A stretch of 50,318 nucleotides of DNA from an uncultured Ruminiclostridium sp. (GTDB lineage: Bacteria > Bacillota > Clostridia > Oscillospirales > Ruminococcaceae), in assembly GCA_905235805.1 (NCBI GenBank), contig CAJOMV010000078.1:1-50318 (forward strand). The letters run 5' to 3'. The position numbers were made by a program, and so were the translations under genes. The notes under the pieces are model-generated. The model did not search any database. It worked only from the letters and a program-made list of their open reading frames with translations, and was not told the origin of the DNA. Positions 1 to 50,318 of the stretch are shown here, piece by piece. Position 1 is the first letter of the stretch. Each line of letters opens with the position of its first letter.

Positions 1-82
1 CACATACTTTCAGAATACATAAATCCCGTTTTGCTTTTTTGTTAGGTTTTACTATTGACAAATGGGCACTTCATAACAGAAT

Positions 83-499
83 TTATCGTTTAATTGTTCT
101 GAGGATATTTAATGCTTGTTCGCATTCAGCTTTATTTGTACCCCAAACACTAACAGATAATAATTCACCGGCAGAATAATATCCGACATAAATAACATAG
201 ACAGTCTTATGATTTTCAATTAATGTATTTTCATACATCTTCACCTTAAAACCATTTAAAATCATCGAATTAGCATCTCGCAATTTTGCAGATTTGGGTA
301 TAGATTTGATATACGCATTTTCCATTATTTCAGCCGATGCAGGAACGTTATCTTTTGCTGCATGAAATGGTGTTATGCGAATGGTCAAATCACTATCCTT
401 TGGAAAGAATACGCATTGACCGTCATATTCATCATATTCAAATTGCCAGTCAGTGGGAATTGAAATTAGCCAATCACAAGGAAGCTTGTAGATATTCAT
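83..499 (-). CDS. hypothetical protein, 138 aa
   Basis: I do not recognise this protein. It begins MNIYKLPCDWLISIP, has no signal peptide or membrane segment, and looks like a small soluble alpha/beta protein with many aromatic residues. The start at 499 is supported by GGAGG six bases upstream and by a promoter further up (543-571). The gene is visibly more AT-rich than everything that follows in the window, which suggests recent acquisition or a different origin. Its size and composition would fit a small immunity-type or housekeeping orphan protein, but nothing in the sequence decides this. It is monocistronic as far as the window shows; its downstream side runs to the window edge. Confidence 0.7.
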   Translation of the reverse strand: MNIYKLPCDWLISIPTDWQFEYDEYDGQCVFFPKDSDLTIRITPFHAAKDNVPASAEIMENAYIKSIPKSAKLRDANSMILNGFKVKMYENTLIENHKTVYVIYVGYYSAGELLSVSVWGTNKAECEQALNILRTIKR

Positions 500-542
500 G
501 ATATTCCTCCAAATTCCGATTTATTGCAAAATCGTTTTACTT

Positions 543-571
543 ATTATACCACAAAATCTCCTGCTTGTCAT
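543..571 (-). promoter_or_regulatory. promoter of the 138-aa orphan gene
   Basis: On the minus strand: -35 ATGACA (566-571), 17-base spacer, -10 TATAAT (543-548). It drives the gene starting at 499. Confidence 0.6.
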
Positions 572-589
572 TACCTTTAGGACATTTTC

Positions 590-625
590 CAAAACAAAAA
601 GCTGCCGTTTTTTACGGACGGCAGC
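590..625 (-). terminator. rho-independent terminator after the AraC gene
   Basis: The inverted repeat GCTGCCG/CGGCAGC (601-607, 619-625) is followed on the minus strand by TTTTTGTTTT. It ends the glycan operon, about 145 bases after the AraC stop codon. Confidence 0.75.
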
Positions 626-659
626 AAAGGGCGCAGAAGCCTACGCATCTGCACGCGAA

Positions 660-735
660 GCTATTAAAAGTCTTTTGGAAGGAGGGGGTCTGGGGGAGGA
701 AACCTTTTCTTCAGAAAAGGTTTCCTCCCCAGTCT
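660..735 (+). repeat. dispersed hairpin repeat, copy 1
   Basis: A leader beginning TATTAAAAGTCTTTTGGAAG and continuing with a G-rich AGGGGGTCT segment is followed by an 18-bp perfect stem (693-710 with 713-730) around a 2-base centre. A second copy lies in the opposite orientation at 38997-39060. It shares the leader but has a different stem sequence. It sits between the AraC stop and the operon terminator and carries no credible gene. Confidence 0.75.
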
Positions 736-768
736 CGAGCGCAAGCGACCTCCTGCGGCTTCGCCGCC

Positions 769-1593
769 CTACTCGCGTCCGCAGGCTCCGCCGCGGCGGT
801 AGTCGGTGGGGGTGATGCCCTCGTACTTTCTGAAGACCATGCCGAAGTAGGTCTGGTCGGTGTAGCCGACAGCCTCGGCTATCTCACGGACGGACATATC
901 GGTGCCGCAGAGGAGGTTCTTAGCCTTCGCTATGCGTCTGCGGGCGAGATACTCCATGGGGCGCATACCCATGCGGCTGCGGAATACACGGCAGAAATGC
1001 TGGAGCGAGACTCCTGACATCGAGGCAAGTCTTTCGAGCGGGATATCCTCCATATAGTGGGTCTCCATGTACCTGACAGCGTCGCGGATGACCCTGCCGG
1101 CTGCGCGGAGGTCGCCGCCCCGCTCGGTCATGGCGGAGCGGGCGGCAAGAATGAACTCATATATCAGCATGGAGCAGCGTTCCCCGCCGCTGAGGGGCTC
1201 ACCTGCCGCGGCAAGGAGCCTGCCGAATATGCTCTCGCATTCGGTGAGGTCGGCATCGGGACGGTAAAGGAATCCCGTGAACCCAAGCTTCTCCATTATG
1301 GAAGCGGCACTGTCGCCGCGGAACACGAACCAGTGAGTGGTCCATTCGCTCTCCGCGGGGCGGTATTCGTGCGGTACGCCGGGTGGGAGATAGAAGATAC
1401 CGTTCGGCTTCTGCGGATAAAGCTGACCGCCCACCGTGAGGATCCCCGCCCCCGATACCGTGAACAGAAACTGGTGCGACACGAGCCCGCTGTCACGGCG
1501 GCAGTGGTATTCCGGCTCCGCTATCCCCGCGCCGGTGAGGTAGAACGGCAGCTCCGCGCTGTTCCCTATGACCGGGTAGACAGATCTGAACAT
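769..1593 (-). CDS. AraC-family transcriptional regulator, 274 aa
   Basis: The N-terminal half (about residues 1-145) looks like the AraC-type cupin ligand-binding domain, including the PPGVPHEYRP stretch. The C-terminal 100 residues hold two helix-turn-helix motifs; the second contains VREIAEAVGYTDQTYFGMVF and is followed by the usual GITPTDYRR ending. Proteins of this build bind DNA as sugar-responsive activators, often of neighbouring carbohydrate genes. The start codon is one base after the stop of the upstream GH5 gene, so translation is probably coupled. It is the last gene of the GH2-GH5-GH5 operon and most likely controls it. The ligand cannot be read from sequence. Confidence 0.9.
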   Translation of the reverse strand: MFRSVYPVIGNSAELPFYLTGAGIAEPEYHCRRDSGLVSHQFLFTVSGAGILTVGGQLYPQKPNGIFYLPPGVPHEYRPAESEWTTHWFVFRGDSAASIMEKLGFTGFLYRPDADLTECESIFGRLLAAAGEPLSGGERCSMLIYEFILAARSAMTERGGDLRAAGRVIRDAVRYMETHYMEDIPLERLASMSGVSLQHFCRVFRSRMGMRPMEYLARRRIAKAKNLLCGTDMSVREIAEAVGYTDQTYFGMVFRKYEGITPTDYRRGGACGRE

Positions 1594-1594
1594 A

Positions 1595-2839
1595 TCAGTC
1601 CGCTCCGCTGAGCTTGGCGGCTATCCTTGCGATGACCGCAGCGTCGCTGTCCTTGTATATCCTGTAATTGTCACGGTCATAGAAATGCCCGGTGGTGTCC
1701 CATATAACGGGTACAAAGCCGTGGTCTGTGAGCTTATCGAGCACTATCTCCACACACTCCGAGGAATCGGTGTATATCGCGTTCGAGGCGTAATTGCTCT
1801 TCGGATATCCCGAGGTGGTCTCACCGAGAAATACCGGTATACCGCGGGAGGTGAATGCGCGGTCAAGCAGCGCTATCTGCGCGTCGGTGTAATCTATCCA
1901 GTCCTGCGAGCCGATGCGGTTCGTCCAGTACATCGTATTGTCAACGTAATGCACCGATACCATGAGCCTGTCGGAGACTGTGTCCGTCGGCATGATAAAT
2001 CTGTCCGAGGTGGTATTGTCGATGTTCGTCCAGTAGCCCGATACGATAAGCACCCGCTCGGCGTTATTGCCGCCGGTCGCCCTTACGGAATTGACGAATA
2101 CCTGATTGAGCGTATTGGTCGAGAGGTACGCGTCGGACTTTGACTGCGGCACAAGGTCGCCGTTGGCGTTGAAGCGATCACCGCCCAGATACTCGTTGAA
2201 GCCCTCGAACACAAGCGTCTCGGGATAGTCCCTGAAATATTCCGCTATCTGTGTCCAGAGAGTGCCGAATATATCCGAGCAGTCCTCAAGGGTGTTGCGG
2301 CGGATAATGAACTCGTCAAAGTGGTGGATATTGACTACCGCGTACAGGTCGTCGTTCATGCAGTAATCGACTATCTCCTTCACCCTTGCGATATAGTCGG
2401 GGTCTATCGTCCATGTGCCGTCGTTTTTCATCATATTGCCCCAGAACACGGGAATGCGCACTGTGTTGAAGCCTGCCGCCTTTATCCCGTCCACCAGCGC
2501 CTGCGAGGTGACGGGAGCGCCCCAGCAGGTCTCATAGTCCGTAGGGGTGTTGTTCCCCACCACGGGTATCCACTCAAAGGTTATCTTCTCGCAGCCGGTA
2601 GCTTCATAAGCCTCCATTGTGTTGCCGAGGTTGAGACCTATGCCCATATTCTTCGCGACCTCGGAAGCAGTGAGGGAAACGAAGGCTGGCGTCTCCGGCT
2701 CCTTCTCCGCCGGTTCGGTCTCCGCGGCGGGAGCAGCTGTCTGCTCCGGAGCGGAGGTCTGTGCGGGTGACGCGGCTCCGCAGCCGCAGGATATCATCAT
2801 AACCGCGCCGAGTATAAATGCTTTTACGCTCTTTTTCAT
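1595..2839 (-). CDS. GH5 glycoside hydrolase, lipoprotein, 414 aa
   Basis: A secreted, lipid-anchored glycosidase acting outside the membrane on beta-linked polysaccharide. A lipoprotein signal peptide ends in a lipobox with Cys near residue 20 (MISCGC), followed by an Ala/Thr/Glu/Pro linker to about residue 52. The catalytic barrel begins with MGIGLNLGNT. The acid/base Glu is in EGFNEYLGG (about residue 215) and the nucleophile Glu in FLGETTSG (about residue 340), as in GH5. There is no binding module. It lies 16 bases after a longer GH5 paralogue and is followed immediately by the AraC gene. The substrate could be cellulose, xyloglucan, mixed-linkage glucan or mannan; the subfamily is not assigned. 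Confidence 0.88.
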   Translation of the reverse strand: MKKSVKAFILGAVMMISCGCGAASPAQTSAPEQTAAPAAETEPAEKEPETPAFVSLTASEVAKNMGIGLNLGNTMEAYEATGCEKITFEWIPVVGNNTPTDYETCWGAPVTSQALVDGIKAAGFNTVRIPVFWGNMMKNDGTWTIDPDYIARVKEIVDYCMNDDLYAVVNIHHFDEFIIRRNTLEDCSDIFGTLWTQIAEYFRDYPETLVFEGFNEYLGGDRFNANGDLVPQSKSDAYLSTNTLNQVFVNSVRATGGNNAERVLIVSGYWTNIDNTTSDRFIMPTDTVSDRLMVSVHYVDNTMYWTNRIGSQDWIDYTDAQIALLDRAFTSRGIPVFLGETTSGYPKSNYASNAIYTDSSECVEIVLDKLTDHGFVPVIWDTTGHFYDRDNYRIYKDSDAAVIARIAAKLSGAD

Positions 2840-2855
2840 AGTGCTCCTCCGAATT

Positions 2856-7814
<4,959 letters not shown>

Positions 7815-7828
7815 GTCAAATTTTCGTC

Positions 7829-7857
7829 TTGACTTAATTTATTTTTCGGAGTATAAT
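7829..7857 (+). promoter_or_regulatory. promoter of the alpha/beta hydrolase gene
   Basis: TTGACT (7829-7834), 17-base spacer, TATAAT (7852-7857), divergent from the GH2 promoter with the two -35 boxes 14 bases apart. Confidence 0.8.
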
Positions 7858-7893
7858 AATAGTAATATTTTGGCTTTCAAGGAGGTTAATTAT

Positions 7894-8829
7894 ATGCCGG
7901 AGATCAAGGAATTCACATTTCCGTCAAGCACAGGAAGGAACGATATATTTGTCCGCAAGTATATTCCGGACGCAGAACCCCGCGGGATAGTCCAGATAGC
8001 CCACGGCATCTCGGAGCATATCGGGCGCTATGAGGGCTTCATGGAGTTCCTCGCGGAGAAGGGCTTCATAGCCGTCGGTAACGACCACTTGGGTCACGGA
8101 AAGTCCGTCACCGACCCTGCCGACAGGGGCTTTTTCAGCGAAGAGGACGGCTGGACGCACGCTGTGGACGATATGGATAAGCTGCACGATATGATGTGCG
8201 AGGAACACCCCGGACTGCCGTACATTTTCTTCGGACACAGCATGGGAAGCTTCCTCACCCGCACCTACCTTATCCGCTATCCCGACAAGCCCGACCTCGC
8301 TGTCCTCTGCGGCACCGGTCATCAGGCAAAGGCTGCGGTCATCGCGGGACTTACCCTCGCCGAAACAGCAGTAAAAACGCACGGTGCGCGTACTGTCGGT
8401 GAGAAGCTCAACTCTGTGGCATTCGGCTCATACAACAGCGGCTATGATGAGGTACGCACCGACTACGACTGGATAAGCAGCGACCCCGATGCCGTTGACA
8501 AGTATATAGCGGATCCCGACTGCGGCGGTATTGCAACTGTGGGGCTGTTCCGCGATATGATGGGAGGGATAAAGTTCCTCACCGACCCGGCTAACATCGC
8601 AAAGATGAACAAGGAGCTGCCGGTGCTGTTCATTTCCGGCTGGGCTGATCCGGTAGGAGAAAACGGTAAGGGCGTGAAGCGCGCATACAAAGCGTTCTGC
8701 GAAGCGGGAATGAAGTATGTGCATATCAAGCTCTACCCCGGTGACCGTCACGAGCTGCTCAACGAGAAGAACAAGGACGAGGTGATGAACGATATCCTCG
8801 GCTGGATAGAAAAGAAGCTCGATAAATAA
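7894..8829 (+). CDS. alpha/beta hydrolase, serine aminopeptidase/monoacylglycerol lipase type, 311 aa
   Basis: Cytoplasmic esterase/lipase of the Hydrolase_4 (S33-like) group. The oxyanion region is IAHGISEHIGRY (about 38-49), the nucleophile Ser lies in FFGHSMGSF, the likely acid Asp in SGWADPVGENG and the catalytic His in YPGDRHELLNE near the C-terminus, so the triad is complete. The start is ATG 7894 behind AAGGAGG; a TTG codon further up (7870) lies across that ribosome site and is not credible. The physiological ester is unknown. It is transcribed alone and divergently from the glycan operon, so a role in removing ester groups from imported sugars is possible but unproven. Ends at a bidirectional terminator. 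Confidence 0.88.
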   Translation: MPEIKEFTFPSSTGRNDIFVRKYIPDAEPRGIVQIAHGISEHIGRYEGFMEFLAEKGFIAVGNDHLGHGKSVTDPADRGFFSEEDGWTHAVDDMDKLHDMMCEEHPGLPYIFFGHSMGSFLTRTYLIRYPDKPDLAVLCGTGHQAKAAVIAGLTLAETAVKTHGARTVGEKLNSVAFGSYNSGYDEVRTDYDWISSDPDAVDKYIADPDCGGIATVGLFRDMMGGIKFLTDPANIAKMNKELPVLFISGWADPVGENGKGVKRAYKAFCEAGMKYVHIKLYPGDRHELLNEKNKDEVMNDILGWIEKKLDK

Positions 8830-8833
8830 AAAT

Positions 8834-8868
8834 ACTGCGCTGTGTTATTCCGCACAGCGCAGTTTTAT
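8834..8868. terminator. bidirectional terminator between convergent genes
   Basis: An 11-bp inverted repeat ACTGCGCTGTG/CACAGCGCAGT (8834-8844, 8853-8863) has T-rich tails on both strands. It serves the alpha/beta hydrolase (plus) and the CPBP protease (minus). Confidence 0.8.
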
Positions 8869-9617
8869 TATGCCTTTATCTCCCGTTTCGGAGTGAATTT
8901 CAGAACGTACAGCATATACAGCACGGCTATCACAAGTCCCGCCGCGATCACTATTATCTCCGCCGCTTCCTCGCTGCCGACCATGTCTGTCAGTATCGCT
9001 CCCGAAGCAAAACCGGTCAGCATATTGTTCAGTGAATGGAACACGATACACGGGATAAGGCTCCCCGTTCTTATCAGCATCACCGCCAGCATGAAGCCGA
9101 CACCCAGCGCGTAGCTTATCTGCGTAACGCTGTCGAAGATCGAGTACCCGTTGAACAGGTTCACTATATGCCCGAGACCGAATGTCACGGAGGTGACTAT
9201 GACTGCCGCGGCAGGATTGGTCTTTGCCATTCCCCTGAACAGAAATCCGCGGAACAGCACCTCCTCAATGAACCCGACAAACAGCATTGTCACGGTATGG
9301 CATATCAGCGACGGCACAGGATATTGCAGACCTATGCCGAATATGCACCCGAGGGACGCGATAACTATCGGCGGTATGTAAAACAGCATCTTCCCCGCCG
9401 GGACATCAGCCTTGCAAAGCCCTATATGCGGCATAAGCCCGTTCTTCTTTATGAATACGAACAGCACTGCCGCGAACGCCGCCGCAAAGAACAGCTCCGC
9501 GAAATACTCGATACCGACCGCTTCCGATACCGACCGGAGCATCGAAAAGACGACAACATATATCACGATAAGCACTACCGCGAAGGTCACTTCATTTTTA
9601 TCAAAAAGCTTTCTCAT
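8868..9617 (-). CDS. CPBP-family intramembrane metalloprotease, 249 aa
   Basis: Integral membrane protein with about seven or eight hydrophobic segments. It carries the family motifs of the CAAX/bacteriocin-processing (Abi/CPBP) proteases: EEVLFRGF (Glu-Glu and Arg), then FGLGHIVN (His) and CIVFHSLNN (His and Asn), all in the expected order in the C-terminal half. Members act on membrane-embedded substrates; some give self-immunity to bacteriocins or process peptides. The gene overlaps the TetR gene by ATGA and is evidently co-expressed with it and under its control. No bacteriocin-like gene is visible nearby, so the substrate is unknown. Confidence 0.88.
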   Translation of the reverse strand: MRKLFDKNEVTFAVVLIVIYVVVFSMLRSVSEAVGIEYFAELFFAAAFAAVLFVFIKKNGLMPHIGLCKADVPAGKMLFYIPPIVIASLGCIFGIGLQYPVPSLICHTVTMLFVGFIEEVLFRGFLFRGMAKTNPAAAVIVTSVTFGLGHIVNLFNGYSIFDSVTQISYALGVGFMLAVMLIRTGSLIPCIVFHSLNNMLTGFASGAILTDMVGSEEAAEIIVIAAGLVIAVLYMLYVLKFTPKREIKA

Positions 9618-10189
9618 ATTTTCTCTCCCCGTTTTATATACCCCACCGTGCCCTTGTATGTCATATTCAGCAAGCGGGTGAATTCCTCCTTGTCGTATTC
9701 CATTGAGTTATTGGCTATAAGGCTCGCTATACCGTGAACGCAGACGAACAGCGTGCCGAACACCTCACGCGCCTGCCGCTCCGTCAGTCCCGCCGCGGCC
9801 TGCAGCGGTGCGAGCAGAAAGCCGAGCTCCTCCCCGTTCATCATATCCCCGAAGGAGGTATTGCGGAATTTATCCGACTGGAACAGAAATCTGAACAGGT
9901 GCTTCTCCTCCGCGGCAAAGCCGATATAGTTCAGCCCGATAGTGAGCATGGGAGTGTCGGAGCTCTCCGCGCCGCGCATGATGTACTCCGTATGGATACT
10001 GTCGGCAGCGGAATATACCTCATTTTTCAGCTCCTCCACCGTAGGGAAGCAGTACATCACCGGCTGTGTCGAGCAGCCGAGCTCCGCTGCCACGCGCCGG
10101 ACATTCAGGCTCTCTATCCCCTCGCGGCGCACTACCTCCAGCCCCGCTTCCGTCACCATATCCTTTGTTACTTTCGTTTTCGGCGGCAT
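9614..10189 (-). CDS. TetR/AcrR-family transcriptional regulator, 191 aa
   Basis: N-terminal helix-turn-helix at about residues 10-55 (LNVRRVAAELGCSTQPVMYC), followed by an all-helical ligand domain with a phenylalanine-rich centre (EKHLFRFLFQS). It should be a repressor released by a small molecule. It is translationally coupled to the downstream CPBP protease (ATGA overlap). A 22-base imperfect palindrome directly abutting its -10 box (10209-10230) is the likely operator, so it should repress itself and the protease. The inducer is unknown. Confidence 0.88.
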   Translation of the reverse strand: MPPKTKVTKDMVTEAGLEVVRREGIESLNVRRVAAELGCSTQPVMYCFPTVEELKNEVYSAADSIHTEYIMRGAESSDTPMLTIGLNYIGFAAEEKHLFRFLFQSDKFRNTSFGDMMNGEELGFLLAPLQAAAGLTERQAREVFGTLFVCVHGIASLIANNSMEYDKEEFTRLLNMTYKGTVGYIKRGEKI

Positions 10190-10208
10190 AATATCCCCCC
10201 TCTTTATA

Positions 10209-10259
10209 ACATTTGTTATATAACGAACGTATTATAACACAGATTTTCTGTTTTGTCAA
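10209..10259 (-). promoter_or_regulatory. TetR promoter with abutting palindromic operator
   Basis: Minus strand: -35 TTGACA (10254-10259), 17-base spacer, -10 TATAAT (10231-10236). Directly downstream lies a 22-base palindrome (10209-10230; core GTTATATAAC, 18 of 22 positions symmetric). Its place over the transcription start fits autorepression. Confidence 0.75.
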
Positions 10260-10267
10260 TACATTTC

Positions 10268-10300
10268 GAAAAAAATAACGGCAGCGAAAAGCGCTGCCGT
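10268..10300 (-). terminator. terminator after the wall-binding protein gene
   Basis: The inverted repeat ACGGCAGC/GCTGCCGT (10278-10285, 10293-10300) is followed on the minus strand by TATTTTTTTC. It ends the sigma/anti-sigma operon eight bases after the last stop codon. Confidence 0.75.
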
Positions 10301-10307
10301 ATGGGTA

Positions 10308-11240
10308 TCACATCAATGTTATATTTGAAGCTCCCGCGGGAACGGTGACATAGTTCTTCTCCGCGATCATTTCCGAGAACGAGAATGTGTTGTATTCCGT
10401 CGCATATCTTGCGTACCTGTCGGCAGCATCGTCAAGAGGAGTCTCGCCGTCCCACATCTTGTATATCGTATCATCGGGTGCTATCATAAGCTCCATATAC
10501 TGCCCTGCGTATACGAATGCTATTTTCTTGCCGGGATTTTCCGAAAACATCTTCGTTTTCACAGCCCAGCCCGTCCCTCCGGCAGCAGGGCTATAATGTA
10601 TCTCTCCGTCGTACCGGAAAAGCGTTACCTCACCGATCATCTCACTGTCATTCGTGAACACGGGCAGCGCCACGAAATCAAGCGATACAGTGTTGTCGTC
10701 CGTTTGTAAGTGACTGTACCCGGCAAGCGAAATGTTTATATCACCCGCTCCGGGAGTTTCGAGGCGGATAAACGAAGCGATAGTTACCTTTTCGCGCTCT
10801 ATTATCTCCATGATCTCCTCGGCAGTTATGGCTGTTCCGGCAATCGTGATACCGCGCTCCGAAAGAGGCTTGCCGGAAATGCCGCCGCCCGTGTCACCGC
10901 CATACTCGATGAGCTTGCCATTTGAGCCGAAGGTGTAATACAAGCCGTCTATTTTCACACTGCCGACCGCCATTTTCCCGTTCCTGCGGAGGAAATATGT
11001 TCGTATTCCCTTTACCGTCAGCCACCGGCTTGTCAGCATTTTCCCGTCCTTGTAATAATACCTGTCTGCGCCTTTCTTCACCCAACCGGTGTAAACGCCC
11101 TTACTTTCGCCGCTGTCGGAATAGCGGTACAGAAGCCCGTCAACGGTCTTTACCTTGTCGGCATACGCGGGTACTGAACCGCACGCGAATATCGCGGCTG
11201 CCGTAAGCGCGGATATTAATGCCTTTATTCTCTTTTTCAT
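10308..11240 (-). CDS. secreted protein with cell-wall-binding repeats, 310 aa
   Basis: The signal peptide ends near PAYADK (about residue 27). Residues 30-115 hold three to four repeats of the choline/glucan-binding type, with Gly-Trp or Tyr-Tyr and short turns (GWVKKGADRYYYKDGKM). The rest (about 130-310) is homologous to the extracellular part of the anti-sigma-like protein encoded just upstream: both contain FR-(Y/F)-(D/N)-GEI, FSE-(N/H)-PG, ELMIA and ATEYNTF in the same order. It is co-transcribed with the sigma and anti-sigma genes, 11 bases after the latter, with AAGGGG upstream of the start. It is probably an envelope-associated partner or output of that system; no enzymatic motif is visible. 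Confidence 0.8.
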   Translation of the reverse strand: MKKRIKALISALTAAAIFACGSVPAYADKVKTVDGLLYRYSDSGESKGVYTGWVKKGADRYYYKDGKMLTSRWLTVKGIRTYFLRRNGKMAVGSVKIDGLYYTFGSNGKLIEYGGDTGGGISGKPLSERGITIAGTAITAEEIMEIIEREKVTIASFIRLETPGAGDINISLAGYSHLQTDDNTVSLDFVALPVFTNDSEMIGEVTLFRYDGEIHYSPAAGGTGWAVKTKMFSENPGKKIAFVYAGQYMELMIAPDDTIYKMWDGETPLDDAADRYARYATEYNTFSFSEMIAEKNYVTVPAGASNITLM

Positions 11241-11251
11241 ACTCTCACCCC

Positions 11252-12184
11252 TTAAAAGGTCACTTTGATATATTGCCCGTTCTCAAGCACCTCCGACAGA
11301 TTGAAGGTGTTGTATTCCGTGGCATATACGGAATACAGATCAAAGTCCGCCCTGTCTGCGGCACCGCTGTCATAATTCAGCTGATACGCAGTGCCGTCTT
11401 GTGCTATCATCAGCTCGTCGAGAAATCCGCATCGTACGAACGCAAAGGTCTCGCCGGGGTGCTCTGAAAACGCCCGGTTGACAGTATCCCACCTGCTGCC
11501 GCCGAACAGACCCTGCGGAAAGATCTCGCCGTTAAATCTGAACATCTCCAGACACGCTTTTACTTCGCCGTTGACTATTATCGGATAGAACCTGCTTGTC
11601 AGATATACCTCGTTCCGGTCTCCGTAGGCATATACCTGACAGAAGCCGACCGTCGATATCATAGCCTCGGCGGGAAGTCCATCCTCGATCAGCACGCTTT
11701 GCACCAGATCTCTGCCGTAACGTTCGAGATACTCCGTGATCTCCTCTTCCGTGAGCGGGTCGCCGGTAAGCACGGGCAGGGCTGTGTTCAGTTCTCCTGT
11801 TCCCCAGCCGTCTCCGCCGTTAAAAACATCACCCGCACCGACACCTGTGGGCGCTTCGGTGGTAAGCCCGGGAGTCCCACCTGTCGGTGACGCAGTGGTT
11901 ATCGCCGGCACTCCGTCCGGCACATCACCGTCCAGCACATCACCGGAGGGCATATCGCTGTTCGTCTGCGATGTTCCGCCGTCCGCCGTCGGCGGCGAAT
12001 ATGAAGCTATATACTGCTGCATATAATTTGTACCAAGCAGAAATCCCGTTCCGACGAGCAGAACGGCTGCCGCCGCACCCGCCGCAAGATATATAGGCTT
12101 CCGGTTTCGCTTGTAATTCATTGCTTCTACGATCATGCTGTCGTCAATGCTGTCGATACCGTTCATTATCCATTCATTCATCAT
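11252..12184 (-). CDS. membrane anti-sigma-like protein with extracellular sensor domain, 310 aa
   Basis: A short cytoplasmic part of about 30 residues (NGIDSIDDSMIVEAM) comes before one membrane segment (about 31-51, AAGAAAAVLLVGTGF). It is followed by a Pro/Thr/Gly/Ser linker to about residue 125 and a globular extracellular domain shared with the next gene product. Its position right after an ECF sigma gene (11-base overlap) and its topology point to an anti-sigma factor that passes an envelope signal to the sigma factor. It does not show the zinc-binding HxxxCxxC motif of classical ZAS anti-sigmas. The start at 12184 has AAGGAGGG upstream; an in-frame GTG six bases earlier lies too close to that site. 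Confidence 0.72.
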   Translation of the reverse strand: MMNEWIMNGIDSIDDSMIVEAMNYKRNRKPIYLAAGAAAAVLLVGTGFLLGTNYMQQYIASYSPPTADGGTSQTNSDMPSGDVLDGDVPDGVPAITTASPTGGTPGLTTEAPTGVGAGDVFNGGDGWGTGELNTALPVLTGDPLTEEEITEYLERYGRDLVQSVLIEDGLPAEAMISTVGFCQVYAYGDRNEVYLTSRFYPIIVNGEVKACLEMFRFNGEIFPQGLFGGSRWDTVNRAFSEHPGETFAFVRCGFLDELMIAQDGTAYQLNYDSGAADRADFDLYSVYATEYNTFNLSEVLENGQYIKVTF

Positions 12185-12731
12185 AAACACCCTCCTTTCG
12201 CAGATACTCTTTGAGCCTGCTTCGCATACGCAGGAGAAGCTGCTTGACCGCGTTTTCCGTCATACCGTACCTTTTTGCTATATCCCTGATGCTGTCGAGG
12301 AACCAGTACCGCCGCACGAATACCACCCGGTTGACCTGACGTTCGCTTCGCAGAAACTCGCTGATCTTGTCACCGAGCTCCTTTGAGCTGCACAGCTTCT
12401 CGACATCGGTATTATCCGCAAGCCCGTCCAGCTCATCGAACGACACCTGCGCGTCGGGATTTCGCTTTGCCGCGTGGATATGCCCATACTTTTTCAGAGC
12501 AAGATTCTTGACTATCCTGCATACGAACGCGGAGAAATGCTCCGGGCGCTGCGGAGGTATCGAGTTCCATACCGCGAGGTACGCGTCATTTACGCATTCC
12601 TCCGCGTCGGAGCTGTCGGACAGAACATTGTGCGCGACGTGCATACACAGTCCCCGGTATTTCCTGTCGGTCTCGGCGATAGCATTCTCAGAGCGCTCCC
12701 AGAACAGGGATATTATTTTGCTGTCGTCCAC
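12174..12731 (-). CDS. ECF-type RNA polymerase sigma factor, 185 aa
   Basis: Region 2 covers about residues 20-85 (DAEECVNDAYLAVWNSIPP) and region 4 about 125-180, with helix-turn-helix SIRDIAKRYGMTENAVKQLL. It directs RNA polymerase to a small regulon, usually including its own operon. I choose GTG 12731 as start: AAAGGAGG lies seven bases upstream, whereas the ATG at 12749 would put that site inside the gene. Its N-terminus then matches the paralogue at 27644-28204. The downstream overlapping membrane protein is its likely anti-sigma factor. A TTGACA-type promoter is missing; a GTAACC-N16-GTA element is present instead. Confidence 0.88.
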   Translation of the reverse strand: MDDSKIISLFWERSENAIAETDRKYRGLCMHVAHNVLSDSSDAEECVNDAYLAVWNSIPPQRPEHFSAFVCRIVKNLALKKYGHIHAAKRNPDAQVSFDELDGLADNTDVEKLCSSKELGDKISEFLRSERQVNRVVFVRRYWFLDSIRDIAKRYGMTENAVKQLLLRMRSRLKEYLRKEGVYDE

Positions 12732-12757
12732 GGTACCGCCTCCTTTCATTTATTAAG

Positions 12758-12782
12758 TACGGTTTTCTGTCCGTTTGGTTAC
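12758..12782 (-). promoter_or_regulatory. putative ECF-type autoregulatory promoter
   Basis: Minus strand: GTAACC (12777-12782), 16 bases, GTA (12758-12760), about 27 bases before the GTG start. The second ECF operon has the same pair of boxes. AAC-type -35 boxes are known for ECF promoters; assignment here is an inference. Confidence 0.45.
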
Positions 12783-12790
12783 GGCAGTCT

Positions 12791-12827
12791 TAAAAAAATT
12801 AAATCTCCCCCGCGGCGCGAGGGAGAT
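12791..12827 (-). terminator. terminator after the metallo-hydrolase gene
   Basis: The inverted repeat ATCTCCC/GGGAGAT (12803-12809, 12821-12827) is followed on the minus strand by TTAATTTTTTT. It ends the GT4-GH13 operon. Confidence 0.75.
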
Positions 12828-12836
12828 CATGTGCTG

Positions 12837-13463
12837 TCAAAGCCTGAATTCGACATTAATGCCGTCGTCAACGAGCCTGCGGAAATTCTCGCCGTCGCTC
12901 CTGCTGCCGACGATCGAGCCGTAGTGTATCGGGATAACTGTGCCGGGGCGCAGCTTGTTCACGAACGCTGCGGCTTCCTTATAATTCATAGTATAGGTGC
13001 CGCCTATGGGTATCAGCGCGACATCGCATTTCAGCGCTTCGTTCTCCTTCACCGCGTCGGTGTCTCCCGCCGCGTAGATACGCTTGCCGCCCACTGTGAC
13101 GATGTAGCCGAGCCAGCCGTTCGACCTCGGGTGAAAGGGCTTCAGCTTATTGTACGCCGGCACTGCCTCCACAGGAATACCGTGTATTTCAGTCTTTTCA
13201 CCCGGCTTCAGGTAAACAGCGCCGGTGATACCCGCGCTCTCCAGCTTTTTCTGCATACTCGCGGGAGCCGCAAATACCGTGCCGGGCTTCCTGACTTTTT
13301 CGATATCCTCTGCTGAGAAGTGGTCGTAATGCTCATGTGTGATGAAGATGATATCCGCGTCATGCGGCTCACCGGATATCCCCAGCGGGTCAAAGCGTAT
13401 AACTGTATCGCCGCCGTCTATGCGTATGCTGCTCTGCGTGTTTACTGTGATGATGTCCGTCAT
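12837..13463 (-). CDS. MBL-fold metallo-hydrolase, 208 aa
   Basis: Soluble metallo-beta-lactamase-fold hydrolase of the UlaG/YtkL-like group. It has the metal-binding motif THEHYDHF (about residues 41-48), a downstream Asp in AAGDTDAV and a C-terminal His in VIPIHYGS, which together would bind two metal ions. Members cleave lactones, phosphodiesters or other substrates, so the fold does not fix the reaction. It is the last gene of a four-gene operon, two bases after the DUF1653 gene. No signal peptide is seen, so it acts in the cytoplasm. Length is typical for this compact subgroup. Confidence 0.88.
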   Translation of the reverse strand: MTDIITVNTQSSIRIDGGDTVIRFDPLGISGEPHDADIIFITHEHYDHFSAEDIEKVRKPGTVFAAPASMQKKLESAGITGAVYLKPGEKTEIHGIPVEAVPAYNKLKPFHPRSNGWLGYIVTVGGKRIYAAGDTDAVKENEALKCDVALIPIGGTYTMNYKEAAAFVNKLRPGTVIPIHYGSIVGSRSDGENFRRLVDDGINVEFRL

Positions 13464-13465
13464 TT

Positions 13466-13687
13466 TTATATCCTTTCAAAGCGCTTTGTTCCATTGTCGT
13501 CGATGACCTCGTTCCACATCTGCGCGGGGCGCACCCAGAGTCCCATTTCCCCGTACAGCGCTCTGTACACCACCATGGGCTCCAGAGTTTCCGAATGCTT
13601 CGCTATGCCGACGACCTCGTACTCGTTTCCCTTATAGTGGCGGTATTTCCCCGCCGGTACCGCACTTACGGCTTCCTCAAATGTCAT
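13466..13687 (-). CDS. DUF1653 protein, 73 aa
   Basis: Small soluble protein matching the DUF1653 pattern: GKYRHYKGNEYEVVGIAKHSET, then VVYRALYGEMGLWVRP and a final RFERI. The function of the family is unknown; members are short, cytoplasmic and often found near metabolic genes. The start overlaps the GH13 stop by ATGA and the stop lies two bases before the metallo-hydrolase start, so it is translated in a coupled row. The sequence is complete compared with the family length of about 65-75 residues. Confidence 0.85.
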   Translation of the reverse strand: MTFEEAVSAVPAGKYRHYKGNEYEVVGIAKHSETLEPMVVYRALYGEMGLWVRPAQMWNEVIDDNGTKRFERI

Positions 13688-15315
13688 GTATCGCCGCCCG
13701 CCTTTCTGAACTTATACACTCTCGTTTCATAGGGTCCGAAGCACATATCATTCGGGTCGGTGCCGGGATAGTTGCCGAGGACGAGCTTCTTTTCACAGCC
13801 CGCGTATTCCTTCGGCAGCTGCACGGTCACGTTGTGCTTGGCGAAGGAGCAGATTATCAGCCAGCGGTGTCCCTTTAACGTGCGCTCATACATATATATT
13901 TCGCGGGAATTCGGGAAGAACTCGCGGTACCGTCCGTAGGTGAGGACAGCACTGCTCTTTTTCAGCTTCACGCATTTGCGGTAGAAATTCAGTATGCTGT
14001 CGGGCTCACTCTCCTGCGCTTCCACATTTATGCGGCGGTAGTTCGGGTTAACAGTGAACCACGGCTTTACCCGCGAGAACCCGGCATTCCGCCTACCGCT
14101 CCACTGCATGGGAGTGCGGGAGGAATCGCGGCTCGAGCGGTATATCCTGCGCATACGCTCCTCGAGGGTATCGTTGACGTGATACCTGTTGAAGTTCGTG
14201 ATACTGGAGATATCCTTATACTCCGCGATATCCCGGAGCCGGATATTCGTCATTCCGATCTCCTGCCCCTGATATATGAAGGTGCAGCCCTGCTGGAATA
14301 TGTAGCACGCCGCAAGCATGGTGCCGCTTTCCCTGTGGAACTTCTCGCTCCCGTACCGGCTTATGACGCGCGGGTGGTCATGGTTCTCGAGGTAGAGTGT
14401 GTTCCACGCCTTTCCGTTCAGAGAATACTGCCACTTCGAGAATGCCTTCTTGAGCTTTTTGAGGTCGAAGGGGTGATGAATGTACTCGGTGTAGAAGCAG
14501 TCCGCCATCATGTGGTCGAAGGAGAACATCATATCCAGTGACTTGTTTTTCCCCGTCAGATACATCAGCGCCGTTTTCACGGTGGTCATGGGTCCCTCAC
14601 CTATCTGTATGCAGTCGTAGTCCTTGCAGACCTCTCTGAACTCCGCGAGATACTCATGTATATGCGGTCCGTCCTTGTACGCGAACATTCCGTTTATGGC
14701 GGGCAGGAACGGTATCCCGTCCGGCAGTCCCTCCTTCTTGGATATGAAATTGATCACGTCCTCCCGGAACCCGTCCACGCCCATATCCAGCCAGTACCGC
14801 ATTATCCCCTTGACCTCCTCGCGCACCTTCGGGTTATCCATGTTGAGGTCGGGCTGCTTTTTCGAGAAGATGTGCAGATAGTACTGTCCGCGCACCTCGT
14901 CGTACGTCCACGCTTTTCCCTCGAAAAGGGAGTCCCAGTTGTTGGGGGTGTCCCGCCAGATATAGTAGTCGCTGTAGGGATTGTCTTTACCCTTCCTGCT
15001 CTCGAGGAACCACGGGTGCTCGTCGGAGGTATGGTTCACTACCAGATCCATTATCAGCTTCATGCCGAGAGCATGGGTCTTTGCGAGGACTTTCTTAAAA
15101 ACGTTCAGATCGCCGAAATCAGGGTGGATATCCCGATAATCGGAAATGTCATACCCGTAGTCCGCATTCGGTGACGGATATACCGGACACAGCCATATCG
15201 CGTCCACGCCGAGGGACTTTATATATTCAAGCTTCTTATACACCCCATACAGATCTCCGATGCCGTCTCCGTTCCCGTCACAGAAGCTGCGCACCCAGAT
15301 CTGGTAGAAGGTCAT
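13684..15315 (-). CDS. GH13 alpha-glucosidase (oligo-1,6-glucosidase type), 543 aa
   Basis: Cytoplasmic alpha-amylase-superfamily enzyme that should release glucose from isomalto- or malto-oligosaccharides. All four GH13 regions are present: DLVVNHTSDEH, GFREDV with the nucleophile Asp (about 185), IGEGPM with the acid/base Glu (about 240) and ENHDHPR with the transition-state Asp (about 313). It starts MTFYQIWVRSFCDGNGDGIGD as in the oligo-1,6-glucosidase/trehalulose group. An upstream in-frame extension to 15477 overlaps the glycosyltransferase and is rejected; ATG 15315 overlaps that gene's stop by ATGA. Pairing with a GT4 enzyme suggests handling of a glucosylated product, but this is inference. 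Confidence 0.9.
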   Translation of the reverse strand: MTFYQIWVRSFCDGNGDGIGDLYGVYKKLEYIKSLGVDAIWLCPVYPSPNADYGYDISDYRDIHPDFGDLNVFKKVLAKTHALGMKLIMDLVVNHTSDEHPWFLESRKGKDNPYSDYYIWRDTPNNWDSLFEGKAWTYDEVRGQYYLHIFSKKQPDLNMDNPKVREEVKGIMRYWLDMGVDGFREDVINFISKKEGLPDGIPFLPAINGMFAYKDGPHIHEYLAEFREVCKDYDCIQIGEGPMTTVKTALMYLTGKNKSLDMMFSFDHMMADCFYTEYIHHPFDLKKLKKAFSKWQYSLNGKAWNTLYLENHDHPRVISRYGSEKFHRESGTMLAACYIFQQGCTFIYQGQEIGMTNIRLRDIAEYKDISSITNFNRYHVNDTLEERMRRIYRSSRDSSRTPMQWSGRRNAGFSRVKPWFTVNPNYRRINVEAQESEPDSILNFYRKCVKLKKSSAVLTYGRYREFFPNSREIYMYERTLKGHRWLIICSFAKHNVTVQLPKEYAGCEKKLVLGNYPGTDPNDMCFGPYETRVYKFRKAGGDT

Positions 15316-16937
15316 TCTTCTGTATCTTCGTCTGATCCCGTCAGGAGCTTCTTTGCAGTGTTCTTCACCGCTCCCGCGCCCGTTTTCACGGCGCCCGCCG
15401 TTCTGTCCGCTCCGAGCTTCGCTGCCGACTTCACCGCTCCGAATGTCTTTCTGCGTACCGAGTTCTGCTTCTCCCATGCTCTTACGATCTCCTCTCTGAT
15501 ATTTTCCTCAAATCTCACCAGTACCTGCTTCAGGTCCTCCGCCTCCAGGGACAGACGCTGCCCCGCCTCGGAGAAGTTCTCCATCATGCCGTACATATTC
15601 TCCCGGAAGCTGTCGTACAGCGCGTGACGCGCCTTGTCCGCGTGGGTGTACGCGTCAATGAAGCCCGCGGTAGCGTCGAGGATATGATCGCTCATACCCT
15701 TCTTCCGCGCGTCGAGATCGCCCGACTCCTTCATGCGGAGAATTTCCTCATAGCGCTTGTACGCGATACGGACGCTGTCCTCCCACGAGATGTATATCTC
15801 GTCCATGGCGTTCTGTCCGACTTCAGCTGCTCCGGCGATATTGCCCGAGACCGTTTTCAGCAGTCTGAACATATCCTCGGGAGTTTCCTTTATTATATAT
15901 CCGTTGCGCCCGTCGGTTATTCCCTCGGCGGCGCAGGAATCCTCTATCAGCACGCTCGCAAGTCCGCACGCCGCTGCTTCGCGGACGACGATGCCGTTCG
16001 TGTCATAGGTAGATGGAAACAGGAACAGGTCTGCGCGGGTATTCCATGCCCGCAGCATACCGCGGTCGTAAATGGGTCCCGTGAATATCACCGCGCCGCT
16101 GCCAAGCCTGCCCTCCGTGCGTACGATATCGCCGTCCCTGTTCTCGTACAGCGTGATCCCGTATTCGCGGACTGTGGCTTTCAGCTCGTCCGCGTCACGA
16201 CCGGAGCCCACGAACACCACTCTGAAATCCGTGCCGCTCTCCGCGAGCAGCTTCATCGCGTCCAGTATCAGCGGGAGCCCCTTGTACTTCATAATGCGCC
16301 CGACGAACAGGAACACCGGCACCCCCGCGGGAAGGTCGTACTCCTCCGTCGCTGCCTTTACCGCCTCGTCGTCAGCTCTTCCCTTGGCGAAATCCACGCC
16401 GTTGCTCATAACGACGAACTCGCCCTCCCAACCGAGGGAACGCAGATTCTCTCCCGCTCCCCTGCTGACTGTCCACACCTCGTCGCAGGCGGCTATATTG
16501 GAAACGAGCGCGCGTATGCTCTCCTTCTGCAATATCTTCGACTTTGTCGCCGCGGCGATGTCCACATCGAATTTGGTGTGATAGGTGAATACTATCGGAG
16601 CGCCTGTTTCCTTGCGGAGTATCCGCGCCATTACCGTGGACGCTACCGGACAGTGGGTGTGTATGATGTCGGGAGACAGCTCCGTTATCCCGTTTATAGC
16701 CTTCATCGCGAGGGGATTGCCGGCGCGGTACCCGCTGATTATCGCGGTGGTGTCGTAGCTGTGATACGGTATCACCCTGTACGGGTAAGAGCCGTAATCC
16801 GCGCCGGGGTATTCGGGAGTACCCACGACCACGGTATTCCCCTCCATTTTATTGAGTACGTCCGCGTAGTTGATGACCGCATTGGCAACACCGTCTATCA
16901 CCGGCGGAAAGGAATCGTTCAAAAGACAAACATTCAT
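15312..16937 (-). CDS. GT4 glycosyltransferase with C-terminal helical extension, 541 aa
   Basis: GT-B-fold retaining glycosyltransferase similar to the diacylglycerol glucosyltransferase group. The N-terminal Rossmann domain opens with NDSFPPVIDGVANAV, and the nucleotide-sugar domain includes FVGRIMKYKG (about 212-221) and the EX7E-like PSTYDTNGIVVREAAACG region. The core ends near residue 400. The remaining 140 residues are helical and rich in Ala, Lys and Gly, ending with repeated GAVK units (GAVKSAAKLGADRTAGAVK), which could be an amphipathic membrane-binding tail. This fits a lipid acceptor. First gene of an operon with GH13, DUF1653 and MBL genes, and it has its own strong promoter. The acceptor is not proven. 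Confidence 0.85.
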   Translation of the reverse strand: MNVCLLNDSFPPVIDGVANAVINYADVLNKMEGNTVVVGTPEYPGADYGSYPYRVIPYHSYDTTAIISGYRAGNPLAMKAINGITELSPDIIHTHCPVASTVMARILRKETGAPIVFTYHTKFDVDIAAATKSKILQKESIRALVSNIAACDEVWTVSRGAGENLRSLGWEGEFVVMSNGVDFAKGRADDEAVKAATEEYDLPAGVPVFLFVGRIMKYKGLPLILDAMKLLAESGTDFRVVFVGSGRDADELKATVREYGITLYENRDGDIVRTEGRLGSGAVIFTGPIYDRGMLRAWNTRADLFLFPSTYDTNGIVVREAAACGLASVLIEDSCAAEGITDGRNGYIIKETPEDMFRLLKTVSGNIAGAAEVGQNAMDEIYISWEDSVRIAYKRYEEILRMKESGDLDARKKGMSDHILDATAGFIDAYTHADKARHALYDSFRENMYGMMENFSEAGQRLSLEAEDLKQVLVRFEENIREEIVRAWEKQNSVRRKTFGAVKSAAKLGADRTAGAVKTGAGAVKNTAKKLLTGSDEDTEE

Positions 16938-16961
16938 ATTTATATACCCTCCATAATCTCA

Positions 16962-16990
16962 ATTATATCACACCCGGTCACTCAGGTCAA
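16962..16990 (-). promoter_or_regulatory. promoter of the GT4-GH13 operon
   Basis: Minus strand: TTGACC (16985-16990), 17 bases, TATAAT (16962-16967). GGAGGG precedes the start codon at 16937. Confidence 0.75.
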
Positions 16991-17025
16991 GAAAAAAAGT
17001 AAACCGCTGTGAAGGACAGCGGTTT
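16991..17025 (-). terminator. terminator after the vWA-like gene
   Basis: AAACCGCTGT/ACAGCGGTTT (17001-17010, 17016-17025) is followed on the minus strand by ACTTTTTTTC. Confidence 0.8.
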
Positions 17026-17041
17026 GCTCTGATAATTCCTG

Positions 17042-17641
17042 TTATTCCTTTTCCTTTGCTTCATTGAGAAGCACTACCATTTTTTCCGTGAGCTCGGCGA
17101 AGGGTCTCTCAAATATATTCTTTTCGCTCTTCTTGATGATAATGGTGTCCTCCTCGGCTATACCGAGCTTTTCCATATTGATAGTGAAGTCGGTCATCAG
17201 GAAGAACTTCCACTTGTACACATCTCTCTGGAGCGCTATCATCTCACGGAGCTTTTCATAAGTGCAGTGAACGCTTGCGTTGTCGCGTCCGAACACTATG
17301 ATAGTCATTATGACCTGCGAAGGGCGCTCCTCCTCGGGAGTATCGTTCAGTCTCACGCCCTCGTCGTCCATGAGCTCGGAGGTGCGGTCGAGCATTGCGC
17401 AGGTGCCGGTGCCGTCATTCTGCACGCCCATGCTGTCCATTTTGAACTTCGCGAGCGGGAGGTCGCATATCTTGATCTCTCTGTCACGGACAAATCTTAC
17501 GCCGGAGCAGTGCTGGAGCCTTCCGGTCCTGCGGAGGGCGGCGCCGAATTTCTTGATAGCCTTGAGGGCGTCGCCGTGACGTTCCTCGGAAATGGCATTG
17601 CAGTCAAAAGCGAAAAGCTGCAGAGTAAGTTTGTCATTCAT
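17042..17641 (-). CDS. protein of unknown function, possibly vWA-like, 199 aa
   Basis: I do not recognise it with certainty. Alternating hydrophobic strands (LTLQLFAFDCNAI near the start, QVIMTIIVFGRDN in the middle, WKFFLMTDF late) and a central GTGTCAMLDRTSELM stretch look like a von Willebrand A-type fold as seen in TerY-like proteins. The first strand lacks the DxSxS metal site, so if it is vWA it would be degenerate. There is no signal peptide or membrane segment; it should be cytoplasmic. It is transcribed alone from a consensus promoter and ends in its own terminator. The start is behind GGAGG. Confidence 0.65.
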   Translation of the reverse strand: MNDKLTLQLFAFDCNAISEERHGDALKAIKKFGAALRRTGRLQHCSGVRFVRDREIKICDLPLAKFKMDSMGVQNDGTGTCAMLDRTSELMDDEGVRLNDTPEEERPSQVIMTIIVFGRDNASVHCTYEKLREMIALQRDVYKWKFFLMTDFTINMEKLGIAEEDTIIIKKSEKNIFERPFAELTEKMVVLLNEAKEKE

Positions 17642-17679
17642 ATATTTTAACCTCCGTTGAAAATCGTTCCTGTATTTTT

Positions 17680-17708
17680 ATTATAGCACACAGTCTGCCT
17701 CTTGTCAA
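17680..17708 (-). promoter_or_regulatory. promoter of the vWA-like gene
   Basis: Minus strand: TTGACA (17703-17708), 17 bases, TATAAT (17680-17685). The leader contains AACGATTTT. Confidence 0.8.
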
Positions 17709-17743
17709 ATACTTTGTTAAATTTTTTCAATTTTCTTTCCGTA

Positions 17744-17772
17744 TTGACAACATCCCGTTATCGTGTTATACT
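17744..17772 (+). promoter_or_regulatory. promoter of the Nudix gene
   Basis: TTGACA (17744-17749), 17 bases, TATACT (17767-17772), divergent from the vWA-like gene. Confidence 0.8.
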
Positions 17773-17802
17773 TTTCAGAAAGGGAAGAAAGGATATGAGA
17801 AA

Positions 17803-18267
17803 ATGAGCGGATACATAATGGATATGCGGAAGCTTGTGGGGCACAGGACTCTGATCCAGTGCGCGGCGAGCATAATAATAGAAAATGAGAAAGGTCAGAT
17901 ACTTCTCGGACGTCGCTCGGACAATCACTGCTGGGGCTACTCCGGGGGCTCGATCGAGATAGACGAGCGGGTGGAGGACTGCGCGCGCAGGGAGCTCCTC
18001 GAAGAAATGGGACTGACCGCGGGAGCGATCGAGCTGTTCATGATAAACTCGGGACCGGAGGTACACTACATCTACCCCAACGGCGACGAGGTGAGCAATG
18101 TGGAGATAATCTACATCTGCCGTGACTGGTCGGGTGAGCCGAAAGCTGCCGACGGCGAGCTCACGGAGCTGCGCTTCTTCGATGTCGCGGATATCCCCGA
18201 CGAGATATCACCGCCGATAAAGCCTGTCATCGACGAGTATATCGGGCAGCGGCTCACAGGTCAATGA
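17803..18267 (+). CDS. Nudix hydrolase, 154 aa
   Basis: Cytoplasmic pyrophosphohydrolase of nucleoside-diphosphate-linked compounds. A complete Nudix box lies at about residues 49-71 (GSIEID-E-RVEDCAR-RELLEEMGL), giving the Glu residues that bind Mg2+. The N-terminal extension MDMRKLVGHRTLIQC is typical of ADP-ribose or NTP pyrophosphatase-like members, but substrate cannot be set from this. The ribosome site is modest (AAAGGA). The 3' end overlaps the convergent exonuclease III gene by 14 bases, and no separate terminator is visible. Confidence 0.9.
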   Translation: MSGYIMDMRKLVGHRTLIQCAASIIIENEKGQILLGRRSDNHCWGYSGGSIEIDERVEDCARRELLEEMGLTAGAIELFMINSGPEVHYIYPNGDEVSNVEIIYICRDWSGEPKAADGELTELRFFDVADIPDEISPPIKPVIDEYIGQRLTGQ

Positions 18268-19006
18268 TGAGCTCCACGGGGCAGTGGTCGCTGCCCTCGG
18301 TGCCGCTGTGTATTATCTGGTCCTTCACCTTCGGCATGAGCCGCTCGGACACGATGAAGTAGTCGATACGCCAGCCCGCGTTGTTCTTCCTCGCATTGAA
18401 GCGGTACGACCACCATGTGTATACTCCCGTCTTATCGGGATAGAGCCGACGGTATGTATCGGCAAAGCCCGCCGCGAGCAGCTCGGTCATCTTGCCGCGC
18501 TCCTCGTCGGAGAAGCCTGCGTTGCCCGCGTTTGTTTTCGGGTTCTTGAGGTCTATCTCGTTGTGCGCGACATTCAGGTCGCCGCAGTATATGACCGGCT
18601 TGCTTTTATCAAGCTCCGACAGGTACGCGCGCATATCGTCCTCGAACTCCATGCGGTAATCTATACGCTTCAGCCCGTCCTGCGCGTTCGGAACATAGCA
18701 GCACACAAAATAGAAGTTCTCATATTCGCAGGTGATGACACGACCCTCGTCGGTGTGCTCACCGCTGAGCCCGTAAGCTACGCTCATGGGCTCCTTTTTT
18801 GTATATACGGCTGTTCCCGAGTAGCCCGCCTTCTGTGCGCTGTGGAAATACTTGACATAGCCCTCGGGCGAGAAATCAGCCTGCTCCGGCTTCATCTTCG
18901 TCTCCTGTATGCAGAAGATATCCGCGTCCGCCGCCGCGAAGAAATCACCGAAGCCCTTGCCGAGACAAGCCCGGAAGCCGTTTACATTCCATGTTATGAA
19001 TCTCAT
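18254..19006 (-). CDS. exoA: exodeoxyribonuclease III (AP endonuclease), 250 aa
   Basis: Base-excision repair enzyme of the ExoA/Xth family, cutting DNA at abasic sites. The family hallmarks are all present: RFITWNVNGFRA at the start, CIQETKM with the metal-binding Glu (about 34), GDLNVAHNEIDL with the catalytic Asp and Asn (about 145-150), WRIDYFIVS and a final GSDHCPVELII carrying the catalytic His. The length of 250 residues is normal. It is expressed alone from a consensus promoter with GGAGGG before the start, and is convergent with the Nudix gene, overlapping its last 14 bases. Confidence 0.96.
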   Translation of the reverse strand: MRFITWNVNGFRACLGKGFGDFFAAADADIFCIQETKMKPEQADFSPEGYVKYFHSAQKAGYSGTAVYTKKEPMSVAYGLSGEHTDEGRVITCEYENFYFVCCYVPNAQDGLKRIDYRMEFEDDMRAYLSELDKSKPVIYCGDLNVAHNEIDLKNPKTNAGNAGFSDEERGKMTELLAAGFADTYRRLYPDKTGVYTWWSYRFNARKNNAGWRIDYFIVSERLMPKVKDQIIHSGTEGSDHCPVELIIDL

Positions 19007-19035
19007 AAAATACCCTCCGTGAATTTTCTGAATTT

Positions 19036-19064
19036 ATTATAGCATTATGGAACGCACTTGTCAA
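19036..19064 (-). promoter_or_regulatory. promoter of exoA
   Basis: Minus strand: TTGACA (19059-19064), 17 bases, TATAAT (19036-19041). Confidence 0.8.
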
Positions 19065-19072
19065 TCACATAA

Positions 19073-19099
19073 AAAACGGACGGCAGGACCGTCCGTTTT
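19073..19099 (-). terminator. terminator after the small membrane protein gene
   Basis: AAAACGGACGG/CCGTCCGTTTT (19073-19083, 19089-19099) with a T tract on the minus strand. It lies nine bases upstream of the exoA -35 box and insulates that promoter. Confidence 0.8.
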
Positions 19100-19116
19100 C
19101 TGTATGCGGTATTCTC

Positions 19117-19503
19117 TCAGATGAAGGAGTCTACGGGTCCCTCATACTGTGCGCTGCCGAAAGCGAGGATAAGAATGAATATCGGAGAGAGGAACCAGAG
19201 TCCCAGACCGAATCCCACACCCTTACCGAACGCTCTCGCAAGTCTGAACAGCTGTACGATAGCCACGATCTCACCAAAGAGCGGGATAAGGAGGAAGAGA
19301 AACTTCCAGCCGTTTCCATAGGTGATCTTGTACAGTATGTATGTACTGTAGATCGGGATTATGCATTTCCACCCCGCCTCACCGGCTTTGCTGTAGATCT
19401 TGAAATTCGCCGCAAGAAATACAATAAGCAGCACGAGCCATACGATGATCGATACCCCGCCAAACAGAGCCGCAAAAGCATTTGCAAGCGCATTGTTATC
19501 CAT
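19117..19503 (-). CDS. small membrane protein, DUF5684-like, 128 aa
   Basis: Four hydrophobic segments: about 12-33 (FGGVSIIVWLVLLIVFLAA), 45-60, 65-85 and 100-120. The pattern AGWKCIIPIYSTYILYKITYGNGW is typical of the DUF5684 group of four-helix membrane proteins, whose function is unknown. The start is set at 19503 behind GGAGG; an in-frame extension to 19590 would run upstream across the -10 box and into the -35 box and is not credible. It is transcribed alone with an untranslated leader of roughly 50 bases and ends in a strong hairpin terminator. Confidence 0.82.
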   Translation of the reverse strand: MDNNALANAFAALFGGVSIIVWLVLLIVFLAANFKIYSKAGEAGWKCIIPIYSTYILYKITYGNGWKFLFLLIPLFGEIVAIVQLFRLARAFGKGVGFGLGLWFLSPIFILILAFGSAQYEGPVDSFI

Positions 19504-19561
19504 ACCGATGTCCTCCGTTATGTAAAAATTTGATTTGACAGCCGAACCGACTGCTGTTTGT

Positions 19562-19590
19562 ATTATAACATATCCGTCCTGCCTTGTCAA
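19562..19590 (-). promoter_or_regulatory. promoter of the DUF5684-like gene
   Basis: Minus strand: TTGACA (19585-19590), 17 bases, TATAAT (19562-19567). It begins seven bases after the stop of the ABC gene. Confidence 0.8.
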
Positions 19591-19596
19591 CCCTTT

Positions 19597-21402
19597 TTAA
19601 AGCACCTTGTCTATATCCTCGTGCTGTCTTGTGTAGAGACTGTAGTAGTAGCCCTTCTTTTCCATAAGCTCGCGGTGAGTGCCCTGCTCGGCTATCTTTC
19701 CGTCGAGCACGGCGATTATCATATCCGCGCCGACTATCGTTGAGAGACGGTGCGCTATGACGAAGGAGGTGCGTCCTTCGGTGAGGGACTTTATCGCGGA
19801 CTGTATCCGCTTCTCGGTTATGGTGTCCACCGAGGAGGTCGCCTCGTCGAGTATCAGGATATCCGGGTCGGAGAGCACTGCCCGCGCAAAGGATATGAGC
19901 TGCTTCTGTCCAGTGGACAGGGAATTTCCTCCCTCGCCGGCAGGGGTATCGAGCCCGTTCTCGAGGTGCTCCACGATGTCGAGCGCCGATACCGCCTCAA
20001 GCGCCGCGTGTATCTCCTCGTCTGTCGCGTCGGGCTTCGCGTAGCGGAGATTGTCCCGTATCGTACCGGAGAAAAGGTGCGGAGTCTGGAGCACATAGCC
20101 GATATGGCTGTGCAGCCACGCCGCCGAGCGCTCGCGGATATCCCGCCCGTCTATCAGCACCCGTCCCGAATCGGGCTCGTAGAAGCGGCAGACAAGGTTC
20201 ACCAGCGTAGTCTTTCCGGCACCCGTCTCCCCGACTACGGCGACCATGCTGCCCTTGGGGATTTTCAGAGAAAAATCGGTGAGCACCTCGCTGTCACCGT
20301 CGGGGTAGGTGAAGGTGACGCGGTCGAATTCCACGTCGCCGTGCATGGGCTCCCAGTTTTCAAGGCGCGGCGCTTCCTCGGTGCCGTACCTTTCAATGAT
20401 CTCCGCGCTGTCCGTCACATCGGACTCGGTGCTTATAAGCTCGTTGTACCGCTCGATATTCGCCTGTATCGCGGTAAACTCGGAGACGGTCTTTACGATA
20501 TTCTGCACCGGCTCTATCATGCCGAGGGCGTATGACATGAACACCGACAGAGTCCCTATTATCATGACCCCCTCAAGCGTCATCATACCGCCCCGCCACA
20601 GCACCGCCGCCAGCGCTGCCGCACTTATAAGGCTCACCGCGGCGGAGAACATTGCCGAATACCGTCCCGCGCGCACGGAATGCTTCTTCATTATCTCGGT
20701 ATCAGAGAAAAATTCCTTCTCGGTCTTATCCTCGATGACGAGGGATTTCACAGCCCTGATACCGGTTATCGTCTGGTTGAAATCCCCCGTGATGACGGAG
20801 TTCTGCTGCCGTATCAGCCTGTTCACCCGGATAAGCTTCTGCTGGAATATCACGGCAAGCAGCGCCGCCAGCACCACAAGCGCGAATATCACGATGAACA
20901 GCCTCGGGGATATTATCGCCATGTTCACGAGAATGCTCACAAGGTACGAGCCGTTCCACACGATATCCATGAGCTTCCATGACACCGTCTCGCCTATCTT
21001 TGATGTGTCGCTCATGACCCGGGAGTGTATCGCGCCGACGCTGTTCTTGTTGAAGTATGACAGCGACAGCTTGCGGAAGTGCGCGAAGGAGGCGTTGCGC
21101 AGATCGCGGTTCACCGACACCTCGAGCTGTCCGCACAGAAGCGCGGAGGTGAAGTCGTTCGCCTTCTGGAATATCAGCACCCCGATATACGCCGCAATGA
21201 ACAGCCCGAGGGTATCGAGGGTCTTTTCAGCGATAAAGTGGTCGATAGCATAGCGGTTGAACAGCGGGAGTATCGAATCGCAGGCGCTGCAAAGAAAGCC
21301 CGCCGTTATCATGATGATCATACGAAACGCGTAGGGCTTTCCGATCTGCAGTATGGTGCGCAGAGTACCGCGCTTTTTCTTATCCGCGTGTCTGAAGCTC
21401 AT
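19597..21402 (-). CDS. ABC exporter subunit, catalytic-site partner, 601 aa
   Basis: Half-transporter with six membrane helices (about 30-325) fused to an ATPase domain. Walker A is GETGAGKTT (about 392-400), the signature is SLSTGQKQL and Walker B is ILILDEATSSVD with the catalytic Glu intact. The signature differs from the canonical LSGGQ. Together with the upstream gene this makes a heterodimeric exporter with one full and one degenerate ATP site, as in the BmrCD and TM287/288 types. These move drugs, lipids or peptides outward. The start lies inside the 3' end of the partner (23-base overlap). Last gene of the operon; no hairpin terminator is apparent before the next gene's promoter. Confidence 0.92.
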   Translation of the reverse strand: MSFRHADKKKRGTLRTILQIGKPYAFRMIIMITAGFLCSACDSILPLFNRYAIDHFIAEKTLDTLGLFIAAYIGVLIFQKANDFTSALLCGQLEVSVNRDLRNASFAHFRKLSLSYFNKNSVGAIHSRVMSDTSKIGETVSWKLMDIVWNGSYLVSILVNMAIISPRLFIVIFALVVLAALLAVIFQQKLIRVNRLIRQQNSVITGDFNQTITGIRAVKSLVIEDKTEKEFFSDTEIMKKHSVRAGRYSAMFSAAVSLISAAALAAVLWRGGMMTLEGVMIIGTLSVFMSYALGMIEPVQNIVKTVSEFTAIQANIERYNELISTESDVTDSAEIIERYGTEEAPRLENWEPMHGDVEFDRVTFTYPDGDSEVLTDFSLKIPKGSMVAVVGETGAGKTTLVNLVCRFYEPDSGRVLIDGRDIRERSAAWLHSHIGYVLQTPHLFSGTIRDNLRYAKPDATDEEIHAALEAVSALDIVEHLENGLDTPAGEGGNSLSTGQKQLISFARAVLSDPDILILDEATSSVDTITEKRIQSAIKSLTEGRTSFVIAHRLSTIVGADMIIAVLDGKIAEQGTHRELMEKKGYYYSLYTRQHEDIDKVL

Positions 21403-23197
21403 AAATATCCCTGTATATCCCTTTTCTTGAGATCAGCTCGGAGTGAGTGCCCACATCGGCGATCTCACCCTTGTCGAGCACATATATCCTGTCGCAGCCC
21501 GCTACGGTATTGATGCGGTGTGATATGATCACGGCAGTCCGCCCGGCGAGCTTGCCGAAGATGTTCTTCCGCACGGCAGCCTCGGTCTGCGCGTCGAGGG
21601 CTGAGAAGGCATCGTCGAACAGCAGCACCTCCCTGTCCGCCGCCAGCGCGGCAGCTATCGCCGTGCGCTGCTTCTGTCCTCCCGAGAGTGTTACGCCCCG
21701 CTCCCCCACAAAAGTCCCGAGCCCGTCGGTAAACTTCTCCACCGTGGGCAGGAGCTCCGCGTCCCGCGCTGCCTCCCGCACCTGCTCGTCGGTGATACCG
21801 CTGTCCGATATGCGGATATTCTCGGCTATGGTGCCCGAGAACAGGAAGGGCTCCTGCAATATCCGCGCAAAGCGCTTTCTGTATTCCGCGGGAGCGTATT
21901 CCGAGATATTCCTGCCGCGGTAGGTGACGGTGCCTTTCAGCCCGCTCTCGTCACACATGCGCATTATCAGGTCGGTTATCGTGCTCTTGCCCGAACCCGT
22001 TCCGCCGATGATGCCCACCTTCTCGCCCTTGTCCACATACAGGTCGATATGCTTCAGCACCTCGCTGTCACCTGTATAGGAATAGGACACGTCAGAGAAC
22101 TGTATCAGCGGGTGCTCTTGCGTTCCGAAGTCCCTGCTGCCGCGGCTGAGCTCCTCCGCCTTGGAGTTCATTATGTACCTGATGCGCTCTATGGACACGC
22201 CCGCACGGCTAAGGTCGGCTATCGTGCGCCCCAGCTCGCGGACAGGCCATACCAGCATTGCGTTGTAGGAGATAAACGCGACATAGTTCCCGGCGGTGAG
22301 CCCTCCATCCACGCAGAACACAGTCCCCAATATGACCACAAGCATGACCTGCAGCCCCGAGATGATATCGGTGACCTGCCAGAACACCGACAGCATACGC
22401 ATTATCCTGATCCACATCTTCGTATATACATCGTTCTTCTCAACGAACTGCCTGTACTCGCGCTCCTCCTTGCCGAACGCCCTTATCACGCGTATTCCGG
22501 TGAGGTTCTCCTGCACTGTCGCGGAGACTTTTCCCTCCTGGATATCCGCCTGCATGAATATCTCGCCTATTTTCCTGTGGAATATCAGAGACGCAATGAC
22601 TATGACGGGAATGAACGCCCCCGCGATAAGCGAGAGCATAGGGTCTATCCGAACCATGAAATACAGGCTCAGCCCTATCAGCAGCACTATCCGCACAAAC
22701 GAGGTGAGCTGATTTGACACGAAGTTCTTGACCGTCTCCACGTCCGAGGTGCAGCGCTGGAGAATGTCACCGGTGGAGTTCTGCCCGTACCACGGCACCG
22801 AGAGCCTGTCCACCCGTGAGAACAGCGTATTCCTCATGCGCCTTACGAGCCTTTCAGCTCCTATGCTGTTGAGCAGCTTCTGCGTATAACGGGACAGCGC
22901 TCCCACAAGCGCTATCCCGATGACGAACAGCGCCGTGATATACAGTTCATTCCGTATGCGCTCCGCGCCGCCGAGCCACCGTATCACGTCGGGCTCTATC
23001 CCCGTCCGCGGCAGCGGCTCACTGCCGAGAATGTAGTCGATGACGCACGACACAACTCTCGGGCTGACGAGGTCGGCAAGCGCCACGACAGCGGACAGTA
23101 TCATTCCCAGCACGAAGAATACGGTACTGCCCTTCAGCTCATACCGCAGCAGTGACATTCCCGTGGGGAAGCGTTCGTTGCTTTTCCTGCTTTTCAT
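21380..23197 (-). CDS. ABC exporter subunit, degenerate-site partner, 605 aa
   Basis: Half-transporter with a six-helix membrane domain (about 25-330) and an ATPase domain: Walker A GGTGSGKST, canonical signature LSGGQKQR and Walker B EVLLFDDAFSALD. In Walker B the catalytic Glu is replaced by Asp, the usual mark of the non-hydrolysing site in heterodimeric exporters. It matches the altered signature of the second subunit, so the two genes were kept as a pair. AGGAAGG precedes the start. It follows the lipase-like gene by 12 bases and shares its promoter. The transported substrate cannot be read from sequence. Confidence 0.92.
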   Translation of the reverse strand: MKSRKSNERFPTGMSLLRYELKGSTVFFVLGMILSAVVALADLVSPRVVSCVIDYILGSEPLPRTGIEPDVIRWLGGAERIRNELYITALFVIGIALVGALSRYTQKLLNSIGAERLVRRMRNTLFSRVDRLSVPWYGQNSTGDILQRCTSDVETVKNFVSNQLTSFVRIVLLIGLSLYFMVRIDPMLSLIAGAFIPVIVIASLIFHRKIGEIFMQADIQEGKVSATVQENLTGIRVIRAFGKEEREYRQFVEKNDVYTKMWIRIMRMLSVFWQVTDIISGLQVMLVVILGTVFCVDGGLTAGNYVAFISYNAMLVWPVRELGRTIADLSRAGVSIERIRYIMNSKAEELSRGSRDFGTQEHPLIQFSDVSYSYTGDSEVLKHIDLYVDKGEKVGIIGGTGSGKSTITDLIMRMCDESGLKGTVTYRGRNISEYAPAEYRKRFARILQEPFLFSGTIAENIRISDSGITDEQVREAARDAELLPTVEKFTDGLGTFVGERGVTLSGGQKQRTAIAAALAADREVLLFDDAFSALDAQTEAAVRKNIFGKLAGRTAVIISHRINTVAGCDRIYVLDKGEIADVGTHSELISRKGIYRDIYELQTRG

Positions 23198-23209
23198 ATA
23201 TCCTTCCTG

Positions 23210-25054
23210 TTACTTTCTTTTTCCGTGTATGAGCACCATTACCGACAGCCCTATTATCACCGCGACACCCGCCGAAGCCGCTGCCGCTGTCCAGATGAGG
23301 AGAGTATTCTCGTCCGGTCCCTCCGGCTCCTCTTCCTCGCCGCTCACGACAGTCTCCGGCACCGTTTCCGCCGCGGTCACGGTCGTTGTCTCTGCGGGAG
23401 CGGCGGTAGTCTCCGCCTCGCTCTCTGCGGCGGTCTCGGGAGCTGTGGTCGTCTCTGTCGCGGTAGTGGTAGTAGTCGTTGTTGTAACGGTGGTAGTTGT
23501 TGTGGTGGTCGTTGAAGTTACCTCGGCAGTCGTTGTGACAGCGGCAGTGGCCTCGGGGGGAGCCGTTACCGGCGGCTCCGTCGCGATAACAGCCGCCTCC
23601 GTGCCGTTATAGAACGGGTCCTCCGCCAGCACGAGCCGCAGCACCGCGTCGTCCGCGTGCTGCATGAGGATACGCTCGCCGTTGCCGAAGAATGTCCCGA
23701 AATTCCCGAATATCCTGTCCCCCATAAGGTCGCGTGTAATGACGGGCATAAGAGTCCGCAGCACATTCGGTACAGCCGAGCGCAGTCTCGCTGCCTCCTC
23801 GGGAGTCAGCTTGCCGTCCTCGGATATCTTATCGGTTATCTTCTCGATGAAGGAATTCACCGCGCCCTCATATTCCTCGCTCCCGGGAGCGGAATACAGA
23901 AGCGGCAGCATATCCTCATTCAGCCCGCTCAGCAGCGCCTCACCGAGATAGGAGACAAACTCCGACCTGCCGGAGATGTCGTTGCCGATGATAAGCGATA
24001 TCATCTCCGCGAAATGCTCGTCCGTCCCGGCATAGACCGGTCTGGTGATATTCACGGAGAGCCAGTTCACGAATTCCTTTATGAACGCGCTGACATTTAC
24101 CGGCTCGACTGTCCCGGTCTCCTTTATCCGAAAGGTCTTGGTATCGAATTCATAATTCTTCTGCTCCTGGAGCGAAAAGCCCTCCGACAGCGTGACTCCG
24201 AGCTGCATTCTCTGTATCGGTATCTCCTCCGCTGCAAGCGTCTCGGTCACGCCCACATGATAAAGCCCCCATGTCTCCGGGTACAGCAGCGGCACGATGT
24301 CGTTCGGGTTGATGATGTTGTGTATGTTCTCGTAATATTCGTATGTCGCGCTCCCCGCGGGAGCCTCGAAGGTGTAGACATACAGATCGTCCGCAGACAT
24401 TCTGAACTCGCGGAGGTGCTCGTTGATATATTTCCCGGCAAGCTCCGCAACACCGCCGGCTCTGCTGTAGCCGGTGATCCATATTTTGGCGCTTATTATG
24501 CCGTGCCTTATCTCATACGCGCGTATGCGGTCTATGAGCATATTCGCGGCTTTGGAAAAGCCCTCCGCGTCGCCGCTGTCGCCCAGCATGAGGTTGCTTG
24601 CCCATTCGAGCCCGTAGCCGCCTCCCCGCACCGCGACAGCGAGCACCTCACCGTAAACGGTCTTTTTGTGGGTCATCACCGACCCCAGCGTGTCGGGAGA
24701 GGTAGGCTCGTTCATGTCCGCGATATACATATCGTCCTCATCGAAGCCGATATCCGACAGGAGCCTTTCGGTAAATTCCGAGTGCTTGAGTCCGCCGTCC
24801 GAGCCGAAGGTAGTCAGCGCCAGCTCAAGCGACAGCGTCCGTAGGTGAGCGTTGCTCTTCTTTCCCGACTCCGCGAAAAATCCGTCGCTGTAGTAATAAG
24901 TTCCCTCGGTGCTGTTCTCCGACAAGGCGGTCAGATACCGGAACTCCCCCGTGATATATCCGTCTGAGACAGCCGCCGCGGGAGCTGCAAAAAAGAACGA
25001 AAGCAAAAGCGAAATGCATACAGCGGCAGCCGCTGTTTTACGGATAATATCCAT
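23210..25054 (-). CDS. secreted membrane-anchored lipase-like protein, 614 aa
   Basis: Signal peptide to about residue 28 (SFFFAAPAAAVS). A Lipase_3-type alpha/beta hydrolase core follows, with the nucleophile motif ITGYSRAGG (Ser at about 196); Asp in NIINPNDIVPLLYP and His in GLYHVG would complete a triad. Residues about 495-575 are a low-complexity stretch made mostly of Thr with Val, Ala and Glu, and a C-terminal membrane helix (about 583-608) ends in KRK, leaving the enzyme displayed outside the cell. First gene of an operon with the two ABC exporter genes. The substrate may be a lipid or a polymer ester; no closer assignment is possible. Confidence 0.82.
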   Translation of the reverse strand: MDIIRKTAAAAVCISLLLSFFFAAPAAAVSDGYITGEFRYLTALSENSTEGTYYYSDGFFAESGKKSNAHLRTLSLELALTTFGSDGGLKHSEFTERLLSDIGFDEDDMYIADMNEPTSPDTLGSVMTHKKTVYGEVLAVAVRGGGYGLEWASNLMLGDSGDAEGFSKAANMLIDRIRAYEIRHGIISAKIWITGYSRAGGVAELAGKYINEHLREFRMSADDLYVYTFEAPAGSATYEYYENIHNIINPNDIVPLLYPETWGLYHVGVTETLAAEEIPIQRMQLGVTLSEGFSLQEQKNYEFDTKTFRIKETGTVEPVNVSAFIKEFVNWLSVNITRPVYAGTDEHFAEMISLIIGNDISGRSEFVSYLGEALLSGLNEDMLPLLYSAPGSEEYEGAVNSFIEKITDKISEDGKLTPEEAARLRSAVPNVLRTLMPVITRDLMGDRIFGNFGTFFGNGERILMQHADDAVLRLVLAEDPFYNGTEAAVIATEPPVTAPPEATAAVTTTAEVTSTTTTTTTTVTTTTTTTTATETTTAPETAAESEAETTAAPAETTTVTAAETVPETVVSGEEEEPEGPDENTLLIWTAAAASAGVAVIIGLSVMVLIHGKRK

Positions 25055-25085
25055 TCTGTTCCCTCCTTGCCGGTTTATCCGTTAT

Positions 25086-25115
25086 ATTATACCACAACTG
25101 AATGCAAGCTGTCAA
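25086..25115 (-). promoter_or_regulatory. promoter of the lipase-like/ABC operon
   Basis: Minus strand: TTGACA (25110-25115), 18-base spacer, TATAAT (25086-25091). GGAGGG precedes the start at 25054. Confidence 0.75.
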
Positions 25116-25145
25116 CAAAAAAGGGAACGCTTGCGCGCACCCTTT
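25115..25145 (-). terminator. terminator after the Ig-repeat protein gene
   Basis: Imperfect stem AAAGGG..GCGC / GCG..CCCTTT followed on the minus strand by TTTTTTG, six bases after the stop codon of the repeat protein. Confidence 0.65.
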
Positions 25146-25151
25146 CTGCTG

Positions 25152-27647
25152 TTATTTTATGTCGAATTCTGTACAAAATGTATCATTCTCCGAAGTATTG
25201 CCTGTCACATACCGGAAATCCATACCGAAGCGGTAATGCCCCGCCGGGAGAGTACCGTAATACATAGTCCAGTCGATATCTTCCACCGTAGTCATTCCCC
25301 TCGGAACGGAAACGTCCCTGACCCCCTCGCGTATTACCTCATTCCTCGAGAGAGGTATCCAGCCTCCGTTTCCGTCGGACATCTCAAGCGAATATGAGTC
25401 CTGCTTGTAGATAATATTGCCGGTCTGCTCATTGCTTCGGCTTATCTCAAGGAAGCCGCCTTCCGGTGTGGGAGAGCTTAGCTTTATTCCTAAGCCGTAT
25501 GCGTTGGTCATATTCATGGTGACGGTGAAATTCAGATACACAGTTTCCGTGACAGAGCCGCAAAAGAAGCTCTTCACAAGCCGGTACTCGCCCTCGGGAA
25601 GCTCCCCATATATCATATCGAAGTTTGCGCCCAGCGTTATTTCGGAATTCCGTTCGAGCACCTGCTCTTTCGCGTTCCATACGGCGGGCTCGCCCGACAG
25701 GGTGGGGAGCTCCTCCCACTTATCCCCATTCTTCTGCTCTATCAGATACGCGGGGGTGTACATGATATCACCGTCTACCGTGCCGCCGGACTGCTGTATC
25801 GTAAACTCGATACGCTTATTCGTATTATTGTCCCTGCGCATGGTAACGCCCAGCCTGCTGCCGACCTCCTCGGATATGTCGAATTCCGCGTAGCAGGTAT
25901 ATTTCGCCCCGGTGCGATAGTCCCCGGAAGTGAAATCCTTCTTTATCCGGTAATGCCCCGCGGGGAGAGCGCCGTACATATAGCCCCAGCGTTCCTGCTC
26001 CTCGTTGGTGCTGTTTTTCCTTAGTATGCAGCCTATTGCTACCCATGCTATATCGTGATTTGTCACATAAGGGAGCGTTTCCCATTCTCCGCCGACCTGA
26101 CGCTCAACGGAATAGGGTACGCCGTAGTCAACCTCATCTCCGGGATATATGCCGCCGTTCTCGGATATCAGCAGCGTCAGCCCCTCGGCGGTGACGTCCT
26201 TCACGGACATTGTCACCCTCCACTGTGCCTTTTCGCCGTCGGTTATCTCAAACTCAGCGAAATATGTGCTCCTGTTTATCACCGACTGCTCGCCGTCGGA
26301 GGAGACCGCGTAATTCACAAATCTATGCGATATACGGTATGTGCCGCTCGGGAGGCTCCCGTACTGCCGGTCAAACTTCACGGTTATCTCGGTGGTGCCG
26401 TTCTCGTTTATCGGCTCGATATCCGGCGCCCATGTGGTGGGGTTGTACAGAAGCTCCTCCCACTCTCCCGCCTCGGTCTTACGCAGAATATAGTAGGGGT
26501 ATTCATAGCCGAGCTTACGCTTTACATGGAAATTGCCGCCGCTCTGCTGTACAACGAGGGTGACGCTCTCCGGAGTAACGTCCTTCGCGGTCATGGTGAT
26601 ACCGAACAAAGTCGGAGTTTCATCGGTTATCTCAAATTCAACGATGAACGGAAGAGAACCGAGATGTGTCCCCGTCTGTTTGCTGTACACGTTCAGCGGC
26701 TTTACAATGCGGTATTTTCCTGCAGGTATCTCGGACTCATACATACCGCTTCCGTAGAAACGTACTTTTTCATCTATCCAGTTGTCGCTTTCGTCAAATT
26801 CTCCGAGGGCGTATATCACGTCCCACTGCCCCGTTTTTTCAACGTTTTCGGGGTCATAGGTGCTCCAATTGCCGTCTCCTGCATTCCTCTGCAGCTCATA
26901 TCTGCCGCCCCAGTTAAAGTATACATTACCGGACAGGGGGTGGTGATCGTCCAGCACATAGTGCAGCTTCATACCGGCTCTGGTAAGGTCGGAGTACGTC
27001 ACAGACATTCCGAAGCCCTCCATGCCCCCGTCAACAAGGGCTTTCAGTTCATCGTCGGTCAGTGCTGCTGCCGTGATCTCCGTGGTCTGTTCCGGCTCGA
27101 CAGTGGTATCATCCGTTGTTCCGGACGGTGCTGCCGTCCCGGGAGTTACCAGTATTTCGGTATCCACCATATCCCCGCGCCCGCCGGTTTCTTCGATATC
27201 TTCAACATCCGTTTCGTTCGCCGACGGAGCACTTGCGCCCTGTGTGGTAGTCTTTGGCTGGGAAGAATATGACACTGAAGGAGATGTTTCCGTACCCGTC
27301 TCCTCGGTCTCGGTAACAGGTGTGGTCTTGTTTATTTCCGCCAGCGCGGAGCTCTGCACCTCGGGGGACAGAGTGATATCCACGCCGTGGGAGCCTGTCT
27401 GTATGTCGGAGAAATGCACAGCGAGGGCGACCGCTCCCGTTATCACGAGCGCCGCGGCAATTCCGGAGACTGCGGCTATACGCAAGCCCTTTTTCTTCGG
27501 CTTACCCTGCTTAGGCTCGACTATTCCGAGGTGTCCGTCCCGCTGAAAAGTCCCCTCGGTATGGTCTGTCCTTGTCACTATCCCGTCTATCAGCTTCTCA
27601 TCGATATTGCCGAGAGCCTTTAAAAACTTATCTTCTCTTTCGTTCAT
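25152..27647 (-). CDS. membrane anti-sigma-like protein with five Ig-like repeats, 831 aa
   Basis: A cytoplasmic part of about 53 residues (starting MNEREDKFLKALGNIDEKLI) and one membrane helix (about 54-79) come first. A Thr/Ser/Glu-rich linker runs to about residue 200. Five tandem extracellular repeats of 115-135 residues begin near 212, 346, 473, 598 and 714. Each ends with a Y-G-x-L-P-x-G-x-Y-R type turn (YGSLPSGTYRI, YGALPAGHYRI, YGELPEGEYRL, YGTLPAGHYRF; the first repeat is variant) and then a strand of an Ig-like fold resembling Big_14-type domains. The gene overlaps the ECF sigma gene by ATGA, so it is the likely anti-sigma factor. A longer in-frame reading to 28070 overlaps the sigma gene and is rejected. 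Confidence 0.75.
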   Translation of the reverse strand: MNEREDKFLKALGNIDEKLIDGIVTRTDHTEGTFQRDGHLGIVEPKQGKPKKKGLRIAAVSGIAAALVITGAVALAVHFSDIQTGSHGVDITLSPEVQSSALAEINKTTPVTETEETGTETSPSVSYSSQPKTTTQGASAPSANETDVEDIEETGGRGDMVDTEILVTPGTAAPSGTTDDTTVEPEQTTEITAAALTDDELKALVDGGMEGFGMSVTYSDLTRAGMKLHYVLDDHHPLSGNVYFNWGGRYELQRNAGDGNWSTYDPENVEKTGQWDVIYALGEFDESDNWIDEKVRFYGSGMYESEIPAGKYRIVKPLNVYSKQTGTHLGSLPFIVEFEITDETPTLFGITMTAKDVTPESVTLVVQQSGGNFHVKRKLGYEYPYYILRKTEAGEWEELLYNPTTWAPDIEPINENGTTEITVKFDRQYGSLPSGTYRISHRFVNYAVSSDGEQSVINRSTYFAEFEITDGEKAQWRVTMSVKDVTAEGLTLLISENGGIYPGDEVDYGVPYSVERQVGGEWETLPYVTNHDIAWVAIGCILRKNSTNEEQERWGYMYGALPAGHYRIKKDFTSGDYRTGAKYTCYAEFDISEEVGSRLGVTMRRDNNTNKRIEFTIQQSGGTVDGDIMYTPAYLIEQKNGDKWEELPTLSGEPAVWNAKEQVLERNSEITLGANFDMIYGELPEGEYRLVKSFFCGSVTETVYLNFTVTMNMTNAYGLGIKLSSPTPEGGFLEISRSNEQTGNIIYKQDSYSLEMSDGNGGWIPLSRNEVIREGVRDVSVPRGMTTVEDIDWTMYYGTLPAGHYRFGMDFRYVTGNTSENDTFCTEFDIK

Positions 27648-28204
27648 ATATCTATGCCCTCCTTTTCGAGGAATATACGGAGCTTCTCCCGCGTCCGGTG
27701 AAGCGAGGTCTTGACCTTCTCCGGGCTGATACCCATTTCGGAGGCTATCGCCGAGACCTGCATGAAGCCCCAGTAGCGTTTCAGGAATATCTGCCGCTTC
27801 TCGGGTGCGAGAGTGCGGACAAAGCGCTCGAGCGCCGCGGTGAGCTCGTTCTCGTCGGACTTCTTCTCCACCGTGTTCCCCGAGGGTAGACACTCCGCTA
27901 TCTCGTCGTAATCCACGGCGCACAGTCCCCCGCCCCGCTTGTCCGCGGCAAGCTGCTCGCGGCGGTTGAGCGCTAAGTTGCGGGCTATCTTCGCCGCGAA
28001 AGCTCCGAGCCGCGGCGGACGCTTCGGCGGTATCTGCTCCCAGAGCCGCATATATGTATCGTTGACGCACTCTTCGCTGTCCTCATGATTGCCGAGTATG
28101 CCGTAGGTGAGGGCGCGGCAGTATCGTCCGTACACCTTGTCGGTCTCCTTGATTGCCTCTTCCGAGCGTTTGTTGAACAGCTCGATTATCTCATTGTCAT
28201 TCAT
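27644..28204 (-). CDS. ECF-type RNA polymerase sigma factor, 186 aa
   Basis: Paralogue of the sigma factor at 12174-12731: both begin with acidic residues, then II-(S/E)-LF and a run to ERSENAIAETD or KRSEEAIKETD. Region 2 is HEDSEECVNDTYMRLWEQIPP (about 40-60) and region 4 has helix-turn-helix VSAIASEMGISPEKVKTSL (about 150-168). It has GGAGG five bases before the start. It is translationally coupled to the large Ig-repeat membrane protein. Its upstream region has GTAACC-N17-GTA rather than a housekeeping promoter, which fits self-activation. Confidence 0.9.
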   Translation of the reverse strand: MNDNEIIELFNKRSEEAIKETDKVYGRYCRALTYGILGNHEDSEECVNDTYMRLWEQIPPKRPPRLGAFAAKIARNLALNRREQLAADKRGGGLCAVDYDEIAECLPSGNTVEKKSDENELTAALERFVRTLAPEKRQIFLKRYWGFMQVSAIASEMGISPEKVKTSLHRTREKLRIFLEKEGIDI

Positions 28205-28244
28205 TGTTTCCTCCGTTTTGCAAAACGATCGTTCTACTTATATA

Positions 28245-28270
28245 TACAGAAAACCGACCCGAGAGGTTAC
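28245..28270 (-). promoter_or_regulatory. putative ECF-type autoregulatory promoter
   Basis: Minus strand: GTAACC (28265-28270), 17 bases, GTA (28245-28247). Similar boxes precede the other ECF operon. The leader then contains AACGATCGTT. Confidence 0.45.
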
Positions 28271-28292
28271 ACTTTTCCGAAAATATTTTATC

Positions 28293-28321
28293 TTGACACA
28301 GGGGATTTTTGAATATATAAT
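28293..28321 (+). promoter_or_regulatory. promoter of the alpha/beta hydrolase-like gene
   Basis: TTGACA (28293-28298), 17 bases, TATAAT (28316-28321). The transcript leader has a small hairpin AAAGCC/GGCTTT (28334-28347). Confidence 0.8.
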
Positions 28322-28374
28322 GATTATATCACCAAAGCCACGGCTTTGCAAGCTTTCCGCGAAAGGAGGACACC

Positions 28375-29106
28375 GTGAAGATACACGAATTCGGCGAGCA
28401 TAACCGCGTGAACATAGTCATGATACACGGCGCCTTCATGTCGTGGGAAATGCTGAAGCCCGCGACAGATATTCTTTCCGGGAATTACCACGTTTACGCC
28501 GTGGCACTCCCGGGGCATGACCTGACGACAAGGGAGGAGTTCATCTCCGTGGAGGGGAGCGCCGCGCGCATAGGGCTGACACTGGTGCGGGACGGACTGC
28601 GGCGGATCGACCTGCTGTACGGGCTCGGAATGGGCGGCGGGATAGCGCTTCGCATGATAGCGGACAACAATCTTCCCGTGGAGCGCGCGATAATCGACGG
28701 GGGTATCATGCCGAACGGAGATACCGGTTTTTTCGCGGGGCTCATGCGGGCGATGAAGGACACGGGAAAGAAGAGCCGTGAGGCACTCGCCGCGGCATAC
28801 CCCTACTCCCCCGTCGATATAGCGAAGATGTACGGGATAATGCAGCACATGAGCGATGAGGCTGTGCGCAGGGTATACGCGGCGGAGGGGAACTATTCCC
28901 TGCCGGAGGAATTCCCCGCCCTGCCGGACAGGACAGAGTACTGGTACGGCGAAAAGGAGGAGCGCGCAAGACAGCGGGATATCGCCTGCGTCACCGCGCA
29001 TATCCCCGGTATCACACTCAGAAAGCTCCCCGGAATGGGGAATGGGGAGTACGCCATAGGCTGCCCCACCCAGTTCGCCGCGGATATAGCCCGACGGCTG
29101 ATGTGA
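28375..29106 (+). CDS. alpha/beta hydrolase-like protein lacking the nucleophile Ser, 243 aa
   Basis: Alpha/beta hydrolase fold: the oxyanion strand VMIHGAFMSWEML (about 17-29), ALPGHDLT and a nucleophile elbow. The elbow reads LYGLGMGGG, with Gly where the catalytic Ser of G-x-S-x-G should be. A C-terminal YWYGEKEE strand follows, but the late His is not obvious. It may be a non-catalytic binding protein or use another residue. The start is GTG behind AAAGGAGG. It stands alone between its own promoter and that of the GT2 gene. The family is clear; activity is doubtful. Confidence 0.8.
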   Translation: MKIHEFGEHNRVNIVMIHGAFMSWEMLKPATDILSGNYHVYAVALPGHDLTTREEFISVEGSAARIGLTLVRDGLRRIDLLYGLGMGGGIALRMIADNNLPVERAIIDGGIMPNGDTGFFAGLMRAMKDTGKKSREALAAAYPYSPVDIAKMYGIMQHMSDEAVRRVYAAEGNYSLPEEFPALPDRTEYWYGEKEERARQRDIACVTAHIPGITLRKLPGMGNGEYAIGCPTQFAADIARRLM

Positions 29107-29108
29107 TG

Positions 29109-29137
29109 TTGACAATAGGGCGGAAATCTGCTAAAAT
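29109..29137 (+). promoter_or_regulatory. promoter of the GT2-radical SAM operon
   Basis: TTGACA (29109-29114), 17 bases, TAAAAT (29132-29137), starting three bases after the stop of the preceding gene. Confidence 0.75.
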
Positions 29138-29169
29138 AAGGGTACGATAACCGCACACAGAGGAAGATA

Positions 29170-29949
29170 ATGGAAAGTATCGGACTTATCAGCATAATTA
29201 TGGCGGCATACAATGCCGGAAATACGATAGATACCGCGATAAAGTCGGTGCTGGCGCAAACATACGGCAGCTTCGAGCTAATCGTGATAAATGACTGCTC
29301 GAAGGACGACACCGCCGACAGAGTACGCGCCTACAGCGACAGCAGGATAGTTCTGCTGGAGAACGAGCATAATATGGGAGTATCTGCGACCCGCCACAGG
29401 GGCGTCACCGCCGCGAAGGGCGGTTGGATAGCCGTCCTCGACAGCGACGACGCTTGGGAGCCCGACAAGCTCGAAAAGCAGGTGACGCTTGCCGCACGGA
29501 CAGGCGCGGAGCTGCTGTACACCGGCTCGGCATTCATGACCGCGGACGGGACACGGCTAAGCAGCGTTCTGGAGGTCCCGGAGACCGTGACATACAAAAA
29601 TCTGCTGAAGCAGAACATACTCTCGAATTCGTCCTCGCTGGTGAAGAAGGAATTGTTTCTGCAAAACGAAGTGCAGGACGACACAATACATGAGGACTAC
29701 GCCTGCTGGCTGAAAATACTGAAAAGCGGGCGCACAGCCTACGGGGTGAACGAGCCCCTGCTGATATACCGCCTGTCGGACAGCTCGAAGTCCGGGAACA
29801 AGCTGCGTTCGGCGGCGATGAACTGGCGCACCTACCGCGCCGCCGGGCTGAACATATTCTCGGCGGGCTTCAATATGGTGTGCTACACCGTCAACGGTCT
29901 TCTGAAATACGGCAGGCTGAATAAGGAAAAAGGACAACTGGAAAAATGA
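29170..29949 (+). CDS. GT2 glycosyltransferase, 259 aa
   Basis: GT-A-fold inverting transferase: ISIIMAAYNAGNTI at the start, QTYGSFELIVINDCSKDDT with the nucleotide-binding Asp, VLDSDDAWEP (about 94-103) with the DXD metal site, and a late DYACWLKIL acid region. It moves a sugar from a nucleotide sugar to an acceptor, often in surface polysaccharide synthesis, and resembles EpsJ- or TuaG-like proteins. There is no membrane helix, so it is cytoplasmic or peripheral. AGAGGAAG precedes the start. The stop overlaps the radical SAM start by ATGA, so the two enzymes are made together and may act on one product. Confidence 0.9.
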   Translation: MESIGLISIIMAAYNAGNTIDTAIKSVLAQTYGSFELIVINDCSKDDTADRVRAYSDSRIVLLENEHNMGVSATRHRGVTAAKGGWIAVLDSDDAWEPDKLEKQVTLAARTGAELLYTGSAFMTADGTRLSSVLEVPETVTYKNLLKQNILSNSSSLVKKELFLQNEVQDDTIHEDYACWLKILKSGRTAYGVNEPLLIYRLSDSSKSGNKLRSAAMNWRTYRAAGLNIFSAGFNMVCYTVNGLLKYGRLNKEKGQLEK

Positions 29950-31406
29950 AGGTTTGTTTCATAAATCCGCCCTTCAAATGGGAGTACGGCAAATTCTCCC
30001 GCGAATCGCGCAGCCCCTCCATCGGGCACAGCGGCGTTCTGTATTACCCGCTGTGGCTGATATACGCGGCGGCTGTCGCGGAGAAGAACGGGTTCGATAT
30101 CGCGTTTATCGACGCGCCCGCAAAGCGCCTTGACACAGAGCAGACGCTGGAGCGGGTGAGGAACGAAGCGTATGACGGGGCACTGTTCGTGCTCGATACG
30201 AGCACCCCGTCCATATACAGCGATGTGAAGTTCGGCGATAGGCTGAAAAAGCATTACCCCGACAGTAAGGTAATGCTTGTGGGCACTCACCCCTCCGCCA
30301 CCGATACCGAGACCATAGCCCTGAGCGAGAGTATAGACTTCATCGCACGCAGAGAGTATGACTACATAGTGCTCGAGACCGCGAAGGCTCTCTGTGACGG
30401 CACGGATATCGCGGAGGTGCGCGGGCTCACATGGCGTGACCCGAACGGCGACATCATACGCAACCCCGACGCGGAGCATATCGAAGCCCTCGACGAGATA
30501 CCACCTGCCGCGCCCTTTATAAAAAAGTATCTCGACGTGAAGGATTATGTGTTCCCAGCCGCCTCATACCCGGCGATACAAATATTCACCGGGCGCGGCT
30601 GTCCGGCGCACTGCAATTTCTGCGTATACCCGCAGACCCTGCACGGGCATAAGTACAGGCTCCGCTCACCGGAAAGCGTGGCGGAGGAATTCCGCTACAT
30701 TGCGGAGAATTTCCCCGAGGTGCATGAGGTAGTCATCGAGGACGACACCTTCACTGCGAACAAGCAGCGTGTTCTCGAGATATGCAGGCTGTTCACCGAA
30801 ACGGGGCTGAACAAGAAGCTCAGATGGCTCTGCAACGCTCGCGTGAACATTGACCTCGAGACAATGCAGGCAATGAAAAAGGCGGGCTGTCACCTGCTAA
30901 TCCCCGGCTTTGAGAGCTACAACGAGGAAATACTGAAAAATATCAAGAAAGGCAGCACCCTCAAGCTGATAGATGAGTATGTCGCAAATGCAAAGAAAGC
31001 CGGACTGATGATACACGCCTGCTACATGGTCGGCAACAAGGGCGAGACAAGAGAGACTATGGAGAATACCCTCAGAGCCGCCCTGCGCTTCAGAACCGAC
31101 ACCGCCCAGTTCTTCCCCCTTATCCCCTACCCCGGCACCGAAGCATACGAATGGGCGAAGAGTGAGGGTTATATCAGCGGCAAATACGAGGATTATTTGC
31201 AGGAGGACGGCACCCTGAACTGCGTACTGAATACCCCGGAGCTCGGTGCCCGGGAGCTCGTGGATTTCTGCGCCTACGCCCGTAAAAAGTATTATATGCG
31301 CCCGTGGTATATCTGCCACCGCCTCTGGAAGGGCATACGCGACCCCGAGGATATGAAGCGCAGCCTCAAAGCATTCAGGCGGCTGTGGAGAAGTCTGATA
31401 AAATAA
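29946..31406 (+). CDS. B12-binding-domain radical SAM enzyme, 486 aa
   Basis: N-terminal cobalamin-binding-like Rossmann domain (about 1-150; SKVMLVGTHPSATDTE), then a radical SAM barrel with the cluster motif GRGCPAHCNFC (about 217-227), which is CxxxCxxC. The C-terminal part (PWYICHRLW) is helical. Proteins of this class (BchE, HpnP and HpnJ relatives) methylate or rearrange unreactive carbons in lipids, tetrapyrroles or natural products. It is translationally coupled to the GT2 gene and ends at a strong bidirectional terminator. The acceptor is unknown; a sugar-lipid or surface glycan precursor is an inference from the neighbour. Confidence 0.9.
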   Translation: MKVCFINPPFKWEYGKFSRESRSPSIGHSGVLYYPLWLIYAAAVAEKNGFDIAFIDAPAKRLDTEQTLERVRNEAYDGALFVLDTSTPSIYSDVKFGDRLKKHYPDSKVMLVGTHPSATDTETIALSESIDFIARREYDYIVLETAKALCDGTDIAEVRGLTWRDPNGDIIRNPDAEHIEALDEIPPAAPFIKKYLDVKDYVFPAASYPAIQIFTGRGCPAHCNFCVYPQTLHGHKYRLRSPESVAEEFRYIAENFPEVHEVVIEDDTFTANKQRVLEICRLFTETGLNKKLRWLCNARVNIDLETMQAMKKAGCHLLIPGFESYNEEILKNIKKGSTLKLIDEYVANAKKAGLMIHACYMVGNKGETRETMENTLRAALRFRTDTAQFFPLIPYPGTEAYEWAKSEGYISGKYEDYLQEDGTLNCVLNTPELGARELVDFCAYARKKYYMRPWYICHRLWKGIRDPEDMKRSLKAFRRLWRSLIK

Positions 31407-31454
31407 AAAGCTTTGTCACTTTATCGGGTTGATTATTAATATTGCAAATCGGAG

Positions 31455-31476
31455 TTTGCGGGGCGCTCCCCGCAAA
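31455..31476. repeat. 9-bp perfect hairpin without T tract
   Basis: TTTGCGGGG-CGCT-CCCCGCAAA lies between the radical SAM stop and the terminator. It has no T run, so it may be an RNA-stability stem or a remnant of a dispersed palindrome. Confidence 0.5.
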
Positions 31477-31491
31477 GCCGTATGATATGAC

Positions 31492-31527
31492 AAAAAAGGC
31501 ATTGCCGCTTCGGCGGCAATGCCTTTT
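31492..31527. terminator. bidirectional terminator, TTCG tetraloop
   Basis: The 11-bp stem GGCATTGCCGC/GCGGCAATGCC around TTCG (31498-31523) has A6 before and T4 after. It serves the radical SAM gene (plus) and pheT (minus). Confidence 0.85.
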
Positions 31528-31544
31528 ATCATGCAGTTTTATGC

Positions 31545-33896
31545 TTATTCCTTGAGAGCTATCCCCTGCTCCTTAAGTGTACCGATGATCTTATCGACCA
31601 CTACATTGACCTCCTCACGGGTGAGGGTCTTATCCTTATCGGAGAAGGTGATACGCACGGTGAGGGCTCTGCCGGTCTCATCGTCGAAGATATCCGCAAG
31701 GCGCACCCTGCGCACAAGCGGGGAATTCGTCCTGCGTATCGCTATCGCGATAGGCGCGAATACAGGTGTGCGGAATGTGAGATCGACCTCTATCTCGGGA
31801 TACTTTGAGGGCTCGTCATAAACGATACCCGCCGACGGTACTGCAGCGAAATCATCTATGTCTATCTCGCAGTAAACAATGGCAGCCTTCTTGTCTATAT
31901 TTGCCGCGATAATCGGGTGCGGCAGACCTATCTCGCCTATCTTCTTACCCGCGCAGATCACGGAATTGAGGTTTTTCGGGTGCTGCCACTGATGAGAGGC
32001 TTCCTGCTTCTCGAAGGTGACGGGCTGGTGCTTGATATCGTCCGCGAGCACCGCGACCATATCCCTCATGCGAAGGTAGAGCTGCTCGAGGGTGCAGGTC
32101 TTGCTGAACAGCGTGATATTAAGCTTCTTGTGCTCATTGACAAGGTTAGTCTCGGCATTCACGCCGTCGGCTATACGTCCTATCTCGAAGATACCGAAAT
32201 CGGGAGCGTACATCGTGTTTATCTTCACCTGACAGAGCTGTGTCGGTGCTATCGAGCGGCGGATAACAACGGGGGAATCCAGGAGACCGATGTTGTCCTC
32301 CACCTCTATGCCGAGCTCCTTGAATTCGTCGTAGTACGGCCATACATAGGAATGCACCTCATGCAGCGAATAGCGCTTTACGAGCATATCCTTGATATGA
32401 TCCTCCACGTTCTTCTCCACGGAAATTTCCACGGGATAGAGGGGAGCCTTTGTGGTATGCACATCGAAGTTGTCATAGCCGTAGATACGGGTTATCTCCT
32501 CGATGATATCAGCCTTGATAGTTACGTCCTTTGTGGCGCGCCATGAGGGAACCTTCACGGAGAATACATCGCCGCTCTGTGTTACGTCAAAGCCGAGGGA
32601 GGTAAGGGTCTTTAAGATAGTCGCGTCGTCGATGTCAATGCCGGTGTAGCGGTCTACGAAACGGCGGTCGAAATCAAAAGCGACAGCGGGATATCTGTAC
32701 GCGTACTCGTCGGTGAGGGCGGATATCACCTTCACACCGTCATCGTACTGTGTGAGGAGCTTTAAGAACCTTCCTATCGCGTCCGCTACCATTTCGGGGT
32801 CAAGGCTCTTCTCATAGCGCATGGACGCGTCCGTTCTGTGGGAGAGGCGGACGGTGGATTTACGGATAGATACCGGGTCAAAGCAGGCGGATTCAAGAGT
32901 GAGCGCGGAGGTATCCTCAACTATCTCGGAGTCGAGACCGCCCATAATTCCCGCGATAGCCACGGGGGTATCACCGTTGCATATCATGAGGGTGTCAGTG
33001 TCAATGTGGCGCATTTCCTTGTCGAGGGTCTGGAACTCAAACGGCTCGGGGAAGCGCTTTATCCTGATATGCTCCACCTTGCGGGAATCGAAGGCGTGCA
33101 TGGGCTGTCCCATTTCCATCATGATATAGTTTGTGATGTCAGCGAGGAAGTTTATCGCGCGCATACCGCAGTAGTAGAGACGCAGCCGCATATTCACGGG
33201 GCTGACATTTCTTGTGATGTTGTCCACCTTAATGCAGGCGTAGCGGTAGCAGAGCGGGTCCTCTATCTTCATATCCACCCCGGGAAGCCCGTCATACTGC
33301 GAAAGGTCAACCTTCTCTATGGGCTTCAAGGGTCTGCCGGCGAGCACCGAGAATTCGCGCGCAATGCCATAGTGTCCCCAGAGGTCGGGACGGTTGGTGA
33401 GGGACTTGTTGTCCACCTCGAACACGATATCGTCCACCTGATAAGCGTCCTTTAAGAGAGTGCCGTTCGGGATATCGTCGGTTATCTCCATTATGCCGCT
33501 GTTGTTGTCGGACAGCCCGAGCTCAGCCTCGGAGCAGCACATTCCGTTGGAGGGAATTCCCGCGAGCTTTCTCGGAGCTATGGTGATTTCTCCTATACGC
33601 GCTCCGAGAGGCGCAAACGCTGTCTTCATGCCGACACGCACGTTCGGAGCGCCGCAGACTACGTCCACAGGCTCGCTGCCGCCCGCGTTCACCTTCAGAA
33701 GGTGGAGTTTCTTCGACTCGGGGTGCGGCTCCACGGACAGTATCTCCGCGATAACGATGCCCTCGATGTCTGAGCCTTTATTGAATATCTCGTTCTCCAC
33801 CTCCGCTGTGGACAGTGAGAAACGGTGTATAAGATCGAGCTTGTCCAGCCCGTCAAGGTCGACGAAATCGCCGATCCAGTTCATTGAGATCAACAT
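31545..33896 (-). CDS. pheT: phenylalanyl-tRNA synthetase beta subunit, 783 aa
   Basis: Forms the alpha2-beta2 enzyme that charges tRNA-Phe. It shows the tRNA-binding EMAP-like domain (about 40-150: VEPHPESKKLHLLKVN, VVCGAPNVRVGMK), B3/B4 editing domain (VEHIRIKRFPEPFEFQTLD, GIMGGLDSEI), B5 domain, the catalytic-like core (IRRSIAPTQ) and a C-terminal anticodon-binding fold with FSDKDKTLTREEV. The length of 783 residues is close to normal. It follows pheS by 19 bases with GGGAGG before the start, under the same T-box control. Confidence 0.97.
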   Translation of the reverse strand: MLISMNWIGDFVDLDGLDKLDLIHRFSLSTAEVENEIFNKGSDIEGIVIAEILSVEPHPESKKLHLLKVNAGGSEPVDVVCGAPNVRVGMKTAFAPLGARIGEITIAPRKLAGIPSNGMCCSEAELGLSDNNSGIMEITDDIPNGTLLKDAYQVDDIVFEVDNKSLTNRPDLWGHYGIAREFSVLAGRPLKPIEKVDLSQYDGLPGVDMKIEDPLCYRYACIKVDNITRNVSPVNMRLRLYYCGMRAINFLADITNYIMMEMGQPMHAFDSRKVEHIRIKRFPEPFEFQTLDKEMRHIDTDTLMICNGDTPVAIAGIMGGLDSEIVEDTSALTLESACFDPVSIRKSTVRLSHRTDASMRYEKSLDPEMVADAIGRFLKLLTQYDDGVKVISALTDEYAYRYPAVAFDFDRRFVDRYTGIDIDDATILKTLTSLGFDVTQSGDVFSVKVPSWRATKDVTIKADIIEEITRIYGYDNFDVHTTKAPLYPVEISVEKNVEDHIKDMLVKRYSLHEVHSYVWPYYDEFKELGIEVEDNIGLLDSPVVIRRSIAPTQLCQVKINTMYAPDFGIFEIGRIADGVNAETNLVNEHKKLNITLFSKTCTLEQLYLRMRDMVAVLADDIKHQPVTFEKQEASHQWQHPKNLNSVICAGKKIGEIGLPHPIIAANIDKKAAIVYCEIDIDDFAAVPSAGIVYDEPSKYPEIEVDLTFRTPVFAPIAIAIRRTNSPLVRRVRLADIFDDETGRALTVRITFSDKDKTLTREEVNVVVDKIIGTLKEQGIALKE

Positions 33897-33915
33897 AATG
33901 CATTACCTCCCTTCA

Positions 33916-34974
33916 TCAGCAGTCCTGTGTGAACTGCGACAGACGGCGAAGATCGCCGCTGTTCAGGTCGCGGATATCCGCGATACCGTACTTCATCATA
34001 GCCAGTCTTGTCATACCGAGACCGAACGCGAAGCCCGTGTATTCCTCGGGGTCTATGCCGCCCGCCTTGAGCACCTCGGGGTGTATCATTCCGCAGGGGC
34101 AGAGCTCCAGCCAGCCGCTGTGCTTGCAGGAGGGGCAGCCCTCGCCGCCGCAGATAAGGCAGCTTATATCGAGCTCGAAGCCCGGTTCCACGAACGGGAA
34201 GAAGCCCGGACGCAATCTCACGCGGATATCCTTCTTGAATACCTCGGAGAGCATTGTCTTCATGAAGAAGATGAGGTTCGATATCGAGATATCCTTGTCC
34301 ACCATTACGCCCTCCATCTGGAAGAAGGTGTTCTCATGGCAGGCGTCGGTGGTCTCGTTGCGGAAGCACCTTCCGGGGAATACCGCCTTTATCGGCTTGC
34401 CCTCTTCGACAAGAGCCTTGCGGTACTTCTTGTAGATAGCGTTCTGTGCCGCGGAGGTCTGGGATTTCAGGAGCTGTCCGTTGGTGAGGTAGTAGGTGTC
34501 CTGCATATCGCGGGCGGGGTGGTGCTTGGGGATATTCAGCGACTCGAAGCACTCGTAGTCTGTGACTATCTCGGCATAATCCTCCACCGTGAAGCCCATG
34601 GAACGGAATACCTCCTCACACTCGCGCTGTACGAGGGTAATGGGGTGATAACTGCCGCGGTCAAGTGTCGGGGGCGCCGTGAGGTCGAATTCGGGCATCG
34701 ACTCTATCTCACGCTTTACCGCAGCCTGCTGCATTTCCGTTACCTTGCGGGAAACCGCTTCGGCGATCTCGTTCTTGAGGATATTCACCTGCTGACCGAA
34801 TTCCTTCTTTTCCTCTCCCGCCAGGTCCTTCATTCCCTTGAGCAGCTCGGTAACACTGCCCTTTTTGCCGAGATATTCTACGCGCAGCGCTTCGATATCA
34901 CGGCTGTCAGCGGCGTTCTGTAAGCTCTCGGTAAACTTTTTTCTCAATTCATCTACATTTACCATAAAAAACAT
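33916..34974 (-). CDS. pheS: phenylalanyl-tRNA synthetase alpha subunit, 352 aa
   Basis: Catalytic subunit. It has an N-terminal coiled coil (about 1-95), motif 2 CFRNETTDACHENTFFQMEG and motif 3 GFAFGLGMTRLAMMKYGI. The CLICGGEGCPSC cysteine cluster between them is common in Firmicute PheS and may bind zinc. I keep ATG 34974 because AAAGGA lies about nine bases upstream; an in-frame ATG at 34965 is an alternative that would remove three residues. It is preceded by a Phe-type T-box leader and followed by pheT. Confidence 0.97.
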   Translation of the reverse strand: MFFMVNVDELRKKFTESLQNAADSRDIEALRVEYLGKKGSVTELLKGMKDLAGEEKKEFGQQVNILKNEIAEAVSRKVTEMQQAAVKREIESMPEFDLTAPPTLDRGSYHPITLVQRECEEVFRSMGFTVEDYAEIVTDYECFESLNIPKHHPARDMQDTYYLTNGQLLKSQTSAAQNAIYKKYRKALVEEGKPIKAVFPGRCFRNETTDACHENTFFQMEGVMVDKDISISNLIFFMKTMLSEVFKKDIRVRLRPGFFPFVEPGFELDISCLICGGEGCPSCKHSGWLELCPCGMIHPEVLKAGGIDPEEYTGFAFGLGMTRLAMMKYGIADIRDLNSGDLRRLSQFTQDC

Positions 34975-35016
34975 ACTCTACTTTCCTTTCTGTTATATTT
35001 CCGCCGGAACGTGTAG

Positions 35017-35307
35017 GATATAAAAAAGCCCGTCCCGATCGTATGAGATCATGGGACGAGCGTAGCTTTTTCTTTACCTTACCCGCGGTACCACCCAATT
35101 TCGGGAACATACAAATTCCCGCACTTAGCATACATCATTTGCGTGGATGCACACACCCGCTTGATCGGAACGCGCCCCGTTCACGCTTTCGCGGGCATAC
35201 TCCCATGCTGAAATTCACCCGAAGCACAGTCACCCGTTCTTTCAGCCGGTGAAACAGGCTCTCTGACACTGTCATCCTTCGGACTACTTACACATGATCA
35301 ACGCAGC
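35017..35307 (-). ncRNA. T-box riboswitch upstream of pheST
   Basis: Untranslated leader on the minus strand. The conserved T-box sequence GGGTGGTACCGCGG (35083-35096) is present and can pair in an antiterminator. The terminator stem (35031-35058, CGTCCC/GGGACG with GATC pairing) is followed by a T6 tract at 35022-35027. A UUC (Phe) specifier fits at 35210-35212 in the context GAATTTCAGC. Uncharged tRNA-Phe would bind and allow pheS and pheT to be read. It accounts for most of the gap between pheS and the CymR gene. Confidence 0.93.
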
Positions 35308-35313
35308 AACATT

Positions 35314-35342
35314 ATTATAACACTATTTTCGATGTTTGTCAA
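35314..35342 (-). promoter_or_regulatory. promoter of the T-box-pheST transcript
   Basis: Minus strand: TTGACA (35337-35342), 17 bases, TATAAT (35314-35319). Confidence 0.85.
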
Positions 35343-35367
35343 GCGCTGTTTTGAGATTTTCGCGTAA

Positions 35368-35814
35368 TTATATATAGTACATAGGCTCCGAGGAACCCTC
35401 GCCGGAAAGCTTGTCGTACTTGTCGGCGATATCGCGGAGCGTGACATTCTCCGCGAACTCCTGGAGATACGCGGTCATCTTGCTCCACAGGCACTCCGAG
35501 AGCGCGTCGGCGATAAGGGACTCCTCCTTGCCGTTGAAGGTGACATCTCCAAGCACGGTGCTGTCGAGGGCATTTATCACATCGAGGAGCGTTATCTTCT
35601 CGGCGGGGCGTGTCAGTATATATCCGCCCTTCGCTCCCTTAACGCTCCTTATTATATCTGCCTGCCGGAGCTGCGGGAGTATCTGCTCGAGATACTTTGC
35701 CGAGATATTCTGGCGGGAGGATATGTTTATGACGGTAACGACGTCATCGTGCGAATAGACGCATATATCAACGAGAGAGATGAGTCCGCATTCGACTTTT
35801 GAGGATATTTTCAT
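35368..35814 (-). CDS. cymR: Rrf2-family regulator, CymR-like, 148 aa
   Basis: Winged-helix repressor: KISSKVECGLISLVDI at the start, a recognition helix around NISAKYLEQILPQLRQADII (about 37-56) and the Rrf2 wing SVKGAKGGYIL. It lacks the three clustered cysteines that bind iron-sulfur in IscR, and its C-terminus (EPMYYI) resembles that of CymR, the repressor of cysteine and sulfur-uptake genes in Bacillus. Its position opposite a sulfur cluster supports that role. The start is set at 35814, with AGGAAG nine bases upstream; an in-frame GTG at 35835 would overlap that site. It probably represses itself through boxes in the shared intergenic region. Confidence 0.82.
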   Translation of the reverse strand: MKISSKVECGLISLVDICVYSHDDVVTVINISSRQNISAKYLEQILPQLRQADIIRSVKGAKGGYILTRPAEKITLLDVINALDSTVLGDVTFNGKEESLIADALSECLWSKMTAYLQEFAENVTLRDIADKYDKLSGEGSSEPMYYI

Positions 35815-35837
35815 AGTGCAGATCTTCCTTTTCACTT

Positions 35838-35961
35838 AATTCCTATCGTTTTAATAAGTATAACACATTTCCGACTCTTTTTGCAATTGTCGGAATAGAT
35901 AAAAATATTCATTTCCTATTAATTCTATATGTTTAATATGTAGAAAAAGCCGAATTCCTAT
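35838..35961. promoter_or_regulatory. putative CymR operator region
   Basis: Three similar boxes: AATTCCTAT (35838-35846), ATTTCCTAT (35911-35919) and AATTCCTAT (35953-35961). The last touches the -35 of the sulfur operon and the first lies just past the -10 of cymR. An inverted repeat TTCCGAC/GTCGGAA (35869-35875, 35889-35895) surrounds the cymR -35. The reverse of the box, ATAGGAATT, is like the core I remember for Bacillus CymR sites. Confidence 0.5.
35857..35886 (-). promoter_or_regulatory. promoter of cymR
   Basis: Minus strand: TTGCAA (35881-35886), 18 bases, TATACT (35857-35862). Weaker -35 than most promoters in the window. Confidence 0.6.
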
Positions 35962-35989
35962 TGACTTACTATGAAAAGCAGGGTATAAT
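35961..35989 (+). promoter_or_regulatory. promoter of the sulfur-assimilation operon
   Basis: TTGACT (35961-35966), 17 bases, TATAAT (35984-35989). It overlaps a putative CymR box. Confidence 0.8.
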
Positions 35990-36031
35990 ATTGTAAAGCT
36001 AAACAGAACTTTTTAAGAAGGCAGTAACGGA

Positions 36032-37264
36032 ATGAAATTCAATACTTCACTTTTGCACAGCAGCACTCCGGGCGATAAATTCGGTGCCACACAGACGCCC
36101 ATATACCAGGTGAGCGCATTCTCCCTCGACAGCGCCGAGCACCTCGAAAAGGTGTTCGCCAATAAAGCGGCGGGCTTCGCGTACACCCGCATAGGAAATC
36201 CCACCGTGGACGCGTTCGAAAAGCGCATAGCGGCTCTCGAGGGCGGTATAGGCGCCGTAGCCTGTTCGTCCGGTATGTCGGCGGTGACTATGGGGCTGCT
36301 GAATGTATTAAGAGCGGGCGACGAGGTGATCGCGGGGTCGGGGCTCTTCGGAGGCACGATAGACCTGTTCGGAGACCTGTCGCAGTTCGGGATAACAACG
36401 CGGTTCATCGATACGGTGACAGCCGACAGCGTAAAATCCCGGATAAACGAGCATACCCGGGCGGTGTTCGCCGAGCTGATAGGAAATCCCAAGCTCGACA
36501 TAGTGGATATAAAAAGTGTAGCCGCTGTGTGTCACGAGAACGGCGTGCCGCTCTTCATCGACAGCACCACAGCCACCCCGTACCTGATACACCCCTTCGA
36601 GTACGGCGCGGACATAGTGATACACTCGGCGTCGAAATACATAAACGGCGGCGGCAATTCCATCGCGGGAATGATAATCGACAGCGGCAGGTTCAAATGG
36701 GACACGGCAAGATATCCCGCCTTCGCGGAATACGGGAAATTCGGCAGGTTCGCTTACCTGGCGAAGCTCCGCGGCGGTATATGGCGCAATGTGGGAGCCT
36801 GTCTGTCCCCGTTCAACGCATATATGTGTTCGGTCGGGCTGGAAACTCTCGGAGTGCGCATGGAGCGGATTTGCGACAACGCGAAGAAGCTCGCGGAGTA
36901 CCTGAGGACGCTGGACGGCGTGACGGTGAATTACCCCGCGCTGGAGGACAGTCCCTATTACCCGCTCGTGCAGTCACAGCTCGGCGGAAAGGGCGGCGCG
37001 ATACTCACCGTAAGGGCGGGCAGCAGAGAACGCGCCTTCGCGCTCATCAACGCCCTGAAATACGCGCTCATCGCCACGAACATAGGCGACGTGAGAACTC
37101 TCGTGATCCACCCCGCAAGCACGATATACCTCCACGCCACGGAGCAGCAGCGTGAGAGCGCGGGCGTATACGACGACACGATAAGAGTGAGCGTAGGCAT
37201 CGAAGATATCGAAGACCTGACAGAGGACTTCGGGAATGCGGTGAAGGCTTCACAGGAGCACTGA
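36032..37264 (+). CDS. metY: O-acetylhomoserine sulfhydrylase-like PLP enzyme, 410 aa
   Basis: Cys/Met-metabolism PLP enzyme, expected to join O-acetylhomoserine with a sulfur donor to give homocysteine. It shows YTRIGNPTVDAFEKRIAALE, SSGMSAVTMGLL, the PLP Lys in HSASKYINGGGNS (about 204), and the family-specific stretch ACLSPFNAYMCSVGLETL that favours MetY over cystathionine enzymes. The ending SVGIEDIEDL is also typical. It leads an operon with TusA-like, thioredoxin, carrier and E1-like genes, so the sulfur donor may be a protein thiocarboxylate rather than free sulfide. Methionine gamma-lyase is a less likely alternative. Confidence 0.88.
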   Translation: MKFNTSLLHSSTPGDKFGATQTPIYQVSAFSLDSAEHLEKVFANKAAGFAYTRIGNPTVDAFEKRIAALEGGIGAVACSSGMSAVTMGLLNVLRAGDEVIAGSGLFGGTIDLFGDLSQFGITTRFIDTVTADSVKSRINEHTRAVFAELIGNPKLDIVDIKSVAAVCHENGVPLFIDSTTATPYLIHPFEYGADIVIHSASKYINGGGNSIAGMIIDSGRFKWDTARYPAFAEYGKFGRFAYLAKLRGGIWRNVGACLSPFNAYMCSVGLETLGVRMERICDNAKKLAEYLRTLDGVTVNYPALEDSPYYPLVQSQLGGKGGAILTVRAGSRERAFALINALKYALIATNIGDVRTLVIHPASTIYLHATEQQRESAGVYDDTIRVSVGIEDIEDLTEDFGNAVKASQEH

Positions 37265-37308
37265 CCGCGGACATACAAATATAATAAAAGTATTGGAGGC
37301 AATCAGAA

Positions 37309-37554
37309 ATGGCAGAATTCAACATCACCGACACAGTGGATATCACAGATGTGGTATGCCCCGTAACATTCGTAAAAGCAAAGGTAGCTCTCGACGAGCT
37401 TGACGAGGGCGATATCCTCTCGATAAGGCTGAATGACGGAGAACCCGTGAACAACGTACCGCGGAGCCTGAAGGAAGAAGGACACAAGGTGCTGAAGCTC
37501 TCACAGAATGACGACGGTACATATCAGCTCATCGTACAGAAGGTCGGTGACTGA
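37309..37554 (+). CDS. TusA-like sulfurtransferase, 81 aa
   Basis: Small sulfur-carrier protein of the TusA/SirA fold. The N-terminal DITDVVCPVTFVKAKVALDEL has the active Cys (about residue 17) in the CPxP position, but the second Pro is Thr (CPVT). GDILSIRLNDGEPVNNVPRSL is the usual second half. TusA proteins pass persulfide sulfur between partners; here it probably feeds the carrier or the activating enzyme. GGAGG precedes the start. It lies between metY and the thioredoxin gene, whose start comes one base after its stop. Confidence 0.88.
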   Translation: MAEFNITDTVDITDVVCPVTFVKAKVALDELDEGDILSIRLNDGEPVNNVPRSLKEEGHKVLKLSQNDDGTYQLIVQKVGD

Positions 37555-37555
37555 T

Positions 37556-37873
37556 ATGGCTGAAAGGATAACGGCAGCGGAGTTCAATGAGAAGGTACTC
37601 GGCGCGGGAACGCCGGTGCTTGTGGATTTCTACTCCGACAGCTGCGTACCGTGCAAGATGCTCTCGCCCGTGCTCTCGCAGCTCGAGCGCGAGCTTGCGG
37701 GTAAGCTCGCGATATACAAGGTGAATGCCCCATACGAGCAGGAGCTCGTCGAGCAGTACGAGATACAGGCTTCACCGACACTGGTATTTTTCCGTGACGG
37801 AGCGGAGGTCTCCCGCATCCGGGGCGCTGTAAAAAAGCCCGACATAATCGCGGAATTTGAGAAGATATCATAA
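37556..37873 (+). CDS. thioredoxin-like protein, 105 aa
   Basis: Complete thioredoxin fold with active site SCVPCKM (CVPC instead of the common CGPC) at about residues 26-32 and the cis-Pro in QASPTLVFF. It reduces disulfides or persulfides. In this operon it may release sulfur from the TusA-like protein or recycle the activating enzyme. I start at 37556, one base after the TusA stop; the in-frame extension upstream to 37508 lies inside the TusA gene and is rejected. The CVPC variant may alter redox potential compared with housekeeping thioredoxin. Confidence 0.92.
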   Translation: MAERITAAEFNEKVLGAGTPVLVDFYSDSCVPCKMLSPVLSQLERELAGKLAIYKVNAPYEQELVEQYEIQASPTLVFFRDGAEVSRIRGAVKKPDIIAEFEKIS

Positions 37874-37918
37874 CACACCACTCAACCAAACAATAACAAA
37901 TATAAGGAGAACACAGCA

Positions 37919-38137
37919 ATGAACATAACCGTAGCAGGCGTAAAAAAGGAATTTGAAGACGGTCTCACAGTAGCAAAGCTCATAGAGCTCGAGAATGTGG
38001 AGACTCCCGAATATGTGACAGTGACCGTGAACGATGAGTTCGTAGAGAGCGGCACATTCGCCGAGACAGCTCTCAAGGACGGCGACACCGTCGAGTTCCT
38101 GTACTTCATGGGCGGCGGTCAGCCCCACGGCAATTAA
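37919..38137 (+). CDS. ThiS/MoaD-like sulfur carrier with masked C-terminus, 72 aa
   Basis: Ubiquitin-like sulfur carrier: MNITVAGVKKEFEDGLTVAK, then VNDEFVESG, GDTVEFLYFMGGG. Carriers of this fold end in Gly-Gly, which is activated and turned into a thiocarboxylate. Here the Gly stretch is followed by a short tail, so the protein ends GGGQPHGN. The tail must be removed before activation. A JAMM protease gene lies at the end of the cluster and is the natural candidate, as in the HcyS/HcyD methionine pathway of Wolinella or the CysO/Mec system of mycobacteria. AAGGAG precedes the start; the E1-like gene follows after 13 bases. Confidence 0.9.
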   Translation: MNITVAGVKKEFEDGLTVAKLIELENVETPEYVTVTVNDEFVESGTFAETALKDGDTVEFLYFMGGGQPHGN

Positions 38138-38150
38138 GGAGGACATCGGC

Positions 38151-38957
38151 ATGGCTTTTACAAACGAACAGCTTGAACGCTACTCCAGACATATCATATT
38201 GAAGGAAGTCGGCGCAAAGGGACAGAAGAAGCTCTCCAGCGCCAAGGTGCTCATTATCGGCGCGGGCGGTCTCGGAGCTCCGGCAGCTCTCTACCTCGCC
38301 GCCGCGGGCGTAGGAACTATCGGTATAGTTGACGCGGACGAGGTAGACCTCTCCAATCTCCAGAGACAGGTGATACACACCACCGCCGACATCGGCAAGC
38401 CGAAGGTTCAGTCCGCCAAGGAGACCATGGAGGCTATCAATCCCGACGTAACGGTCAACACATACCATACCTTCGTGACAAGCGAAAATGTTCTCGACCT
38501 GATAAAGGACTACGATTTCATTCTCGACGGCACCGACAACTTCCCGGCAAAGTTCCTGATCAACGACGCCTGCGTAATGTCGAAGAAGCCCTTCTCCCAC
38601 GCGGGAATAATCCGCTTCAGGGGACAGCTCATGACCTACGTTCCCGGTCAGGGACCCTGCTACCGCTGCGTATTCAAGGAGCCCCCTCCGAAGGACGCAG
38701 TCCCCACCTGCCGTCAGGCAGGCGTTATCGGGGCAATGGGCGGCGTAATAGGAAGCCTTCAGGCTATGGAGGCAGTCAAGTATATAGTAGGCTCCGGCGA
38801 CCTCCTCACAGGCTACCTGCTGACCTTCGACGCGCTCAAAATGGAGTGGCGCAAAATAAAGCTCCCCTCCGACACCCATAACTGCGCAGTCTGCGGCGAC
38901 CACCCCACCATCACCGAGCTCATAGACTACGAGCAGGCAGAGTGCACCGACAAGTGA
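38151..38957 (+). CDS. ThiF/MoeB-family E1-like activating enzyme, 268 aa
   Basis: Adenylates the C-terminus of a sulfur carrier. It shows RYSRHIILKEVG, the ATP-binding IIGAGGLGAPAALYLAAAG (about 35-53), DADEVDLSNLQRQ, GTDNFPAKFLIND and zinc cysteines in CYRC and CAVC. A conserved Cys lies in PTCRQAGVIG and may receive sulfur. There is no rhodanese domain, so sulfur should come from another protein such as the TusA-like one. AAGGAGG precedes the start. Its partner is almost certainly the carrier encoded just upstream; MoaD or ThiS elsewhere in the genome are alternatives. Confidence 0.92.
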   Translation: MAFTNEQLERYSRHIILKEVGAKGQKKLSSAKVLIIGAGGLGAPAALYLAAAGVGTIGIVDADEVDLSNLQRQVIHTTADIGKPKVQSAKETMEAINPDVTVNTYHTFVTSENVLDLIKDYDFILDGTDNFPAKFLINDACVMSKKPFSHAGIIRFRGQLMTYVPGQGPCYRCVFKEPPPKDAVPTCRQAGVIGAMGGVIGSLQAMEAVKYIVGSGDLLTGYLLTFDALKMEWRKIKLPSDTHNCAVCGDHPTITELIDYEQAECTDK

Positions 38958-38996
38958 GCTCCTGCGCGCAAACGGGCGGCGGAGACGCGAGAGACG

Positions 38997-39060
38997 CGGG
39001 GGAGGGACTTTTTTGAAAAAAGTCCCTCCCCCGTACCCCCTCTTCAAAAAACTATTAATA
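38997..39060 (-). repeat. dispersed hairpin repeat, copy 2
   Basis: On the minus strand a leader (TATTAATAGTTTTTTGAAGA and a G-rich AGGGGGTAC segment) is followed by a 17-bp perfect stem (38998-39014 with 39016-39032) around one central base. Copy 1 is at 660-735. It sits inside the sulfur cluster, between the E1-like gene and the JAMM gene, where it may weaken or block read-through. Confidence 0.75.
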
Positions 39061-39126
39061 ACTTCGTGCCTAAATACGACAGTTATCTGCTCCTATTGTA
39101 AATATCTTTATAGAACGGAGATAGAA

Positions 39127-39534
39127 ATGATAAGATTACATAAAGAAGATTATGAGAAAATTCTTGCCCACGCAAGAAAAGAAGCTCCCGTGGAAGCCTG
39201 CGGACTTATCGCGGGGCGTATTGACGGAAGTGATAAGTATATCGAGAAGGTCTACATACTGACAAACGTGGATCACGCCGAGGAGCACTTCACACTTGAC
39301 CCGAAGGAACAGCTCGCGTCTGTGAAAGACATGAGGGCAAACGGTCTCGTACCCCTCGGAAACTGGCATTCCCACCCTGTCTCCCCTTCCCGCCCCTCCG
39401 ATGAGGATAAACGCCTCGCGTACGACAGCAAGGCGAGCTACATGATATTGTCGCTTATGGAGGAGGAACCGGTACTGAATTCGTTTCATGTAGAAAACAA
39501 TGAGGCGACAAAGGAAGAGCTTGTGATAGAATAA
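39127..39534 (+). CDS. JAMM/MPN+ metalloprotease (M67), 135 aa
   Basis: Zinc protease with the full JAMM motif: Glu in EACGLIAG (about 22) and HSHPVSPSRPSDED (about 80-93), which gives HxH, seven residues, S and D. Prokaryotic members cleave after Gly-Gly of ubiquitin-like sulfur carriers or release amino acids from them (HcyD, Mec). The cluster's carrier ends with a tail after Gly-Gly-Gly, so this enzyme probably unmasks it. The start is 39127 behind CGGAG; an earlier in-frame reading from 39013 runs through the hairpin repeat and is rejected. Intergenic DNA of 169 bases with a repeat separates it from the E1-like gene, so it may have its own weak promoter. Confidence 0.9.
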   Translation: MIRLHKEDYEKILAHARKEAPVEACGLIAGRIDGSDKYIEKVYILTNVDHAEEHFTLDPKEQLASVKDMRANGLVPLGNWHSHPVSPSRPSDEDKRLAYDSKASYMILSLMEEEPVLNSFHVENNEATKEELVIE

Positions 39535-39535
39535 G

Positions 39536-39568
39536 AAAAAGCAGGGTGCTTGAACGCCCTGCTTTTTT
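39536..39568. terminator. bidirectional terminator between JAMM and GH59 genes
   Basis: AAAAAGCAGGG/CCCTGCTTTTTT (39536-39546, 39557-39568): stem plus A and T tracts on both sides. Confidence 0.85.
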
Positions 39569-39574
39569 GTATGG

Positions 39575-42328
39575 TCATTTCTTTTTCGACTTTATGACTG
39601 CCGCGGCTATACCGCCCACAACGGCAGCGGCTCCGACACCTATGGCTATCGGGATAACGGGACTTGCTCCGTTGTCCTGCGGTGATCGTGCGGGTGCGGA
39701 AGTGCTTTCCGCGGGAACCGCTTCGGTGCTTTCGGGGGCAGTGCCGGACACTTCGGGCTCTTCGGCAGACGCGGGAGCCGCCGTTGTCTGTGCGGGCTCT
39801 TCGGTCTTCTGCGGCTGCGCGGAGACGAAAAGCTTCGCAGTCTCCGCGTTGTCGAGCAGCACCTCGGCTGAATCAAGCGTCAGTGAACCCTCCTTCACCG
39901 TGACCTTCAGGGTATGGTGTCCGTTGTCAAGTCCGTAGATATTCCAGAAGGACTGGCGGTTCGCAGTCCTGGGAACAGCGTACCCGCTGACGACAGCATT
40001 CCCGTCCAGCTCCGCGTCCATGACTGCGCCGTCACCCTCAGCACCCACGAGAATAATGCCGGTGCCGTCGAATTCCACGCTAAACGACGAGCCCGCTTCG
40101 CCTGTGGAAGCAGTGCGTTTGTAGTTCTTGAAGCTGTCCATATTGCTGTGCGACCACTCACCGGTATATGTGATGCCGTCATCGGTGGAATCGAGACGGG
40201 TGATGTAGGCGTTTTCATCTCCGACAGGCTCGACCTTCACATTGTCGAAGCAGTTGTTGTAATAGCTGCTGTACAGAGCGGCTCTGCCGGCAGGCTGCAT
40301 CGCGTATCCGTCGAGGTCCTCGGTCGTCTCCGCGACGAGCTCGCCGTTGATGTAACCGCGGACGGTATTGCCGACAGCCTCTATCCTGATGCTGTTCCAT
40401 TCCTCCGTAAGAGCGGTCTCACCCGTCAGCACGGGGCGTGAGCCCAGACGGAGCCGCCATTCCCCGTTCTCGCTCAGCTGCATTCTCCAGCCGCTCGCTC
40501 CGCTGTCAGCGAGGTTATAGCGAAGTCCCACGGCTGCGCTGTTTCTTGACGGGTCATCAGACGCGGCGAATCTTACGTCGGCGCTGACAGAATAATTGAA
40601 CCACCTGTCGTCGCCGAAATTCGTCACGGGAGAGGGTGTCGAGCCCCATTCCTCCGCCTTGATATCCTCGGTTATCTTCTGCATGAGCACCTTGCTGCCG
40701 TCGTCAAGAGCGACCACCTCGAAAGCTCCGCCCTCATCGGTGGTGTAGCGGGGAGCTCCGCCCCTTGCGGCAAGGTACTCGTCGGAGTACTCGAAGTCGT
40801 CGGTATAAGGCAGCTCAAGAAGGCCGCTGCTGTATTCGCTGAACTCACCGCGCTCACTCCCGAGCGTGGTTACGGTGACCATGGAACAGGGCTGCACCGT
40901 TACCTTGAAGCTGTTATCGGCTTCCGGGGTTACAGTCTCGCGGAGGCGGAGGTAGTTCTCATTCCACGCGCCGCTGTCGGGACCTCTGCTCTCCCAGACG
41001 CTGACGGGGCTGCCCGCCTTGTCGGTATTGCTGACATTGAAGGTGTACACTATAGGACTGTCGTTGGTATTCGTGATGACTGTGCTGTAATCGCCGGTAT
41101 CTGTGTCCGCGCAGGTCATATAGCTGTATGTCGCGTCAACTATCGCGTGACCGTCGCCGCCAGCCTTGCCGTCGCCCGCGCAGGCTCCGTCTATGAATGC
41201 CCAGCCCTTCTTTATGAAGCGGGAGAAATGCAGACCCATATAGAAGCCGCTGTCGAGCAGGTAATAGCCGCTCCACGGTTCGTCCGCGAGAATGAGCTGC
41301 TTCTGGGAGTATGTGGCACCATCGTAGTATGAGGCTACCGCGGGCTGGAATTCGTACATCGTCATTCCCCCGCCCGGGTACATAGTGATGATACGGTTCG
41401 CGATATCGAGAGTGCCGTTTATGCCGGACAGCCCGGAGCCGTTCCCGTCATACTTACGCACGCCCTGCGCATACGCCATAGGGGAGCTTGCCTCGGAGAA
41501 CCACACCTCCTTGCCGTACTCGCGCTGAAGCTTTCGGGTATTGTCGTCCGACCAGTCTGTGTAGTGGCTGCCGACGACGTCCACCGCGTCGAGAAGTCCG
41601 GGGAACTTCTCCTCCGCGAGCATCATCTTCGATATCCCCCATGTTCCCACAGCTTCGCCGTCAACTATTTTTATTTTCGAGAAGTCATAGGGGGTATCGG
41701 TATCGCTTTTCAGGTGCTGCGACAGGTAGATCGTCCAGTCCGCGTCGATAGTACGCTCATTGCGCGTGGCACTGACATAGTCGAATTTCAGTCCGTAGGT
41801 CTCGTACGCCGATATCAGAGTTTCGCGGTACCACTTGTAGCGCGCGGCATATACGTCCTCCGCGCTCGTCACCCAGCGCGGCTCGCTCCACCAGAGCATA
41901 TCCAGCGTGATATCGGGGTCTATCTTCTTTGCGTCAGCCGCGAGCTGAAATCCAGCGCCGCGCGTCACATCGGCTTTCTCGTCCGCCGAGCGCATAGTCG
42001 CGGGCTCGGTGCCGGACGAGGAATTCACGTCCGAGCCCATTTCTATCTTGATATGTGATATATCAAGCCCGTCCTCACCGAACAGAGATTGAAGGATCTC
42101 ATCGTACCTTTCGGGCTGCTCGTACTTGTAATCGAGCAGGAGCCTTGACGAGTTGTTCGCGCTGATGAGTCCGAAGCCTCTGTACCGGGTATTTTCCGCG
42201 AGTGAAGCATTGTCGAAATCGATGTTTATGTTCATTGTTCTCTCCTCCGCGGCAGCAGGAAACGCAAATGCCGCTGCGGTAACGGCTGCACTCAGAATTA
42301 CCGATACTGTCCCTTTTAATGTTATCAT
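39575..42328 (-). CDS. GH59 galactocerebrosidase-family hydrolase, membrane anchored, 917 aa
   Basis: Secreted enzyme of the galactocerebrosidase family, which removes beta-linked galactose. The signal peptide runs to about residue 27 (AFPAAAEE). The barrel starts YRGFGLISANNSSRLL; the acid/base Glu is in SATRNERTID (about 190) and the nucleophile Glu in VWFSEASSP (about 278), matching the human enzyme pattern. A beta-sandwich follows and then a lectin-like domain (about 510-700; FNYSVSADVRF, YINGELVAETTEDL). A Pro/Thr/Ala/Ser linker leads to a C-terminal helix (about 887-913) ending KSKKK that anchors it outside. The substrate may be host galactolipid, plant galactolipid or galactan. It is monocistronic. 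Confidence 0.88.
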   Translation of the reverse strand: MITLKGTVSVILSAAVTAAAFAFPAAAEERTMNINIDFDNASLAENTRYRGFGLISANNSSRLLLDYKYEQPERYDEILQSLFGEDGLDISHIKIEMGSDVNSSSGTEPATMRSADEKADVTRGAGFQLAADAKKIDPDITLDMLWWSEPRWVTSAEDVYAARYKWYRETLISAYETYGLKFDYVSATRNERTIDADWTIYLSQHLKSDTDTPYDFSKIKIVDGEAVGTWGISKMMLAEEKFPGLLDAVDVVGSHYTDWSDDNTRKLQREYGKEVWFSEASSPMAYAQGVRKYDGNGSGLSGINGTLDIANRIITMYPGGGMTMYEFQPAVASYYDGATYSQKQLILADEPWSGYYLLDSGFYMGLHFSRFIKKGWAFIDGACAGDGKAGGDGHAIVDATYSYMTCADTDTGDYSTVITNTNDSPIVYTFNVSNTDKAGSPVSVWESRGPDSGAWNENYLRLRETVTPEADNSFKVTVQPCSMVTVTTLGSERGEFSEYSSGLLELPYTDDFEYSDEYLAARGGAPRYTTDEGGAFEVVALDDGSKVLMQKITEDIKAEEWGSTPSPVTNFGDDRWFNYSVSADVRFAASDDPSRNSAAVGLRYNLADSGASGWRMQLSENGEWRLRLGSRPVLTGETALTEEWNSIRIEAVGNTVRGYINGELVAETTEDLDGYAMQPAGRAALYSSYYNNCFDNVKVEPVGDENAYITRLDSTDDGITYTGEWSHSNMDSFKNYKRTASTGEAGSSFSVEFDGTGIILVGAEGDGAVMDAELDGNAVVSGYAVPRTANRQSFWNIYGLDNGHHTLKVTVKEGSLTLDSAEVLLDNAETAKLFVSAQPQKTEEPAQTTAAPASAEEPEVSGTAPESTEAVPAESTSAPARSPQDNGASPVIPIAIGVGAAAVVGGIAAAVIKSKKK

Positions 42329-42390
42329 TGTTTTTCCTTCCGCCCTAATTACCGATCATTTTAGCAAGGAAGTTCTCCCCTTGCAGTTAC

Positions 42391-42419
42391 ATTGTACCGT
42401 GCGGCAAAGCAAAAGTCAA
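42391..42419 (-). promoter_or_regulatory. promoter of the GH59 gene
   Basis: Minus strand: TTGACT (42414-42419), 17 bases, TACAAT (42391-42396). Confidence 0.75.
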
Positions 42420-42456
42420 TCGTAAATATTTCGCAAATTCCTAATATTTGAACATG

Positions 42457-42490
42457 AACAAAAACTGCGCAGTCTTACGGCTGCGCAGTT
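42457..42490 (-). terminator. terminator after the adhesin gene
   Basis: AACTGCGCAG/CTGCGCAGTT (42463-42472, 42481-42490) is followed on the minus strand by TTTGTTC. It insulates the GH59 promoter. Confidence 0.8.
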
Positions 42491-42519
42491 ATGCTGTCAA
42501 TTATCGGTCAGCGGAGAAC

Positions 42520-45500
42520 TCATTCCTCGTCCTCATCGCTGTCCTTATTCTTTTTTCTTGCCGCGAATATAACGGCTATCTCGGGAAGGAGCATCGTACC
42601 GCAGGCGAGAGCCCTGCTGCCGGTATTGGGATTTTCCTCAGCGCTGTCGGTCATCGTACCTGTATCACCGGGTGTCGAGGTGACGGTTCTGGAATCAGAT
42701 GTGACAGTCTCCGACGACTCAACGGTGGTATCCTCGGAGGAATCCACGGAGCTTATCTTCTCCGGCTTCTCCGAAGACTTGTCGGGCGCGGTGGTTTTCT
42801 CGGGCTTTATCGAGTTCTCGATAACGTCCTCCTCATCTTCAGGAGCAGTCTTGCCGGGAGCGGTCGTCTCACCGGGGGCTGCGGACTCACCGGGAGCTGC
42901 CGTCTCATCGGGTCTGCTCGTCACGGCTTCCTCCGCCCCGTTCCCCGCGGGAGCGGTGGTATCGACGGGAAGCGTAGTCTCCCCGGGGCCGGCAGTTCCT
43001 GCGGGAAGAGTGGTCTCACCGCCGCCTGTGGTACCGGAAGGCGAATATGTCGTCACATCACTCGGAGCGACCGGTCCCCCGGGTACGGTCGTAGTGGTCA
43101 CTGCCGATGTCACGATGTCAGGAATGTGAGGTATCACGGGCTTTGTCGTTGTAGTAGTGGTCTCGGGAATCTCGGGTGTTTCGGGCGATGTCTTAGGAGC
43201 GTCCCTGACGATGATTCCGCCGTCGGAGGTCCTTGCGACAGCGCCGCTGCCGCCTGCCTTTGCGACTGCGGAAACAACGCCGTTCTCCACTGTGAAGCTT
43301 ATCGTACCGACCGTGTAGTACCCCTCGGGAGCGGTGAGCTCCTCAAGGGTGTAGGTGCCGTCCTTGAGCCCGGTGAACTGTGCGCTGTTGCCGGTGTAGG
43401 TGACAAAGGTGACTTCACCGAGCACGTCAGTTCCGAGCATAACGCCCTTCAGGTCCTTGCCTGTCTCGGTTATCGTGAGCTTGAAGGTCGCGGCGCCCGC
43501 GATAGCGTTACCGTCCATATCGGTCTTGGTTATGTTTATCAGGGAGAGGGTGTCCTTAACGAGCACCACACCGCTGCGGAGCTCGCCGCTGCCGCTTACG
43601 GAGGTCACCTTGCCGTAGTCATCCACAGTGAAGGTAACGTCCGTCGCTGTCAGCGCATAGCCGTCCGGAGCGACTGTTTCCCTTATGGTATATGCGCCCT
43701 TGTCGAGAGGTCCTACCTCCCACTTTTCCGACGCGGACGAGGTGTAGGTGTAGCCTATCTGCACACCGAGGGAGTCAAAGAGCTGGAGCTGCGCGCCCTC
43801 GACCTCGGTATTTCCGGTGGCGTCGGTCTTGGTTATCCTTATCTTCTCCACCTTATCATCGTAGATGTTAAGGGTGTCGGTGTCATTGAATATCATTTTT
43901 CCGTTCGACGAAGCGGAAGGAGTTACCGCCGCTGCGGTAATGGCACCGCCCGCCACGGTGAAGGCGAAGGAAGCGTCGGTGACCTTGTAGCGAATGCCGC
44001 TCGCGGTGTCGGTGAAGGACGCGCCTGTCTCTACCAGCACATATTCCCCGTCCGTAAGACCTACGGTATGGGTCTCGCCCGCGGTCGTCCAGCTGTCAGC
44101 CGGGATAGCTCCGGACTTTGGTCTGCCGTCCGCGCCGATATCGCTCTTGGCATAAACAGCAGCATTCGCGCCGAACAGAGCGTTCGCGCCCGAGCTGTCG
44201 TACTTGTTCACACGCAGCTTAGCCGTCAGCAGCGGGGATACCGCGTCGCACACCGTGAATTCCGCCATACTGTCGTATGAGGCGGCTGTATAGGTGATGT
44301 ACCCGTTCTCCCTGTCGGAAGCGGTCACAGTGCCGCTGTTCTGACCGGTCACGGAGGTAACTCCGCTGCCGTCAACGGTGAAGTACACCTTTGAGGCAGT
44401 CACGTTGTAGTTCTTATCGGTCTTTGCGTCATAGAATACATTGCCTGTCTCGATGAGCACATAATCGCCCGCTCCGGGAGCGCAGATATGCTCCGTGCCG
44501 TCGGAGACCCAGCTGTCGACAGCCACCGCGCCCGACTTGGGAACGCCGGCAGCATCGACATCGGAAGCCCTGTATATAGCCAGCGACGCGCCGCTTATCT
44601 CGTCAAGCCCCGTTATATCGGTCTTTCTCACGGCAAAGCGGGCTGTTCCGGTATTGGTGAGTCTGCTCGAAACGACGAGACCGTCCTTGTTCGCGGGAAG
44701 TGCTATATCGGTGAGCGGCTGGCTCCACTGCGCCTTGTAGCCGTCTATCGAAGCCTCGTCAATGGTGTAGGAGTATCGGGTGGTCACGCCGTCCACCTCG
44801 GTAAGTGCCAGGAGCTTCAGCGCAAACAGCCACGAGCCGTCCGCAAGCTCCACCGCGTTGTCGTTGACGGTGATGACCTGATCATACCGGAAGGGAGTTT
44901 CCGAGGGGTTGGTAAGATTATTTCTCGTGACATGGAGCTTTATGCTCTCGGGTCTCTTCTTGCCGAAATCGCTGCTCCACATCTTCTTGATATCAAAGAT
45001 GATGAAGTTCTGCATCGTACCGGCGCTTACACCCGCCTGTACATGGTAGTTGTCGGTGTTGATGACTACGCTCTTCGATATGCTGCTGCCGTCGTCGCTC
45101 CTGATGACGGCGGTATTGGTATATCTTGCCTCCGCCTCTATCTCCTCGAAGTAATCGGAGGTCTTCTGATAATCGAGGGTATAGCTTATCTTGTAGCAGA
45201 CCTCGTCATCGAGCGTGAATGTCATCTTCTTTCCCACGCCGGTCTTATAGATCGCACTGTCGGATACGGGAACTCCGCCGAGGAGGAAGAAGCTGTGTAT
45301 CGTTCCGTCCACCGAGCTGTATGCGGGGTTCTTCTGCACCGTGTACACCACAGGCGCATAAGCGGGGTCGTCGTAGGTAGCGCCCCAGCTGTACATGAGC
45401 TGCCGGGTTATGGTGACGGAGGTGGGATTTTCGAGGTTGCCTCCGAGCCAGTCGTCAACGACTATCTTGTCGCCGCTTGAGAGGTCAGCCGCGTACTTGT

Positions 45501-48102
45501 TGACGATGACGGTATATGTTACTTTGCCGAAAGCCTCGCTGTCGGAGCCCTTCGTCACGGCTTGCGTCTTGTCGAGAACGCCGGCGGGAGCCGTGAGCTC
45601 CTGGGAGCTCTGTATATCCTTCACCTGAAGGATATCGTCGGAATACACGTCAGCCTGATTGGTGACCTTTACGCTCTCCCCGAAATAAATCTTTCTCGAG
45701 GTCTTTTCGTCTGCCGCAGTGGCATAGACGATGTTAAGGGTATTCCCGCAGGTCTTTGCCGCTGCCGCGAGCGCGTCGGTGACAGTGATCCTGAATTCCG
45801 TCTGACTGCCGTTCGGGACGGCTGTGATGAGACTTGTGAAGTTATTCGCGTCGGAAATTCCGGGTATCCAAGTGAACGAGCCGTTGTCAAAGCTCTGCCC
45901 GTTCGTCACGAGGCGCACAGAGCCGTTGTAGTAGGAATGTCCCGTGCTCACCCTGTCCTTTACGGTCAGGACTTGTCCCGCCGTCAGATCCTCGTCGGAC
46001 TTGAGCTTTATCTCCCAGAACGCGAGAACGGGATAGTCGCCGCCCGTGCCGTAATCGGAATAGATGCCGGGAGTGCCGTAGGTATAACCTATCTTCTTCG
46101 CCGAAACAGCAGGCTTGAACTCAGCCTCCGCATACGCTTTCGGCTCCAGAGCGGCAGCGCCGTTGTAGTATGTTGTGGCAGCCTTGTTCACATATTTCAG
46201 ATACGCGTTTTTGTCGGAGGAGTAGTTGCCCGTGGTGTCGCCGCCCATTTTCGTGGTGTACGCAATTGTGAGCTTCTTGCCGCCGTAGGTATTTACAAAT
46301 GTATTGTTCAGTCTGAATTTGAAGCCGTAGTCCTTGTCCGCGTCAAAGCCCTCCGACTTCCAGCCGCAGTACGAGCCGTAGTTGTAGTAGTACTGTATCT
46401 CGGACATATACGCCGCCATATCCGCGGGAGAGACAGCGGTGCCGTCAACGGAATACGAGAAGGAGCTGTCGTTCACGCCGCTCATGAGAACGGCAGCAAT
46501 GGACACATTCTGGCTGATATCGCCGTCCCAGTAACCGTTTACCGCGGTGTCCTCGATCGTGAGACTGTCCACGGTCTCAGCTGCGGGGTCGGGGATATCC
46601 ACGTCCAGCTTCCATGTTATCGTCAGTGCGTCGGTATCGGCAGACTGCACAGTCTTTGCGGTCTCGCCGATAGTCCCGGTATTGCTCACTCTGACGGAGG
46701 AGGTCTTGTCGGGCGTGAAGCCCTTGTAATCAGCCTTTGCCGTATTATTGAAATAGGACGCGTCTCTTTCAAGGAAATACTCGGTGCCTACGGGAGTGGT
46801 ATAGCTGAGGGTATAGTTGTCCCCCTCCTTAGCGAACGCGGCGCCGCTTATCTTCAGCGAAGAGCCTTCCTCGGTATAAGCTATGCCAGCCGCTGTGAGA
46901 GCGTTCTTCACATCGGAAAGCCTGAGCTCCCCGCCCGGCGTATCGGTGACAGTGAGCGCCGAAGCGTCGAATACCTTTCCGAGCGTATTGGGATAGAAGG
47001 TTATCGTCCATTTTATATTCTTGTCGGTGCTGTTGAGAACACCGCTCTTGTCGATATACGGCGCGTACACCGTGGTCTGCGCGGTGCGTTCCGCGGCGGG
47101 GATATTGTCATTGACGCCGTTGCTGTAGGTGGCGTTCAGCTTATTGGTGATCGCGGAGCTGTCGCCCAGCGCATTGGCACTTATGGCGTCGGAGAGCTTC
47201 GTGGGGTCGATCTCGAGAGCGTAAACTATGCGTGTCTCGCCGGTGAGCGCCGCAAAGTTCGCCGTAAAGCTGTTCGCGCCGGGAGTCACCGCCGCGGCAG
47301 TCCCGTTAGTGGGGATCGCGTTCTCGACCCAGTCATTGCTGTAAAACATACCTGCGGGAACGCCGGTGTACAGGCTTCCGTATGTATCGGTCACAGCTAC
47401 ATTTGTCACAGTGCCGTTGGACACGGACAACTTGGAGTAGAAATTCTGATAGTATTTCCCGTCCTGCTCATAGATGCCGCCCATAGTGCCCTTCTCCGTA
47501 TTGAGGAAGGGGGTGCCGTAGTTGAACTTGAGTCCCTTGAACAGCGGGCTGAACTCGAACTTGTTGTCCTCCAGCGACGCGGTATCGACGTGTACTGTCA
47601 GGCTTACGTTGCAGTCGCCCCTGAAGTGCTCCTGAAGTCCGTCGGGACGCACAGTGACCGTCATAACTCCCGTAGCAGGGTCGAGCACGAAATCCGCGTT
47701 ACAGCCCGTGCCGGCAACGTTATGCAGATTCACGGTCGCAAGATCCGCGTGCTTGGTAAGGAGATTGTTGAATACGACGGTGAAGGTCGATCTGTCGTCA
47801 TTCGTGGGCGTGGTAAAGCTGCCCGCGTCCCATTCGAGCTTGAACTCGAGGGTATCGCCGTCGGCTATGGACTCATTTCCCGTGAGAACGGTCCCGTTCT
47901 TTTTCAGTCCGCTGAAATCGAACGTGAAGCCGACAGAAGCCGCTGTATGCACCACATTATCATGGTCCGTGATGGTAACGGTTATATCGTTTCCCGTATA
48001 AGCCTCCGTGTCAAAGCTCCAGTTGCCGAAGAATGACAGTATCATCACTATGCTCAGCAGCAGGCAGATGATTTTTGTTTTTGCAGGCTTACTGTAAGTC
48101 AT
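42520..48102 (-). CDS. giant surface adhesin with SpaA-type repeats and sortase signal, 1860 aa
   Basis: Signal peptide with core ICLLLSIVMILSFFG (to about residue 34). The first 250 residues resemble the adhesive N-domains of Cna/Sdr-type proteins; a long series of beta-rich, isopeptide-type domains follows. Around residues 1080-1145 there is a Cna_B-like domain. Four SpaA/prealbumin-like domains start near 1149, 1292, 1416 and 1519 (FAVRKTDITG, LRVNKYDSSG, IRITKTDATG, INITKTDMDG). A Thr/Pro/Glu-rich wall-spanning region (about 1635-1820) leads to the sorting signal NPNTG, a hydrophobic stretch and a tail ending SDEDEE. It is probably fixed to the wall by sortase and used in attachment. No sortase gene lies in the window. 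GAGGTGGGG precedes the start. Confidence 0.88.
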   Translation of the reverse strand: MTYSKPAKTKIICLLLSIVMILSFFGNWSFDTEAYTGNDITVTITDHDNVVHTAASVGFTFDFSGLKKNGTVLTGNESIADGDTLEFKLEWDAGSFTTPTNDDRSTFTVVFNNLLTKHADLATVNLHNVAGTGCNADFVLDPATGVMTVTVRPDGLQEHFRGDCNVSLTVHVDTASLEDNKFEFSPLFKGLKFNYGTPFLNTEKGTMGGIYEQDGKYYQNFYSKLSVSNGTVTNVAVTDTYGSLYTGVPAGMFYSNDWVENAIPTNGTAAAVTPGANSFTANFAALTGETRIVYALEIDPTKLSDAISANALGDSSAITNKLNATYSNGVNDNIPAAERTAQTTVYAPYIDKSGVLNSTDKNIKWTITFYPNTLGKVFDASALTVTDTPGGELRLSDVKNALTAAGIAYTEEGSSLKISGAAFAKEGDNYTLSYTTPVGTEYFLERDASYFNNTAKADYKGFTPDKTSSVRVSNTGTIGETAKTVQSADTDALTITWKLDVDIPDPAAETVDSLTIEDTAVNGYWDGDISQNVSIAAVLMSGVNDSSFSYSVDGTAVSPADMAAYMSEIQYYYNYGSYCGWKSEGFDADKDYGFKFRLNNTFVNTYGGKKLTIAYTTKMGGDTTGNYSSDKNAYLKYVNKAATTYYNGAAALEPKAYAEAEFKPAVSAKKIGYTYGTPGIYSDYGTGGDYPVLAFWEIKLKSDEDLTAGQVLTVKDRVSTGHSYYNGSVRLVTNGQSFDNGSFTWIPGISDANNFTSLITAVPNGSQTEFRITVTDALAAAAKTCGNTLNIVYATAADEKTSRKIYFGESVKVTNQADVYSDDILQVKDIQSSQELTAPAGVLDKTQAVTKGSDSEAFGKVTYTVIVNKYAADLSSGDKIVVDDWLGGNLENPTSVTITRQLMYSWGATYDDPAYAPVVYTVQKNPAYSSVDGTIHSFFLLGGVPVSDSAIYKTGVGKKMTFTLDDEVCYKISYTLDYQKTSDYFEEIEAEARYTNTAVIRSDDGSSISKSVVINTDNYHVQAGVSAGTMQNFIIFDIKKMWSSDFGKKRPESIKLHVTRNNLTNPSETPFRYDQVITVNDNAVELADGSWLFALKLLALTEVDGVTTRYSYTIDEASIDGYKAQWSQPLTDIALPANKDGLVVSSRLTNTGTARFAVRKTDITGLDEISGASLAIYRASDVDAAGVPKSGAVAVDSWVSDGTEHICAPGAGDYVLIETGNVFYDAKTDKNYNVTASKVYFTVDGSGVTSVTGQNSGTVTASDRENGYITYTAASYDSMAEFTVCDAVSPLLTAKLRVNKYDSSGANALFGANAAVYAKSDIGADGRPKSGAIPADSWTTAGETHTVGLTDGEYVLVETGASFTDTASGIRYKVTDASFAFTVAGGAITAAAVTPSASSNGKMIFNDTDTLNIYDDKVEKIRITKTDATGNTEVEGAQLQLFDSLGVQIGYTYTSSASEKWEVGPLDKGAYTIRETVAPDGYALTATDVTFTVDDYGKVTSVSGSGELRSGVVLVKDTLSLINITKTDMDGNAIAGAATFKLTITETGKDLKGVMLGTDVLGEVTFVTYTGNSAQFTGLKDGTYTLEELTAPEGYYTVGTISFTVENGVVSAVAKAGGSGAVARTSDGGIIVRDAPKTSPETPEIPETTTTTTKPVIPHIPDIVTSAVTTTTVPGGPVAPSDVTTYSPSGTTGGGETTLPAGTAGPGETTLPVDTTAPAGNGAEEAVTSRPDETAAPGESAAPGETTAPGKTAPEDEEDVIENSIKPEKTTAPDKSSEKPEKISSVDSSEDTTVESSETVTSDSRTVTSTPGDTGTMTDSAEENPNTGSRALACGTMLLPEIAVIFAARKKNKDSDEDEE

Positions 48103-48170
48103 TTCCCCACCTCATTCGTTGAATGTGATCAGCTGTACCGCTCGTCCGAAAAGAGAGTGATACAATGTAA

Positions 48171-48199
48171 AGTTTAGCATATACGTTCTTAAAAGTCAA
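48171..48199 (-). promoter_or_regulatory. promoter of the adhesin gene
   Basis: Minus strand: TTGACT (48194-48199), 17 bases, TAAACT (48171-48176). Confidence 0.65.
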
Positions 48200-48296
48200 T
48201 CAGCGGGTTGTAAGAAGATTTAACATCATTTTTGGCAGAATTGCTTACACGAAATGTAAATGTTTTCACAGCGCGCAATTTCTTCGCAATAGAAGC

Positions 48297-48336
48297 AAAA
48301 CTGACTGCCGCATATCCTACGCAAGCAGTCAGTTTT
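48297..48336 (-). terminator. terminator after the CapA-like gene
   Basis: The 12-bp repeat AAAACTGACTGC/GCAGTCAGTTTT (48297-48308, 48325-48336) has a short T run on the minus strand. The rest of the 48103-48358 gap holds only the adhesin promoter and no gene that I can support. Confidence 0.7.
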
Positions 48337-48358
48337 CAAACAAATTTTCTGTTTTTTC

Positions 48359-49654
48359 TCATTGTGTCCCGTAAACGAGCTCCCGGTATTCCTCTGCCAT
48401 GAATTCCTCCGGTATGTTCTCGCGGAACAGCCGCAGCATATACTCACAGGTCACTCCCGGCACCGCGTGGGCTGCCGCCATTTCCGAAGTGAACTCATCG
48501 AGCGGGTACATCGCGATATAGTCGTACGCGGGAGTGTAGAAGTCCACCAGCGGGACCGCGTTCGCGTCCGTCAGCGATATCTTCCCCGTTCCGCTGTCCT
48601 TTGTCACGGTTATCCGCCCAAGCATCTCCGCCATTGCACGCGGGTCGTCCATTGTGGAGATAAGGTTCCCGAGACAGTAGAAAACGAAGGCTTCACGCCC
48701 GTCAGCGGCTTCGAGATACTCCATGGACTGTACCGTGTGAGGCTGGGTGCCGATAATGATGTCCGCGCCCCAGTCCGCGAGCTTCCGGGAAAAGGACTTC
48801 TGCTGTTCGGTGACGATGTTCGAGACCTCTATCCCGAAATGCACGCTCACGACAACGCAGTCGGAGATCTCAGCCGCCCGCTTCACCTGCGCCTTGATAA
48901 GCTCCTCCTCCGACAGATATACCACCCTGCATTCCGAGCCCGCAGGGAGGCTTGCCCCGTTCGTGTGCTCGGTGTAGCCGAGGAAGGCAAAGGTGATGCC
49001 GTTCACCTCGAGAGTGCGGATATCGTTCATGTCCTCGTCATTCAGATATGCCCCATATACCGGCGTGTTCGGATAATTCTCCCGCCAGAAGTTCAGCGTG
49101 GAGATGAGCCCCGCCTCGCCCTTGTCGAGCACGTGGTTGTTCGATACGGAGAACGCGTCAAACCCAAGCTCCGTCATGTCCCGTGCCATTTCCGGGGGCG
49201 TGCAGAAGGTGGGGTAGGTGTCGGGCTCAAAGTCTCCCGAGATGATAGTCTCCTGATTGAGTATCGCAAGGTCCGCGTCACTTATCAGCGTGCCGAGGTG
49301 CTCGTAGGACGGCGAGAATTCGTAGCCCTCTCCTCCCGCGGCTTCTCTCGCGGCGCGGTATATAGGCTTATGTATGAGATTGTCGCCCGCGCATACTATC
49401 GTGACCGAGGTGTCCTCGGGGAATTCCGCCGTAGGCTCCGCGGACGTTTCCGGCACTGTGACCTCTGCTGTCGTGCTGCTCACCGGCACGGGCTCAGTTT
49501 CCGAAAAGGCTTCACTCTCCTGCGCCGACACTGTTTTCACAGCCTCGGCAGCCTCCGGCTCCGTACCCGTCGGCATAGGCGTCCCGATACAGCCGCACAG
49601 CAGCGTTATACACAGCGAAAACCCGAGCAGTCCGCTTATCCTGTTACGCTTCAT
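48359..49654 (-). CDS. CapA-family lipoprotein (poly-gamma-glutamate synthesis type), 431 aa
   Basis: Exported lipoprotein: signal peptide with lipobox LLCGC (Cys at about residue 22), then a Glu/Thr/Ser-rich linker to about residue 85. The calcineurin-like metallophosphoesterase-type domain has VCAGDNLIHKPI, DLAILNQETIISG, SVSNNHVLDKG, VVSVHFGIEVSN and DIIIGTQPHTVQSME, all hallmarks of the PGA_cap family. Members take part in capsule or poly-gamma-glutamate attachment, but many lack CapB/C partners, as here, and may have another hydrolytic role. The start is set at 49654 behind GGAAGG; an in-frame GTG at 49669 lies on that site. Monocistronic. Confidence 0.88.
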   Translation of the reverse strand: MKRNRISGLLGFSLCITLLCGCIGTPMPTGTEPEAAEAVKTVSAQESEAFSETEPVPVSSTTAEVTVPETSAEPTAEFPEDTSVTIVCAGDNLIHKPIYRAAREAAGGEGYEFSPSYEHLGTLISDADLAILNQETIISGDFEPDTYPTFCTPPEMARDMTELGFDAFSVSNNHVLDKGEAGLISTLNFWRENYPNTPVYGAYLNDEDMNDIRTLEVNGITFAFLGYTEHTNGASLPAGSECRVVYLSEEELIKAQVKRAAEISDCVVVSVHFGIEVSNIVTEQQKSFSRKLADWGADIIIGTQPHTVQSMEYLEAADGREAFVFYCLGNLISTMDDPRAMAEMLGRITVTKDSGTGKISLTDANAVPLVDFYTPAYDYIAMYPLDEFTSEMAAAHAVPGVTCEYMLRLFRENIPEEFMAEEYRELVYGTQ

Positions 49655-49692
49655 GGTAACCTTCCCCACCTTTTCCTGTATTTCCGGCTTTT

Positions 49693-49721
49693 ATTATAGC
49701 ATTTCTCCCTCCCTTTTTCAA
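49693..49721 (-). promoter_or_regulatory. promoter of the CapA-like gene
   Basis: Minus strand: TTGAAA (49716-49721), 17 bases, TATAAT (49693-49698). Confidence 0.7.
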
Positions 49722-49832
49722 TCATTATCCCGCGTTTTTTACAAAAATCGACCAATCGACGCGGGTAAAAGAGCGGGATTATCGGCGATACTTCACAAAA
49801 ACAAAATTTTTTTAAAAAATCGAAAAAAGCAC

Positions 49833-49861
49833 TTGACAAAAGGGTATATCCGTGATATAAT
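49833..49861 (+). promoter_or_regulatory. promoter of the tRNA genes
   Basis: TTGACA (49833-49838), 17 bases, TATAAT (49856-49861), 18 bases before tRNA-Thr. Confidence 0.85.
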
Positions 49862-49879
49862 AATCAAGCAGTTTGAAAC

Positions 49880-49955
49880 GCTGGTGTAGCTCAGTTGGTA
49901 GAGCAGCTGATTTGTAATCAGCAGGTCGGGGGTTCGAGTCCGTCCACCAGCTCCA
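49880..49955 (+). tRNA. tRNA-Thr (anticodon TGT)
   Basis: 76-base cloverleaf: acceptor GCTGGTG/CACCAGC, D arm GCTCAGTTGGTAGAGC, anticodon stem CTGAT/ATCAG with loop TTTGTAA, T arm GGGGGTTCGAGTCCGTCC and encoded CCA. Confidence 0.95.
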
Positions 49956-50066
49956 TTATGCCGTTTCCCGACGGCATATATCTATGTCAACGTGCGGTTC
50001 GCCGCATTTGATATATTATGGGCTGCCGTAAGGCAGGTATGTTTCCGGTAACGGAAACTGATATGA

Positions 50067-50151
50067 GGAAGCGTTCCCGAGTGGCCAAAGGGGGCAGACT
50101 GTAAATCTGTTGCGTTTCGCTTCGGTGGTCCGAATCCACCCGCTTCCACCA
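50067..50151 (+). tRNA. tRNA-Tyr (anticodon GTA)
   Basis: 85-base class II tRNA: acceptor GGAAGCG/CGCTTCC, anticodon loop CTGTAAA reading GTA, a long variable arm (GCGTTTCGCTTC region), T loop GGTCCGAATCCACC and encoded CCA. It follows tRNA-Thr after 111 bases that hold three small hairpins (such as GTTTCCG/CGGAAAC), probably a shared transcript with processing stems. Confidence 0.95.
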
Positions 50152-50161
50152 ATTCCTTCAG

Positions 50162-50210
50162 CAATTCACTTCTAAATGTTCGGAGCACCGAGCTACTTAG
50201 AAGTGAATTG
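50162..50210. repeat. 14-bp perfect inverted repeat after tRNA-Tyr
   Basis: CAATTCACTTCTAA (50162-50175) and its reverse complement (50197-50210) flank a 21-base loop. It has no T tract, so it is not a plain terminator. I see no gene from here to the window end. Confidence 0.6.
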
Positions 50211-50318
50211 TATTTAAGGAAAACAATGCAGAACGGTGCGGACACACCGCCCTGCAAAATTAAATAAATCAATTGATGTCGTTCTTGTTACCTTTTCTTT
50301 CGACGCCGCTGCGGACGA

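Follow-up and report, generated by a model that had tools for sequence, protein, structure and literature searches.

How would a small sulfur carrier be charged when its glycine end is followed by further residues, and what would such a carrier be for? This question is raised by a gene cluster in a window of DNA from an uncultured Ruminiclostridium sp., the window being the whole stretch of 50,318 nucleotides that was analysed. The initial annotation had described six genes in the order MetY, TusA-like protein, thioredoxin, carrier, E1-like enzyme and JAMM protease, all of which we found in place (Table 1). For the thioredoxin we took the ATG at 37556 as the start, within a longer frame that begins at 37508. 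The divergent regulator scored above the cut-off for the Rrf2 superfamily and below those for IscR and CymR. A search of the window with Rfam returned two tRNAs as the only matches and no known RNA 5′ of the cluster. The inverted repeat has an expectation of 0 in shuffled sequences, and its core is single-copy in the genome. A carrier of this type was not found in the same-genus genome G562, which is given as 100% complete.

Table 1 Features of the cluster and its upstream region
Feature	Position	Strand	Basis or remark
Rrf2-family regulator	35368..35835	-	divergent from cluster; PF02082 1.2e-28
Promoter-like site TTGACT-17-TATAAT	35961..35989	+	42 bases 5′ of MetY; 11/12 consensus bases; consensus match only
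MetY, carrier-dependent type (predicted)	36032..37264	+	PF01053; short segment (residues 221-245); tree
TusA/SirA-like sulfurtransferase, VCPVT motif	37309..37554	+	PF01206 8.3e-21
Thioredoxin, CVPC active site	37556..37873	+	PF00085
HcyS-type sulfur carrier precursor, 72 aa, beta-grasp	37919..38137	+	PF02597
Codons of C-terminal tail QPHGN after GGG	38120..38134	+	sequence; TIGR01683 end; pLDDT
E1-like adenylyltransferase (HcyF type)	38151..38957	+	PF00899 1.3e-88
Inverted repeat, E1-JAMM intergenic	39002..39028	.	self-complementary except central base
JAMM metalloprotease (HcyD type), complete motif	39127..39534	+	PF14464 2.4e-24

The carrier does end in GGG followed by QPHGN, as annotated, and we assign these five residues to a tail because the TIGR01683 match stops at residue 67, the third Gly. 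Its AlphaFold2 model has a mean pLDDT of 84.3, with residues 65–68 and 70–72 below 50, and the closest solved fold is 3cwi. Among related loci, taken from the best 80 of 443 E1 relatives, all 79 of 79 carriers have a tail, of unconserved sequence; the tail is therefore more than chance. The ten nearest carriers of equal length (81–91% identity over 67 residues) have the tails R, QY, Q, Q, C, QA, C, Q, Q and Q. The initial annotation had named carriers with a bare Gly-Gly end at this place in relatives as evidence that would speak against its reading; there were 0 among the 79. The proposal that the tail masks the carrier and that the JAMM protein is its likely trimmer is supported, cleavage being predicted. 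The HcyS tail of Wolinella is one Ala. That the present tail is long by comparison holds, as it has five residues, but this is an ordinary length, since tails elsewhere span 1–18 residues and extend to whole fused proteins.

In most of the 79 related loci, the carrier stop and the E1 start overlap by one base, and the tail could in principle be a by-product of this overlap, a residue or two read beyond GGG, rather than a mask. We regard this as highly improbable. The tail is kept in the 11 of 79 loci where carrier and E1 are at least 10 bases apart, as it is in the window (gap of 13 bases); in the same phylum, 42 of 44 carriers that have at most one sulfur gene close by are bare; and tails extend to 18 residues and to whole fused proteins. 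The gapped loci with tails and the bare non-cluster carriers thus disfavour the overlap explanation.

The E1-like protein has two CxxC motifs and PTCRQAGV, PF00899 as its sole Pfam match, and no rhodanese domain; one of its Cys residues is presumably the counterpart of ThiF Cys184. The JAMM protease said to close the cluster was confirmed by PF14464, and it contains EACGL and HSHx7SxxD, which together we take to be the complete JAMM motif. Its closest solved chain is 2kks (E 2.2e-45). The ATG at 39127, which has GGAG directly 5′ of it, is the most likely start codon, in preference to the distant TTG at 39013. Between the E1 and JAMM genes are 169 bases, which include the hairpin.

Against TIGR01326 the window MetY scores 429 bits, under the cut-off of 495.1. 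A loop of about 10 residues is absent from this protein, from all 101 distinct cluster MetYs compared (104 rows) and from Wolinella 3ri6, and it is present in 31 of 31 stand-alone MetYs. The corresponding segment measures 23–26 residues in the 104 cluster rows and 24 in 3ri6, as against 35–43 in 30 of 30 stand-alone enzymes. Likewise, a split with a local support of 0.998 in the unrooted MetY tree separates the 31 stand-alone MetYs from all cluster MetYs plus 3ri6, although within this tree 3ri6 lies close to the stand-alone branch together with L145, L177, L232 and L234, and does not group with the window MetY alone. The AlphaFold2 model of MetY (mean pLDDT 71.2, long stretches below 50) was set aside. 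From these comparisons we infer that the short segment marks carrier use. The missing loop would then be a sequence mark for carrier-linked MetYs, one that could sort annotated O-acetylhomoserine sulfhydrylases. The window's genome also has a second, stand-alone MetY, with a segment of 36 residues. As a counterpoint to a carrier route, that enzyme could make homocysteine from free sulfide.

A CysK-like gene adjoins the carrier in some related clusters, and E1 plus JAMM modules are found in defence systems too, albeit as weak or partial matches, so that the carrier might serve cysteine synthesis or protein conjugation and not homocysteine. We give this very little credence. In the window cluster a MetY is present and CysK is missing, and a CysK-JAMM-carrier/E1/rhodanese module occurs in this genome as a separate unit; as to conjugation, Pfam identified no E2-like protein, which a Bil/CBASS-type E1-E2-JAB system would require, among the products of the six genes. 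The window E1 matches the PADLOC E1-E2 models over part of the model length only. A defence system was rejected because the cluster has no E2-like gene and the PADLOC matches are weak or partial.

Where would the sulfur come from? An intact sulfite reductase frame lies on another contig of the window's genome (G000:C13:11890-12756; 88% identity to the reductase of locus L003), and the frames around it, read by eye, are those of sulfate transport, siroheme synthesis, APS reductase and CysD/CysN. The CysD-like frame is split across two reading frames in this assembly, which may mean either a broken sulfate step or a misassembly. Among 67 related loci having both MetY and TusA, 41 have a sulfite reductase gene between the two. 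The thioredoxin is also found beside sulfite reductase in related loci (for example L122). Its active site reads CVPC in 27 of 58 related ORFs and CIPC in another 27. A full-length sulfite reductase was not detected in 12 of 30 genomes searched (G007–G012, G015–G017, G019, G024 and G027), which gave ferredoxin-like matches at most; the 30, largely draft assemblies, were the holders of related loci or the window's own genome. A cluster version lacking the reductase may therefore exist. It could work by a relay in which a TusA persulfide, derived from a cysteine desulfurase, is reduced by thioredoxin and its sulfur passed to the E1-bound carrier. The joint presence of TusA and a CVPC/CIPC thioredoxin in the cluster, the 12 genomes, the split CysD-like frame and the E1 Cys that presumably matches ThiF Cys184 would fit such a relay, as would the rhodanese-like role predicted for SirA in the accessible part of Iyer 2006 (PMC1779556). 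The intact reductase frame in the window's genome, and the reductase inside the TusA-holding cluster at 41 of 67 related loci, make it unlikely here. For the same reasons, the initial suggestion that TusA and the CVPC thioredoxin indicate a relay other than the sulfite-based one was not supported.

Gene content, the conserved tail and motifs, the MetY type and the presence of a sulfite reductase gene are established here. The gene content and motifs support the HcyS/HcyF/HcyD-type route first proposed from the cluster's parts, and we consider it probable that the cluster makes homocysteine through a protein thiocarboxylate. The carrier would be made as an inactive precursor, GGG-QPHGN, and cut by JAMM after the third Gly; the exposed Gly would be adenylated by the E1-like enzyme. 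Sulfide produced by the siroheme sulfite reductase, whose gene lies outside the cluster, would then convert the carrier to its thiocarboxylate; TusA may pass this sulfide on, with the CVPC thioredoxin keeping it reduced. The short-loop MetY would join the sulfur-bearing carrier to O-acetylhomoserine, and JAMM would finally free homocysteine, as in the Wolinella scheme. Counterpoints to this route include the position of the sulfite reductase on another contig, the hairpin-bearing gap that separates JAMM from E1, and the lack of such a carrier in G562.

We also compared tails with proteases in a sample of the phylum. Besides the window, it drew on 80 of the 83 best matches, with one of the other three added later, and on 31 of 35 new matches from a further search; nine narrow loci were swapped for wider ones covering the same place. 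A locus counted as a sulfur cluster if the stretch taken contained two or more of TusA, Sir, MetY, JAMM and CysK, with neighbours called by our own profiles and weak, ferredoxin-like Sir matches included. In JAMM-bearing sulfur clusters, 54 of 54 carriers were tailed or fused to E1 or CysK, after removal of four ThiG-adjacent carriers that the script had placed there (L127, L132, L133 and L241; tails A, none, A and none); with these kept, the class comprises 47 tails longer than one residue, 9 of one residue and 2 bare ends (n = 58). Carriers of JAMM-less sulfur clusters had a one-residue tail in 13 of 13 cases, hydrophobic in 11, counting as JAMM-less G137, which has a 21-bit JAB-like frame under the cut-off and another weak match, and G327, which has one weak match. 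Seven of these 13 loci belong to one family-level group (f24), and the Fisher p of 3e-9 becomes 1.6e-4 with one locus per group (5 groups, G085 left out). Where fewer than two sulfur genes lay nearby, 42 of 44 carriers were bare; the others were L155, with a 7-residue tail and a JAMM about 7 kb off, and L233, a carrier-E1 fusion with a JAMM.

An M20 peptidase gene lay within 1.5 kb at 7 of 13 JAMM-less loci as against 0 of 54 JAMM-bearing ones, a count confined to the locus neighbourhood because the M20 family is common. The profile was made from L166, L169 and L194, the only three run against Pfam, and three of the seven M20 neighbours therefore match by construction. At the six remaining loci, none was seen (L223, L252, L254 and L258) or it was about 5 and 6 kb off (L227 and L253, respectively), which rules out M20 as a universal JAMM replacement; the L258 genome has a JAMM that adjoins a MetY, at a distance of 25 kb from its carrier. 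These comparisons suggest that masked carriers are usual and that tail length may follow the enzyme available for removal. Tentatively, we propose that inorganic-sulfur carriers are masked as a rule, with JAMM, an endopeptidase, permitting any length up to a fused enzyme; without JAMM, the mask would be exactly one, mostly hydrophobic residue, and a neighbouring M20-family metallo-aminoacylase would trim it and release cysteine or homocysteine from the carrier. If true, JAMM-less clusters would represent a second way of unmasking the carrier.

The closest known system is the HcyS/HcyF/HcyD-MetY pathway of Wolinella succinogenes, reportedly described by Krishnamoorthy and Begley in 2011. The window shares with it the tailed carrier, the E1-like enzyme, a full-motif JAMM, the short-segment MetY and a genomic sulfite reductase gene of predicted activity; it differs in its five-residue tail, in having TusA and a CVPC thioredoxin in the cluster, and in the placement of the reductase on another contig. 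Wolinella MetY takes its sulfur from a protein thiocarboxylate, according to the available text of PMC6271081. Operons with ThiS-like, JAB, E1-like, SirA and O-acetylhomoserine sulfhydrylase genes, held by Wolinella and Clostridia among others, are described in the accessible part of Iyer 2006 (PMC1779556), and the window matches class 4e there in all five, its E1 lacking rhodanese; as listed, that class also has sulfate/sulfite genes in the operon, unlike the window cluster. The word "thioredoxin" occurs 0 times in the text of Iyer 2006 (PMC1779556), and a thioredoxin is present in the window cluster. The kind of cluster in the window is already known; as a lead to something new, the JAMM-less variant stands out.

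The CysO-CysM-Mec+ system of Mycobacterium tuberculosis likewise combines a carrier, a JAMM and a PLP enzyme for a sulfur amino acid, but there the carrier end is bare Gly-Gly and the product is cysteine, where homocysteine would be made here; the window PLP enzyme is Cys_Met_Meta_PP, not PALP (CysK/CysM type), by Pfam. With thiamine ThiS/ThiF the window has the carrier fold and E1 family in common, but its carrier is tailed, unlike ThiS-like carriers away from sulfur genes, which are mostly bare, and no ThiG was found among the 8 window proteins scanned. Some proteins that carry a thiamine ThiS annotation may thus belong to amino-acid synthesis, for example Geobacter 2k5p/3cwi, in which GGGK stands at the position of the ThiS end (8 further residues in the 2k5p chain are probably a tag). 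In such systems, the logic of bacterial ubiquitin-like precursor processing is directly testable with small proteins.

The window holds the six genes that the initial annotation had placed there, and they belong to the Pfam families Cys_Met_Meta_PP (MetY), TusA, thioredoxin, ThiS, ThiF and Prok-JAB. Taking the thioredoxin to start at 37556, the intergenic gaps are, in order, 44, 1, 45, 13 and 169 bases. A divergent Rrf2 regulator gene lies upstream of the cluster, and a promoter-like site precedes MetY. The carrier is predicted to adopt a beta-grasp fold (mean pLDDT 84.3; nearest solved fold, 3cwi), with pLDDT <50 for most of its last eight residues. The match to the NCBIfam ThiS model stops at the third Gly (residue 67), so that QPHGN remains as a tail. 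The source assembly, of which the window is contig 78, measures 2.43 Mb and is 80.7% complete.

Coordinates of the features in the window and elsewhere in its genome (G000)
Feature	Sequence	Position	Remarks
Imperfect repeats, possible operators	Window	35838-35980	Between Rrf2 gene and MetY; TTCCTAT-like cores
Six-gene cluster	Window	36032-39534	All genes in the same orientation
Inverted repeat	Window	39002-39028	Between E1 and JAMM genes; no T-run after it; core single copy in the genome
Second module	G000:C38 (locus L090)	3895-6672	CysK-like enzyme, JAMM, carrier-E1-rhodanese fusion
Sulfite reductase	G000:C13	11890-12756	Pfam NIR_SIR
CysD-like gene	Locus L089	10756-11656	In this assembly, divided between two reading frames; either a sequencing error or a broken gene

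We used the E1-like protein as a query and kept the best 80 of 443 relatives, a selection blind to the tail; the closest loci come from assemblies titled Ruminiclostridium and Ruminococcus, many of them from ruminants. The carrier end was present in 79 of these 80 loci. Bare Gly-Gly carriers, looked for in the same neighbourhood, were not found: all 79 were tailed after GGG, in keeping with the tail-masked carrier proposed initially. The tail comprised one residue in 57 carriers, two in 17, three in 2 and five in 3, and its sequence was not conserved; in the ten closest equal-length carriers (81-91% identical) it reads R, QY, Q, Q, C, QA, C, Q, Q and Q. Since the tail was retained in 11 loci with a gap of at least 10 bases before E1, overlap with the E1 gene is disfavoured as its explanation. 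Three more carriers, from genomes of the same taxonomic family, were likewise tailed. A JAMM match was present in 78 of the best 80 loci, and the other two (L041 and L077) have a JAMM elsewhere in their genomes. The cluster occurs in 4 of 61 family genomes, the window's own included. No carrier was found at E 1e-12 in G562, a genome of the same genus listed as 100% complete, so the distribution is patchy.

The module on another contig of the window's genome is a second thiocarboxylate-type module, in which fusion masks the Gly-Gly end. In-frame carrier fusions with short linkers after GGG were also seen at L123, L177, L179, L232, L233, L234 and L236; the partner is CysK in L236 and E1 in the other six, and each of these loci also contains a JAMM match.

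We then compared tail length with JAMM in a phylum-wide sample. Two profile searches, each covering 398 genomes and with overlapping samples, provided 120 loci fetched from the matches listed, representing 111 places after nine narrow loci were replaced by wider ones, and 115 carrier rows were sorted by neighbouring genes. Sulfur clusters were stretches with at least two of TusA, Sir, MetY, JAMM and CysK. Among the sampled JAMM-bearing clusters, all 54 carriers were tailed, 7 by one residue and 47 by more (six of the latter being fusions to E1 or CysK), whereas all 13 carriers in clusters without JAMM in the stretch had a one-residue tail. A Fisher test of longer against one-residue tails in the two kinds of cluster gave p = 3e-9, or 1.6e-4 when each family-level group contributed a single locus, the only version that allows for kinship. 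Carriers with fewer than two sulfur genes nearby were bare in 42 of 44 cases. Four carriers beside ThiG-like genes were excluded from the JAMM-bearing count; L127 and L133 end in GGGA, and L132 and L241 are bare. Genome-wide JAMM searches for 12 of the 13 JAMM-less loci gave no match above 28 bits; two weak matches reached the cut-off. Scanning five of the weak-hit frames identified four as RadC; the fifth (in genome G137, 21 bits) is ambiguous. For the thirteenth locus, L258 (genome G085), a JAMM lies beside MetY, 25 kb away.

Some JAMM-less loci have another neighbour. An M20 gene lies within 1.5 kb in 7 of 13, versus 0 of 54 JAMM-bearing loci (Fisher 2e-6), directly 3′ of the carrier or of CysK; all three M20 proteins scanned contain Pfam Peptidase_M20. 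These seven (L194, L221, L222, L224, L225, L255 and L256) are sulfite reductase-TusA-carrier clusters with one-residue tails. M20 aminoacylases hydrolyse N-acyl amino acids, the type of compound to which a carrier-cysteine adduct belongs. The single, mostly hydrophobic tail residues (V in five, A in two, N in two, and I, W, F and L) would also suit an exopeptidase. M20 is thus a candidate substitute for JAMM, a lead rather than a result because 6 of the 13 loci have no M20 nearby.

As for the sulfur source, TusA and thioredoxin had been taken to suggest a relay other than the sulfite-based one. Both, however, accompany sulfite reductase and offer no alternative to it. The window's genome encodes a reductase, near which, as judged by eye, frames resemble genes for sulfate transport, HemA to HemL, an AprA-like flavoprotein, CysD and CysN, and in 41 of 67 related loci holding both MetY and TusA the reductase lies between them; sulfide from sulfite is therefore the likeliest source. 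A full-length reductase was not found in 12 of 30 genomes searched, so a reductase-free version may exist. An HcyS/HcyF/HcyD-type thiocarboxylate route to homocysteine is probably the best explanation of the window cluster, our confidence being slightly reduced by the split CysD-like frame and those 12 genomes. The Wolinella route is reportedly the work of Krishnamoorthy and Begley in 2011. Their paper is in the reference lists of PMC5764234 and PMC6271081.

The MetY proteins allow a comparison with Wolinella. The segment matching window MetY residues 221-245 has 23-26 residues in 104 cluster MetY rows (101 distinct), 24 in Wolinella 3ri6, and 35-43 in 30 of 30 stand-alone MetYs, which were picked by highest TIGR01326 scores and thus favour typical members; the second MetY of the window's genome has 36. 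No carrier, JAMM or TusA match was found in the short flanks of the stand-alone loci. In an unrooted tree of 137 sequences, 31 stand-alone MetYs separate from all others, 3ri6 included (local support 0.998); 3ri6 groups with L145, L177, L232 and L234, adjoining the stand-alone branch, and not with the window MetY alone. Wolinella MetY is described in PMC6271081 as using a protein thiocarboxylate as sulfur donor. In the literature on the pathway and on tailed carriers, covered as titles and abstract openings with most subscription papers outside, the rule linking tail length to JAMM was not found, which does not prove that it, or the M20 substitution, is unpublished. The operon class itself is already described in Iyer 2006, where JAB is proposed to cleave ThiS/MoaD from fused partners, and the trimming of BilA by BilC (PMC11354881) provides a precedent from another system.
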